A stretch of DNA of 33,508 bases from Oscillospiraceae bacterium (GTDB taxonomy: Bacteria; Bacillota; Clostridia; Oscillospirales; Oscillospiraceae). Of this stretch, positions 1 through 33,508 are shown one piece after another (position 1 is the stretch's first letter; each line of letters begins with the position of its first letter). A program made the position numbers and the translations under genes. The DNA lies in contig JAFVZT010000001.1 of NCBI GenBank assembly GCA_017508045.1, positions 1-33,508 of the forward strand, written 5' to 3'. The notes beneath the pieces were generated by a model. The model ran no database searches. It was not told the DNA's origin and saw only the letters and a program-made list of their open reading frames with translations.

Positions 1-3
1 CAT

Positions 4-78
4 TGGGATGTCGCCAAGCGGTAAGGCACCAGACTTTGACTCTGGCATTCGTAGGTTCAAATCCTGCCATCCCAGCCA
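4..78 (+). tRNA. tRNA-Gln (anticodon TTG)
   Basis: A cloverleaf can be drawn directly. The acceptor stem TGGGATG (4-10) pairs with CATCCCA (68-74), followed by discriminator G and an encoded CCA (76-78). The anticodon stem CCAGA/TCTGG encloses the loop CTTTGAC, so the anticodon is TTG (36-38). The T-arm carries GGTTCAAATCC. It is the first of two tRNAs separated by only 2 nt and so is co-transcribed with the next one. Its promoter lies outside the window. Confidence 0.96.
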
Positions 79-80
79 AT

Positions 81-156
81 GACCCGCTAGCTCAGTTGGC
101 AGAGCAATTGCCTTTTAAGCAATGGGTCTGGAGTTCGAATCTCCAGCGGGTCACCA
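81..156 (+). tRNA. tRNA-Lys (anticodon TTT)
   Basis: The acceptor stem GACCCGC (81-87) pairs with GCGGGTC (146-152), with discriminator A and an encoded CCA (154-156). The anticodon stem ATTGC/GCAAT encloses the loop CTTTTAA, giving anticodon TTT (114-116). The T-arm is GAGTTCGAATCTC. It is the last gene of the plus-strand tRNA transcript and is followed at once by a terminator hairpin. A 15-nt copy of its 3' end recurs at 306-320. Confidence 0.96.
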
Positions 157-160
157 AAAA

Positions 161-193
161 AGCAGACACCCCATCAGGGGCGTCTGCTTTTTA
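161..193 (+). terminator. Intrinsic terminator of the tRNA-Gln/tRNA-Lys transcript
   Basis: The stem AGCAGACACCCC pairs with GGGGCGTCTGCT across an ATCA loop and is followed by a T-run (TTTTTATT). It starts 5 nt after the CCA end of tRNA-Lys. Confidence 0.85.
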
Positions 194-305
194 TTGTAAA
201 AGCGCTGGAGATTTGAAAGATAAAATACGGCGCGAACGAGCGCCGCCGCCGAGTGCTGGACCGAGGCGAACCTATATTTCCATCAAAGGCGGAAAAGTAA
301 ACGAA

Positions 306-320
306 CTCCAGCGGGTCACC
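306..320 (+). repeat. Duplicated 3' end of tRNA-Lys
   Basis: The 15 bases at 306-320 are identical to 141-155, the 3' T-stem strand and 3' acceptor strand of tRNA-Lys. The match extends imperfectly upstream: CGAA precedes both copies, with one base deleted in the second. There is no tRNA body upstream of this copy, only a GC-rich block (about 228-272). It could be an attachment-site remnant of an element once integrated in the tRNA 3' end, or part of a tRNA-associated repeat. Confidence 0.7.
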
Positions 321-360
321 CCAAATGAGGAAGTTTATGAGTTTGAATTCGTAGACAAAA

Positions 361-393
361 AATCAGCCGACCCAAATTGGTCGGCTGATTTTT

Positions 394-394
<1 letters not shown>
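361..394. terminator. Bidirectional terminator hairpin abutting tRNA-Thr
   Basis: The 12-bp stem AATCAGCCGACC (361-372) pairs with GGTCGGCTGATT (379-390). It has a T-run after it on the plus strand and, because of the A-run before it, on the minus strand too. Read on the minus strand it follows the CCA end of tRNA-Thr within a few bases, so it terminates that tRNA. Confidence 0.8.
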
Positions 395-469
<75 letters not shown>

Positions 470-488
470 ATTTTTAGACAGCTTTGAC

Positions 489-517
489 ATTATATCTTAG
501 AGTTTTTCAATTGTCAA
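489..517 (-). promoter_or_regulatory. Consensus sigma-A promoter of tRNA-Thr
   Basis: On the minus strand, TTGACA (517-512), a 17-bp spacer and TATAAT (494-489) form a perfect consensus promoter. It ends about 20 nt before the tRNA-Thr 5' end, which suits a strongly expressed stable RNA. The following stretch to about 640 shows no gene. Confidence 0.88.
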
Positions 518-633
518 GGGCTTTTGAGAAAATATATCAAAATCTGAAAGGGGTTGTGAGAAAAGTCAAAATAATGGTATGCTGCACCTTCCTCGCAGTA
601 TGGAAATTGTAGAAGTGAGATATGGGTATGCAC

Positions 634-660
634 TTGAGTTTTTTTGTAAAACAGTATAAT
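634..660 (+). promoter_or_regulatory. Candidate promoter of the YgjP-like gene, overlapped by a palindrome
   Basis: TTGAGT (634-639) and TATAAT (655-660) are separated by 15 bp, shorter than ideal. The -10 box lies inside the 30-bp perfect palindrome at 646-675, so a protein bound there would block this promoter. Confidence 0.45.
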
Positions 661-675
661 ATTATACTGTTTTAC
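646..675. promoter_or_regulatory. 30-bp perfect palindrome, candidate operator
   Basis: The half GTAAAACAGTATAAT (646-660) is followed directly by its exact reverse complement (661-675), with no loop. A loopless palindrome over a -10 box is typical of a dimeric repressor operator. There is no T-run after it and it is AT-rich, so a terminator is less likely. The cognate regulator is not evident in the window. Confidence 0.6.
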
Positions 676-708
676 CGGTAAATTTATAAACTGCAGGGAT
701 TGAAAATA

Positions 709-1254
709 ATGGATAATCTTGAAATCATCCGGTCCTCTCGAAAAACCATAGCTATTGAAATTACGAAGGATTTCCGTGTTCTTGTGCGTGCGCCTATTAA
801 GATGCGCAGCGAGGACATTGTGCGATTTGTTAGCGACAAGGCTGACTGGATTCAAAAGCATCTTGAGGTGGCGAGAAGGCGGCAAGAAGCTGCCCCTGTC
901 AAATTTTCAGACAGAGAACTCCGGGAGCTTACAGATGCGGCTAAGAAGGATATTCCGGAGCGCGTCAGAAGATTTGCGGTTCAGGTGGGCGTAGGTGTTG
1001 GCAGAATTTCTATCCGCAGGCAGAAAACCCGTTGGGGATCCTGCTCTGCAAAGGGGAATTTGAATTTCAACTGTCTGCTGATGTGCTGTCCGGAGAAAGT
1101 GCGGGATTATGTGGTGGTACACGAATTGTGCCACAGAAAAGAGCTAAATCACTCAGACCGGTTTTGGGCAGAGGTAGAGCGTGCTTTGCCGGAGTATCAA
1201 ACATACCGCAGGTGGCTTAAGGCGTATGGATGCGAAATTATAGGGAGAATATGA
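709..1254 (+). CDS. YgjP-type (DUF45, M48-like) metallopeptidase
   Basis: The 181-aa protein is a small zinc metallopeptidase of the YgjP/WLM (DUF45) family, presumably cytoplasmic, with unknown physiological substrate. The zinc motif HELCH (H138, E139, H142) is followed by LNHSDRFW, whose H148 is the expected third ligand. The preceding TRWGSCS motif (residues 107-113) is a family signature. I start at ATG 709 because GCAGGGA (693-699) lies 9 nt upstream. A TTG at 700 is in frame but has no room for a ribosome site. It is a single gene with a convergent neighbour, separated by a bidirectional terminator. The palindrome at 646-675 suggests regulation. Confidence 0.88.
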   Translation: MDNLEIIRSSRKTIAIEITKDFRVLVRAPIKMRSEDIVRFVSDKADWIQKHLEVARRRQEAAPVKFSDRELRELTDAAKKDIPERVRRFAVQVGVGVGRISIRRQKTRWGSCSAKGNLNFNCLLMCCPEKVRDYVVVHELCHRKELNHSDRFWAEVERALPEYQTYRRWLKAYGCEIIGRI

Positions 1255-1257
1255 CAA

Positions 1258-1295
1258 AAAGTCCCGGAGATTGCATTTGCAATTTCCGGGACTTT
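1258..1295. terminator. Bidirectional terminator between convergent genes
   Basis: AAAGTCCCGGAGATTGCA pairs with TGCAATTTCCGGGACTTT across a 2-nt loop, with one G-T mismatch. It lies between the stop codons of the metallopeptidase gene and the TauE/SafE gene and carries A/T tracts on both sides. Confidence 0.85.
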
Positions 1296-1303
1296 GGACT
1301 ATG

Positions 1304-2080
1304 TTACGCAATTCCAAAAAGCTCTAAAAGCACTTTGCCTGCCAGCAGCAGGATTACAAATAAAATTACCGGGCGAACAATTTTAGAGCCGTTTTTCAGC
1401 GCCAGACCTGCGCCGAAGTACTGTCCGGCGGTAGCAAAGACCGCGGAAATGAGACCAAGGGGTACCAGCACCTTGCCGGCAGCCAGGGAAGTAAACACAG
1501 CCCCCACATTGGAAGCTAGATTTACTAATTTCACATTGCCGGAGGCAGTGCGCACATCCACCTTGGCAAGATAGCAGAAGGACAGCAAAAGGAATGTGCC
1601 TGTGCCGGGACCGTAAAATCCGTCATAAGCGCCGAAAATAAAGGATGCGCCCCAGACAATCCCTCTGCGCAGCCATTCATTAAGCGCCCCCCGGTTTTCC
1701 GGCAAATCTTTTTTCTTTAAAAGAATTACTGCAATCACCGGCAGTACAATAAGCAGGATAAGCTTCAAGTACTGTTCGTCCATAGCCAAATGCAGCTTTG
1801 TGCCCAGATGGGCGCCTACCAAAGCAAGGGCAATGGAAGGGATGCCCAGCAGCCAATCCACATATCCGTTTATTACATAACGCACCGTGGATGCCACAGT
1901 ACCAATGCAGGAAGAAAGCTTGTTGGTACCAAGGGCATAGTGCATAGGAAGTCCCGCCAGAAGATAGGTAGGCAGGGAAATAATACCGCCGCCACCGCCG
2001 ATGGCATCCATAAAGGATGCGCAGAATACGCCCAGACACACCAGCAGCACGACCCATATGGGATAACCGAAGAAGTTCAT
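1304..2080 (-). CDS. TauE/SafE (TSUP) family membrane permease
   Basis: The 258-aa integral membrane protein belongs to the sulfite exporter TauE/SafE (TSUP) family. Members move sulfur-containing or organic anions; the substrate here cannot be told. The N-terminal repeat carries MDAIGGGGGIISLPTYL (residues 25-41) and LGTNKLSSCIGT (50-61). The second repeat has GAYDGFYGPGTGTFLLL (about 149-165) and SGNVKLVNLASN. About eight hydrophobic segments are visible and the length is normal. The start has a strong AAGGAGA 6 nt upstream. No sulfur-metabolism gene is adjacent. It is transcribed alone. Confidence 0.9.
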   Translation of the reverse strand: MNFFGYPIWVVLLVCLGVFCASFMDAIGGGGGIISLPTYLLAGLPMHYALGTNKLSSCIGTVASTVRYVINGYVDWLLGIPSIALALVGAHLGTKLHLAMDEQYLKLILLIVLPVIAVILLKKKDLPENRGALNEWLRRGIVWGASFIFGAYDGFYGPGTGTFLLLSFCYLAKVDVRTASGNVKLVNLASNVGAVFTSLAAGKVLVPLGLISAVFATAGQYFGAGLALKNGSKIVRPVILFVILLLAGKVLLELFGIA

Positions 2081-2120
2081 ATATGTCTCCTTATAAAGAA
2101 AATTTCACACAGATAGGCGC

Positions 2121-2148
2121 ATTATATCACAGCTTCTGCATTTTTCAA
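2121..2148 (-). promoter_or_regulatory. Promoter of the TauE/SafE gene
   Basis: On the minus strand, TTGAAA (2148-2143), a 16-bp spacer and TATAAT (2126-2121) lie about 40 nt before the start codon. Confidence 0.7.
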
Positions 2149-2270
2149 CAGGAAATACCTAAAAATCCGGAATGTGGATTGCCACGTCCCGGATACACTT
2201 GCTTCAGTGCCGATCTGCAATATAAAAAGCAGCGACTGCAATAAGGCCACTGCTTTCTTGTATAAAGAGC

Positions 2271-2302
2271 AAAGCCCCAAAGGCTCACGCCTTTAGGGCT
2301 TT
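2271..2302. terminator. Terminator-like hairpin
   Basis: AAAGCCCC-AAAGGC pairs with GCCTTT-AGGGCTTT across a TCAC loop. It separates the GC-rich block downstream of tRNA-Leu from the promoter side of the TauE/SafE gene. The flanking T-runs are short on both strands, so the direction is uncertain. Confidence 0.5.
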
Positions 2303-2462
2303 GGTGTCGGCGTCCTGTTGCGGTGCCCGGCATCTTCGTCGCCGACGGTGCGGCTTCCTCACCTGCCGACCACTGCCACTCGCTCGGGTCGCTCGTCCCG
2401 CCACCGGCGGTGCTCCCCTCGCTCCCCGGACTCTCACCACCGGTTCTCGTCCGGCCGGTATT
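2303..2462. other. GC-rich non-coding block downstream of tRNA-Leu
   Basis: This 160-bp stretch is much richer in G+C than its surroundings and lies between two hairpins in a gene-free interval. ORFs through it look like spurious arginine/proline-rich translations with no ribosome site. It contains CCGGTTCTCGTCCGGCC (about 2444-2460), matching the tRNA-Leu T-arm at 15 of 17 bases in inverted orientation. On the minus strand, about 2402-2370 resembles the GC-rich block near 228-260 behind tRNA-Lys (shared ACGAGCG and CGAGTG words). Probably a tRNA-associated repeat; function unknown. Confidence 0.45.
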
Positions 2463-2499
2463 AAAATATGGGATACCCGGTTCGGGTATCCCATATTTT
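2463..2499 (-). terminator. Terminator of tRNA-Leu
   Basis: A perfect 17-bp stem, AAAATATGGGATACCCG with its complement ending CCCATATTTT and a 3-nt loop. Its stem begins at the first base after the encoded CCA, so the hairpin directly abuts the mature tRNA end. Confidence 0.85.
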
Positions 2500-2584
2500 G
2501 GTGCCGGTGGCCGGACTCGAACCGGCACGCCATCGCTGGCGGTGGATTTTGAGTCCACTACGTCTACCATTCCATCACACCGGC
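2499..2584 (-). tRNA. tRNA-Leu (anticodon CAA)
   Basis: On the minus strand the acceptor GCCGGTG pairs with CACCGGC, then discriminator A and encoded CCA. The anticodon stem GTGGA/TCCAC encloses CTCAAAA, so the anticodon is CAA. A long variable arm (CGCCAGCGATGGCG) confirms a class II tRNA. The T-arm is CCGGTTCGAGTCCGG. It is transcribed alone from its own promoter. Confidence 0.96.
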
Positions 2585-2596
2585 AATTACCTGCAT

Positions 2597-2625
2597 AGTA
2601 TACAATATCTTTTTAAAAATAGCAA
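2597..2625 (-). promoter_or_regulatory. Promoter of tRNA-Leu
   Basis: On the minus strand, TTGCTA (2625-2620), a 17-bp spacer and TATACT (2602-2597) end 12 nt before the tRNA 5' end. Confidence 0.75.
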
Positions 2626-2655
2626 GCATAAAATGCAAGGATTTCATATTTATTT

Positions 2656-3237
2656 TTATTGTTCCCGGAAAGTGATTTCACCGGTTATGGGGTCCATGGC
2701 ATCCACAATGGCCAAAGATTCCAGATGATAGCCTAAATTGCGAATACGCATACCGCCGTCCTGGAAGCCTTTTTCAATGGCGATACCCAGACCCTCCACG
2801 GTGGCGTTGGCATCTTCTACCAGGGAGATTAAGCCCTGCAAAGCGCAGCCGTTGGCGAGGAAATCGTCAATAATCAAAACATGATCGTCACTGGAAAGGA
2901 ACTTTTTGGAGACGACGACCCGGTTAATGTTTTTGTGGGTGAAGGATTCTACCTCCACAACATACAAATCGCCATCAATATTAATGGATTTGGATTTTTT
3001 GGCAAAGACCAGGGGCACACCGAATTCCCGGGCTACCGGATAGGCGATTGCGATACCGGATGCTTCAATTGTCAAAACCTTGGTAATTTTTTTGTCGGCA
3101 AATCGGCGGTGAAATTCTTTTCCGATTTCATCCAAAAGGGCAATGTCCATTTGGTGATTGAGGAAGGAATCTACCTTCAATACATTACCGGGCTTTACAA
3201 TGCCGTCCTTTAGAATTCTTTTTTCTAAAAAATTCAT
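2656..3237 (-). CDS. xpt: Xanthine phosphoribosyltransferase
   Basis: Xpt converts xanthine and PRPP to XMP in cytoplasmic purine salvage. The 193-aa length is typical. The PRPP-binding motif [11 protein letters not shown] lies at residues 120-130, and the N-terminal [12 protein letters not shown] and the [24 protein letters not shown] block (about 58-81) are characteristic of the Xpt family. The start ATG has GAGGAGGTG 4 nt upstream. No guanine riboswitch, common before xpt in Firmicutes, can be seen: only a plain promoter and short leader. The upstream gene on the same strand is an ECF S component, separated by a terminator, so they are not strictly one operon. Confidence 0.95.
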
Positions 3238-3264
3238 AGTGCACCTCCTCTTTTTGATACTTCC

Positions 3265-3293
3265 AATATAACATATCTATGTCGAATTGTCAC
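3265..3293 (-). promoter_or_regulatory. Promoter of xpt
   Basis: On the minus strand, GTGACA (3293-3288), a 17-bp spacer and TATATT (3270-3265) lie just upstream of the ribosome site. The leader is too short for a purine aptamer. Confidence 0.7.
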
Positions 3294-3313
3294 CTGTTTT
3301 GTTAAAAAATATA

Positions 3314-3346
3314 AAAATCCGCCTACACAGATGCGTAGGCGGATTA
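3314..3346 (-). terminator. Terminator of the ECF S-component gene
   Basis: AATCCGCCTAC pairs with GTAGGCGGATT across an 8-nt loop. On the minus strand it is followed by TTTTTAT and lies 8 nt after the stop codon. Confidence 0.8.
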
Positions 3347-3352
3347 TATGGT

Positions 3353-3910
3353 TTATGTTAAATGGTTTTGCTTCAATGCTTTTGTGATGACAACAGCCAA
3401 AAGGGGCGCGCCGATGATGGCTACCACTGCATTAAAAATCGTGGCAGGCAGCTTGGAAATTACAGCCAAAAGTGCGGCTTCGTGGGAAAGACCCTTTAAA
3501 AGCAGTCCGCTATAAAAATAGGTTTTGGCAAGGTATAAGATGCCGTAGCTTACAGCACCGCAGGAGGTTGCTGCCAGCGCCTGTCCGTAGTTATTTTTCC
3601 TGCCCCCACGGATAATGAGACCTGCGACCAGACCGTATGCGCCCTTCATTAAAAAGGTGAGCCAGCATTCGGAGATATACAGGGGATTAAACATATCGTA
3701 AATGGCAGAGCCCAAACCTGCGGCAAGACCGCCCAGCCAAGGACCGAGCAAAATGCCGGAAAGGGCGCACAAAATGTTGCCTAAATGAAAAGCAGTTGTG
3801 CCTGCAATGTCAACAGGCAGAGTAATTCGCAGGGCTGAGCCGGCTGCGGTTAACGCCGCCAGCAAGGCGGTAAGTACGATTTTTTTTGTAGATAGTGTCT
3901 GGGGTTTCAC
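3353..3910 (-). CDS. ECF transporter S component (substrate unknown)
   Basis: The 185-aa hydrophobic protein resembles the substrate-binding S component of energy-coupling factor vitamin/cofactor importers. About five to six membrane segments are visible. The block FHLGNILCALSGILLGPWLG followed by AAGLGSAIYDMFNP is typical of this group. It would pair with a shared EcfA/EcfT module encoded elsewhere. I choose GTG at 3910 because AGGAG (3923-3919) is 8 nt upstream, whereas the ATG at 3916 is only 2 nt from it. The substrate cannot be told from the sequence. The neighbour xpt is a purine gene, but that does not establish specificity. Confidence 0.78.
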   Translation of the reverse strand: MKPQTLSTKKIVLTALLAALTAAGSALRITLPVDIAGTTAFHLGNILCALSGILLGPWLGGLAAGLGSAIYDMFNPLYISECWLTFLMKGAYGLVAGLIIRGGRKNNYGQALAATSCGAVSYGILYLAKTYFYSGLLLKGLSHEAALLAVISKLPATIFNAVVAIIGAPLLAVVITKALKQNHLT

Positions 3911-3939
3911 AATCATCACTCCTAGAATGGATTGACTAC

Positions 3940-3948
3940 AGTATACCA
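3940..3948 (-). promoter_or_regulatory. Extended -10 promoter of the S-component gene
   Basis: On the minus strand, TGG-TATACT (3948-3940) forms an extended -10 element about 30 nt before the start. No good -35 box is present at 17 bp. Confidence 0.45.
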
Positions 3949-4018
3949 CAATCTGGCAATAAAAAAAGACCCAAAATAGTTAATTAAAACAATGCCAGAT
4001 GGCGTTAAAAAATTTACA

Positions 4019-4047
4019 TTTATTTTTAAATTGATTTATGGTATGAT
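4019..4047 (+). promoter_or_regulatory. Promoter of the glycosyltransferase-rubrerythrin gene
   Basis: TATGAT (4042-4047) preceded by TGG forms an extended -10 element, with a weak TTTATT (4019-4024) 17 bp upstream. It is divergent from the S-component promoter. Confidence 0.5.
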
Positions 4048-4081
4048 ATTTGAAAACACAGACAGAAAGGAAAAGGGGATT

Positions 4082-5863
4082 ATGCGCGTAGTATTGCTTT
4101 CCTGCAACACCGGAGAGGGACACAACTCCACTGCCAGAGCGATTATGGAAGTTCTGGAGCAACGGGGCGTTGAATGTGATTTGAGAGATGCACTAGCATA
4201 TTTGTCTCCCGGCGTTTCGAAGTTTATTTGCAACTGGCACGTCCGCATTTATAAGCACGCACCCAAGCTCTTTGATGTGGGCTACCGTGCCTTTGAAAGA
4301 AGTGCGGATCCGGATGAGACTGCACCTATTTATGAGGTGCTGAAGCTGGGTGCCGGTAAGGTGTGGAAAATGTTGATGATGGGCAATTATGATGCCGTAA
4401 TCTGTGTACATACGTTTTCCGGAATGCTTATGACCGAGGTGCGCAAGGTTTGGGGCGTGGAAATTCCCTGCTATTTTGTGTCTACCGATTATACCTGCCA
4501 TCCCACGTTGGAGCAGTGTGAAATGGATGGTTATTTTATTCCCACATCGGATTTGTCTTCCGAGTTCATCCGGGCAGGCATTTCCAGCCTCCACTTGATA
4601 CCATACGGAATTCCGGTTCGGCAGGCATTTTATACCGGTCAGGATAAAAAGGAAGCCAGAGAAAAATTGGGCTTGCCTGAGGATGGCCTTGTTATTTTGC
4701 TTATGAGTGGCAGTATGGGCTGTGGCCCTATTCGCAGGGTTGCCCGGGAATTGCTTGACAGATTGCCGGAGCATTGCATGGTGGTCGCTATCTGCGGCAA
4801 TAACGAAAAGCTTTACGAAACGATGTCTGAAATTGCCGGTCCCCGGCTTCAGGTGCTGGGCTACACCAAGGATGTTCCTGCTTATATGGACGCATCGGAC
4901 ATTATTGTAACCAAGCCTGGCGGATTAAGCTCCACGGAGGCTGCCAACAAGCATTTGCCGATGGTATTGATCAATACGGTAGGTGGCTGCGAAAGCAGAA
5001 ACTTTGATTATTTCCTGGAGCATCGGTATGCCGTGGGCAGCAGCGATCCGGAAATGGTAATCGCCCAAACCGTACTTTTGGCTGTGGACGAGCAGCGCAG
5101 AACCGAAATCAGGAACGCCCTTAAAGAGAATTTTACGGAAAACAGTGCGGAACTGATTGCGCAGCGTGTTATGGACTCTGCCGCCCAATATCGTCAAAGA
5201 CGCAATGGTATACATTTTGGAAGAAATGGATATCCTCTAACAGAAAAAGGAGGATACGAAATGGAACAAAATTTACAGAATCAAACGGCTATCAATTTAG
5301 CTCGAGCCTTTGCAGGAGAATCTCAGGCGCGCACCCGGTATACCGTTTATGCACAGGTTGCCCGGAAGGAAGGCTATGAGTGGATTGCCCGGGTCTTTGA
5401 GGAAACGGCAGACAATGAGGCAATCCATGCTGAGGAATTTTTGGAGCATCTGCAAAAACTGGGTGCTTGTGCGCCAAGTATTGATTTGCACGCAGGGTAT
5501 CCCTTCCAGCTGGGAACGACAGCGGAAAATCTGCAGTTTGCCGCCCAGGACGAGCTGGAGGAGCATAATGAGGTGTACCCCGGCTTTGCCGAGCTTGCCC
5601 GTCGGGAGGGACACGATGACACGGCGCGTCTTTGGCTGCAGATTGCCCGGATTGAAGGCGTACACCACAATGTATTTAAATCCTTACACGAACAGCTGGT
5701 CAGCGGCACGCTGACGGAAAAGGCTGCCCCCATTACCTGGCGCTGCTTAAATTGCGGATATACCTATGAAGGTATTCGCGCCTGTGATCCCTGTCCGGTT
5801 TGCGGCAAGGATGTCGGCTGGCAGGAGGGGGAGCTGGACAGAAAAAATATCCTTAAAAAATAA
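4082..5863 (+). CDS. Glycosyltransferase (MGDG-synthase type) fused in frame to rubrerythrin
   Basis: One open frame of 593 codons holds two enzymes. Residues 1-393 are a GT-B glycosyltransferase of the monogalactosyl/diglucosyl-diacylglycerol synthase type: CNTGEGHNSTA (8-18) is the acceptor-side motif and TKPGGLSSTEA the nucleotide-sugar motif, so it probably glycosylates membrane lipid. Residues 394-593 are a complete rubrerythrin: diiron helices with AFAGESQARTRY, ETADNEAIHAEEF and EGVHHNVF, then a rubredoxin-like CLNCGY...CPVCGK domain; it reduces peroxide in anaerobes. No stop codon separates them. The rubrerythrin ATG (5261) has a perfect internal AAAGGAGGA, so it can be made alone. 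A TAA at 5238-5240 lies one frame off, so a one-base sequencing or natural indel could have joined two genes. The start at 4082 follows AGAAAGGA; the frame opens earlier (3992), but that lacks a ribosome site. Confidence 0.85.
   Translation: MRVVLLSCNTGEGHNSTARAIMEVLEQRGVECDLRDALAYLSPGVSKFICNWHVRIYKHAPKLFDVGYRAFERSADPDETAPIYEVLKLGAGKVWKMLMMGNYDAVICVHTFSGMLMTEVRKVWGVEIPCYFVSTDYTCHPTLEQCEMDGYFIPTSDLSSEFIRAGISSLHLIPYGIPVRQAFYTGQDKKEAREKLGLPEDGLVILLMSGSMGCGPIRRVARELLDRLPEHCMVVAICGNNEKLYETMSEIAGPRLQVLGYTKDVPAYMDASDIIVTKPGGLSSTEAANKHLPMVLINTVGGCESRNFDYFLEHRYAVGSSDPEMVIAQTVLLAVDEQRRTEIRNALKENFTENSAELIAQRVMDSAAQYRQRRNGIHFGRNGYPLTEKGGYEMEQNLQNQTAINLARAFAGESQARTRYTVYAQVARKEGYEWIARVFEETADNEAIHAEEFLEHLQKLGACAPSIDLHAGYPFQLGTTAENLQFAAQDELEEHNEVYPGFAELARREGHDDTARLWLQIARIEGVHHNVFKSLHEQLVSGTLTEKAAPITWRCLNCGYTYEGIRACDPCPVCGKDVGWQEGELDRKNILKK
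5246..5254 (+). promoter_or_regulatory. Internal ribosome binding site for free rubrerythrin
   Basis: AAAGGAGGA lies 6 nt before the ATG at 5261, inside the uninterrupted frame. It is far stronger than needed by chance and implies separate initiation of rubrerythrin. Confidence 0.8.
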
Positions 5864-5881
5864 GGAAAATGCAACTTTTGG

Positions 5882-5911
5882 TTTACAGAGCCTGCCATCG
5901 TGTGATATGAT
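5882..5911 (+). promoter_or_regulatory. Promoter of the exonuclease gene
   Basis: TTTACA (5882-5887), an 18-bp spacer and TATGAT (5906-5911) lie about 35 nt before the start codon. Confidence 0.65.
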
Positions 5912-5945
5912 ATGCGGTAGGAAATAGAAACCGAGGTTGTAAATA

Positions 5946-6929
5946 ATGAACTATATCGTATTGGATATGGAATGGAATCAGCCCTGGCCGGGGTCACCGT
6001 CGGCACGGAAGGTGCTTCCTGTGCAGATACGCGGCGAGATTATTCAAATTGGCGCGGTGCGTATTACCGAGACTCAGCAGGTGGCGGATGAATTTCAGGT
6101 TCTGATTAAACCCAAATATTATCGGCGCTTAAACCGCCGGGTCAGCAAGCTCACCGGAATTAAGGAAGCCCAGCTGCGGGAAGAGGGTGTTCCCATGACA
6201 GAGGCTATGGAGAAATTTCGCGCTTGGTGCGGTGAGGATATCACCTTTTTGACTTGGGGCTTTGATGACATTACCATTCTTCGGGAAAACCTCCGGCTGT
6301 ACGGTATGGATGAGGACTGGGTCAGCCGCTGGTATAATGCCCAGATGATTTTTAATGCCCAGACCGACGGCTCCAGTTCGCAGAAGGCACTGAAAACTGC
6401 TATGGAGCTATTCAATATTGAGGCTACAAGGCCTGCTCACGATGCCTTGGGAGACGCCTATCATACTGCACTGATTTGCGCGAGACTGGATTTAAAAAAG
6501 GGAACACAGGAATACGGCGAGGCGCTGAAAAGCCACGTTAACGGCTTCCACGGAGCAGAGCTTCCCGGCTGTATCAGCAGAAAGGTGTTTTACGATTATT
6601 CGGACAAGCACGCAGCCTTAGGCGCAATGACCGGCGAAGAAAACATTTGCCCCGTTTGTTCCCGGCAGATGCTGGGGTCTCGCTGGTTCGCCCAGCCGGG
6701 ACATCGGTATATGGATTTGGCAACCTGTCCGGAGCATGGAAAGTTTTTAATTCGTGTGCGCTTGTCCAACCAGCCGGACGGCAAGGTGCGAGTCAGCCGT
6801 TTAATTTATGAAGCAACCTCGGAAGCTGCAGCAGCCTATGCCCGTCGGGTAGAGAAGGCGGACCCGCAGGAGCAAAGACCGCTTCAGCACCGCAGACGCC
6901 GCAGCCGGCTTCCGGAGAAAAAAGACTGA
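5946..6929 (+). CDS. DEDDh 3'-5' exonuclease family protein with C-terminal zinc site
   Basis: The 327-aa protein has an N-terminal RNase H-fold exonuclease domain of the DEDDh class, similar to KapD/ERI-1-type enzymes. Exo I is LDMEWNQ (D7, E9), Exo II is GFDDITILREN (D107/D108) and Exo III is AHDALGDAYHTA (H165, D170). It should remove nucleotides from RNA or DNA 3' ends. After the domain comes a likely zinc site, CPVC (235-238) with CPEH (261-264), and an arginine-rich tail (about 311-325) that may bind nucleic acid. GAGGT lies 8 nt before the ATG. It has its own promoter and no clear partner gene. Confidence 0.85.
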   Translation: MNYIVLDMEWNQPWPGSPSARKVLPVQIRGEIIQIGAVRITETQQVADEFQVLIKPKYYRRLNRRVSKLTGIKEAQLREEGVPMTEAMEKFRAWCGEDITFLTWGFDDITILRENLRLYGMDEDWVSRWYNAQMIFNAQTDGSSSQKALKTAMELFNIEATRPAHDALGDAYHTALICARLDLKKGTQEYGEALKSHVNGFHGAELPGCISRKVFYDYSDKHAALGAMTGEENICPVCSRQMLGSRWFAQPGHRYMDLATCPEHGKFLIRVRLSNQPDGKVRVSRLIYEATSEAAAAYARRVEKADPQEQRPLQHRRRRSRLPEKKD

Positions 6930-6978
6930 TATTGTCAAAAAGGGCTATAAGATTACTCGTATATGTATTCATAAGAAG

Positions 6979-7049
6979 CGGCGGGAGTAAACCCCCACCC
7001 TACAGTGTCTTAAATGAGATGTTCGTAGGGCGGGGGCTTGCTCTCGCCG
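6979..7049. repeat. REP-like inverted repeat
   Basis: Arms 6979-7003 and 7025-7049 pair over 25 positions. Twenty-one are Watson-Crick and the four differences are all compatible with G-U pairing, so the RNA would fold into a near-perfect hairpin with a 21-nt loop. The GC-rich arms, with GTAGGG(C/T)GGGGG at one end, stand out against AT-rich surroundings. It looks like one copy of a dispersed palindromic element between the exonuclease and oxidoreductase genes. Confidence 0.65.
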
Positions 7050-7103
7050 TAAGTGCTTATAGAATAAATATGCGTTTTTACAACCCCTTTTTCTTGCTGT
7101 GCA

Positions 7104-7132
7104 TTGTAATTGGCTTTAGTCTGTGGTATATT
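7104..7132 (+). promoter_or_regulatory. Promoter of the oxidoreductase gene
   Basis: TTGTAA (7104-7109), a 17-bp spacer and TATATT (7127-7132) preceded by TGTGG lie about 28 nt before the start codon. Confidence 0.7.
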
Positions 7133-7160
7133 TACAGTATACTTATTAAAGGAGCAGCCT

Positions 7161-8105
7161 ATGCAAACCTTACGCTACGGTATTTTAAGCACATCCTCCA
7201 TTGCACCCCGTTTTATTGCCGCGGTACGGGAAGCCGGGGCAGGGGAGATTGTGGCGCTGTCCTCCCGCACTTTGGAAAAGGCAAAGGAAAAAGCTGCGCT
7301 TTGGGAAATTCCCAAGGCCTACGGCAGCCATGATGCGCTGCTGCAGGATCAGGATGTAAACATTGTCTATATTTCCAACGTAAACACCCAGCACTATCCT
7401 TGGGCGAAGGCAGCCCTTTTGCAGGGCAAGCACGTTGTCTGCGAAAAGCCTTGTACCACAACTGTCCAACAAACGCGGGAGCTGTATGCTTTTGCCAGAG
7501 AAAAGGGACTGTTTTTTATGGAGGCGGAAAAAATGCTGTTTCTGCCTGCAATATTGGAAGTGCAAAAACGGATTGCTGAGGGACAGTTGGGACAAATCCA
7601 TATGGCGGAGCTGAGTCACAGCTTTCCCGGAACCTATAACAGCTGGATGTATGACCCCACCTTGGGCGGTGGTCCACTGCTGTCCAGCGGTATTTACGCG
7701 GTACATTTACTTAGCTGGTTATTTGGAACAATTACTCACATTCGAGGTATTTTTGACAGGCTGCCCAACGGGGTTGAGTGGCAGTATATTCTGTCGGGAA
7801 CAACGCAGGAAGGTGTTCTTTTCAGCATTAAAAACAGCACGCGGGCGGTTTTGGACAATACGGCAAGGCTCTGCGGTACAAAAGGATGGGTGGAAATTCC
7901 GGAGTACTGGAAGGCCAGAAAGGTAATTTTTCATATTGTCGGAAAAGCATCGGAGCCTGTGGAATTTCCCTGCGAGAATGAGCTGATTTACGAAGCAAAG
8001 CACATTCAAGCGTGTATTGCTTCCGGTTGCCTTACAAGTCCTGTCATTACCGAGGCTCTGTCAATAGCGGGAATAGCGGCACTGGAGCAGGTAAAAATGA
8101 AGTAA
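7161..8105 (+). CDS. Gfo/Idh/MocA family NAD(P)-dependent oxidoreductase
   Basis: The 314-aa cytoplasmic protein has an N-terminal Rossmann domain and a C-terminal alpha/beta substrate domain, as in sugar and inositol dehydrogenases. Visible signatures are LRYGILSTSSIAPRF (4-18), a glycine-poor variant of the dinucleotide loop, and VVCEKPCTTT, the family's EKP motif. The GGGPLLSSGIYAVHL stretch corresponds to the family's G(G)(G)xxxDxGxYxxH motif, but the usual aspartate is serine here (LLSSG), a possible functional change. The start ATG 7161 has AAAGGAG 7 nt upstream. An upstream extension to 7110 overlaps the promoter and is rejected. The substrate is unknown. Confidence 0.88.
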   Translation: MQTLRYGILSTSSIAPRFIAAVREAGAGEIVALSSRTLEKAKEKAALWEIPKAYGSHDALLQDQDVNIVYISNVNTQHYPWAKAALLQGKHVVCEKPCTTTVQQTRELYAFAREKGLFFMEAEKMLFLPAILEVQKRIAEGQLGQIHMAELSHSFPGTYNSWMYDPTLGGGPLLSSGIYAVHLLSWLFGTITHIRGIFDRLPNGVEWQYILSGTTQEGVLFSIKNSTRAVLDNTARLCGTKGWVEIPEYWKARKVIFHIVGKASEPVEFPCENELIYEAKHIQACIASGCLTSPVITEALSIAGIAALEQVKMK

Positions 8106-8192
8106 ACAGGAAAATCTTGTTGCTTTCTGTGGATTTTTATGGTAAGCTTACAGTGTTTGTGAATGTCAGCAAAATAATTATGGAGGAGAAAT

Positions 8193-9245
8193 ATGGACCT
8201 GTCACTTTCCTATTTCTGGAGTCAGATGGTTGAAAATCCGCTGATGATGATTGCGGTGTTCTTGACAATGGGTGTTATTCTGGTCAACGGCTGGACGGAC
8301 GCACCCAATGCCATTGCGACCTGTGTCGTCACGCGTTGTATGTCGGCAAGGGCAGCGATTTTGATGGCTGCAGTTTTCAATTTTCTTGGCGTCTACGTTA
8401 TGACAATGATTAATGCTACGGTTGCTGAAACCATTACAAAAATGGTGGATTTCGGCACAGACCCCAAGGAGGCAATTGTTGCGTTGAGCGCGGCAATGTT
8501 CGCCATTGTAACTTGGGCAACGGTAGCCTTTTTCTTTGGAATACCCACCAGTGAAAGCCACGCTTTGATTGCCGGTCTCTCCGGCTCTGCCATCGCTTTG
8601 CACGGCAGCTTTGCCGGTGTGAATCCTGCTGAATGGGTGAAGGTTCTTTACGGTATTGTGATTTCCGTTACCTTAGGCTTTGGCTTGGGCTGGCTGGTAT
8701 GCAAGCTGGTGACCAAGGCGTTTTACAAGGTTGAGCGCCGGAAAACTGAGCCGGTTTTCAAATATGCCCAGATCGCCGGTGCTGCCTATTCTGCCTTTAT
8801 GCACGGCGCCCAAGACGGTCAGAAATTTATGGGTATTATCATTTTATGCCTGTTTATGTCCCAGGGTCAGCCAATTCCCCAGGGTATGGAGCCTGCTCCC
8901 TGGATTATGATTTTATGCGCAGTGATTATGGCTGTAGGTACTGCCATCGGCGGCAAAAAAATTATCAAGTCTGTAGGTATGGATATGGTGAAGCTGGAAA
9001 AATATCAGGGCTTCTCCGCTGACCTGGCAGCCTCCTCCTCTTTGCTGCTTTGTTCCTTACTTAGTCTTCCGGTATCTACCACTCACGCAAAAACCACTGC
9101 GATTATGGGTGTTGGCGCGGTTAAGAGCATTAAAGCAATCAATCTGAGCGTTGTTAAGGAAATGTGCCTGACCTGGGTACTGACCTTTCCCGGCTGTGGC
9201 TTAATCGGTTTTCTTATGACAAAACTGTTTATGTGGATTTTCTAA
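8193..9245 (+). CDS. pit: PiT family inorganic phosphate transporter
   Basis: The 350-aa membrane protein imports phosphate as a metal-phosphate or cation symporter. The two PiT signatures are present: GWTDAPNAIATCV (33-45), a variant of the family's GxNDxxNA, and AFMHGAQDGQKFMGI in the second half. About ten membrane segments can be seen. GGAGGA lies a few bases before the ATG. The next gene, 19 nt downstream, is a DUF47/PhoU-like protein, the usual partner of PiT transporters, so the pair forms an operon ended by a terminator at 9889. I see no PHO box upstream. Confidence 0.92.
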   Translation: MDLSLSYFWSQMVENPLMMIAVFLTMGVILVNGWTDAPNAIATCVVTRCMSARAAILMAAVFNFLGVYVMTMINATVAETITKMVDFGTDPKEAIVALSAAMFAIVTWATVAFFFGIPTSESHALIAGLSGSAIALHGSFAGVNPAEWVKVLYGIVISVTLGFGLGWLVCKLVTKAFYKVERRKTEPVFKYAQIAGAAYSAFMHGAQDGQKFMGIIILCLFMSQGQPIPQGMEPAPWIMILCAVIMAVGTAIGGKKIIKSVGMDMVKLEKYQGFSADLAASSSLLLCSLLSLPVSTTHAKTTAIMGVGAVKSIKAINLSVVKEMCLTWVLTFPGCGLIGFLMTKLFMWIF

Positions 9246-9264
9246 TCAGAAAGGAATTGAAATT

Positions 9265-9885
9265 ATGGCAAAGCAAGACCGTTACTATTACGACAATTTT
9301 GTGGCTGCAGCGGGTTGCTGCTGCGACTCTGCAAAGTATCTTCAGGAGTGTCTGACCAATTACGATTACAGCAACATTACCGATATGCTGATCAAAATGC
9401 ACGCTTACGAGCATGCGGCTGACGAGAAGAAGCATGAAATGTCCGCCGCTTTGGCAAAAGCGTTTGTTACGCCTATGGATCGTGAAGATATGGCATTTAT
9501 CAGCCAGAATATTGACGAGGTGGCAGATTGCATCGAGGAGGTTCTGCAGCGGCTGTATGTGGACAAAATCCAAACCATTATGCCCGAGGCTGTTGAGTTT
9601 GCCGGTTTGATTGTCTCCTGCTGTGAGCTGATGAAGGATATGCTGGCAGAGCTTGTGAATTTCAAGAAACCCAAGAAGCTTCATGAAATGATTATTGAGC
9701 TGAGCCACCGGGAGGAAGTTTGTGACGAGCTGTATCTGAAGGCTTCTTTAGCAGCCATGGAGCAAAATACCGATGTGCTGAGTGTTTTGTTCTGGAGAGA
9801 GATTTTTGACCATCTGGAAAAGTGCGCTGATGCTTGTGAGCATGTGGGCGACTGTGTCGAAACCGTGGTTATGAAAAATACCTAA
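9265..9885 (+). CDS. DUF47 (PhoU-like) protein, probable PiT partner
   Basis: The 206-aa all-helical protein belongs to the DUF47/PhoU-like family, which is repeatedly encoded beside PiT transporters and thought to control them. Helical PhoU-type motifs include MHAYEHAADEKKHEM (50-64), AFVTPMDREDMAFISQ and the C-terminal FDHLEKCADACEHVGD, which match the acidic, metal-binding EHxAD and D-x-x-E-x-x-AD elements of the family. AGAAAGGAATTG precedes the start. An odd CCC run near residues 18-20 is noted. It is cytoplasmic. Confidence 0.88.
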   Translation: MAKQDRYYYDNFVAAAGCCCDSAKYLQECLTNYDYSNITDMLIKMHAYEHAADEKKHEMSAALAKAFVTPMDREDMAFISQNIDEVADCIEEVLQRLYVDKIQTIMPEAVEFAGLIVSCCELMKDMLAELVNFKKPKKLHEMIIELSHREEVCDELYLKASLAAMEQNTDVLSVLFWREIFDHLEKCADACEHVGDCVETVVMKNT

Positions 9886-9888
9886 TAG

Positions 9889-9925
9889 AAATCTGCCGAC
9901 TGATCACAGCCGGCAGATTTTTTTG
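9889..9925 (+). terminator. Terminator of the phosphate operon
   Basis: AAATCTGCCG pairs with CGGCAGATTT, followed by TTTTTG, directly after the DUF47 stop codon. Confidence 0.85.
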
Positions 9926-9948
9926 TGCAAACATTCAAATTAAATGAC

Positions 9949-9978
9949 AAAACCGCCCATCTTAAGATAGGCGGTTTT
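9949..9978 (-). terminator. Terminator of the cysteine-run small protein gene
   Basis: AAAACCGCC pairs with GGCGGTTTT, with an inner ATCTT/AAGAT pairing. It lies a few bases beyond the stop codon on the minus strand. Confidence 0.75.
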
Positions 9979-9983
9979 AAAAA

Positions 9984-10214
9984 TTAGCCTTCAAAATCCT
10001 GTACAGTGACATCGTCCTCAGAAGCTTCCTCGGGGATAGCTTCTTCAGCTGCGGCTTCCTCAGATTCGTCACAGCAGCAACAGCAGCCGTACTTGCCCAG
10101 CATTTTCTTTGCCCAAGCGACAATCTTATCGCCGTAGGTTGCTACGAGGTAAACAATGCCTGCAATTGCGGCCAGAGCAGCCAGAATCTTTAAAACGGTT
10201 GTAAATACTTTCAT
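9984..10214 (-). CDS. Small membrane-anchored protein with five consecutive cysteines
   Basis: I do not recognise a family. The 76-aa product has one N-terminal membrane segment (about residues 3-26), an amphipathic basic stretch (DKIVAWAKKMLGKYG), then CCCCC (about 44-48) and a very acidic tail. The cysteines could bind metal or be lipidated on the cytoplasmic face. The start ATG 10214 follows GGAGGA by 7 nt; an earlier in-frame TTG overlaps that ribosome site. It has its own consensus-like promoter and its own terminator, so it is probably a genuine, well expressed monocistronic gene. Confidence 0.72.
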   Translation of the reverse strand: MKVFTTVLKILAALAAIAGIVYLVATYGDKIVAWAKKMLGKYGCCCCCDESEEAAAEEAIPEEASEDDVTVQDFEG

Positions 10215-10248
10215 AGTGTAGTCCTCCAATCAATAGATTTCTACTTTC

Positions 10249-10277
10249 AGTATAACCAAAGAATATAAAAAATGCAA
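10249..10277 (-). promoter_or_regulatory. Promoter of the cysteine-run protein gene
   Basis: On the minus strand, TTGCAT (10277-10272), a 17-bp spacer and TATACT (10254-10249) lie about 35 nt before the start. Confidence 0.75.
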
Positions 10278-10300
10278 TAGAAAATTTTGAATTGTGCAGG

Positions 10301-11095
10301 CTAAACGTAGCTGTACATACCCCTTACACTGACCTCTCCGGAATGAACGGTTTCCTCTGTGCCGTCCGGATATCGAACAATCAAGCCGCCGTCCCTATCG
10401 ATATCCAGTGCGGTGGCAAATTGCTTGTTTTCACCTTGTAAAATCACAATGGATTTATTTAAGGTAACGCAATTTTGCCGATAACTACTTAAAAAGCTAC
10501 GGCTGAGGAGGTCTTTGTCCATATTCCACAGGTGTTGTATCATAGAGGCGATCAAAAGCTCTTTTTTAGGAGCGCACCCTGTAACGGACTGTAAAGAAAT
10601 TGCTACATCCCGAATTTCCGGGGGGAAATCCCGGGAGGCTTGGTCGCAGTTTATCCCAATTCCTACAACAGCGTATTCTACCAGACCGCTTCGGGCGGAA
10701 ACAGAAAGCTCAGTTAAAATACCGCCCAGCTTTTTGCTGTCTGCAACCAGGTCGTTAATCCATTTAATACCCGGGCGAAAATGGCACACAGCCTCTACAG
10801 CATCGCTTACGCAGACGGCTGTGGCACAGGTTATGTGCATCAGCTGCTGTGCCGGACAGTTCGGGCGCAATATAACAGACACATAAATCCCCATACCCTT
10901 GGGGGAGGAGAAGCTGCGTCCCATTCGACCTCTGCCGCCGGTTTGCTGGTCAGCAATCAAAACCGTACCATGGGGTGCGCCGGATTGCGCCATTTTTTTG
11001 GCCTGGTCATTGGTAGAGGTTATGGTGTCAAACCAATACAGAGTGTCCCTCCAGGGACACTCTGCTGGTAACAAGGCTTTGATTTTTTCTTTCAT
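10301..11095 (-). CDS. birA: Biotin--[acetyl-CoA-carboxylase] ligase, class I
   Basis: The 264-aa enzyme activates biotin with ATP and attaches it to the lysine of biotin carboxyl carrier domains. The catalytic GGRGRMGRSF (residues 53-62) and KWINDL (111-116) motifs are intact, and the small C-terminal SH3-like domain is present. There is no N-terminal helix-turn-helix, so it cannot repress biotin genes as BirA of E. coli does. Its ATG lies 3 nt after the stop of the upstream gene (ATCGATTGATTTATG), so it is translationally coupled to the membrane CAT/E2-like protein. No biotin synthesis gene is nearby. Confidence 0.92.
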   Translation of the reverse strand: MKEKIKALLPAECPWRDTLYWFDTITSTNDQAKKMAQSGAPHGTVLIADQQTGGRGRMGRSFSSPKGMGIYVSVILRPNCPAQQLMHITCATAVCVSDAVEAVCHFRPGIKWINDLVADSKKLGGILTELSVSARSGLVEYAVVGIGINCDQASRDFPPEIRDVAISLQSVTGCAPKKELLIASMIQHLWNMDKDLLSRSFLSSYRQNCVTLNKSIVILQGENKQFATALDIDRDGGLIVRYPDGTEETVHSGEVSVRGMYSYV

Positions 11096-11098
11096 AAA

Positions 11099-12517
11099 TC
11101 AATCGATATCAGGCAGGATTTCCTCGGGAGGAAGATCCAAAATTTCCGGATGCCGCAAAATGGAACGGTAGTGTTTAAAGAATGCGGCATAGTAATAGCC
11201 GTCAACAATGCGCTCATCCAAAACAAATTTCACGTCAATGTACTTTTTCTGCACCACGCTGCCGTCTTCCTGAAGCTCCAAAGCGCGACGCTTGCAGCCA
11301 AAAGCACCGAATACCGGCAGATTGCCGAAATCATACAGATGGTGGTAAATGGGGCGAATACCCAAAGAGCCCATGGAGGTGAAGAACAGGCTGCCGTGGA
11401 AGGGACTTAGCTCTGTTAAGAATTTGGGGAGCAGACCAAAGTAGTCCAAAAGCTTTAAAAGCCACACCACAAATTTCAGCACCACGCCAGGGATAAGATT
11501 AAAGTAGGAGATCAGATTATCAATACCGCTATCCAGCTCTTGGGTTTTCTTTACATCCTCTATGGCGGCATTGAGCTTTTCGTAGACATCCGTAGCGGTA
11601 TCCTTGCGGGTTAAATGTACCTTGATAGAGGTATCGGGGGAGTCGATGGTCATTTCCTTTTTGACTACCATGCAGTACTGAATATCCTCACCCCGGGAAT
11701 AAACCTTCTGACCGGAGATAAAGCGGTTCAGCTGGGGATACTTACAAAGACCCCGGACATAGGCAGCAAGCAGCACATGGGTCAAACCGAAGTCCGTCAA
11801 GCCCTCTCTGCGCTTTTGGCGGATATACCGCTCCACATGGGAGATCTCAAAGGATTCCTCAAACAAATTGGAACAGGTGTTTCGTTCTACCTGGAAAAAG
11901 GCGGTAATTTGCGCCATGGGTGCCAGCGTGCGGATTTTTCTTCCGTCAGGGCGGTCGCCCCAAGTGGGGTGATATTCCCCTGCAGGATGCACCCGTATGG
12001 CAAAAACAGTAAGTAAGCAGCCGGCAACCATCAAAATATCCGGCAGCAGGGAGGTATAATCCCAGCTGAGCAAAATGGTACGCTCCAGATACAGCTGAGC
12101 CACCAGGGGGAAGCCCAACAGTGGCAGCAAAAACCAAAAATGCCGCACCTTACCGCAGGTGATCTGGGTATACAGCACACCGATAAACAGCAGTGCAATG
12201 GCGTAAAGTGCGATAATCATGGTATGAAAGCGACCGAAGTTAAAGCTGTCAAACACAAAATAATAGTAAATGCAGATCATCCAAACAGGGATCGCAGTTT
12301 TGTAGAACTGCTCCTTACCGGACAACATTACGATGAGCGCAAAGTACAAGGCCGCCACAACCGGCAGAACGATTTGACTCCACATCTGAGGTGTACTGTC
12401 GGTCCCTTTCACACCGACAAATACAATGCGGGCCACTACCGAGCAGACCATGCACAGCGTCATCAGCCAGGTCAGCGCATTTTTGCGGCTGACAAAGAAA
12501 TTTACTCTGTTTTTCAT
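11099..12517 (-). CDS. Membrane protein with 2-oxoacid dehydrogenase E2/CAT-like domain
   Basis: The 472-aa protein has six or so membrane segments (about residues 14-175) followed by a cytoplasmic domain of the chloramphenicol acetyltransferase/E2 acyltransferase fold (about 190-455). Fold markers are SLFFTSMGSLGI (376-387) and FVLDERIVDGYYYA (431-444). In active members the last motif reads DHRxxDG; here the catalytic His position holds E435, so classical acyl transfer is unlikely. No lipoyl or biotinyl domain is present. It is the first gene of an operon with birA. The start ATG has a weak ribosome site (leader only about 15 nt from the -10 box). Function unknown; related lipoyl-less proteins are usually annotated only as E2-like. 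Confidence 0.75.
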   Translation of the reverse strand: MKNRVNFFVSRKNALTWLMTLCMVCSVVARIVFVGVKGTDSTPQMWSQIVLPVVAALYFALIVMLSGKEQFYKTAIPVWMICIYYYFVFDSFNFGRFHTMIIALYAIALLFIGVLYTQITCGKVRHFWFLLPLLGFPLVAQLYLERTILLSWDYTSLLPDILMVAGCLLTVFAIRVHPAGEYHPTWGDRPDGRKIRTLAPMAQITAFFQVERNTCSNLFEESFEISHVERYIRQKRREGLTDFGLTHVLLAAYVRGLCKYPQLNRFISGQKVYSRGEDIQYCMVVKKEMTIDSPDTSIKVHLTRKDTATDVYEKLNAAIEDVKKTQELDSGIDNLISYFNLIPGVVLKFVVWLLKLLDYFGLLPKFLTELSPFHGSLFFTSMGSLGIRPIYHHLYDFGNLPVFGAFGCKRRALELQEDGSVVQKKYIDVKFVLDERIVDGYYYAAFFKHYRSILRHPEILDLPPEEILPDID

Positions 12518-12526
12518 AACGTTTTT

Positions 12527-12555
12527 ATTATAACAGACATTTTTCGGTTTGACAA
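12527..12555 (-). promoter_or_regulatory. Promoter of the E2-like/birA operon
   Basis: On the minus strand, TTGTCA (12555-12550), a 17-bp spacer and TATAAT (12532-12527). Transcription would start only a few bases before the ATG, implying a nearly leaderless mRNA. Confidence 0.8.
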
Positions 12556-12581
12556 TACAAAAGTGAACAAAATGTAAAGTG

Positions 12582-13457
12582 TTATACGCCTAGCTGTTGC
12601 TTTACGGCGGTGATATGTTCAGGCGTTGTGCCGCAGCAGCCGCCCAGCAGCGCTGCTCCCATAGCCTTACATTCTGCTATGATACCGGCAAATTCCCGGG
12701 CGGACATAGGGTATTGGGGGATACCGTCTTGCCCAATCACCGGAGTTCCGGCGTTTGGTTTGCAAATTAAAGGACCCTTTATGCTTCTGCGAAGCTTTGC
12801 TACCAAGTAAGGTGTCATCATATCTGCGGCAACGCAGTTAAAGCCCACGGCTGCCGCGCCGGTTTCCTCCAGCTCCTTCAGAACATTTCCGGCATCCATT
12901 CCGGAAAACAAAGAGCCGTCGGACTGCATGGTAAAGCTGTACATCACCGCGCCGGCACCTTCTAATTCCGCTGCTGTAAAAATTGCTTCTGCCTCCAACG
13001 GATACATCAGGGTTTCCGCGGCCAAAATATCTGCACCGCCATCAATCAGTCCGCGGATTTGCCGGCGATAATTGGAAATCAGCAAATCCAGATTATCCTC
13101 ATCATAGCTTTGGGTAAAAGCAGCCAGGGTGGTCAGGTTGCCGGCAACCAGCGCATTGGGTGCGGCGCTTCTGGTTAAGGCAACCAGGTGCGCGTTAATT
13201 TCCTCAGTATGCTTATCCAGATGCACCCGTTGCAGTGCAATGGGCTGTGCCTGGAAGGTGGGGGCATACAAAATCTCACTGCCTGCAGCTACGTAAGCTC
13301 TTTGCAGAGAAACCAGCTTTTCCGGATTGGCTAAAATCCATTCCTCGGTACAGCAGCCGCGGGGCATACCCTGTTTTTGCAGATTGGAACCGGTAGCGCC
13401 GTCTAAAAGGCAAAGCCCCTGTTTCAGTTTTTTATGAAAATCTTCCCGTGTCAGCAT
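12582..13457 (-). CDS. Homocysteine S-methyltransferase family protein
   Basis: The 291-aa TIM-barrel enzyme uses zinc to activate homocysteine for methylation. The zinc cysteines are all present: GFNC (C208) and GGCC (C274, C275). LLDGATGSNL (18-27) is the N-terminal family signature. It matches the Hcy domain alone, so it is either a stand-alone S-methylmethionine-type enzyme or a subunit of a split methionine synthase; no cobalamin domain is adjacent. I start at ATG 13457 because GAGGTG is 6 nt upstream; ATG 13463 touches the ribosome site. No SAM riboswitch or T-box fits in the short leader. Confidence 0.88.
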   Translation of the reverse strand: MLTREDFHKKLKQGLCLLDGATGSNLQKQGMPRGCCTEEWILANPEKLVSLQRAYVAAGSEILYAPTFQAQPIALQRVHLDKHTEEINAHLVALTRSAAPNALVAGNLTTLAAFTQSYDEDNLDLLISNYRRQIRGLIDGGADILAAETLMYPLEAEAIFTAAELEGAGAVMYSFTMQSDGSLFSGMDAGNVLKELEETGAAAVGFNCVAADMMTPYLVAKLRRSIKGPLICKPNAGTPVIGQDGIPQYPMSAREFAGIIAECKAMGAALLGGCCGTTPEHITAVKQQLGV

Positions 13458-13479
13458 GAACATCACCTCTATGGTTGGT

Positions 13480-13508
13480 ATTATACACAATTATGCTTTT
13501 GATTTCAA
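13480..13508 (-). promoter_or_regulatory. Promoter of the homocysteine methyltransferase gene
   Basis: On the minus strand, TTGAAA (13508-13503), a 17-bp spacer and TATAAT (13485-13480). Its -35 box directly abuts the -35 box of the divergent aminopeptidase promoter. Confidence 0.8.
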
Positions 13509-13537
13509 TTGACGAAGGTAATTTACTCTGGTAAAAT
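13509..13537 (+). promoter_or_regulatory. Promoter of the M29 aminopeptidase gene
   Basis: TTGACG (13509-13514), a 17-bp spacer ending in TGG, and TAAAAT (13532-13537). It is back-to-back with the methyltransferase promoter. Confidence 0.75.
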
Positions 13538-13564
13538 AAGAAAAAACGGTAAGGAGCGAATATT

Positions 13565-14788
13565 ATGAAGAAAACTTTATTACGAAAATACGCGGAACTC
13601 ATTGTCCGCTGCGGCGTAAATGTCCAAAAAGGGCAGGAGGTTATGATCCATGCGGATTTAGACCAACCGGAATTTGTGCAGATGGTCGTGGAGCAGGCCT
13701 ATAAAGCCAAGGCGAAAAAGGTTATGGTGGAATGGTCCTATCAGCCTCTTGCCAAGGTACACACCCGGTATCAGAGTGTAAAAACCCTGGGGGAGGTCCC
13801 TAAGTGGCAGCAGGCCCGGCGGCAGCATATGGTGGACACCGTACCCTGCCAAATCCATTTGATTTCCGACGATCCCGACGGATTAAAGGGCATGAATATG
13901 GAAAAGGTTGCCAAGGCAAGACAGCTGAGCTATCCTATATTAAAGCCCTATCTTGACCAGCTGGACGGTAAGGAGCAGTGGTGTATCGCGGCTGTACCCG
14001 GCGCGGCCTGGGCAAAGAAGCTGTTTCCCGACTGCTCCAAGCATCAGGCGGTGGAAAAGCTGTGGCAGGCAATTTTATCAGCTTCCCGGGTAGAGGATGA
14101 CCCTATTAAGGCGTGGGAAATCCACAATGCCAATTTAAAGGAGCGTTGTGATTATCTGAACAGCCTGGGTATTGAAAGCCTGCACTATACGGCAGATAAC
14201 GGCACTGATTTAACGGTGGGGATGATTCCCCAGGCGTGTTTCTGCGGTGGCGGAGAAACCAGTATTCTGGGTGTTTATTTCAATCCCAATATCCCCACAG
14301 AGGAGTGCTTTATCTCCCCGATGCGGGGAAAGGCTGAGGGAATTGTTTATTCTACAAAACCCCTTTCCTATCAGGGTCAGCTGATTGATAATTTCTATCT
14401 TCGCTTCCACGAGGGCAAGGTTGTAGAGGCAAAGGCGCAAAAAGGGGAGACGCTGCTTAATACTATGCTCTCCATGGACGAGGGCGCGTCCTATCTGGGA
14501 GAATGTGCGTTGGTACCTCAGACAAGTCCCATTTGCCAAAGCGGCATGCTGTTTTACAATACCCTTTTTGATGAAAATGCCGCCTGCCATTTGGCTGTGG
14601 GCAGAGGCTATTGCGATACCATAGAAAATTATCAAAATATGTCCGTAGAGCAGTGCAGAGAATTGGGCATCAACGATTCTATGATTCATGAGGACTTTAT
14701 GATTGGCTGCGACAGTATGGATATTGATGCAATTACCAAAGACGGAAAGAAAATCCCTATTTTCCGGAAAGGCAATTGGGCTTTCTAA
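13565..14788 (+). CDS. M29 family aminopeptidase
   Basis: The 407-aa cytoplasmic metallo-aminopeptidase (AmpS/PepS, aminopeptidase T type) removes N-terminal residues from peptides. Metal ligands of the family can be placed: E246 or E247 in IPTEECFISP, E313 in YLGECALVP, H342 in AACHLAVG, and H375/D377 in MIHEDFMIG. Length is normal. The start has TAAGGAG about 9 nt upstream. It has its own promoter and no operon partner; L31 follows from a separate promoter. Confidence 0.92.
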   Translation: MKKTLLRKYAELIVRCGVNVQKGQEVMIHADLDQPEFVQMVVEQAYKAKAKKVMVEWSYQPLAKVHTRYQSVKTLGEVPKWQQARRQHMVDTVPCQIHLISDDPDGLKGMNMEKVAKARQLSYPILKPYLDQLDGKEQWCIAAVPGAAWAKKLFPDCSKHQAVEKLWQAILSASRVEDDPIKAWEIHNANLKERCDYLNSLGIESLHYTADNGTDLTVGMIPQACFCGGGETSILGVYFNPNIPTEECFISPMRGKAEGIVYSTKPLSYQGQLIDNFYLRFHEGKVVEAKAQKGETLLNTMLSMDEGASYLGECALVPQTSPICQSGMLFYNTLFDENAACHLAVGRGYCDTIENYQNMSVEQCRELGINDSMIHEDFMIGCDSMDIDAITKDGKKIPIFRKGNWAF

Positions 14789-14818
14789 AAGCATTTTGGT
14801 AAAAAAAGAAAAAAACAC

Positions 14819-14847
14819 TTGCAATATTTCTTTAGCTGTGTTATGAT
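14819..14847 (+). promoter_or_regulatory. Promoter of rpmE
   Basis: TTGCAA (14819-14824), a 17-bp spacer ending in TGTGT, and TATGAT (14842-14847). Confidence 0.75.
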
Positions 14848-14851
14848 ATCC

Positions 14852-14884
14852 GGGCGATTGAAGATTGCTGGGGTAACTGCGCCC
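14852..14884 (+). promoter_or_regulatory. Candidate structured leader of rpmE
   Basis: GGGCG (14852-14856) can pair with CGCCC (14880-14884) at the very start of the predicted transcript, about 30 nt before the ribosome site. L31 leaders that bind their own protein are known in Firmicutes; whether this matches one cannot be told without a covariance search. Confidence 0.35.
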
Positions 14885-14913
14885 TTTTAGCTTAGAAGAA
14901 AGAGGTGAACAAC

Positions 14914-15114
14914 ATGAAAGAAGGCATCCATCCTAACTACGAACAGACGACAATTCGCTGTGCCTGCGGTAATACCTTTACTACCGGTTCTACCAAGAAG
15001 GAAATCAGAGTTGAAATTTGCTCCAAGTGCCACCCTTTCTATACCGGCAAGCAGAAGCTGGTTGACACCGGTGGACGTGTTGATCGTTTCAACAAGCGTT
15101 TCGGTCTGAAGTAA
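14914..15114 (+). CDS. rpmE: 50S ribosomal protein L31 (zinc-binding form)
   Basis: The 66-aa L31 protein lies at the ribosomal intersubunit bridge. The zinc-type cysteines are present: CACG near residue 16 and [10 protein letters not shown] near 36-45, so this is the C+ paralogue that can store zinc. The C-terminal [12 protein letters not shown] is characteristic. I choose ATG 14914 with AGAGGTG 7 nt upstream; a GTG at 14905 is part of that ribosome site. It is monocistronic, between its own promoter and terminator. Confidence 0.96.
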
Positions 15115-15120
15115 GAATAC

Positions 15121-15156
15121 AAGCCCACGCCTGTCGGCGTGGGTTTATTCTTTTTT
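15121..15156 (+). terminator. Terminator of rpmE
   Basis: CCCACGCC pairs with GGCGTGGG across TGTC, followed by a T-rich tract. Confidence 0.85.
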
Positions 15157-15178
15157 ATACTTTATTTACGGAAAATAG

Positions 15179-15208
15179 TTGTTTTATCCCGCTGGTTTGT
15201 GCTATAAT
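15179..15208 (+). promoter_or_regulatory. Promoter of the hflX operon
   Basis: TTGTTT (15179-15184), an 18-bp spacer and TATAAT (15203-15208), about 90 nt before the hflX start. Confidence 0.7.
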
Positions 15209-15301
15209 AAAGGATAAGATTTGCCTTGAATGTTCTTTTGCATTTTTCTGTTTGGCAACAAACACAGGTGCTGTGCAAAAGACATAGTTTGGAGAATATG
15301 T

Positions 15302-16570
15302 ATGGAAAATAATTTAGACCATCATCCCCAGGAGCGCGCGGTTCTGGTTGGCTTAAACGCAGATTGCTTTACCGCTGCCCAGACAGCTACAGAGGAATCT
15401 CTGGAGGAGTTGGATGCGCTTTTGCAGACAGCCGGAGGCTTCTGCACCGGTAAGATGCTGCAAAACCGACACACTCCGGATGCCCATAGCTTTATCGGCG
15501 AGGGCAAGGCACAGGAGGTGCGGATGCTGGTTGAAGCGACTCAGGCAAGTATGGTTGTTTTTGACAATGAGCTGTCACCGGGACACATCCGCGCCCTGGA
15601 AGAAATTCTGGGCGTTACTGTGTTGGACAGAAGCGCATTGATTTTGGATATTTTTGCCCAACGGGCAAAAACAAAAGAGGGTCGGCTTCAGGTGGAGCTT
15701 GCCCAATATAAATATCTGCTGCCCCGTCTTGCCGGCATGGGCGCCAGCTTATCCCGTCAGGGTGGTGGCATCGGCACCCGGGGACCCGGTGAAACGAAGC
15801 TGGAGGTTGACCGCCGTCACATTCGGGAACGGATCAACCGGCTGCAGTCAGAATTAGAGCAGGTGCGGCAGGTTCGCAGTGTCCAGCGTCAGCGGCGGAT
15901 GAAAAACTCTGTGCCGGTGGTTGCCATTGTGGGCTACACCAACGCAGGAAAATCTACCCTTTTAAACCGATTGACGGATGCGGGGATTCCTGCCAATAAC
16001 AGGCTTTTTGACACCTTGGATACCACATCCCGTCAGCTTCGGGTTTCGGATAATCTGGAGGTTGTTCTTTCCGACACGGTAGGCTTTATTTCCAAGCTGC
16101 CCCACCATTTGGTGGACGCCTTCCGGGCAACTCTGGAGGAACTGGAGTATGCAGACCTTCTTTTGCATGTAATCGATGCCTCCGATCCCAACCGGGAGGC
16201 GCATATCCGGGTTGTGGACAGCTTAATCGATAAGCTGGCAAAGCCCGGCACAAAGGTGCTGCGGTGCTATAATAAAGCGGATTTGGTTACGCCGGAGGAT
16301 ATTCCCATCGGGGAGGATGTGGTAAGCATCTCCGCGGTGAAGGGCACGGGTATGGACAAGCTGCTTCAAGCCATCGAAAAAAGCTTAGGTCACAGCCGCC
16401 ATCATGTAGTCGTGACCTTACCCTACGCTATGGGCGGCATGGTGGATACCCTCCACTCCGAGGCGCAGGTGCTGCAGACAGAGTATACTGCCGAGGGAAT
16501 TGTTTTGGAAACGGTTCTTGACCCGATTTTGTATGGCAAGCTGAAAGATTATATTACAAAGGAGCTTTAA
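15302..16570 (+). CDS. hflX: GTPase HflX
   Basis: The 422-aa ribosome-associated GTPase splits and rescues stalled 70S ribosomes. The N-terminal HflX domain contains SFIGEGKAQEV and FDNELSPGHIRALE. The glycine-rich linker (SRQGGGIGTRGPGETKLE) leads to the G domain: G1 GYTNAGKST, G3 DTVGF and G4 NKAD. The ATG at 15302 has GGAGA upstream; a longer frame from 15230 would add a cysteine-rich extension with no ribosome site. It is the first gene of a long run, 2 nt before the next. Confidence 0.95.
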   Translation: MENNLDHHPQERAVLVGLNADCFTAAQTATEESLEELDALLQTAGGFCTGKMLQNRHTPDAHSFIGEGKAQEVRMLVEATQASMVVFDNELSPGHIRALEEILGVTVLDRSALILDIFAQRAKTKEGRLQVELAQYKYLLPRLAGMGASLSRQGGGIGTRGPGETKLEVDRRHIRERINRLQSELEQVRQVRSVQRQRRMKNSVPVVAIVGYTNAGKSTLLNRLTDAGIPANNRLFDTLDTTSRQLRVSDNLEVVLSDTVGFISKLPHHLVDAFRATLEELEYADLLLHVIDASDPNREAHIRVVDSLIDKLAKPGTKVLRCYNKADLVTPEDIPIGEDVVSISAVKGTGMDKLLQAIEKSLGHSRHHVVVTLPYAMGGMVDTLHSEAQVLQTEYTAEGIVLETVLDPILYGKLKDYITKEL

Positions 16571-16572
16571 TT

Positions 16573-17199
16573 GTGGAGGAATACCTTGTGCCCAGCGGCT
16601 ACGGGGAGGACGAATTTACAGAGAAAAAATCCCGTTTTATCGGCAGAGTCTGGTGCGTGGAAACAGAAGAAGAAGCGCTGGAAAAAATTCAGCAAATGAA
16701 GAAGCAGCACGCAGATGCCACCCACAATTGCTGGGCATATATCATTCGGGACGGCGCAGCTCGGTTTTCCGATGATGGAGAGCCGGGAGGAACAGCGGGC
16801 AATCCCATGATGCAGGTGCTGCAAAAGGAAAACCTTTACAATGTTGTTTGCGTGGTAACCCGGTATTTTGGCGGTATTCTCCTTGGCGCAGGGGGCTTGG
16901 TACGGGCGTATACCAAGGGTGCGAAAATTGCTGTGGATGCTGCCGGTAAATCTACAAAGCGGGTATGGACGGCTTTGTACATACCTTGTCCATACACCTA
17001 TTATGAACGCATGAAGCTGGAGGCGGAGGCATTCGGTTGTGTCATTCGCGATGCCCAGTTCGGTGCGGAGGTGGAGCTGGAAATTCTGGTTGCCCAAGAG
17101 CAGGCACAAGCATTTTTGGACAAAATTACGGATATGACCGCCGGTACAGTGGAAGCAATGGAGCTGGGACAGGAATATCGGGCATTTCCGGTGGAATGA
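16573..17199 (+). CDS. YigZ/IMPACT family protein
   Basis: The 208-aa protein belongs to the YigZ (UPF0029/IMPACT) family. The N-terminal domain carries the signature DDGEPGGTAGNPMMQVL and the following VTRYFGGILLGAGGLVRAY; the C-terminal part is the DUF1949-like domain. Homologues are linked to translation control and are often beside ribosome genes, consistent with its place after hflX. It begins with GTG 2 nt after the hflX stop, using AAAGGAG within the end of hflX, so it is translationally coupled. Confidence 0.9.
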   Translation: MEEYLVPSGYGEDEFTEKKSRFIGRVWCVETEEEALEKIQQMKKQHADATHNCWAYIIRDGAARFSDDGEPGGTAGNPMMQVLQKENLYNVVCVVTRYFGGILLGAGGLVRAYTKGAKIAVDAAGKSTKRVWTALYIPCPYTYYERMKLEAEAFGCVIRDAQFGAEVELEILVAQEQAQAFLDKITDMTAGTVEAMELGQEYRAFPVE

Positions 17200-17218
17200 T
17201 TTACAAGGGGGTAAAACT

Positions 17219-18232
17219 ATGTCTGTGCGCGAGGAACTGGAGAAAAGGGAGCATTTGCAGCTAAGTACTCAAGCGGCTTTTTCAGACGGGACTAAGGGTC
17301 GTCCCTGTCCGGAAGAGCCCGACGAGAACGATATGCGTACCAATTACCAGCGGGATATCGACCGGATTGTCCATTGCAAGGCGTTTCGCCGCTTGATGCA
17401 TAAAACACAGGTGTTTTTACAGCCTGAGGGGGATCACTACCGAACCCGAATGACCCACACCTTAGAGGTAGCGCGGATTTCCCGTACCATTGCCCGGGCG
17501 CTGAAGCTTAATGAGGATTTGACAGAAGCCGTGGCCATGGGTCACGATTTGGGGCATACGCCCTTCGGACATGCCGGTGAGGGCGCGTTGTCTGAATGTA
17601 TGGGCAGACCCTTTTATCATAATGAGCAGAGTCTGCGTGTGGTGGATGTGCTGGAAAATAACGGCGCAGGCCTGAACCTTACATACGAAGTGCGTATGGG
17701 TATTTTAGGTCACACCGGAGATCGGATCCCGGAAACCAAGGAAGGACAGATTGTCCGCAAGGCCGACCGGATTACCTATGTTAATCACGATATTGACGAT
17801 GCTATTCGGGCAGGTATTCTTACAGAAGAGGATCTGCCGCGGTCGGTTACCCAAATAATAGGAAAAACCTACAGCCAGCGCATCGATACACTGGTGTGCG
17901 ATATGATTGCCTCCTCACGGGAAACAGGGGAGATTATTATGTCGGACAATGTGGAAAAGGCGCTGCTGGATTTGCGCAGCTTTATGTTTGAGAAGGTCTA
18001 CCGCAATCCGGTGGCAAAGGGAGAGGAAAGCAAGGCGAGGGATATGCTTAAGCGCCTTTATGAATATTATTACCGGCATCCGGAGACCCTGCCTGCCGAT
18101 TTTCTCCCCCAAATGTCCTTTGATGGCATGGAAAGGACTGTTTGCGATTATATTGCCGGTATGACGGACAAGTATGCCGTGGATAAATATTCGGAGCTTT
18201 TTGTTCCCATGGGCTGGCATGTCCGCGGATAA
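17219..18232 (+). CDS. dgt: dGTPase-like HD-domain triphosphohydrolase
   Basis: The 337-aa HD-superfamily enzyme would hydrolyse dNTPs to nucleosides and triphosphate. The HD residues are present: RMTHTLEVARI (H80), AMGHDLGHTPFGHAGE (H109, D110) and the distal ADRITYVNHDIDDA. The N-terminal QRDIDRIVHCKAFRRL is typical of the family. Length fits the short clostridial type. GGGGG before AAAACT gives a moderate ribosome site. dgt-like genes immediately precede dnaG and rpoD in many Clostridia, which supports the call. Confidence 0.92.
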   Translation: MSVREELEKREHLQLSTQAAFSDGTKGRPCPEEPDENDMRTNYQRDIDRIVHCKAFRRLMHKTQVFLQPEGDHYRTRMTHTLEVARISRTIARALKLNEDLTEAVAMGHDLGHTPFGHAGEGALSECMGRPFYHNEQSLRVVDVLENNGAGLNLTYEVRMGILGHTGDRIPETKEGQIVRKADRITYVNHDIDDAIRAGILTEEDLPRSVTQIIGKTYSQRIDTLVCDMIASSRETGEIIMSDNVEKALLDLRSFMFEKVYRNPVAKGEESKARDMLKRLYEYYYRHPETLPADFLPQMSFDGMERTVCDYIAGMTDKYAVDKYSELFVPMGWHVRG

Positions 18233-18243
18233 TATGCTATAAT
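18215..18243 (+). promoter_or_regulatory. Internal promoter before dnaG
   Basis: TGGCAT (18215-18220), a 17-bp spacer ending in TGC and TATAAT (18238-18243) straddle the dgt stop codon. It could express dnaG and the sigma genes independently. Confidence 0.5.
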
Positions 18244-18271
18244 AAATCACTTTACAAAAGGAGGTATGACC

Positions 18272-20011
18272 GTGGCGTTTCCCCCGTCTTTTATTGATGA
18301 GCTGATTGCCCGAAATCCTATCGAGGATGTGGTGGGGCAGTATGTAAATTTAAAGCGTTCCGGAGCGAATATGTTCGGTTTATGCCCCTTCCACGGAGAA
18401 AAAACCGCTTCCTTCTCCGTTGCACCGGATAAAGGCATTTATTACTGCTTTGGCTGTCACAAGGGCGGCGGCGCGGTGAATTTTATGATGGAGGTTGAGG
18501 GGTTAAGCTACCCCGATGCCGTTCGCGCCCTGGCAAAGCGCGCCGGTATGCAGGTCCCTGAGGATGAGCAGTACCAAAGCCGGTATCGCCAGCAGGAACG
18601 GCTGTGGGCGCTGATGAAAGAGGCGGCGCGTTTCTTCCATCAAAAGCTTTATGAGCCTTGCGGCGCACAGGGTCTTGCCTATGCCCAAAAGCGCGGTTTG
18701 AGCAAGGGGATTTTGACCCATTTCGGCGTTGGCTATGCTCCGGATTCCTGGAACAGCCTTGTAGATGCCATGCGCAAAAAAGGCTATACAGACCAGGAAT
18801 TGCAGGATGCGGACCTGGTGGGACAAAAAAACGGTCGGATTTATGACCGCTTCCGCAACCGGCTGATGTTCCCCATTATTGATGTGCGGGGCAATGTCAT
18901 TGGTTTTGGCGGCCGTGTACTGGACGATTCCAAGCCCAAGTATTTAAATACATCGGAAACACTGATTTTTAACAAGCGGAAAAACCTTTTTGGCCTTAAT
19001 TACGCCAAAAAGAGTAAGCTTGGTTACATTATTTTGGTTGAGGGCAACCTTGATGTAATAACGCTGCACCAGTACGGTTTTGACTGTGCGGTAGCCTCCC
19101 TGGGTACAAGCTTAACCGAGGAGCATGCGGTCCTTTTAAGCCGGTATACCGAGCAGGTTGTACTGACCTATGACAGCGATGAAGCCGGACAAAAGGCAGC
19201 GCAGCGGGCAATTCCCATGCTGGAGAAGGTGGGGCTGCAGGTCAAGGTGCTGCAGATGAGAGATGCAAAAGACCCGGATGAATTTCTTCATAAATTCGGC
19301 GCGGATAAATTTAAGCTGCTGCTGGAGGATTCTTCCAATCGGGTGGAATACCAGCTTCGGGCAATTGCCGGAAAGTATAATTTGAAGATTGACGATGAGC
19401 GCATCCGGTTTATTCAGGAGGCAGCGGAGCTGATTTCCACACTGGGCAGCGCCGTGCAGCGTGAGATATACGGTCACAGGGTAGCCGATGCCGGTAAAAT
19501 CAGCTTTGAGGCGATGAATACGGAAATCGGAAGGGCCTACAAACGGCGTCTTGCCCGGGAAAAGAAACGGCAGGAGAAAATCGATTTAGCGCCGGCAAAG
19601 GCCCGTCAGCCGGAGGGACGCTCTATTCGCTACGACAACCTGAAATCCGCCATGGCGGAGGAGGGTGTGATTACCCTGGCAATGAAAGACCCGTCGCTTC
19701 TGGATTTGGCAGGAGATTTGACCGGAGAAAAATTCTCCGTACCGCTGCTGGGCAAGGTTTATGACCAGATGCGTTTTCGTCACAGGCAGGGCTTAGAGGT
19801 GAGTCTGGCGGTGCTGACGGAGCTGACTGCTGAGGAAATGTCCCATATAACCGGAATTTGCCAGAAGCAATCCGGTGCGGTTAACGAGAAGGCTTTTCGG
19901 GACTGTCTGGCAACGCTTCGCGGCGTGACCCAGGCAAAGAATATTTCCAGCGACGATGATTTGCTGGCATTTCGCAACAAGCTTAAGGAAAGTAAAGGGA
20001 CAAGGCAATGA
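18272..20011 (+). CDS. dnaG: DNA primase
   Basis: The 579-aa primase makes RNA primers at the replication fork with DnaB. The zinc-binding domain has CPFH (C38, H41) and CFGC (C59, C62). The RNA polymerase core has GFGGRVLDDSKPKYLNTSET and the Toprim motifs LVEGNLDVI (usually EGYMDVI, here Tyr replaced by Asn) and TYDSDEAGQKA. The C-terminal helicase-binding domain is present. I start at GTG 18272 because AAGGAGGT ends 6 nt upstream; ATG 18266 touches it. The 3' end overlaps the next gene by 4 nt (ATGA). Confidence 0.95.
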   Translation: MAFPPSFIDELIARNPIEDVVGQYVNLKRSGANMFGLCPFHGEKTASFSVAPDKGIYYCFGCHKGGGAVNFMMEVEGLSYPDAVRALAKRAGMQVPEDEQYQSRYRQQERLWALMKEAARFFHQKLYEPCGAQGLAYAQKRGLSKGILTHFGVGYAPDSWNSLVDAMRKKGYTDQELQDADLVGQKNGRIYDRFRNRLMFPIIDVRGNVIGFGGRVLDDSKPKYLNTSETLIFNKRKNLFGLNYAKKSKLGYIILVEGNLDVITLHQYGFDCAVASLGTSLTEEHAVLLSRYTEQVVLTYDSDEAGQKAAQRAIPMLEKVGLQVKVLQMRDAKDPDEFLHKFGADKFKLLLEDSSNRVEYQLRAIAGKYNLKIDDERIRFIQEAAELISTLGSAVQREIYGHRVADAGKISFEAMNTEIGRAYKRRLAREKKRQEKIDLAPAKARQPEGRSIRYDNLKSAMAEEGVITLAMKDPSLLDLAGDLTGEKFSVPLLGKVYDQMRFRHRQGLEVSLAVLTELTAEEMSHITGICQKQSGAVNEKAFRDCLATLRGVTQAKNISSDDDLLAFRNKLKESKGTRQ

Positions 20012-20874
20012 CAGTAACCTTTCCGAAAAAACAGAATACTTTTTCTGCCGGGCAGGAAAACGGTATGCGTCAGTACCTTAAGGATATCGGGGATTACCCC
20101 TTGCTGACACCCCAGCAGGAACAGCAATTGGCTATGGACTGCGCCCGGGGTGATGAAGAAGCCATTCGCAAAATGGTTAATTCCAATTTGCGTTTGGTGG
20201 CAACCATCGCAAGGGAGTACGCCGGTCGGGGTGTTCCGCTTTTGGATTTAATCCAAGAGGGCAGTATCGGTCTGATTGCTGCGGCCAGAAAATTTGATTA
20301 TACATTGGAAAAACGCTTTTCAACATATGCCGCCTATTGGATACGGCAGGGCATGAGCCGGTGTATCTTAAATCATGCGGGCTTAATTCGTGTGCCGCGG
20401 CACACTATGGAGCGTATGCGCAAGCTTCTTACAGTCCAGACAGAGCTTCAGCAGGCGGGTATCGATCCGGAGCTGGAGACCCTTGCCCGACACAGCGGAA
20501 TTCCTGAGGAAAAGGTGCAGCAGCTTTTGCAGCTTTTGCCCCAGATTTGTTCTTTGGATGCGCCGGTGGGCAGTGAGGAAAATGACACGCTGCAAATGCT
20601 TCTGGAGGATATGCACGCACCCCAGCCTCAGGAGGAGCTTGTGCGCAGCGAGCTGAAAAAGACGATGGACGCGCTTTTGGGAATGTTGTCAGAGCGCCAG
20701 CAGAAGGTGTTACGGCTTCGCTTTGGTATGGAAGACGGTATTTGCCATTCTCTGACGGAAATCGGAGATATGCTGGGCATATCCGGTGAACGGGTAAGAC
20801 AGCTTGAGCACCGCGGAATGGAAAAGCTGCGCACCTTAGGCGCAGATTTTGGATTGGAGGACTTTCTGGAATGA
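20008..20874 (+). CDS. rpoD: Primary-type RNA polymerase sigma factor lacking region 1.1
   Basis: The 288-aa sigma-70 protein starts almost at region 1.2 (MRQYLKDIGDYPLLTPQQEQ, from residue 20), so it lacks the usual N-terminal region 1.1. Regions 2.1-2.4 are intact (NLRLVATIAREYAGRG, LDLIQEGSIGL, FSTYAAYWIRQGMSR). Regions 3 and 4 follow, with the helix-turn-helix EIGDMLGISGERVRQLEHRG near the C-terminus. It should direct transcription from TTGACA/TATAAT promoters, which abound in the window. It overlaps dnaG by 4 nt and the next gene by 4 nt. Its position behind dnaG is the classical place of the housekeeping sigma. Whether it is the only one in the genome is unknown. Confidence 0.85.
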   Translation: MTVTFPKKQNTFSAGQENGMRQYLKDIGDYPLLTPQQEQQLAMDCARGDEEAIRKMVNSNLRLVATIAREYAGRGVPLLDLIQEGSIGLIAAARKFDYTLEKRFSTYAAYWIRQGMSRCILNHAGLIRVPRHTMERMRKLLTVQTELQQAGIDPELETLARHSGIPEEKVQQLLQLLPQICSLDAPVGSEENDTLQMLLEDMHAPQPQEELVRSELKKTMDALLGMLSERQQKVLRLRFGMEDGICHSLTEIGDMLGISGERVRQLEHRGMEKLRTLGADFGLEDFLE

Positions 20875-21935
20875 TTATTTCCCAGGAACAGTTAAATTTC
20901 GGCTTTGGTGACGACAGCTTTGAGCAGTGGATGCTGTCCATAGAGCCGGGAACGGTTTTATCTGCTGCCCAGCTGCTGACAGCGTTGGATAACAGCAGCG
21001 AGGATGTTGTAGAGGATACCTTTGCCCTTCTGGAGATGAAGGGTGTTTGTTTGAATATTGACGATTTACCCCGATACAGTCAGGATGGAGAGGCTGCCCT
21101 GCGGCTGCGCCGTGAGGAGCAGCTTGTAAAGGACGGAAACCTTATGGAAAGCCTGGCAGAAACAGACCCTCTGCGGATGTATTTGCAGGAGATTGCTGCA
21201 GTTCCCACCTGTGGGGATATTCAGCTGCTTTCCCAGGAGCTGATACAGGCAAATCACAGTGGGGAAGAGGAGACCGATGTCCATACAGCGGTAATGAATT
21301 TATCCTTAAGCCGGGTTGTGGAGCTTGCCTGCAGCTATACCGGCCGGGGTGTTTTGCTCACTGACTTAATTCAAGAGGGTAGTGTGGGCCTGTGGCAGAG
21401 CTTATCCGATTATGCGGAGGGTGATTTTGAAGCCTTCCGGGATGAAAAAATCCACTGGTATCTGGCAAAAGCGGTGATTTTGCAGGCACACAGCGCGGGT
21501 GTGGGACAGAAAATGCGCCGGATGGCGGAGGATTACCGGGCAGTGGATGAGCGCCTTTTGGCTGAACTGGGGAGAAATCCAACGGCAGAGGAAATCGCCG
21601 AGGGAATGCATGTATCGGTACGGGAGGCGGAGGAAACGGCAAAAATGCTGGAAAACGCCAGAATCCTTAACCGCGCCAAGCAGCCGGAGCCGGAGGCGCT
21701 TCCTCAGGAGGAGGACCAGGCGGTAGAGGACACTGCATATTTCCGGATGCGTCAGCGGATTGCAGAGCTGCTTTCCGGCCTTTCGGAGCAGGACGCAAGG
21801 TTGTTGTCCCTGCGCTACGGTCTGGAGGGCGGCTTGCCTCTGGATGTAGCGCAGACCGGCGCCCGTTTGGGACTTACCAACGAAGAAGTTATGCAAAAGG
21901 AAGCAGCTGCCCTTGCAAAGCTGCGTCAACAATAA
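20871..21935 (+). CDS. Degenerate sigma-70-like protein with region 1.1-like N-terminus
   Basis: The 354-aa protein aligns along its length with a housekeeping sigma factor but has lost DNA-reading residues. Residues 26-68 resemble region 1.1. DPLRMYLQEIAAVP (99-112) is a good region 1.2, and YTGRGVLLTDLIQEGSVGL (156-174) a good region 2.1-2.2, the core-polymerase interface. Region 2.3-2.4 reads FRDEKIHWYLAKAVILQAHS where the WIRQ motif should be. Region 4.2 reads NEEVMQKEAAALAKL in place of RVRQ(I/L)E. It is therefore likely to bind core polymerase or regulate the sigma encoded 4 nt upstream, rather than recognise promoters. The ATGA overlap implies matched synthesis. Confidence 0.75.
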   Translation: MIISQEQLNFGFGDDSFEQWMLSIEPGTVLSAAQLLTALDNSSEDVVEDTFALLEMKGVCLNIDDLPRYSQDGEAALRLRREEQLVKDGNLMESLAETDPLRMYLQEIAAVPTCGDIQLLSQELIQANHSGEEETDVHTAVMNLSLSRVVELACSYTGRGVLLTDLIQEGSVGLWQSLSDYAEGDFEAFRDEKIHWYLAKAVILQAHSAGVGQKMRRMAEDYRAVDERLLAELGRNPTAEEIAEGMHVSVREAEETAKMLENARILNRAKQPEPEALPQEEDQAVEDTAYFRMRQRIAELLSGLSEQDARLLSLRYGLEGGLPLDVAQTGARLGLTNEEVMQKEAAALAKLRQQ

Positions 21936-21951
21936 GAAATGAGGAACGGTT

Positions 21952-22632
21952 ATGGCTAAAACATATTCCATCGCAATTGACGGTCCTGCCGGCGCAGGCA
22001 AAAGCACCATCGCAAAGGCCTTGGCAAAGGAACTGGGGTATCATTATGTGGATACCGGTGCGATTTATCGCACGGTGGCATATTTTTTGGATCTTTTAAA
22101 TGTCAGTGTCAAGGATGTAGACGCTGTGGAGCGCTACATTGACGAGCTGACCATTCAGATTACCTATGACGAAACCGGAAAACAGCACATGCTGATGAAC
22201 GGTATGGATGTTACCGACGATATCCGCACCCAGGATATTTCCCAAAAGGCATCCCTGGTATCGGCTCATGCCGTTGTCCGTGAGGTTCTTTTGGATATGC
22301 AGCGGGATGTGGCAAAGCAGCACAATGTAATTATGGACGGCAGAGATATCGGAACAGTGGTGCTGCCTAAGGCAACGGTAAAAATTTTCCTGACCGCTTC
22401 TGCCGAGGTTCGGGCGCAGCGCCGTACCGACGAGCTGGTAGCCAAAGGGCAGAAGGCGGACTTTGCACAAACCCTCAAGGACATTCAGCAGCGCGATTAT
22501 CAGGATACCCATCGTCCCATTGCACCGCTGAAGCAGGCAAGCGATGCGGTATTGGTGGATACCTCCGATATGAATATTGAGCAGGTGCTTGCCGCAATTA
22601 AAAAGATTATTCAGGAGAAGATTCCTAAATGA
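21952..22632 (+). CDS. cmk: Cytidylate kinase
   Basis: The 226-aa kinase phosphorylates CMP and dCMP with ATP. The P-loop GPAGAGKST is at residues 10-18, YVDTGAIYRTVA (32-43) binds the nucleotide and MDGRDIGTVVLP contains the catalytic aspartate/arginine pair. The 16-nt gap after the sigma-like gene carries GAGGAA. Its stop overlaps the ispH start by 4 nt (ATGA). The order cmk-ispH-S1 is common in Clostridia. Confidence 0.96.
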   Translation: MAKTYSIAIDGPAGAGKSTIAKALAKELGYHYVDTGAIYRTVAYFLDLLNVSVKDVDAVERYIDELTIQITYDETGKQHMLMNGMDVTDDIRTQDISQKASLVSAHAVVREVLLDMQRDVAKQHNVIMDGRDIGTVVLPKATVKIFLTASAEVRAQRRTDELVAKGQKADFAQTLKDIQQRDYQDTHRPIAPLKQASDAVLVDTSDMNIEQVLAAIKKIIQEKIPK

Positions 22633-24602
22633 AGGTAACAGTTGCCAAAAGCGCCGGGTTCTGCTTCGGTGTAAATCGTGCAGTTGAGCTGGTGGAGCAG
22701 GCGGTTGGGGAAGGGAAGAAGGTATCTACCTTAGGGCCGATTATTCACAATCGCCATGCGGTAAAGCACTTTGAAGATATGTCGGTAACGGTGCTGGAAA
22801 AGCCGGAGGATGCGCAGCCGGGCAGTACGGTGATTATTCGTTCCCACGGTGTCACCCGGGATATTTATGAACAGCTTGAAAAGCAGAATGTGGAAATCAT
22901 TGATGCCACCTGTCCCTTTGTCAAGCGGATACACGGGATTGTCAGCAAGGCCCGGGAAGAGGGCAGACTGCCTGTAATTATCGGAACAAAAGCCCATCCG
23001 GAGGTGGAAGGAATTTCCGGCTGGTGCGATGCGTGTGAGATATTTGAAAGCCCGGAAGAGCTTCTGGAGTGGTCGCAAAAACCGGAAAATTCCCCGGATT
23101 TGCCAATTTGTATGGTTTGTCAGACGACATCGACAGAATTTTTGTGGAATTCGTGCGTCGAAATTGTAAAAAAACAGTTTACTAACGCAAAAATATTTGA
23201 TACAATATGTAAAGCTACTGAATCCCGACAGAGGGAGGCGGCAAATTTAAGTAAGGCCAGTCAGGCAATGGTGGTTGTAGGGGACACCCACAGCTCCAAT
23301 ACCGGTCGTCTTGCTATGATTTGCCGGGAACACTGTGAAAAGGTTGTTCTGGTGGACAATGCTTCAGAGCTGGAGCCGGAATTTTTTTACGGTGTTCATT
23401 GTGTTGGAGTCACTGCAGGCGCATCTACACCTGCGTGGATTATAAAGGAGGTCAACAAGACTATGAGCGAAATTACTAATGTTGAGGCTGTGCAGGAGGA
23501 AAGCTTTGCTGAGCTTCTCGAGCAGTCCATCAAAACTTTAAATACAGGAGATAAGGTCACCGGCATCGTTACCGGAATTGGCGCTACAGAAGTCCAGATC
23601 GATCTGGGTACTAAGCATGCCGGCTACATTCCCTATGACGAAGTCAGCAACGACCCCACCGTGAAGCCTGAAGATATCTTCAAGGTTGGCGATGAGATCG
23701 AAGTGTTCGTCGTTCGCGTGAACGATCAGGAAGGCACCTGCCAGCTGTCCAAGAAGAAGCTGGACGGCATGAAGGTTTGGGAAGACATCGGTATATGGTG
23801 TGAAGAAAAGACCACTGTTGACGGTGTCGTTACCGAAGAGAATAAGGGCGGTCTGGTTGTCAATGTTAAGGGTATCCGCGTGTTCGTTCCTGCTTCCCAG
23901 TCCGGCGTTGCCAAGGGCGGCGATATGGCCGGTATGGTGGGCAAGGCTGTTCAGCTGAAGATTACCGAGGTTAACCGCGCCCGTCGTCGTGTAATCGGCT
24001 CTATCCGCGCTGTTTCCTCTGAGACCCGTAAGGCTGCTCAGGAGCAGATTTGGAACGCAATTGAGGTCGGTGCAAAGTATCACGGTACCGTTAAGTCTCT
24101 GACTGCCTACGGCGCATTCGTGGATATCGGCGGTGTGGATGGCATGGTTCACGTTTCCGAGCTGAGCTGGAACCGCATTAAGACTCCCGCTGATGTTGTC
24201 AGTGTGGGCGACGAGATTGATGTTTATGTCATTTCCTTCGACGCAGAAAAGCGTAAGATTTCTCTGGGTTATAAGACTGCAGAGATGAACCCCTGGAATC
24301 AGTTTATGACAAACTACAGCGTGGGCGATGTTGTGGATGCTAAGATTGTTAAGCTGATGACCTTCGGCGCCTTCGCTGAGATTATGCCCGGTGTAGACGG
24401 CCTGATTCACATTTCCCAGATTGCCAACAAGCGCATTGGCAAGCCCGAGGATGTGCTGAGCGAGGGCCAGGAGGTTCAGGTTAAGATTACCCATGTGGAC
24501 GCTGAGAATAAGCGTATCTCCTTGTCTATTCGCGCATTGCTGGAAAATACCGAAAATGAGGACGAGGCCGCTGAGGCTGTAGCCGAAACTGAGGCTGAGT
24601 AA
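22629..24602 (+). CDS. ispH: IspH (HMBPP reductase) fused to ribosomal protein S1
   Basis: A single 657-codon frame. Residues 1-278 are 4-hydroxy-3-methylbut-2-enyl diphosphate reductase, the last step of the MEP isoprenoid pathway. The iron-sulfur cysteines are C12 (GFCFGVNRA), C95 (DATCPFV) and C194 (DTICKAT), with H40, H73 and H123 in place. Residues 279-657 are S1 with four OB-type repeats (about 300-625), for example GAFVDIGGVDGMVHVSELSW and GAFAEIMPGVDGLIHISQI, and an acidic tail. The fusion is known in Clostridia. At the junction, ATG 23463 has a perfect AAAGGAGGT 10 nt upstream in the same frame, so free S1 may also be made. Codon choice shifts after about 23460 towards highly expressed codons (CGT, AAG, GAG). 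Confidence 0.94.
   Translation: MKVTVAKSAGFCFGVNRAVELVEQAVGEGKKVSTLGPIIHNRHAVKHFEDMSVTVLEKPEDAQPGSTVIIRSHGVTRDIYEQLEKQNVEIIDATCPFVKRIHGIVSKAREEGRLPVIIGTKAHPEVEGISGWCDACEIFESPEELLEWSQKPENSPDLPICMVCQTTSTEFLWNSCVEIVKKQFTNAKIFDTICKATESRQREAANLSKASQAMVVVGDTHSSNTGRLAMICREHCEKVVLVDNASELEPEFFYGVHCVGVTAGASTPAWIIKEVNKTMSEITNVEAVQEESFAELLEQSIKTLNTGDKVTGIVTGIGATEVQIDLGTKHAGYIPYDEVSNDPTVKPEDIFKVGDEIEVFVVRVNDQEGTCQLSKKKLDGMKVWEDIGIWCEEKTTVDGVVTEENKGGLVVNVKGIRVFVPASQSGVAKGGDMAGMVGKAVQLKITEVNRARRRVIGSIRAVSSETRKAAQEQIWNAIEVGAKYHGTVKSLTAYGAFVDIGGVDGMVHVSELSWNRIKTPADVVSVGDEIDVYVISFDAEKRKISLGYKTAEMNPWNQFMTNYSVGDVVDAKIVKLMTFGAFAEIMPGVDGLIHISQIANKRIGKPEDVLSEGQEVQVKITHVDAENKRISLSIRALLENTENEDEAAEAVAETEAE
23444..23452 (+). 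promoter_or_regulatory. Internal ribosome binding site for free S1
   Basis: AAAGGAGGT lies 10 nt before the in-frame ATG 23463, exactly at the IspH/S1 domain boundary. Confidence 0.75.
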
Positions 24603-24613
24603 GAAAGTGTTAC

Positions 24614-24646
24614 ATACCGGGGTCGGCTTTTCCGATCCCGGTATTT
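24614..24646 (+). terminator. Terminator after ispH-S1
   Basis: ATACCGGGGTCGG pairs with CCGATCCCGGTAT (13 pairs including one G-T) across CTTTT, followed by a short T-run. It probably ends the long hflX-to-S1 run. Confidence 0.7.
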
Positions 24647-24666
24647 AAACAGAGAGGATGAGTTAT

Positions 24667-24948
24667 ATGGTAAAGCATATTGTTTTGTATACGTTTAAAG
24701 AGGATGTCAATAAGCAGGAGGCTATCAAAATTATTGACGATGCCCTGACACCTTTGGTGGGTAAAATTCCCGGACTGATGCATCTGGAGGTTAAGCTGGC
24801 CTTCAACGGTATGGATTATGCCCTTTATTCTGAGTTTGAGAGCAGACAGGCTCTGGAGGCATACGCCGCACATCCCCTTCATTTGGAAGCTAAGGATAAA
24901 TTTTTCCATTTCTTAAGCAACCGTGTCGTTGCGGATTATGAGCTGTGA
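24667..24948 (+). CDS. Dabb (stress-responsive alpha/beta-barrel) family protein
   Basis: The 93-aa protein is a dimeric ferredoxin-like Dabb domain: MVKHIVLYTFKE at the N-terminus, IPGLMHLEVKLAF in the middle and YAAHPLHLEAKDKF near the C-terminus are characteristic. The biochemical role is unknown. I start at ATG 24667, since AGAGAGG lies 9 nt upstream, whereas the ATG at 24658 directly abuts it. It heads a tight trio with the ACT and PFL genes. Confidence 0.88.
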   Translation: MVKHIVLYTFKEDVNKQEAIKIIDDALTPLVGKIPGLMHLEVKLAFNGMDYALYSEFESRQALEAYAAHPLHLEAKDKFFHFLSNRVVADYEL

Positions 24949-24958
24949 GGTAAATGCT

Positions 24959-25228
24959 ATGAAAGCGATTGTCACGGTGGTTGGTAAAGACAAGGTGGGC
25001 ATTATCGCCGCTGTTTGTACTGAGCTGGCTAAGTATAATGTAAATGTGCTGGATATTAGCCAGACCGTTATGCAGGGCTACTTTACAATGATGATGGCGG
25101 TAGATACCTCTGCCGGCAAGGTTGCCTTTGGGGAGCTGGTACGTCTTCTGGAACAAAAGGGCAAGGAAATGGGCCTATCCATCCGTCTGCAGCGGGAAGA
25201 TATTTTTGAAGCTATGCATAGAGTGTGA
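24959..25228 (+). CDS. ACT domain protein (UPF0237 type)
   Basis: The 89-aa protein is a single ACT domain: [19 protein letters not shown] and [19 protein letters not shown] are diagnostic. ACT domains bind amino acids or other small ligands and regulate enzymes. It sits 8 nt before the PFL gene; the same pairing is seen in streptococci and other Firmicutes, so the ACT protein probably regulates or partners the PFL protein. GTGAGG provides the ribosome site. Confidence 0.92.
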
Positions 25229-25236
25229 GGAATGAT

Positions 25237-26595
25237 ATGCTGAATTTAAACGATATCTTATATACCCAGGATATGATTAACAAGCGTCACTTGGATATTC
25301 GCACCATTACCATGGGTATTTCCTTACTGGACTGTGCAGACCCGGATATTCGTGTTTGCGCCGAAAAGATTTATGATAAAATTACCCGTCGGGCAGAAAA
25401 GCTGGTGAAGGTGGGCGAGGAAATTGAGTGTGAATTTGGAATCCCCATTGTGAATAAGCGCATTTCTGTAACGCCTATGGCGCTTATCGGAAATTCCTGC
25501 AATGCTGACAGCTATGTTCCTTTGGCCGTTGCAATGGATGAAGCGGCAAAAACCTGCGGAGTAAACTTTATCGGCGGTTTTTCTGCCTTGGTGCAAAAGG
25601 GCTGCACCAGGGGTGACTGGATTTTAATGAATTCCATTCCTGAGGCTATGGCAGCCACCGAGCGTGTCTGTGCCAGTGTCAACGTCGGCTCAACCAAGGC
25701 CGGCATCAACATGGATGCTGTTGCCAAAATGGGCGAGATTATTAAGCAAACAGCCTTGCGCACGGCGGATAATGACGGTCTTGGCTGCGCCAAGCTGGTG
25801 GTATTTGCCAATGCGGTGGAGGATAACCCCTTCATGGCAGGCGCATTCCACGGCGTGGGAGAGCCAGAATGTGTGCTGAATGTAGGCGTTTCCGGCCCGG
25901 GTGTTGTTTACCATGCGCTGAAGGGCGTAAAGGGCAGACCCTTTGATGAGGTTGCCGAAACCGTTAAAAAGACCGCCTTCCAGATTACCCGAATGGGTCA
26001 GCTGGTGGGCGTGGAGGCATCTAAACGCCTGAATGTGCCCTTCGGTATTGTGGATTTAAGCCTGGCACCCACTCCTGCAGTGGGTGATAGCGTTGCCCGT
26101 ATTTTGGAAGAGATGGGCTTGGAGGTTTGTGGAACACACGGAACGACTGCCGCCCTTGCTATGCTCAACGATGCGGTGAAAAAGGGCGGTGTTATGGCCA
26201 GTAACCATGTCGGCGGTTTGTCCGGTGCGTTTATCCCTGTTTCCGAGGACGAGGGTATGATTGCTGCTGCAGAGTCAGGTGTGCTTCAGCTGGACAAGCT
26301 GGAGGCAATGACCTGTGTTTGCTCTGTGGGTCTGGATATGATTGCCGTACCGGGGGATACCTCCGCGGCGACCATTTCTGCCATTATTGCAGATGAGGCG
26401 GCAATCGGAATGGTCAACTCCAAAACAACCGCTGTGCGTATCATTCCTGCCCCCGGAAAGGTGGTTGGCGACAGAGTGGAAATGGGTGGCCTTCTGGGCA
26501 GCGCACCGGTAATGCCTGTTCATCCGGAATCGGCAGAAGCCTTTATTGCCCGGGGCGGCAGAATCCCTGCACCACTGCAAAGCTTGAAAAACTAA
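25237..26595 (+). CDS. PFL family protein (UPF0210/DUF711)
   Basis: The 452-aa cytoplasmic protein belongs to the UPF0210 (DUF711) family, structurally related to pyruvate formate-lyase but of unknown function. Hallmarks are [28 protein letters not shown]-like [27 protein letters not shown], and [21 protein letters not shown] start at ATG 25237 with TGAGG 6 nt upstream; a GTG at 25225 overlaps the ACT stop. It ends the Dabb-ACT-PFL operon, followed by a very long hairpin. Confidence 0.92.
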
Positions 26596-26613
26596 GAAAA
26601 CCCGGTTAACTAT

Positions 26614-26670
26614 TATGATATGTACCCCCAATACTGCTTGTCCAGTATTGGGGGTACATATCATATTTCC
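26614..26670. terminator. Very long perfect hairpin, probable terminator
   Basis: The arms 26614-26636 and 26643-26665 form a 23-bp perfect stem with a 6-nt loop (CTTGTC). The core ACCCCCAATACTG is GC-moderate. Only a short T-run follows on the plus strand, so it may terminate the PFL operon, the minus-strand ORF, or both. Confidence 0.6.
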
Positions 26671-26684
26671 AAACCCAGTATTTG

Positions 26685-26909
26685 TTATATTTCAGTTGCA
26701 AACAGAATTTTTCTGAAAAGCTCGGCAGTCTTTTCCCCACCAATGCCTTTCTTAAATACATCAGTAGAAGGGCCTACGTGGGTAAGCAGACCTTCCACAT
26801 AAACGGATGCCTTTTCCTGTTTTGGCTTTGCTTCGCAAGTAGGCGCATCCAAAGCAATCTGTAAATACTGGGCAAGGTAGTGTGCCGCAGTGGCATCAAA
26901 TCGCCGCAC
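26685..26909 (-). CDS. Unidentified small ORF, possible C-terminal gene remnant
   Basis: I do not recognise this 74-aa product. Codon use resembles the neighbours and the sequence looks like folded protein: an alpha-helical start (ATAAHYLAQYLQIALDA), a basic linker, then YVEGLLTHVGPSTDVF and GGEKTAELFRKILF. The only start is GTG 26909 with a weak AAGG. A short frame just upstream, ending TAA at about 26914, encodes a lysine-rich peptide, so this may be a broken larger gene. It ends next to the long hairpin at 26614-26665, which could be its terminator. Confidence 0.4.
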   Translation of the reverse strand: MRRFDATAAHYLAQYLQIALDAPTCEAKPKQEKASVYVEGLLTHVGPSTDVFKKGIGGEKTAELFRKILFATEI

Positions 26910-27133
26910 GCCTTATTTTTTGTTCTTTTCTTTGGAACGCTTGTCGTTGATGATCTTCATTTTTGCGAATGAAGTGAGCGCCGAACTTGGAGGTAATGCC
27001 GTTAAAAATCGTGATAGGGAGGCTCATAACCGTGAAGTTCACTGGGTATATCGTTCTGGGCGGTATTGGAGGAATTGCGGCAGGGAAGCAGCATAGCAAA
27101 CCTCTTGTACAGATATGAGTCAAGGGGTTAATA

Positions 27134-27694
27134 CTATTTCAAGGTCAGACCGTCGTAAAATGCCTGACCGACTTTTTCGCCCAGAACCAGATAGCTGTGA
27201 TGCACCGGGTCGAAGGTGATAGGCTGCAGCTTGGAAACATCCACTTTGCCGTTAGCGTCCAGATACGCTTCCTCCACACAGACATTGACCACCTTGCCCA
27301 CCAGATGGCAGGATTCGGGGTCATAGGAAATCATCTCGCATTCCAATGCCATAGGAAGCTCATCAATCAGGGGTGCGTCCACAAATTGGGACTTGGTGGC
27401 ATGGAAGCCTGCTTTTGCAAACTTGTCCGGCTCTTTTCTGCCGGAAACGATGCCCACATAGTCACAGGCATTTACTGTTTTGGCTGTACCCATAGACACA
27501 GTAAAAGCCTTGCGCGCCAGCACATTTTCCGCAGTCTTATGCTCTGCGTCCACACAGATGGTCAGCTGCGCCTCTTCTGTCACACCGCCCCAGGCAGCGT
27601 TCATGGCATTGGGCGTGCCGTCTTCGTTGTAAGTGCCGATAATAAACACCGGCATGGGATAACACATTTCTTTCGCGCCGAAATTCTTGCGCAT
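27134..27694 (-). CDS. Flavin reductase-like FMN-binding protein
   Basis: The 186-aa protein has the flavin reductase-like split-barrel: PMPVFIIGTYNEDGTPNAMN near the N-terminus, FTVSMGTAKTVNACDYVGIVSG in the middle and a C-terminal HHSYLVLGEKVG. Members bind FMN and pass electrons from NAD(P)H or accept them from other carriers. AGGAGG lies 7 nt before the ATG. It is monocistronic, expressed from the left-facing half of the shared promoter at 27724-27776. Possible role in oxygen or redox defence with neighbours; this is inference. Confidence 0.9.
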   Translation of the reverse strand: MRKNFGAKEMCYPMPVFIIGTYNEDGTPNAMNAAWGGVTEEAQLTICVDAEHKTAENVLARKAFTVSMGTAKTVNACDYVGIVSGRKEPDKFAKAGFHATKSQFVDAPLIDELPMALECEMISYDPESCHLVGKVVNVCVEEAYLDANGKVDVSKLQPITFDPVHHSYLVLGEKVGQAFYDGLTLK

Positions 27695-27723
27695 AATAAG
27701 TCCTCCTGCAAAATTTTGTGTTT

Positions 27724-27753
27724 ATTATACAGTAAAGCGCATGGTTGTTGCAA
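27724..27753 (-). promoter_or_regulatory. Left-facing half of shared divergent promoter A
   Basis: On the minus strand, TTGCAA (27753-27748), an 18-bp spacer and TATAAT (27729-27724). TTGCAA is its own reverse complement and also serves as the -35 box of the right-facing promoter. Confidence 0.8.
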
Positions 27754-27776
27754 GGTGTATTTTTGCGTGTTATAAT
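27748..27776 (+). promoter_or_regulatory. Right-facing half of shared divergent promoter A
   Basis: TTGCAA (27748-27753), a 17-bp spacer and TATAAT (27771-27776) drive the GNAT gene. The -35 box is physically the same six bases as that of the left-facing promoter. Confidence 0.8.
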
Positions 27777-27795
27777 GACCAAAAGAGGTGGTATG

Positions 27796-28332
27796 ATGTT
27801 AGAAACGAAAAGATTGCTTCTTCGCCCATGGCAGGTAAGCGATGCGAAGGACCTTTATGAATACGCAAGTGATCCGGCTGTGGGTCCTCCCGCGGGCTGG
27901 CCGCCCCATACCAGTGTGGAAAACAGCCGTGAATTAATCCGAAGCGTGCTTTCTGCGCCGGAAACCTATGCGGTATGTTTGAAAGACGGCAAAGCCATCG
28001 GCAGTGTGGGGCTGAAGCTGAAAGGCTATACCGATATGACTGACCGTGAGGATGAATGTGAGTTGGGCTATTGGATCGGCAAGCCGTTCTGGGGTCAGGG
28101 ATTGATCCCGGAAGCAGCCGGAGAACTGCTCCGGTATGCCTTTGAAGAATTAAATATGCGGGCTGTTTGGTGCGGTTACTATGAGGGAAATGAAAAGTCC
28201 CGCCGAGTACAGCAAAAGCTGGGCTTCATATACCAGCACACGACCCATGATTTGAATGTGTCCTTGATGAACGAGAAACGCACCGGTCACACATCCTTGC
28301 TTACCAAGGAACGCTGGGAAGAACTGAAATGA
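27796..28332 (+). CDS. GNAT family N-acetyltransferase
   Basis: The 178-aa protein is a RimJ/RimL-type GNAT that transfers acetyl from acetyl-CoA to an amine, perhaps a protein N-terminus or small molecule. ETKRLLLRPWQVSDA (3-17) is the typical opening; ELGYWIGKPFWGQGLIPEA holds the acetyl-CoA loop (GQG), and NEKSRRVQQKLGF is motif B. I prefer ATG 27796, 6 nt after AGAGGT, over ATG 27793. The gene is monocistronic and ends in a bidirectional terminator. Confidence 0.9.
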   Translation: MLETKRLLLRPWQVSDAKDLYEYASDPAVGPPAGWPPHTSVENSRELIRSVLSAPETYAVCLKDGKAIGSVGLKLKGYTDMTDREDECELGYWIGKPFWGQGLIPEAAGELLRYAFEELNMRAVWCGYYEGNEKSRRVQQKLGFIYQHTTHDLNVSLMNEKRTGHTSLLTKERWEELK

Positions 28333-28333
28333 G

Positions 28334-28366
28334 AAAACCCTGGTGTGAGCCAGGGTTTTGCTTTTT
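28334..28366. terminator. Bidirectional terminator between GNAT and XRE-SOR genes
   Basis: AAAACCCTGG pairs with CCAGGGTTTT across TGTGAG, with T-tracts on both strands. It overlaps the stop codons of both convergent genes. Confidence 0.85.
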
Positions 28367-28949
28367 AGACGTTCATCTTAAACAATCCGTGTTGGTTGCA
28401 GTAGTAATAGATATATCCTCTGCCGCGGAGCTGCAGACGGGTTTCGGCATTGCCCTCGGGATAGAACTTGACCATCTGGATTTGATCGGAGGTTATAAAC
28501 GCCACAAAGGAAATAAAATGTTCCTTGGTCATAGGGTGGGGGACAGTGATAAAATACTCGTCTTCCACTTTTTCTATGGTGATTTCGTGGGTATCGTCTG
28601 CGTTTTCCGGCTCCAGGGCAGGCAAGGTAATGCCGCAGCAGCTGACCACTGTATCACCGGTGGTATGAATTACATTTCCGCAGATGGGACAGACATAGAA
28701 TTTACACCGCAGCATATTGGCGGAAACATTTTTATTCATAATTTGCTCACCGTTCATCAGTTCAATCACACAGATGCCCAGAGCCTGCGCCAACGGCTGC
28801 AGTAAGGATATATCCGGCAGACCCTTGGCAGTCTCCCATTTGGATATTGTTTTGCTGCTGACACCGAGCTTCTCCGCTAATTCCGCCTGAGTCAGTTCCC
28901 GGCTTTCCCGCAACTTTTTGATGGTCGCTCCGGTTACGTATGTGTTCAT
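28365..28949 (-). CDS. XRE helix-turn-helix regulator fused to a superoxide reductase (desulfoferrodoxin) module
   Basis: The 194-aa protein joins two units. Residues 8-65 are an XRE/Cro-type DNA-binding domain (TQAELAEKLGVSSKTISKWE). Residues 82-192 match a two-iron superoxide reductase: desulforedoxin cysteines C87, C90, C104, C105 (CPICGN, CCG), then catalytic iron ligands H121, H138 (PHPM), H144 (EHF), C184 and H187 (YYCNQHG). The lysine that guides superoxide in Desulfovibrio enzymes (EKH) is threonine here (DTH), so turnover may be altered. It could sense superoxide, iron or oxygen and switch genes directly. ATG 28949 follows GGAAAGGA. A second XRE gene lies upstream on the same strand, separated by a hairpin. 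Confidence 0.85.
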   Translation of the reverse strand: MNTYVTGATIKKLRESRELTQAELAEKLGVSSKTISKWETAKGLPDISLLQPLAQALGICVIELMNGEQIMNKNVSANMLRCKFYVCPICGNVIHTTGDTVVSCCGITLPALEPENADDTHEITIEKVEDEYFITVPHPMTKEHFISFVAFITSDQIQMVKFYPEGNAETRLQLRGRGYIYYYCNQHGLFKMNV

Positions 28950-29019
28950 AATTCCACGTCCTTTCCGGGGCAATCATACCACAAAATTATGAAACGGACA
29001 ACCTATGCTGCGTAGACAT

Positions 29020-29054
29020 TAAGAGCCAAACTGCAGCGCGCAGTCTGGCTCTTT
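29020..29054 (-). terminator. Terminator-like hairpin between the two XRE genes
   Basis: AAGAGCCA-A-ACTGC pairs with GCAGT-C-TGGCTCTT with one mismatch. It lies 12 nt after the stop of the upstream XRE gene, though the trailing T-run on the minus strand is short. Confidence 0.6.
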
Positions 29055-29066
29055 GTCTGTATTTGT

Positions 29067-29678
29067 TTATTCCTTAGTCAGAACTTTCGTTTGCCAGGAC
29101 ATCTTGCCGCACTTGGGGCAGCGCATATATCTTGTAGTGTGCATATGCATTGCAAAAAAGACATTAACATATTTCGGAACATATTTGTGTCCGCACTCTT
29201 TACACGCATAATAGCCTGCTTTATGCTCAATTTTCAGCGCAAAGGGCGTTGCAATCAAAAGAGGGAGTAGGCTGAGCCCAACGAGCAGGCTGCCCTTCCA
29301 TTCCTCCATCGGCACAATACTTGCAATTACTGTTGCAGCGATAAGCGGAAAAACAGCGACGATGCCCATGACGATTTCCAATTTGAGCAATCTTCTGTCG
29401 GCTTCTTCTTTTTGCCTGATCATTTCAAGCAGGTTGTTTTCCATTTCTTTGTTGCAATTATCCATAGTTACTACCTCCCCGGATAAAAGATCGTTTACGG
29501 TGATACCTAACGTACTGCACAGCTCCAGCATAATGGAAGAATCGGGCAGAGATTTACCGGTCTCCCATTTGGATACGGCTCTGTCGGTGATGCCTAATTT
29601 CTCCGCCAACTGCATTTGCGTCAGATTTTCTTTTCTTCTGCATTCGGCGATAAACTTTCCGATTTTTACCTGATCCAT
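29067..29678 (-). CDS. XRE regulator with two membrane segments and a zinc ribbon
   Basis: The 203-aa protein has an N-terminal XRE DNA-binding domain (about 5-65; TQMQLAEKLGITDRAVSKWE), a short charged coiled helix (80-100), two membrane segments (about 101-122 and 130-150), and a C-terminal zinc ribbon with CKEC (C159, C162) and CPKC (C187, C190). This arrangement suggests a membrane-tethered regulator whose zinc ribbon reports on the cell surface or metal state; target unknown. ATG 29678 follows AAAGGAGG by 6 nt. It is transcribed from the left-facing half of shared promoter B. Confidence 0.82.
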   Translation of the reverse strand: MDQVKIGKFIAECRRKENLTQMQLAEKLGITDRAVSKWETGKSLPDSSIMLELCSTLGITVNDLLSGEVVTMDNCNKEMENNLLEMIRQKEEADRRLLKLEIVMGIVAVFPLIAATVIASIVPMEEWKGSLLVGLSLLPLLIATPFALKIEHKAGYYACKECGHKYVPKYVNVFFAMHMHTTRYMRCPKCGKMSWQTKVLTKE

Positions 29679-29785
29679 AGGTATCCTCCTTTCACTGTCA
29701 GTATAGCTAAGATGGGTCAAACAGTCCACGAACCGGTGGTTGAGTGGGGAGAAATCAACCAGCCGTAGGGGAATTTTGTGCCTTT

Positions 29786-29815
29786 ATTATACGATATGTG
29801 AAGCTTTTGTTGCAA
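29786..29815 (-). promoter_or_regulatory. Left-facing half of shared divergent promoter B
   Basis: On the minus strand, TTGCAA (29815-29810), an 18-bp spacer and TATAAT (29791-29786), reading towards the membrane XRE gene. It has the same geometry as promoter A. Confidence 0.78.
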
Positions 29816-29838
29816 GGGTAATTTTGGCGTGATATAAT
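29810..29838 (+). promoter_or_regulatory. Right-facing half of shared divergent promoter B
   Basis: TTGCAA (29810-29815), a 17-bp spacer and TATAAT (29833-29838), reading towards the TIGR04076 gene. It shares its -35 box with the left-facing promoter. Confidence 0.78.
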
Positions 29839-29854
29839 AACATAGGGTGAGAAA

Positions 29855-30166
29855 ATGAAGAAAGTGAAGATAACAGCTCTCCGGAGGACTTGCTATCCGG
29901 ATTTGATAGAGCAGTATGAAAATCCCATTGAACACGCCTGCGATACGCAAATCGGCATGGTTTGGGTGTCGGAAAACGGCGAAAAGCCGGAGGGGCTTTG
30001 CAACGCCGCATGGGGGAGCATGGAGTTTTTTGTCAAGACATTGGCAGAAGGCGGCGGAAACTTCTATGACGGCTGGATGAAAAATCCCCATTCGGCGATG
30101 ATCAGCTGTAACGACGGCTTTCGCCCTGTAAGCTTTTATCTGGAAACACTGGAGGATGAGAAATGA
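29855..30166 (+). CDS. TIGR04076 family protein
   Basis: The 103-aa cytoplasmic protein resembles the TIGR04076 family of small Firmicutes proteins of unknown function. It starts MKKVKITALRRTCYPDL and carries CNAAWGSM, FYDGWMKNPHSAMISCNDGFRPVSF-like segments with conserved cysteines and aromatics. The single-domain length is typical. GGGTGAG lies before the ATG. Its stop overlaps the next start by 4 nt (ATGA), so it is coupled to the methyltransferase-like gene. Confidence 0.78.
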   Translation: MKKVKITALRRTCYPDLIEQYENPIEHACDTQIGMVWVSENGEKPEGLCNAAWGSMEFFVKTLAEGGGNFYDGWMKNPHSAMISCNDGFRPVSFYLETLEDEK

Positions 30167-30828
30167 AGCTGCTGATGGAAGCTTTGACGAAGTTTACCTG
30201 TGGCCTGGTGTTGGTAGGTCTGCTGATTTTCTTGCCGGCTGGTACGATTTTTTATACATACGGCTGGCTGCTTGTTGGTCTGTTGTTTATCCCTATGCTG
30301 ATTGCCGGTTTTGTGATGCTGGCAAGATCCCCGGAGCTTCTTAAAAAGCGGTTGGATGCCAAAGAAAAGCAGGGGACACAGAAAAGCGTCGTTGCCGTTT
30401 CCGGGGTGATGTTTATTGCCGGCTTTGTGGTAGCTGGTCTGGATTACCGCTTTGGCTGGTCAAGTATGCCCATTTGGGTAATTATCACTGCCTCGGAGCT
30501 GTTTCTGTTTGCCTATGCCCTGTACGCCGAAGTGATGCGGGAAAACGCATACCTGAGCCGTACTATTAAGGTGGAAGAGGGGCAGACCGTGGTGGACACC
30601 GGTCTGTACGGCATTGTCCGTCATCCTATGTATATGGCAACGATCCTGCTGTTTCTGATGATCCCTATCGTCCTTGGCTCTTGGTACGCGCTGATTGCTT
30701 TTGCGTTTTATCCGGCAATTATCATTGTACGGTTGAAGGACGAAGAAGACTTGCTGACCCGGGAGCTTCCCGGTTATGCAGAGTATAAAAAGAAAGTAAA
30801 GTACAGAATCATTCCCTTCATTTGGTGA
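30163..30828 (+). CDS. Isoprenylcysteine carboxyl methyltransferase-like membrane protein
   Basis: The 221-aa protein has five to six membrane segments and the C-terminal signature of the ICMT/PEMT-like family: LYGIVRHPMYMATILLF (about 154-170, with the RHPxY motif) and RLKDEEDLLTRELPGYAEY near the end, which together bind S-adenosylmethionine and the substrate. Bacterial members methylate unknown lipids or small molecules. It is the second gene of an operon from shared promoter B and is translated through an ATGA overlap. Confidence 0.86.
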   Translation: MKLLMEALTKFTCGLVLVGLLIFLPAGTIFYTYGWLLVGLLFIPMLIAGFVMLARSPELLKKRLDAKEKQGTQKSVVAVSGVMFIAGFVVAGLDYRFGWSSMPIWVIITASELFLFAYALYAEVMRENAYLSRTIKVEEGQTVVDTGLYGIVRHPMYMATILLFLMIPIVLGSWYALIAFAFYPAIIIVRLKDEEDLLTRELPGYAEYKKKVKYRIIPFIW

Positions 30829-30836
30829 GGTAAATT

Positions 30837-31136
30837 ATGAGCTTTAGAATGTTTGGAATTGGCGTGACGGACGCTATTGCAGGGGAGCAGACTGAGGGCG
30901 TTGTTACCGAGGTGAAGACCTGCTGGTGGCTGAAGGTCAACACCAAGCCTGTCCGCCGTAGCGCCATTGACGGCGCGTTGTTTCCCCACATCATCCATTT
31001 TATATACAGCGTAAGCGGTCAAACCTACAAAGGAAAGCGCTATGTGAATTGGAACAAACGGTGTCCGGTGAAGGATGAAAGAATAACCGTCCATTACGAG
31101 CGGGAGAACCCGGAAAAGTATGCAGTCATCATATAA
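30837..31136 (+). CDS. Hypothetical protein, DUF3592-like
   Basis: I recognise no firm family. The 99-aa product has a beta-rich layout with TEGVVTEVKTCWWLKVNTK and IIHFIYSVSGQTYKGKRYV followed by ITVHYERENPEKYAVI, which recalls DUF3592-type extracytoplasmic beta domains, but it lacks flanking membrane helices. TGAGGT lies 7 nt before the ATG. It is the third gene of the operon, 8 nt after the methyltransferase-like gene, and ends at a terminator. Confidence 0.65.
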   Translation: MSFRMFGIGVTDAIAGEQTEGVVTEVKTCWWLKVNTKPVRRSAIDGALFPHIIHFIYSVSGQTYKGKRYVNWNKRCPVKDERITVHYERENPEKYAVII

Positions 31137-31144
31137 TAGCAGAA

Positions 31145-31180
31145 GCGGATGCCACTCAATTCTGAGGGGCATCCGCAGTT
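31145..31180 (+). terminator. Terminator of the TIGR04076 operon
   Basis: GCGGATGCC pairs with GGCATCCGC, with an inner CTCA/TGAG pairing; a moderate T-containing tract follows. Confidence 0.7.
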
Positions 31181-31202
31181 TGCTTAATTATGGTCAAACA
31201 AA

Positions 31203-31238
31203 AAATTGGACACCACATTATCGTGATGTCCAAATTTT
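31203..31238 (-). terminator. Terminator of the 73-aa protein gene
   Basis: AAATTGGACA pairs with TGTCCAAATTT, with an inner CAC/GTG pairing. On the minus strand it is followed by a T-run, 13 nt after the stop codon. Confidence 0.7.
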
Positions 31239-31251
31239 CTGCAAATTCATG

Positions 31252-31473
31252 TTATTCGGCAAAAGTATATCTTACAAAGTTACCGTGGCCGTCGCCGGTG
31301 ATGATCACGGTATCGCCATTGGTGTTTTCTGAAATGTCCATAATGGGAAATCTGCCGTTTTCTTTCACATAGGCTTCGGGGCTGTCTGCCTCGACCTCGA
31401 TCAGATCTTTCTTGGCGTATTGCTCACCGCCACAGGAATTGATGTCTTCAATAAAAACTTCGTATTCGTTCAT
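31252..31473 (-). CDS. Small acidic hypothetical protein
   Basis: I recognise no family. The 73-aa product is acidic and soluble, with IEDINSCGGEQYAKKDLIEVEADSPEAYVK (in two blocks) and a C-terminal GDTVIITGDGHGNFVRYTFAE that looks like two beta strands. TAAGGAGAT lies 6 nt before the ATG, with a good promoter and a terminator, so it is a real monocistronic gene. It is the last gene before the gene-poor edge of the mobile element. Confidence 0.7.
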   Translation of the reverse strand: MNEYEVFIEDINSCGGEQYAKKDLIEVEADSPEAYVKENGRFPIMDISENTNGDTVIITGDGHGNFVRYTFAE

Positions 31474-31506
31474 GTTGGTATCTCCTTAAATTGCAGTCAT
31501 GTCCTA

Positions 31507-31535
31507 AGTATACCATTACAGCAGGAAGAAAGCAA
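31507..31535 (-). promoter_or_regulatory. Promoter of the 73-aa protein gene
   Basis: On the minus strand, TTGCTT (31535-31530), a 17-bp spacer ending TGG, and TATACT (31512-31507). Confidence 0.75.
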
Positions 31536-31615
31536 GGAGTCTGTCAGACTATTTTATAGTCCAGCAATCAGTTGTTTTTCACAACCACAATTTGTCCTGT
31601 ACAGTATAGATTATC

Positions 31616-31644
31616 TTGATTATCTTCTGTTATCAAAGTATAAT
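31616..31644 (+). promoter_or_regulatory. Promoter with no downstream ORF
   Basis: TTGATT (31616-31621), a 17-bp spacer and TATAAT (31639-31644). Transcription would run about 65-70 nt to the terminator-like hairpin at 31693-31719. Confidence 0.55.
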
Positions 31645-31692
31645 AGTGTTAGATAAATTGGAATTTATCAAACAATAACTGTTCTATACTCT

Positions 31693-31719
31693 AAAAGCCC
31701 TTGATATTACTGGGTTTTT
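31693..31719 (+). terminator. Terminator-like hairpin in junction segment
   Basis: AAAAGCCC can pair with GGGTTTTT (one G-T) across an 11-nt loop, ending in a T-run. Confidence 0.5.
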
Positions 31720-31748
31720 CGTTGATTACAAACTCAACTGTTATGTAT

Positions 31749-31788
31749 TTTCCCTTGTTTTTGCCCTTATGAGGAAAAATAAGGGAAA
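31749..31788. terminator. Second hairpin in junction segment
   Basis: The arms TTTCCCTTGTTTTT (31749-31762) and AAAAATAAGGGAAA (31775-31788) match at 13 of 14 positions; a T-run follows on the plus strand. Confidence 0.5.
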
Positions 31789-31887
31789 CTTTTTATATTC
31801 AACCGCTAACTACCTTATCGAGCAGTCTTGCGGAAGTACGCTTTGCCTCCCTTGTGGAGTGAGCGTAGACATTCATCGTAGTGAATA

Positions 31888-33508
31888 TCAACAATCCTCA
31901 CATGTTGGTGTACTAAGATATTTTTTCTCAGGCGGTGGGGTTTTGTCGATCAGTTTGTAGTAGATATGAATTTCACGCGGTTCTTTGCTGTATTTGCCGG
32001 GGCATTTGTCAACCGTTACGAACTCAATCAGCTCCATACACATCTCACGGGTGAGCGTGGGAACGGTCAGATAGGTTTTCAGACGGGAAATAAACTCGTC
32101 AACGTTTGCTCGTTCCTTGGTCGTGTCAGCCTGTCGCTTTTCGATCTCGGAGCGTTCGTTTTGCAGTTTCAGCTTCTCTGCCAGATACTTCTCCAAAAGA
32201 CCGACACAAATATCCTCGGGTATCTTGCCACTGACCTTATCCTCGTAAACAGACGAGATCAGCTTATCAAGCTCTGCCGTTCTGCGAAGGATCTGACTCA
32301 TTCGCTTTCTGTCCCACATGGCTTCCTCAGTCGATACGAGATCGCACCGTTTCAGAAATGCCGCCCTCGCTTCCGCTTCGTCGGTTTCCACAAGCTGTAT
32401 CTTGGAACGAATGTCCTCCAATACGATCTGTTCCAGCGTTGCCATCTTGATGTAATGACTGCAACAGGAACGCCCTTGGAACTTTGTGTAGCTACCGCAG
32501 TTGAAGTGGTTGCGGTGGTAGGTTCTCGGATCGGTTCGCTTGTGACGGGTGTTGTTCCACCCCGAATGCATTTTCGCTCCACAGTCCGCGCAGTAGGCAA
32601 GTCCTGAAAGGGGCAGTACAACGCCCGTGCGGTTCTTCTTGCCCTGACTTACCGACGCCTCCATCTCACGGCACTTGTCCCACAGTTCTTGGCTGACAAT
32701 GGCTTCGTGGGTGTTATAGACCCATACCATATCCTCCGGATCTCGTTTCACGGTTTTCTTGTTCTTGTAGGACAGCGTAGTCGTCCGCATCTGCACAAGA
32801 TGTCCGAGATAGGTGGGGTTAGTGAGGATCTGCTTGACTGTTGAACAAGACCAAAGATGATGGGATCTTCTCGTGTTGGGGATCCCGAACTTTTCTTCCT
32901 TGTAATCGGCAGGCGTTTTGATACCTTCTTCGTTCAAGGCATCCGCGATCTTGTTGGGACTGATGCCCTTTGCACGCATTTCGAACATCCGAAGCACGTA
33001 GCTCGCTGCAGGTTCGTCACGAATGGGAAGCCTGTTTTCGTCGTTCCCTTTAACGTAGCCGTAGGGTGCGGCATTTGCCCGATACTTTCCCGATTTGGCG
33101 TTTGTTTCGATGACGGCGCGAATCTTTTTACTGGTGCTTGCCGCGTGCCATTCGTTAAACACATTCATAATCGGCATCATATCCATACCGGCATTTTCGG
33201 TGTTTGCCGAATCCACGTTATCACCGAGAGCGATAAAACGGATGTTGTGCATAGGAAAAATATAATCGGTGTACTGTCCCACCTCAATATAGTTTCTCCC
33301 GAAGCGGCTGAGATCCTTGACGATAATGACGTTGATCCTGCCGGTCTTGGCATCCTCAAGCAGCCGCTTTACCTCCGGTCTGTTGAAGCTGGTGCCGCTC
33401 CATCCGTCGTCGATATACTCGTCGATCACGGTAAAGCCCTGTTCGGCAGAGAACTTACGAAGCATAAGCTTTTGGTTCTCGATGGACAAAGACTCACCGG
33501 CACGTTCA
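31888..33508 (-). CDS. Large serine recombinase (5' end beyond window)
   Basis: At least 540 codons of a large serine integrase of the type found on clostridial conjugative or mobilisable elements (TndX/TnpX-like). The visible part begins ERAGESLSIENQ and continues with the resolvase core (YIDDGWSGTSFNRPEVKRLL, VIIVKDLSRFGRN), a recombinase domain, a zinc ribbon with CADCG and later cysteines, and a coiled-coil region (about the last 150 residues). The frame stays open to the window edge, so the N-terminus with the catalytic serine is not seen. It would excise and insert the element by site-specific exchange. The stop is TGA at 31888-31890. Confidence 0.92.
   Translation of the reverse strand, partial: ERAGESLSIENQKLMLRKFSAEQGFTVIDEYIDDGWSGTSFNRPEVKRLLEDAKTGRINVIIVKDLSRFGRNYIEVGQYTDYIFPMHNIRFIALGDNVDSANTENAGMDMMPIMNVFNEWHAASTSKKIRAVIETNAKSGKYRANAAPYGYVKGNDENRLPIRDEPAASYVLRMFEMRAKGISPNKIADALNEEGIKTPADYKEEKFGIPNTRRSHHLWSCSTVKQILTNPTYLGHLVQMRTTTLSYKNKKTVKRDPEDMVWVYNTHEAIVSQELWDKCREMEASVSQGKKNRTGVVLPLSGLAYCADCGAKMHSGWNNTRHKRTDPRTYHRNHFNCGSYTKFQGRSCCSHYIKMATLEQIVLEDIRSKIQLVETDEAEARAAFLKRCDLVSTEEAMWDRKRMSQILRRTAELDKLISSVYEDKVSGKIPEDICVGLLEKYLAEKLKLQNERSEIEKRQADTTKERANVDEFISRLKTYLTVPTLTREMCMELIEFVTVDKCPGKYSKEPREIHIYYKLIDKTPPPEKKYLSTPTCEDC

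Follow-up and report, generated by a model that had tools for sequence, protein, structure and literature searches.

An XRE-family regulator with a superoxide reductase-derived metal module, a conserved site at its own promoter, and a possible shift from catalysis to sensing

What does a superoxide reductase (SOR) module do when it is carried by a DNA-binding protein? We investigated this question for a short gene in a 33,508-nucleotide stretch of DNA from an Oscillospiraceae bacterium (the whole stretch analyzed, hereafter the window), which an earlier note had described as an XRE helix-turn-helix (HTH) joined to what looks like a complete two-iron desulfoferrodoxin. Computed here are the domain make-up, the single clade of such fusions, the loss of the Glu-Lys-His (EKH) catalytic motif, a conserved site at the gene's own promoter, and the small number of such sites elsewhere. 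On balance, we think that the protein would be an XRE transcription factor that regulates its own gene, and that its SOR-derived metal domain would have exchanged catalysis for sensing.

Both domains of the one short gene scored above the curated Pfam cut-offs (Table 1): HTH_3 (8.5e-15; 55 bits vs. a cut-off of 23) and Desulfoferrodox (residues 135–192, 1.3e-7). Furthermore, the NCBIfam desulfoferrodoxin model TIGR00320 matched residues 82–192 (7.7e-12), and the top PDB match was the desulfoferrodoxin 1dfx (residues 83–191, 1.4e-9). The nine ligand residues that had been named, four cysteines of the desulforedoxin (Dx) site and five residues of SOR centre II, all stand at the positions given for them and align with the nine ligand positions of two-iron SORs (TIGR00320; 1dfx, 2ji1, 2ji2, 2ji3), and the protein reads D-T-H at the position of the catalytic motif, so that threonine (T120) does replace the lysine. 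From desulfoferrodoxin the fusion differs in the added HTH, the lost EKH, the spacing of its Cys site (CX2CX13CC vs. CX2CX15CC in standalone proteins), the invariant K/R142 and Y163-P164-E165, and a score far below the TIGR00320 equivalog cut-off (45.5 vs. 146.9 bits). Frame 1 of the plus strand over the same interval is interrupted by stops. The module was found again in other genomes (identity up to 86%), and dN was below dS in all seven of the seven ortholog pairs examined (0.09–0.18 vs. 1.0–2.4); given this recurrence and dN/dS, the fusion is, by sequence comparison, far above chance. At the level of sequence, there is support for describing the protein as a regulator that binds DNA and carries a two-metal module derived from SOR.

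Table 1 Coordinates of the fusion gene, its domains, and the flanking signals in the window
Feature	Position	Strand	Remarks
HTH-Dx-SOR fusion gene	28949..28365	minus	194 aa, ATG start at 28949
XRE helix-turn-helix, residues 10–59	28773..28922	minus	Pfam HTH_3, 8.5e-15
Desulforedoxin-like Cys site, residues 87–105	28635..28691	minus	C87, C90, C104, C105; CX2CX13CC
SOR centre II ligands, residues 121–187	28389..28589	minus	H121, H138, H144, C184, H187
T120 codon, where the EKH catalytic lysine would stand	28590..28592	minus	
Operator-like conserved block, GTCTACGCAGCATAGGTTG	28999..29017	minus	palindrome within at 29003–29015; conserved in relatives
Promoter	28973..29001	minus	−35 TTGTCC 29001–28996, 17 bp, −10 TATGAT 28978–28973, TG before −10; consensus match; spacing kept in relatives
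Shine-Dalgarno-like, GGAAAGGA	28959..28966	minus	putative, read from the sequence
Terminator-like hairpin	28334..28359		between the fusion gene and a convergent GNAT gene

The HTH-Dx-SOR architecture is not new, having been known since 2011, when SORGOdb placed 19 of its 325 proteins in this class (BMC Microbiol 2011; PMC3116461). As the accessible text of that article describes the class, the window protein shares with it the domain order HTH, desulforedoxin, SOR, with the HTH at the N terminus and SOR active centre II found both by ligands and by Pfam Desulfoferrodox, and has all four Dx cysteines, with a spacing of X13 where the motif given for the class is CXXCX15CC; the same text gives no function, site, or EKH loss for the class. 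No HTH fusion was found in the accessible text on Clostridioides difficile Sor (PMC11980386). TrtA of Treponema denticola, an oxygen-induced XRE protein, was considered as a relative and rejected, being of 104 aa with no SOR similarity named in the text available (PMC12724145). In the open-access literature (subscription papers lay mostly outside the search), we found no functional study of an HTH-Dx-SOR fusion addressing target, signal, or mechanism. New here are the single fusion clade, the EKH loss, the repeated replacement of H121 and H187, the palindrome at the gene's own promoter, and the nearly private nature of that site.

SoxR has a MerR fold with [2Fe-2S] and PerR a Fur fold, and both are metal-based oxidative-stress regulators, as the fusion is proposed to be. 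Neither fold was recognized in the fusion protein: a MerR match fell below the Pfam cut-off (0.011, 15.9 vs. 28.2 bits), and the Fur family was absent among the 25 of 31 family matches listed. The fusion resembles XRE repressors and activators such as P22 c2 and the 434 repressor in its HTH fold, as judged by sequence, and in a palindromic site at its own promoter, and differs from them by the SOR-derived C-terminal module.

Relatives were collected by domain search, which returned a match in 58 of 99 relatives, 58 loci in the genome contigs collection, and a match in 174 of 398 genomes of the phylum; 30 of the phylum matches (the window's own included) had E values no higher than 2.6e-26, as is typical of the fusions. 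We gathered 146 distinct ORFs from the loci and regions fetched, and split them by bit score to the window's domain, not by HTH, into 103 fusion-clade and 43 standalone ORFs, the latter being a part of all canonical matches; one more canonical match, a long frame in G446, carries EKH but lacks an HTH. Two gappy or rearranged ORFs (L154 and L082) were left out of the residue counts and tree, leaving 101 fusions, and the upstream count of 93 leaves out 10 of the 103 that had no assigned start. The split agrees with architecture, the HTH core being found in 93 of 101 fusion-clade ORFs vs. 0 of 43 standalone ORFs, and HTH_3 in all 39 aligned fusion members (Pfam). The eight ORFs without the core are one at a contig edge (L011), five cut at one codon (L020, L072, L079, L026, and L156), and two in which no HTH was seen (L068 and L139). 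Most named hosts in the contigs collection are MAGs from gut or rumen assigned to Oscillospiraceae or to other Clostridia; the same collection also gave Collinsella tanakaei, Neobacillus rhizophilus, and a MAG named as Treponema. Domain relatives were also observed in a fecal phage record (MT835563.1, 21715–22059; 61.7% identity), where the gene is unannotated, and in a Monoglobus pectinilyticus plasmid record (NZ_OY725727.1, 48429–48764; 33.9%), where it is annotated only as a helix-turn-helix protein.

In a maximum-likelihood tree built by a quick method from the Dx-SOR region, with several weak inner branches, the 101 fusions form a single clade (SH-aLRT 99) with the standalone L086 as its sister (support 96). 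L086 (5001–5360) has neither the HTH nor the EKH lysine, with HPMTKEH and YPE already there, and is a possible intermediate between standalone and fused proteins.

EKH is found in 0 of 101 fusion-clade proteins vs. 41 of 43 standalone proteins, and lysine at residue 120 in 0 vs. 42, respectively. The fusions carry Glu (26), Ala (19), Asp (18), Ser (13), Thr (7), or others at this position, which is acidic in 44. The minimum number of changes on the tree is one for K120, two for C105, five for H121, and eleven for H187; the lysine, by this reconstruction, disappeared a single time, no later than the base of the clade, as L086 is without it too. In contrast to the lysine, the metal-binding positions are by alignment largely kept, with some altered. 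All nine ligands are present in 71 of 101 fusions vs. 42 of 43 standalone proteins, the four Dx cysteines in 95 vs. all 43, and the five centre II ligands in 73 vs. 42 (66 of 75 fusions with HTH type A, 5 of 20 with type B, and 6 fusions untyped). Within these sets, the first three Dx cysteines are found in all 101 fusions and the fourth in 95, with His in the remaining six; H138 and H144 in all 101 and C184 in 100; H121 in 82; and H187 in 85, with Asp (10), Cys (3), or Glu (1) in others, so that 187 is a possible ligand in 99. The alignment indicates that H121 and H187 are replaced repeatedly, with H138, H144, C184, and the Cys site nearly invariant. K/R142 and Y163-P164-E165 are invariant among the fusions and variable among the standalone proteins. 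A "complete two-iron desulfoferrodoxin" is an apt description of the ligand set of the window protein and not of the family: because all nine ligands occur in only 71 of 101 members, selection does not preserve an intact SOR centre across the whole family.

Such a pattern bears on whether the domain might be metal-responsive or merely structural, its Cys and His/Cys sites holding zinc or iron for dimer stability or to report the supply of metal, with no oxygen species sensed. That the Cys site is the best-kept part, and that H121 is lost in 19 fusions, would fit this reading, as would the fusion of N. rhizophilus (L080), in which H121, the axial Cys, and H187 are replaced and the four Dx cysteines and two centre II histidines are kept. 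It is further consistent with the XRE protein encoded next to the fusion (29067–29729), which ends in CxxC...CxxC with weak zinc-ribbon matches. However, of all metal domains it is an SOR fold that is attached here, with positions 138, 144, 184, and mostly 187 kept and a possible ligand at 187 in nearly every member, and we regard a purely metal-responsive or structural role as unlikely.

The earlier note had proposed promoters at 27750 and 29812 as targets of the regulator; the conserved site was found instead at 28999–29017, before the fusion gene itself, and a three-mismatch operator match at 29726–29742 is at chance level. The palindrome CTACG-N3-CGTAG, followed by the TTG of the −35, precedes the fusion's own start in most relatives: CTCTACGNNGCGTAGGTTG is present with up to four mismatches in 79 of 93 upstream regions and with up to five in 81, compared with 0.08 and 0.8%, respectively, in mononucleotide shuffles of the same regions, and before none of the 43 standalone genes (best match, six mismatches). 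The −10 is best placed 17 bp from the −35 (the 3′ end of the motif being its TTG) in 77 of 81, a spacing partly chosen because the best of spacings 15–19 was taken. With the −10 hexamer as −12 to −7, the center of the palindrome lies near −43. A dyad fixed relative to the promoter across genera is, on this sequence evidence, what an autoregulated XRE dimer would need. Among the 12 regions without the operator, L134 carries the site ahead of the reductase gene that precedes the fusion, in L136 it stands 154 bp from the start, L005 is cut by a contig edge, and L025, L073, L084, and L085 are without explanation; the other five (L151, L153, L155, L157, and L158) have the same upstream gene in common and may be transcribed with it.

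By its flanks, the fusion gene looks monocistronic. Promoter-like sites in the region number 8 vs. 2.5 expected, and the terminator-like hairpin is weak by itself, since one was found vs. 1.9 expected in shuffles. The upstream XRE gene (minus strand) ends 117 bp ahead of the fusion gene; its product has a hydrophobic stretch, and its zinc-ribbon matches are below cut-off. Rfam gave no match in window positions 26500–31500, and no neighbor was conserved among the ORFs called by a simple ORF caller (the largest group downstream held 3 of 100 ORFs, and that upstream 5 of 95).

The site is nearly private to the fusion. In 81 genus genomes, TCTACGNWNCRYAGGTTG occurs at 24 sites in 23 genomes, with none in the reversed control, and 20 of the 24 precede a gene carrying both the HTH and the Dx motif. 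The remaining four are L165 (nothing clear), L187 in G057 (before another XRE protein), L183 in G005, and L185 in G032. In the last two, the operator-promoter was observed before a chloramphenicol-acetyltransferase (CAT)-like gene, with leaders of ∼340 and ∼240 bases; the Pfam support for this gene comes from L183 only, and one reading of the L185 frame is shorter. With two mismatches, 39 fusion-bearing genomes have 33 sites in 29 genomes vs. 15 sites in the reversed control. By coordinates, 27 of the 33 precede the fusion, a split half of one, or (in G344) the first gene of the operon; the other six are in G018 (before a MerR-type gene), G096 (C2), G101 (C17), and G456, and at the CAT-like genes of G005 and G032. 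Since the control reaches 15, lone additional sites, for instance in G018 and G456, carry little weight, and distant weak targets are beyond judgment. In the window genome (76% complete), the only one-mismatch site is at the fusion gene itself, and at up to two mismatches there are 6 sites vs. 10 in the reversed control; one of these, C31:28386, was set aside as chance. A wide regulon is for now unsupported, the two-mismatch sites of the window genome being fewer than in the control and exact sites elsewhere few.

We also observed that several genomes have the fusion gene interrupted at one shared point among the HTH codons, near SKW-E: L107/L218 (G094), L079 (Beduini massiliensis), L156 (G367), L020/L049 (G032), and L072, with left halves in L207 (G032) and L217 (G005). 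At the junction, L079, L026/L107, and L156 show the tail of a serine recombinase gene, and for L020 and L072 the comparison covered 41 bases of junction sequence, which are similar. In G094 the halves are ∼10.4 kb apart (1252088 and 1241676), separated by a large serine recombinase (Resolvase, Recombinase, DUF4368) and a Mob_Pre gene. It seems that an integrative mobilizable element targets the HTH codons, with a putative shared core of about GGGA. The window itself has a large serine recombinase with DUF4368 at 31888–33489 (minus), so a mobile element may sit at its edge. Elsewhere in the window, a single 623-aa frame (3992–5863, plus) encodes both an MGDG-synthase-like glycosyltransferase and a rubrerythrin whose end resembles rubredoxin, apparently either by fusion or by a lost stop, and a LytB/IspH protein is fused with S1 RNA-binding domains (22629–24602, plus).

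A nearly private operator is also what one might see if the protein were a trigger enzyme, a slow but real superoxide reductase whose attached HTH governs how much of it is made, and the window protein has all nine ligands. There was no canonical SOR match in 18 of 23 same-genus fusion genomes, many of which are incomplete; no association between fusion and canonical SOR was seen among 61 same-genus genomes including G000 (fusion in 23, canonical in 18, one of these a broken partial, and both in 5). Moreover, a gene for a flavodoxin-like reductase, a possible electron donor, adjoins the fusion in G344, with the operator before the reductase, and lies within 22 bp downstream in L143 and in the rearranged copy L154 (the Pfam FMN_red check covered the G344 and L066 proteins only). 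We nevertheless consider this improbable, as EKH is wholly absent from the fusions, nearly half of them are acidic at the lysine position, H121 and, in L080, the axial Cys can be lost, and Lys48 hydrogen-bonds the peroxo intermediate in the SOR of Desulfoarculus baarsii, according to the accessible text of PMC2824530 and a reference title within SORGOdb (PMC3116461).

We have proposed that the sensory half of this XRE-family regulator is an SOR module shifted from catalysis to sensing, and the family-wide loss of the lysine and the conserved site at the gene's own promoter favor sensing over catalysis. A dimer would bind CTACG-N3-CGTAG just upstream of, and touching, its own −35. A change at either metal site (oxidation or ligand binding at the Cys site or the His/Cys site) would then change how the regulator binds DNA or touches RNA polymerase, thereby resetting its own expression. 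Among these steps, autoregulation is well supported by sequence; we infer that the sites hold metal, what the signal is, whether regulation is positive or negative, and that the fusion protein binds at the site. The center of the palindrome, near −43, is close to where the lambda repressor sits when it activates PRM, so we lean toward activation; the position would equally allow repression, with the −35 covered by the protein.

A redox role is, in our view, the likeliest reason for an SOR fold to be kept on a DNA-binding domain, and the EKH loss fits a site that responds and persists with no turnover. Tentatively, the SOR fold may have been captured as a DNA-bound sensor of oxygen species, in which loss of the lysine would give a long-lived oxidized or peroxo iron state, read out by the HTH through activation of its own promoter from a lambda PRM-like position; we put forward this fuller version as possible and rather doubtful. 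Superoxide is one candidate for the signal, alongside O2, H2O2, NO, and a metal. Against a pure sensor, by alignment, is that most members, the window protein included, retain all nine ligands, as an enzyme would. It would also be unusual for a stress sensor to control scarcely anything beyond its own gene, and no conserved oxidative-stress neighbor was found.

The EKH loss across the clade argues that annotating these fusions as superoxide reductases would mislead. For the HTH-Dx-SOR class, the conserved operator is a concrete DNA target and points to autoregulation. Because relatives carry the conserved site before the same gene, the idea of a direct oxygen-stress sensor is now testable on a defined promoter. 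If it is true, gut anaerobes would have a direct sensor of superoxide or O2 separate from SoxR, OxyR, and PerR, and, if the redox step holds, this would be a new route by which strict anaerobes sense superoxide or oxygen directly.
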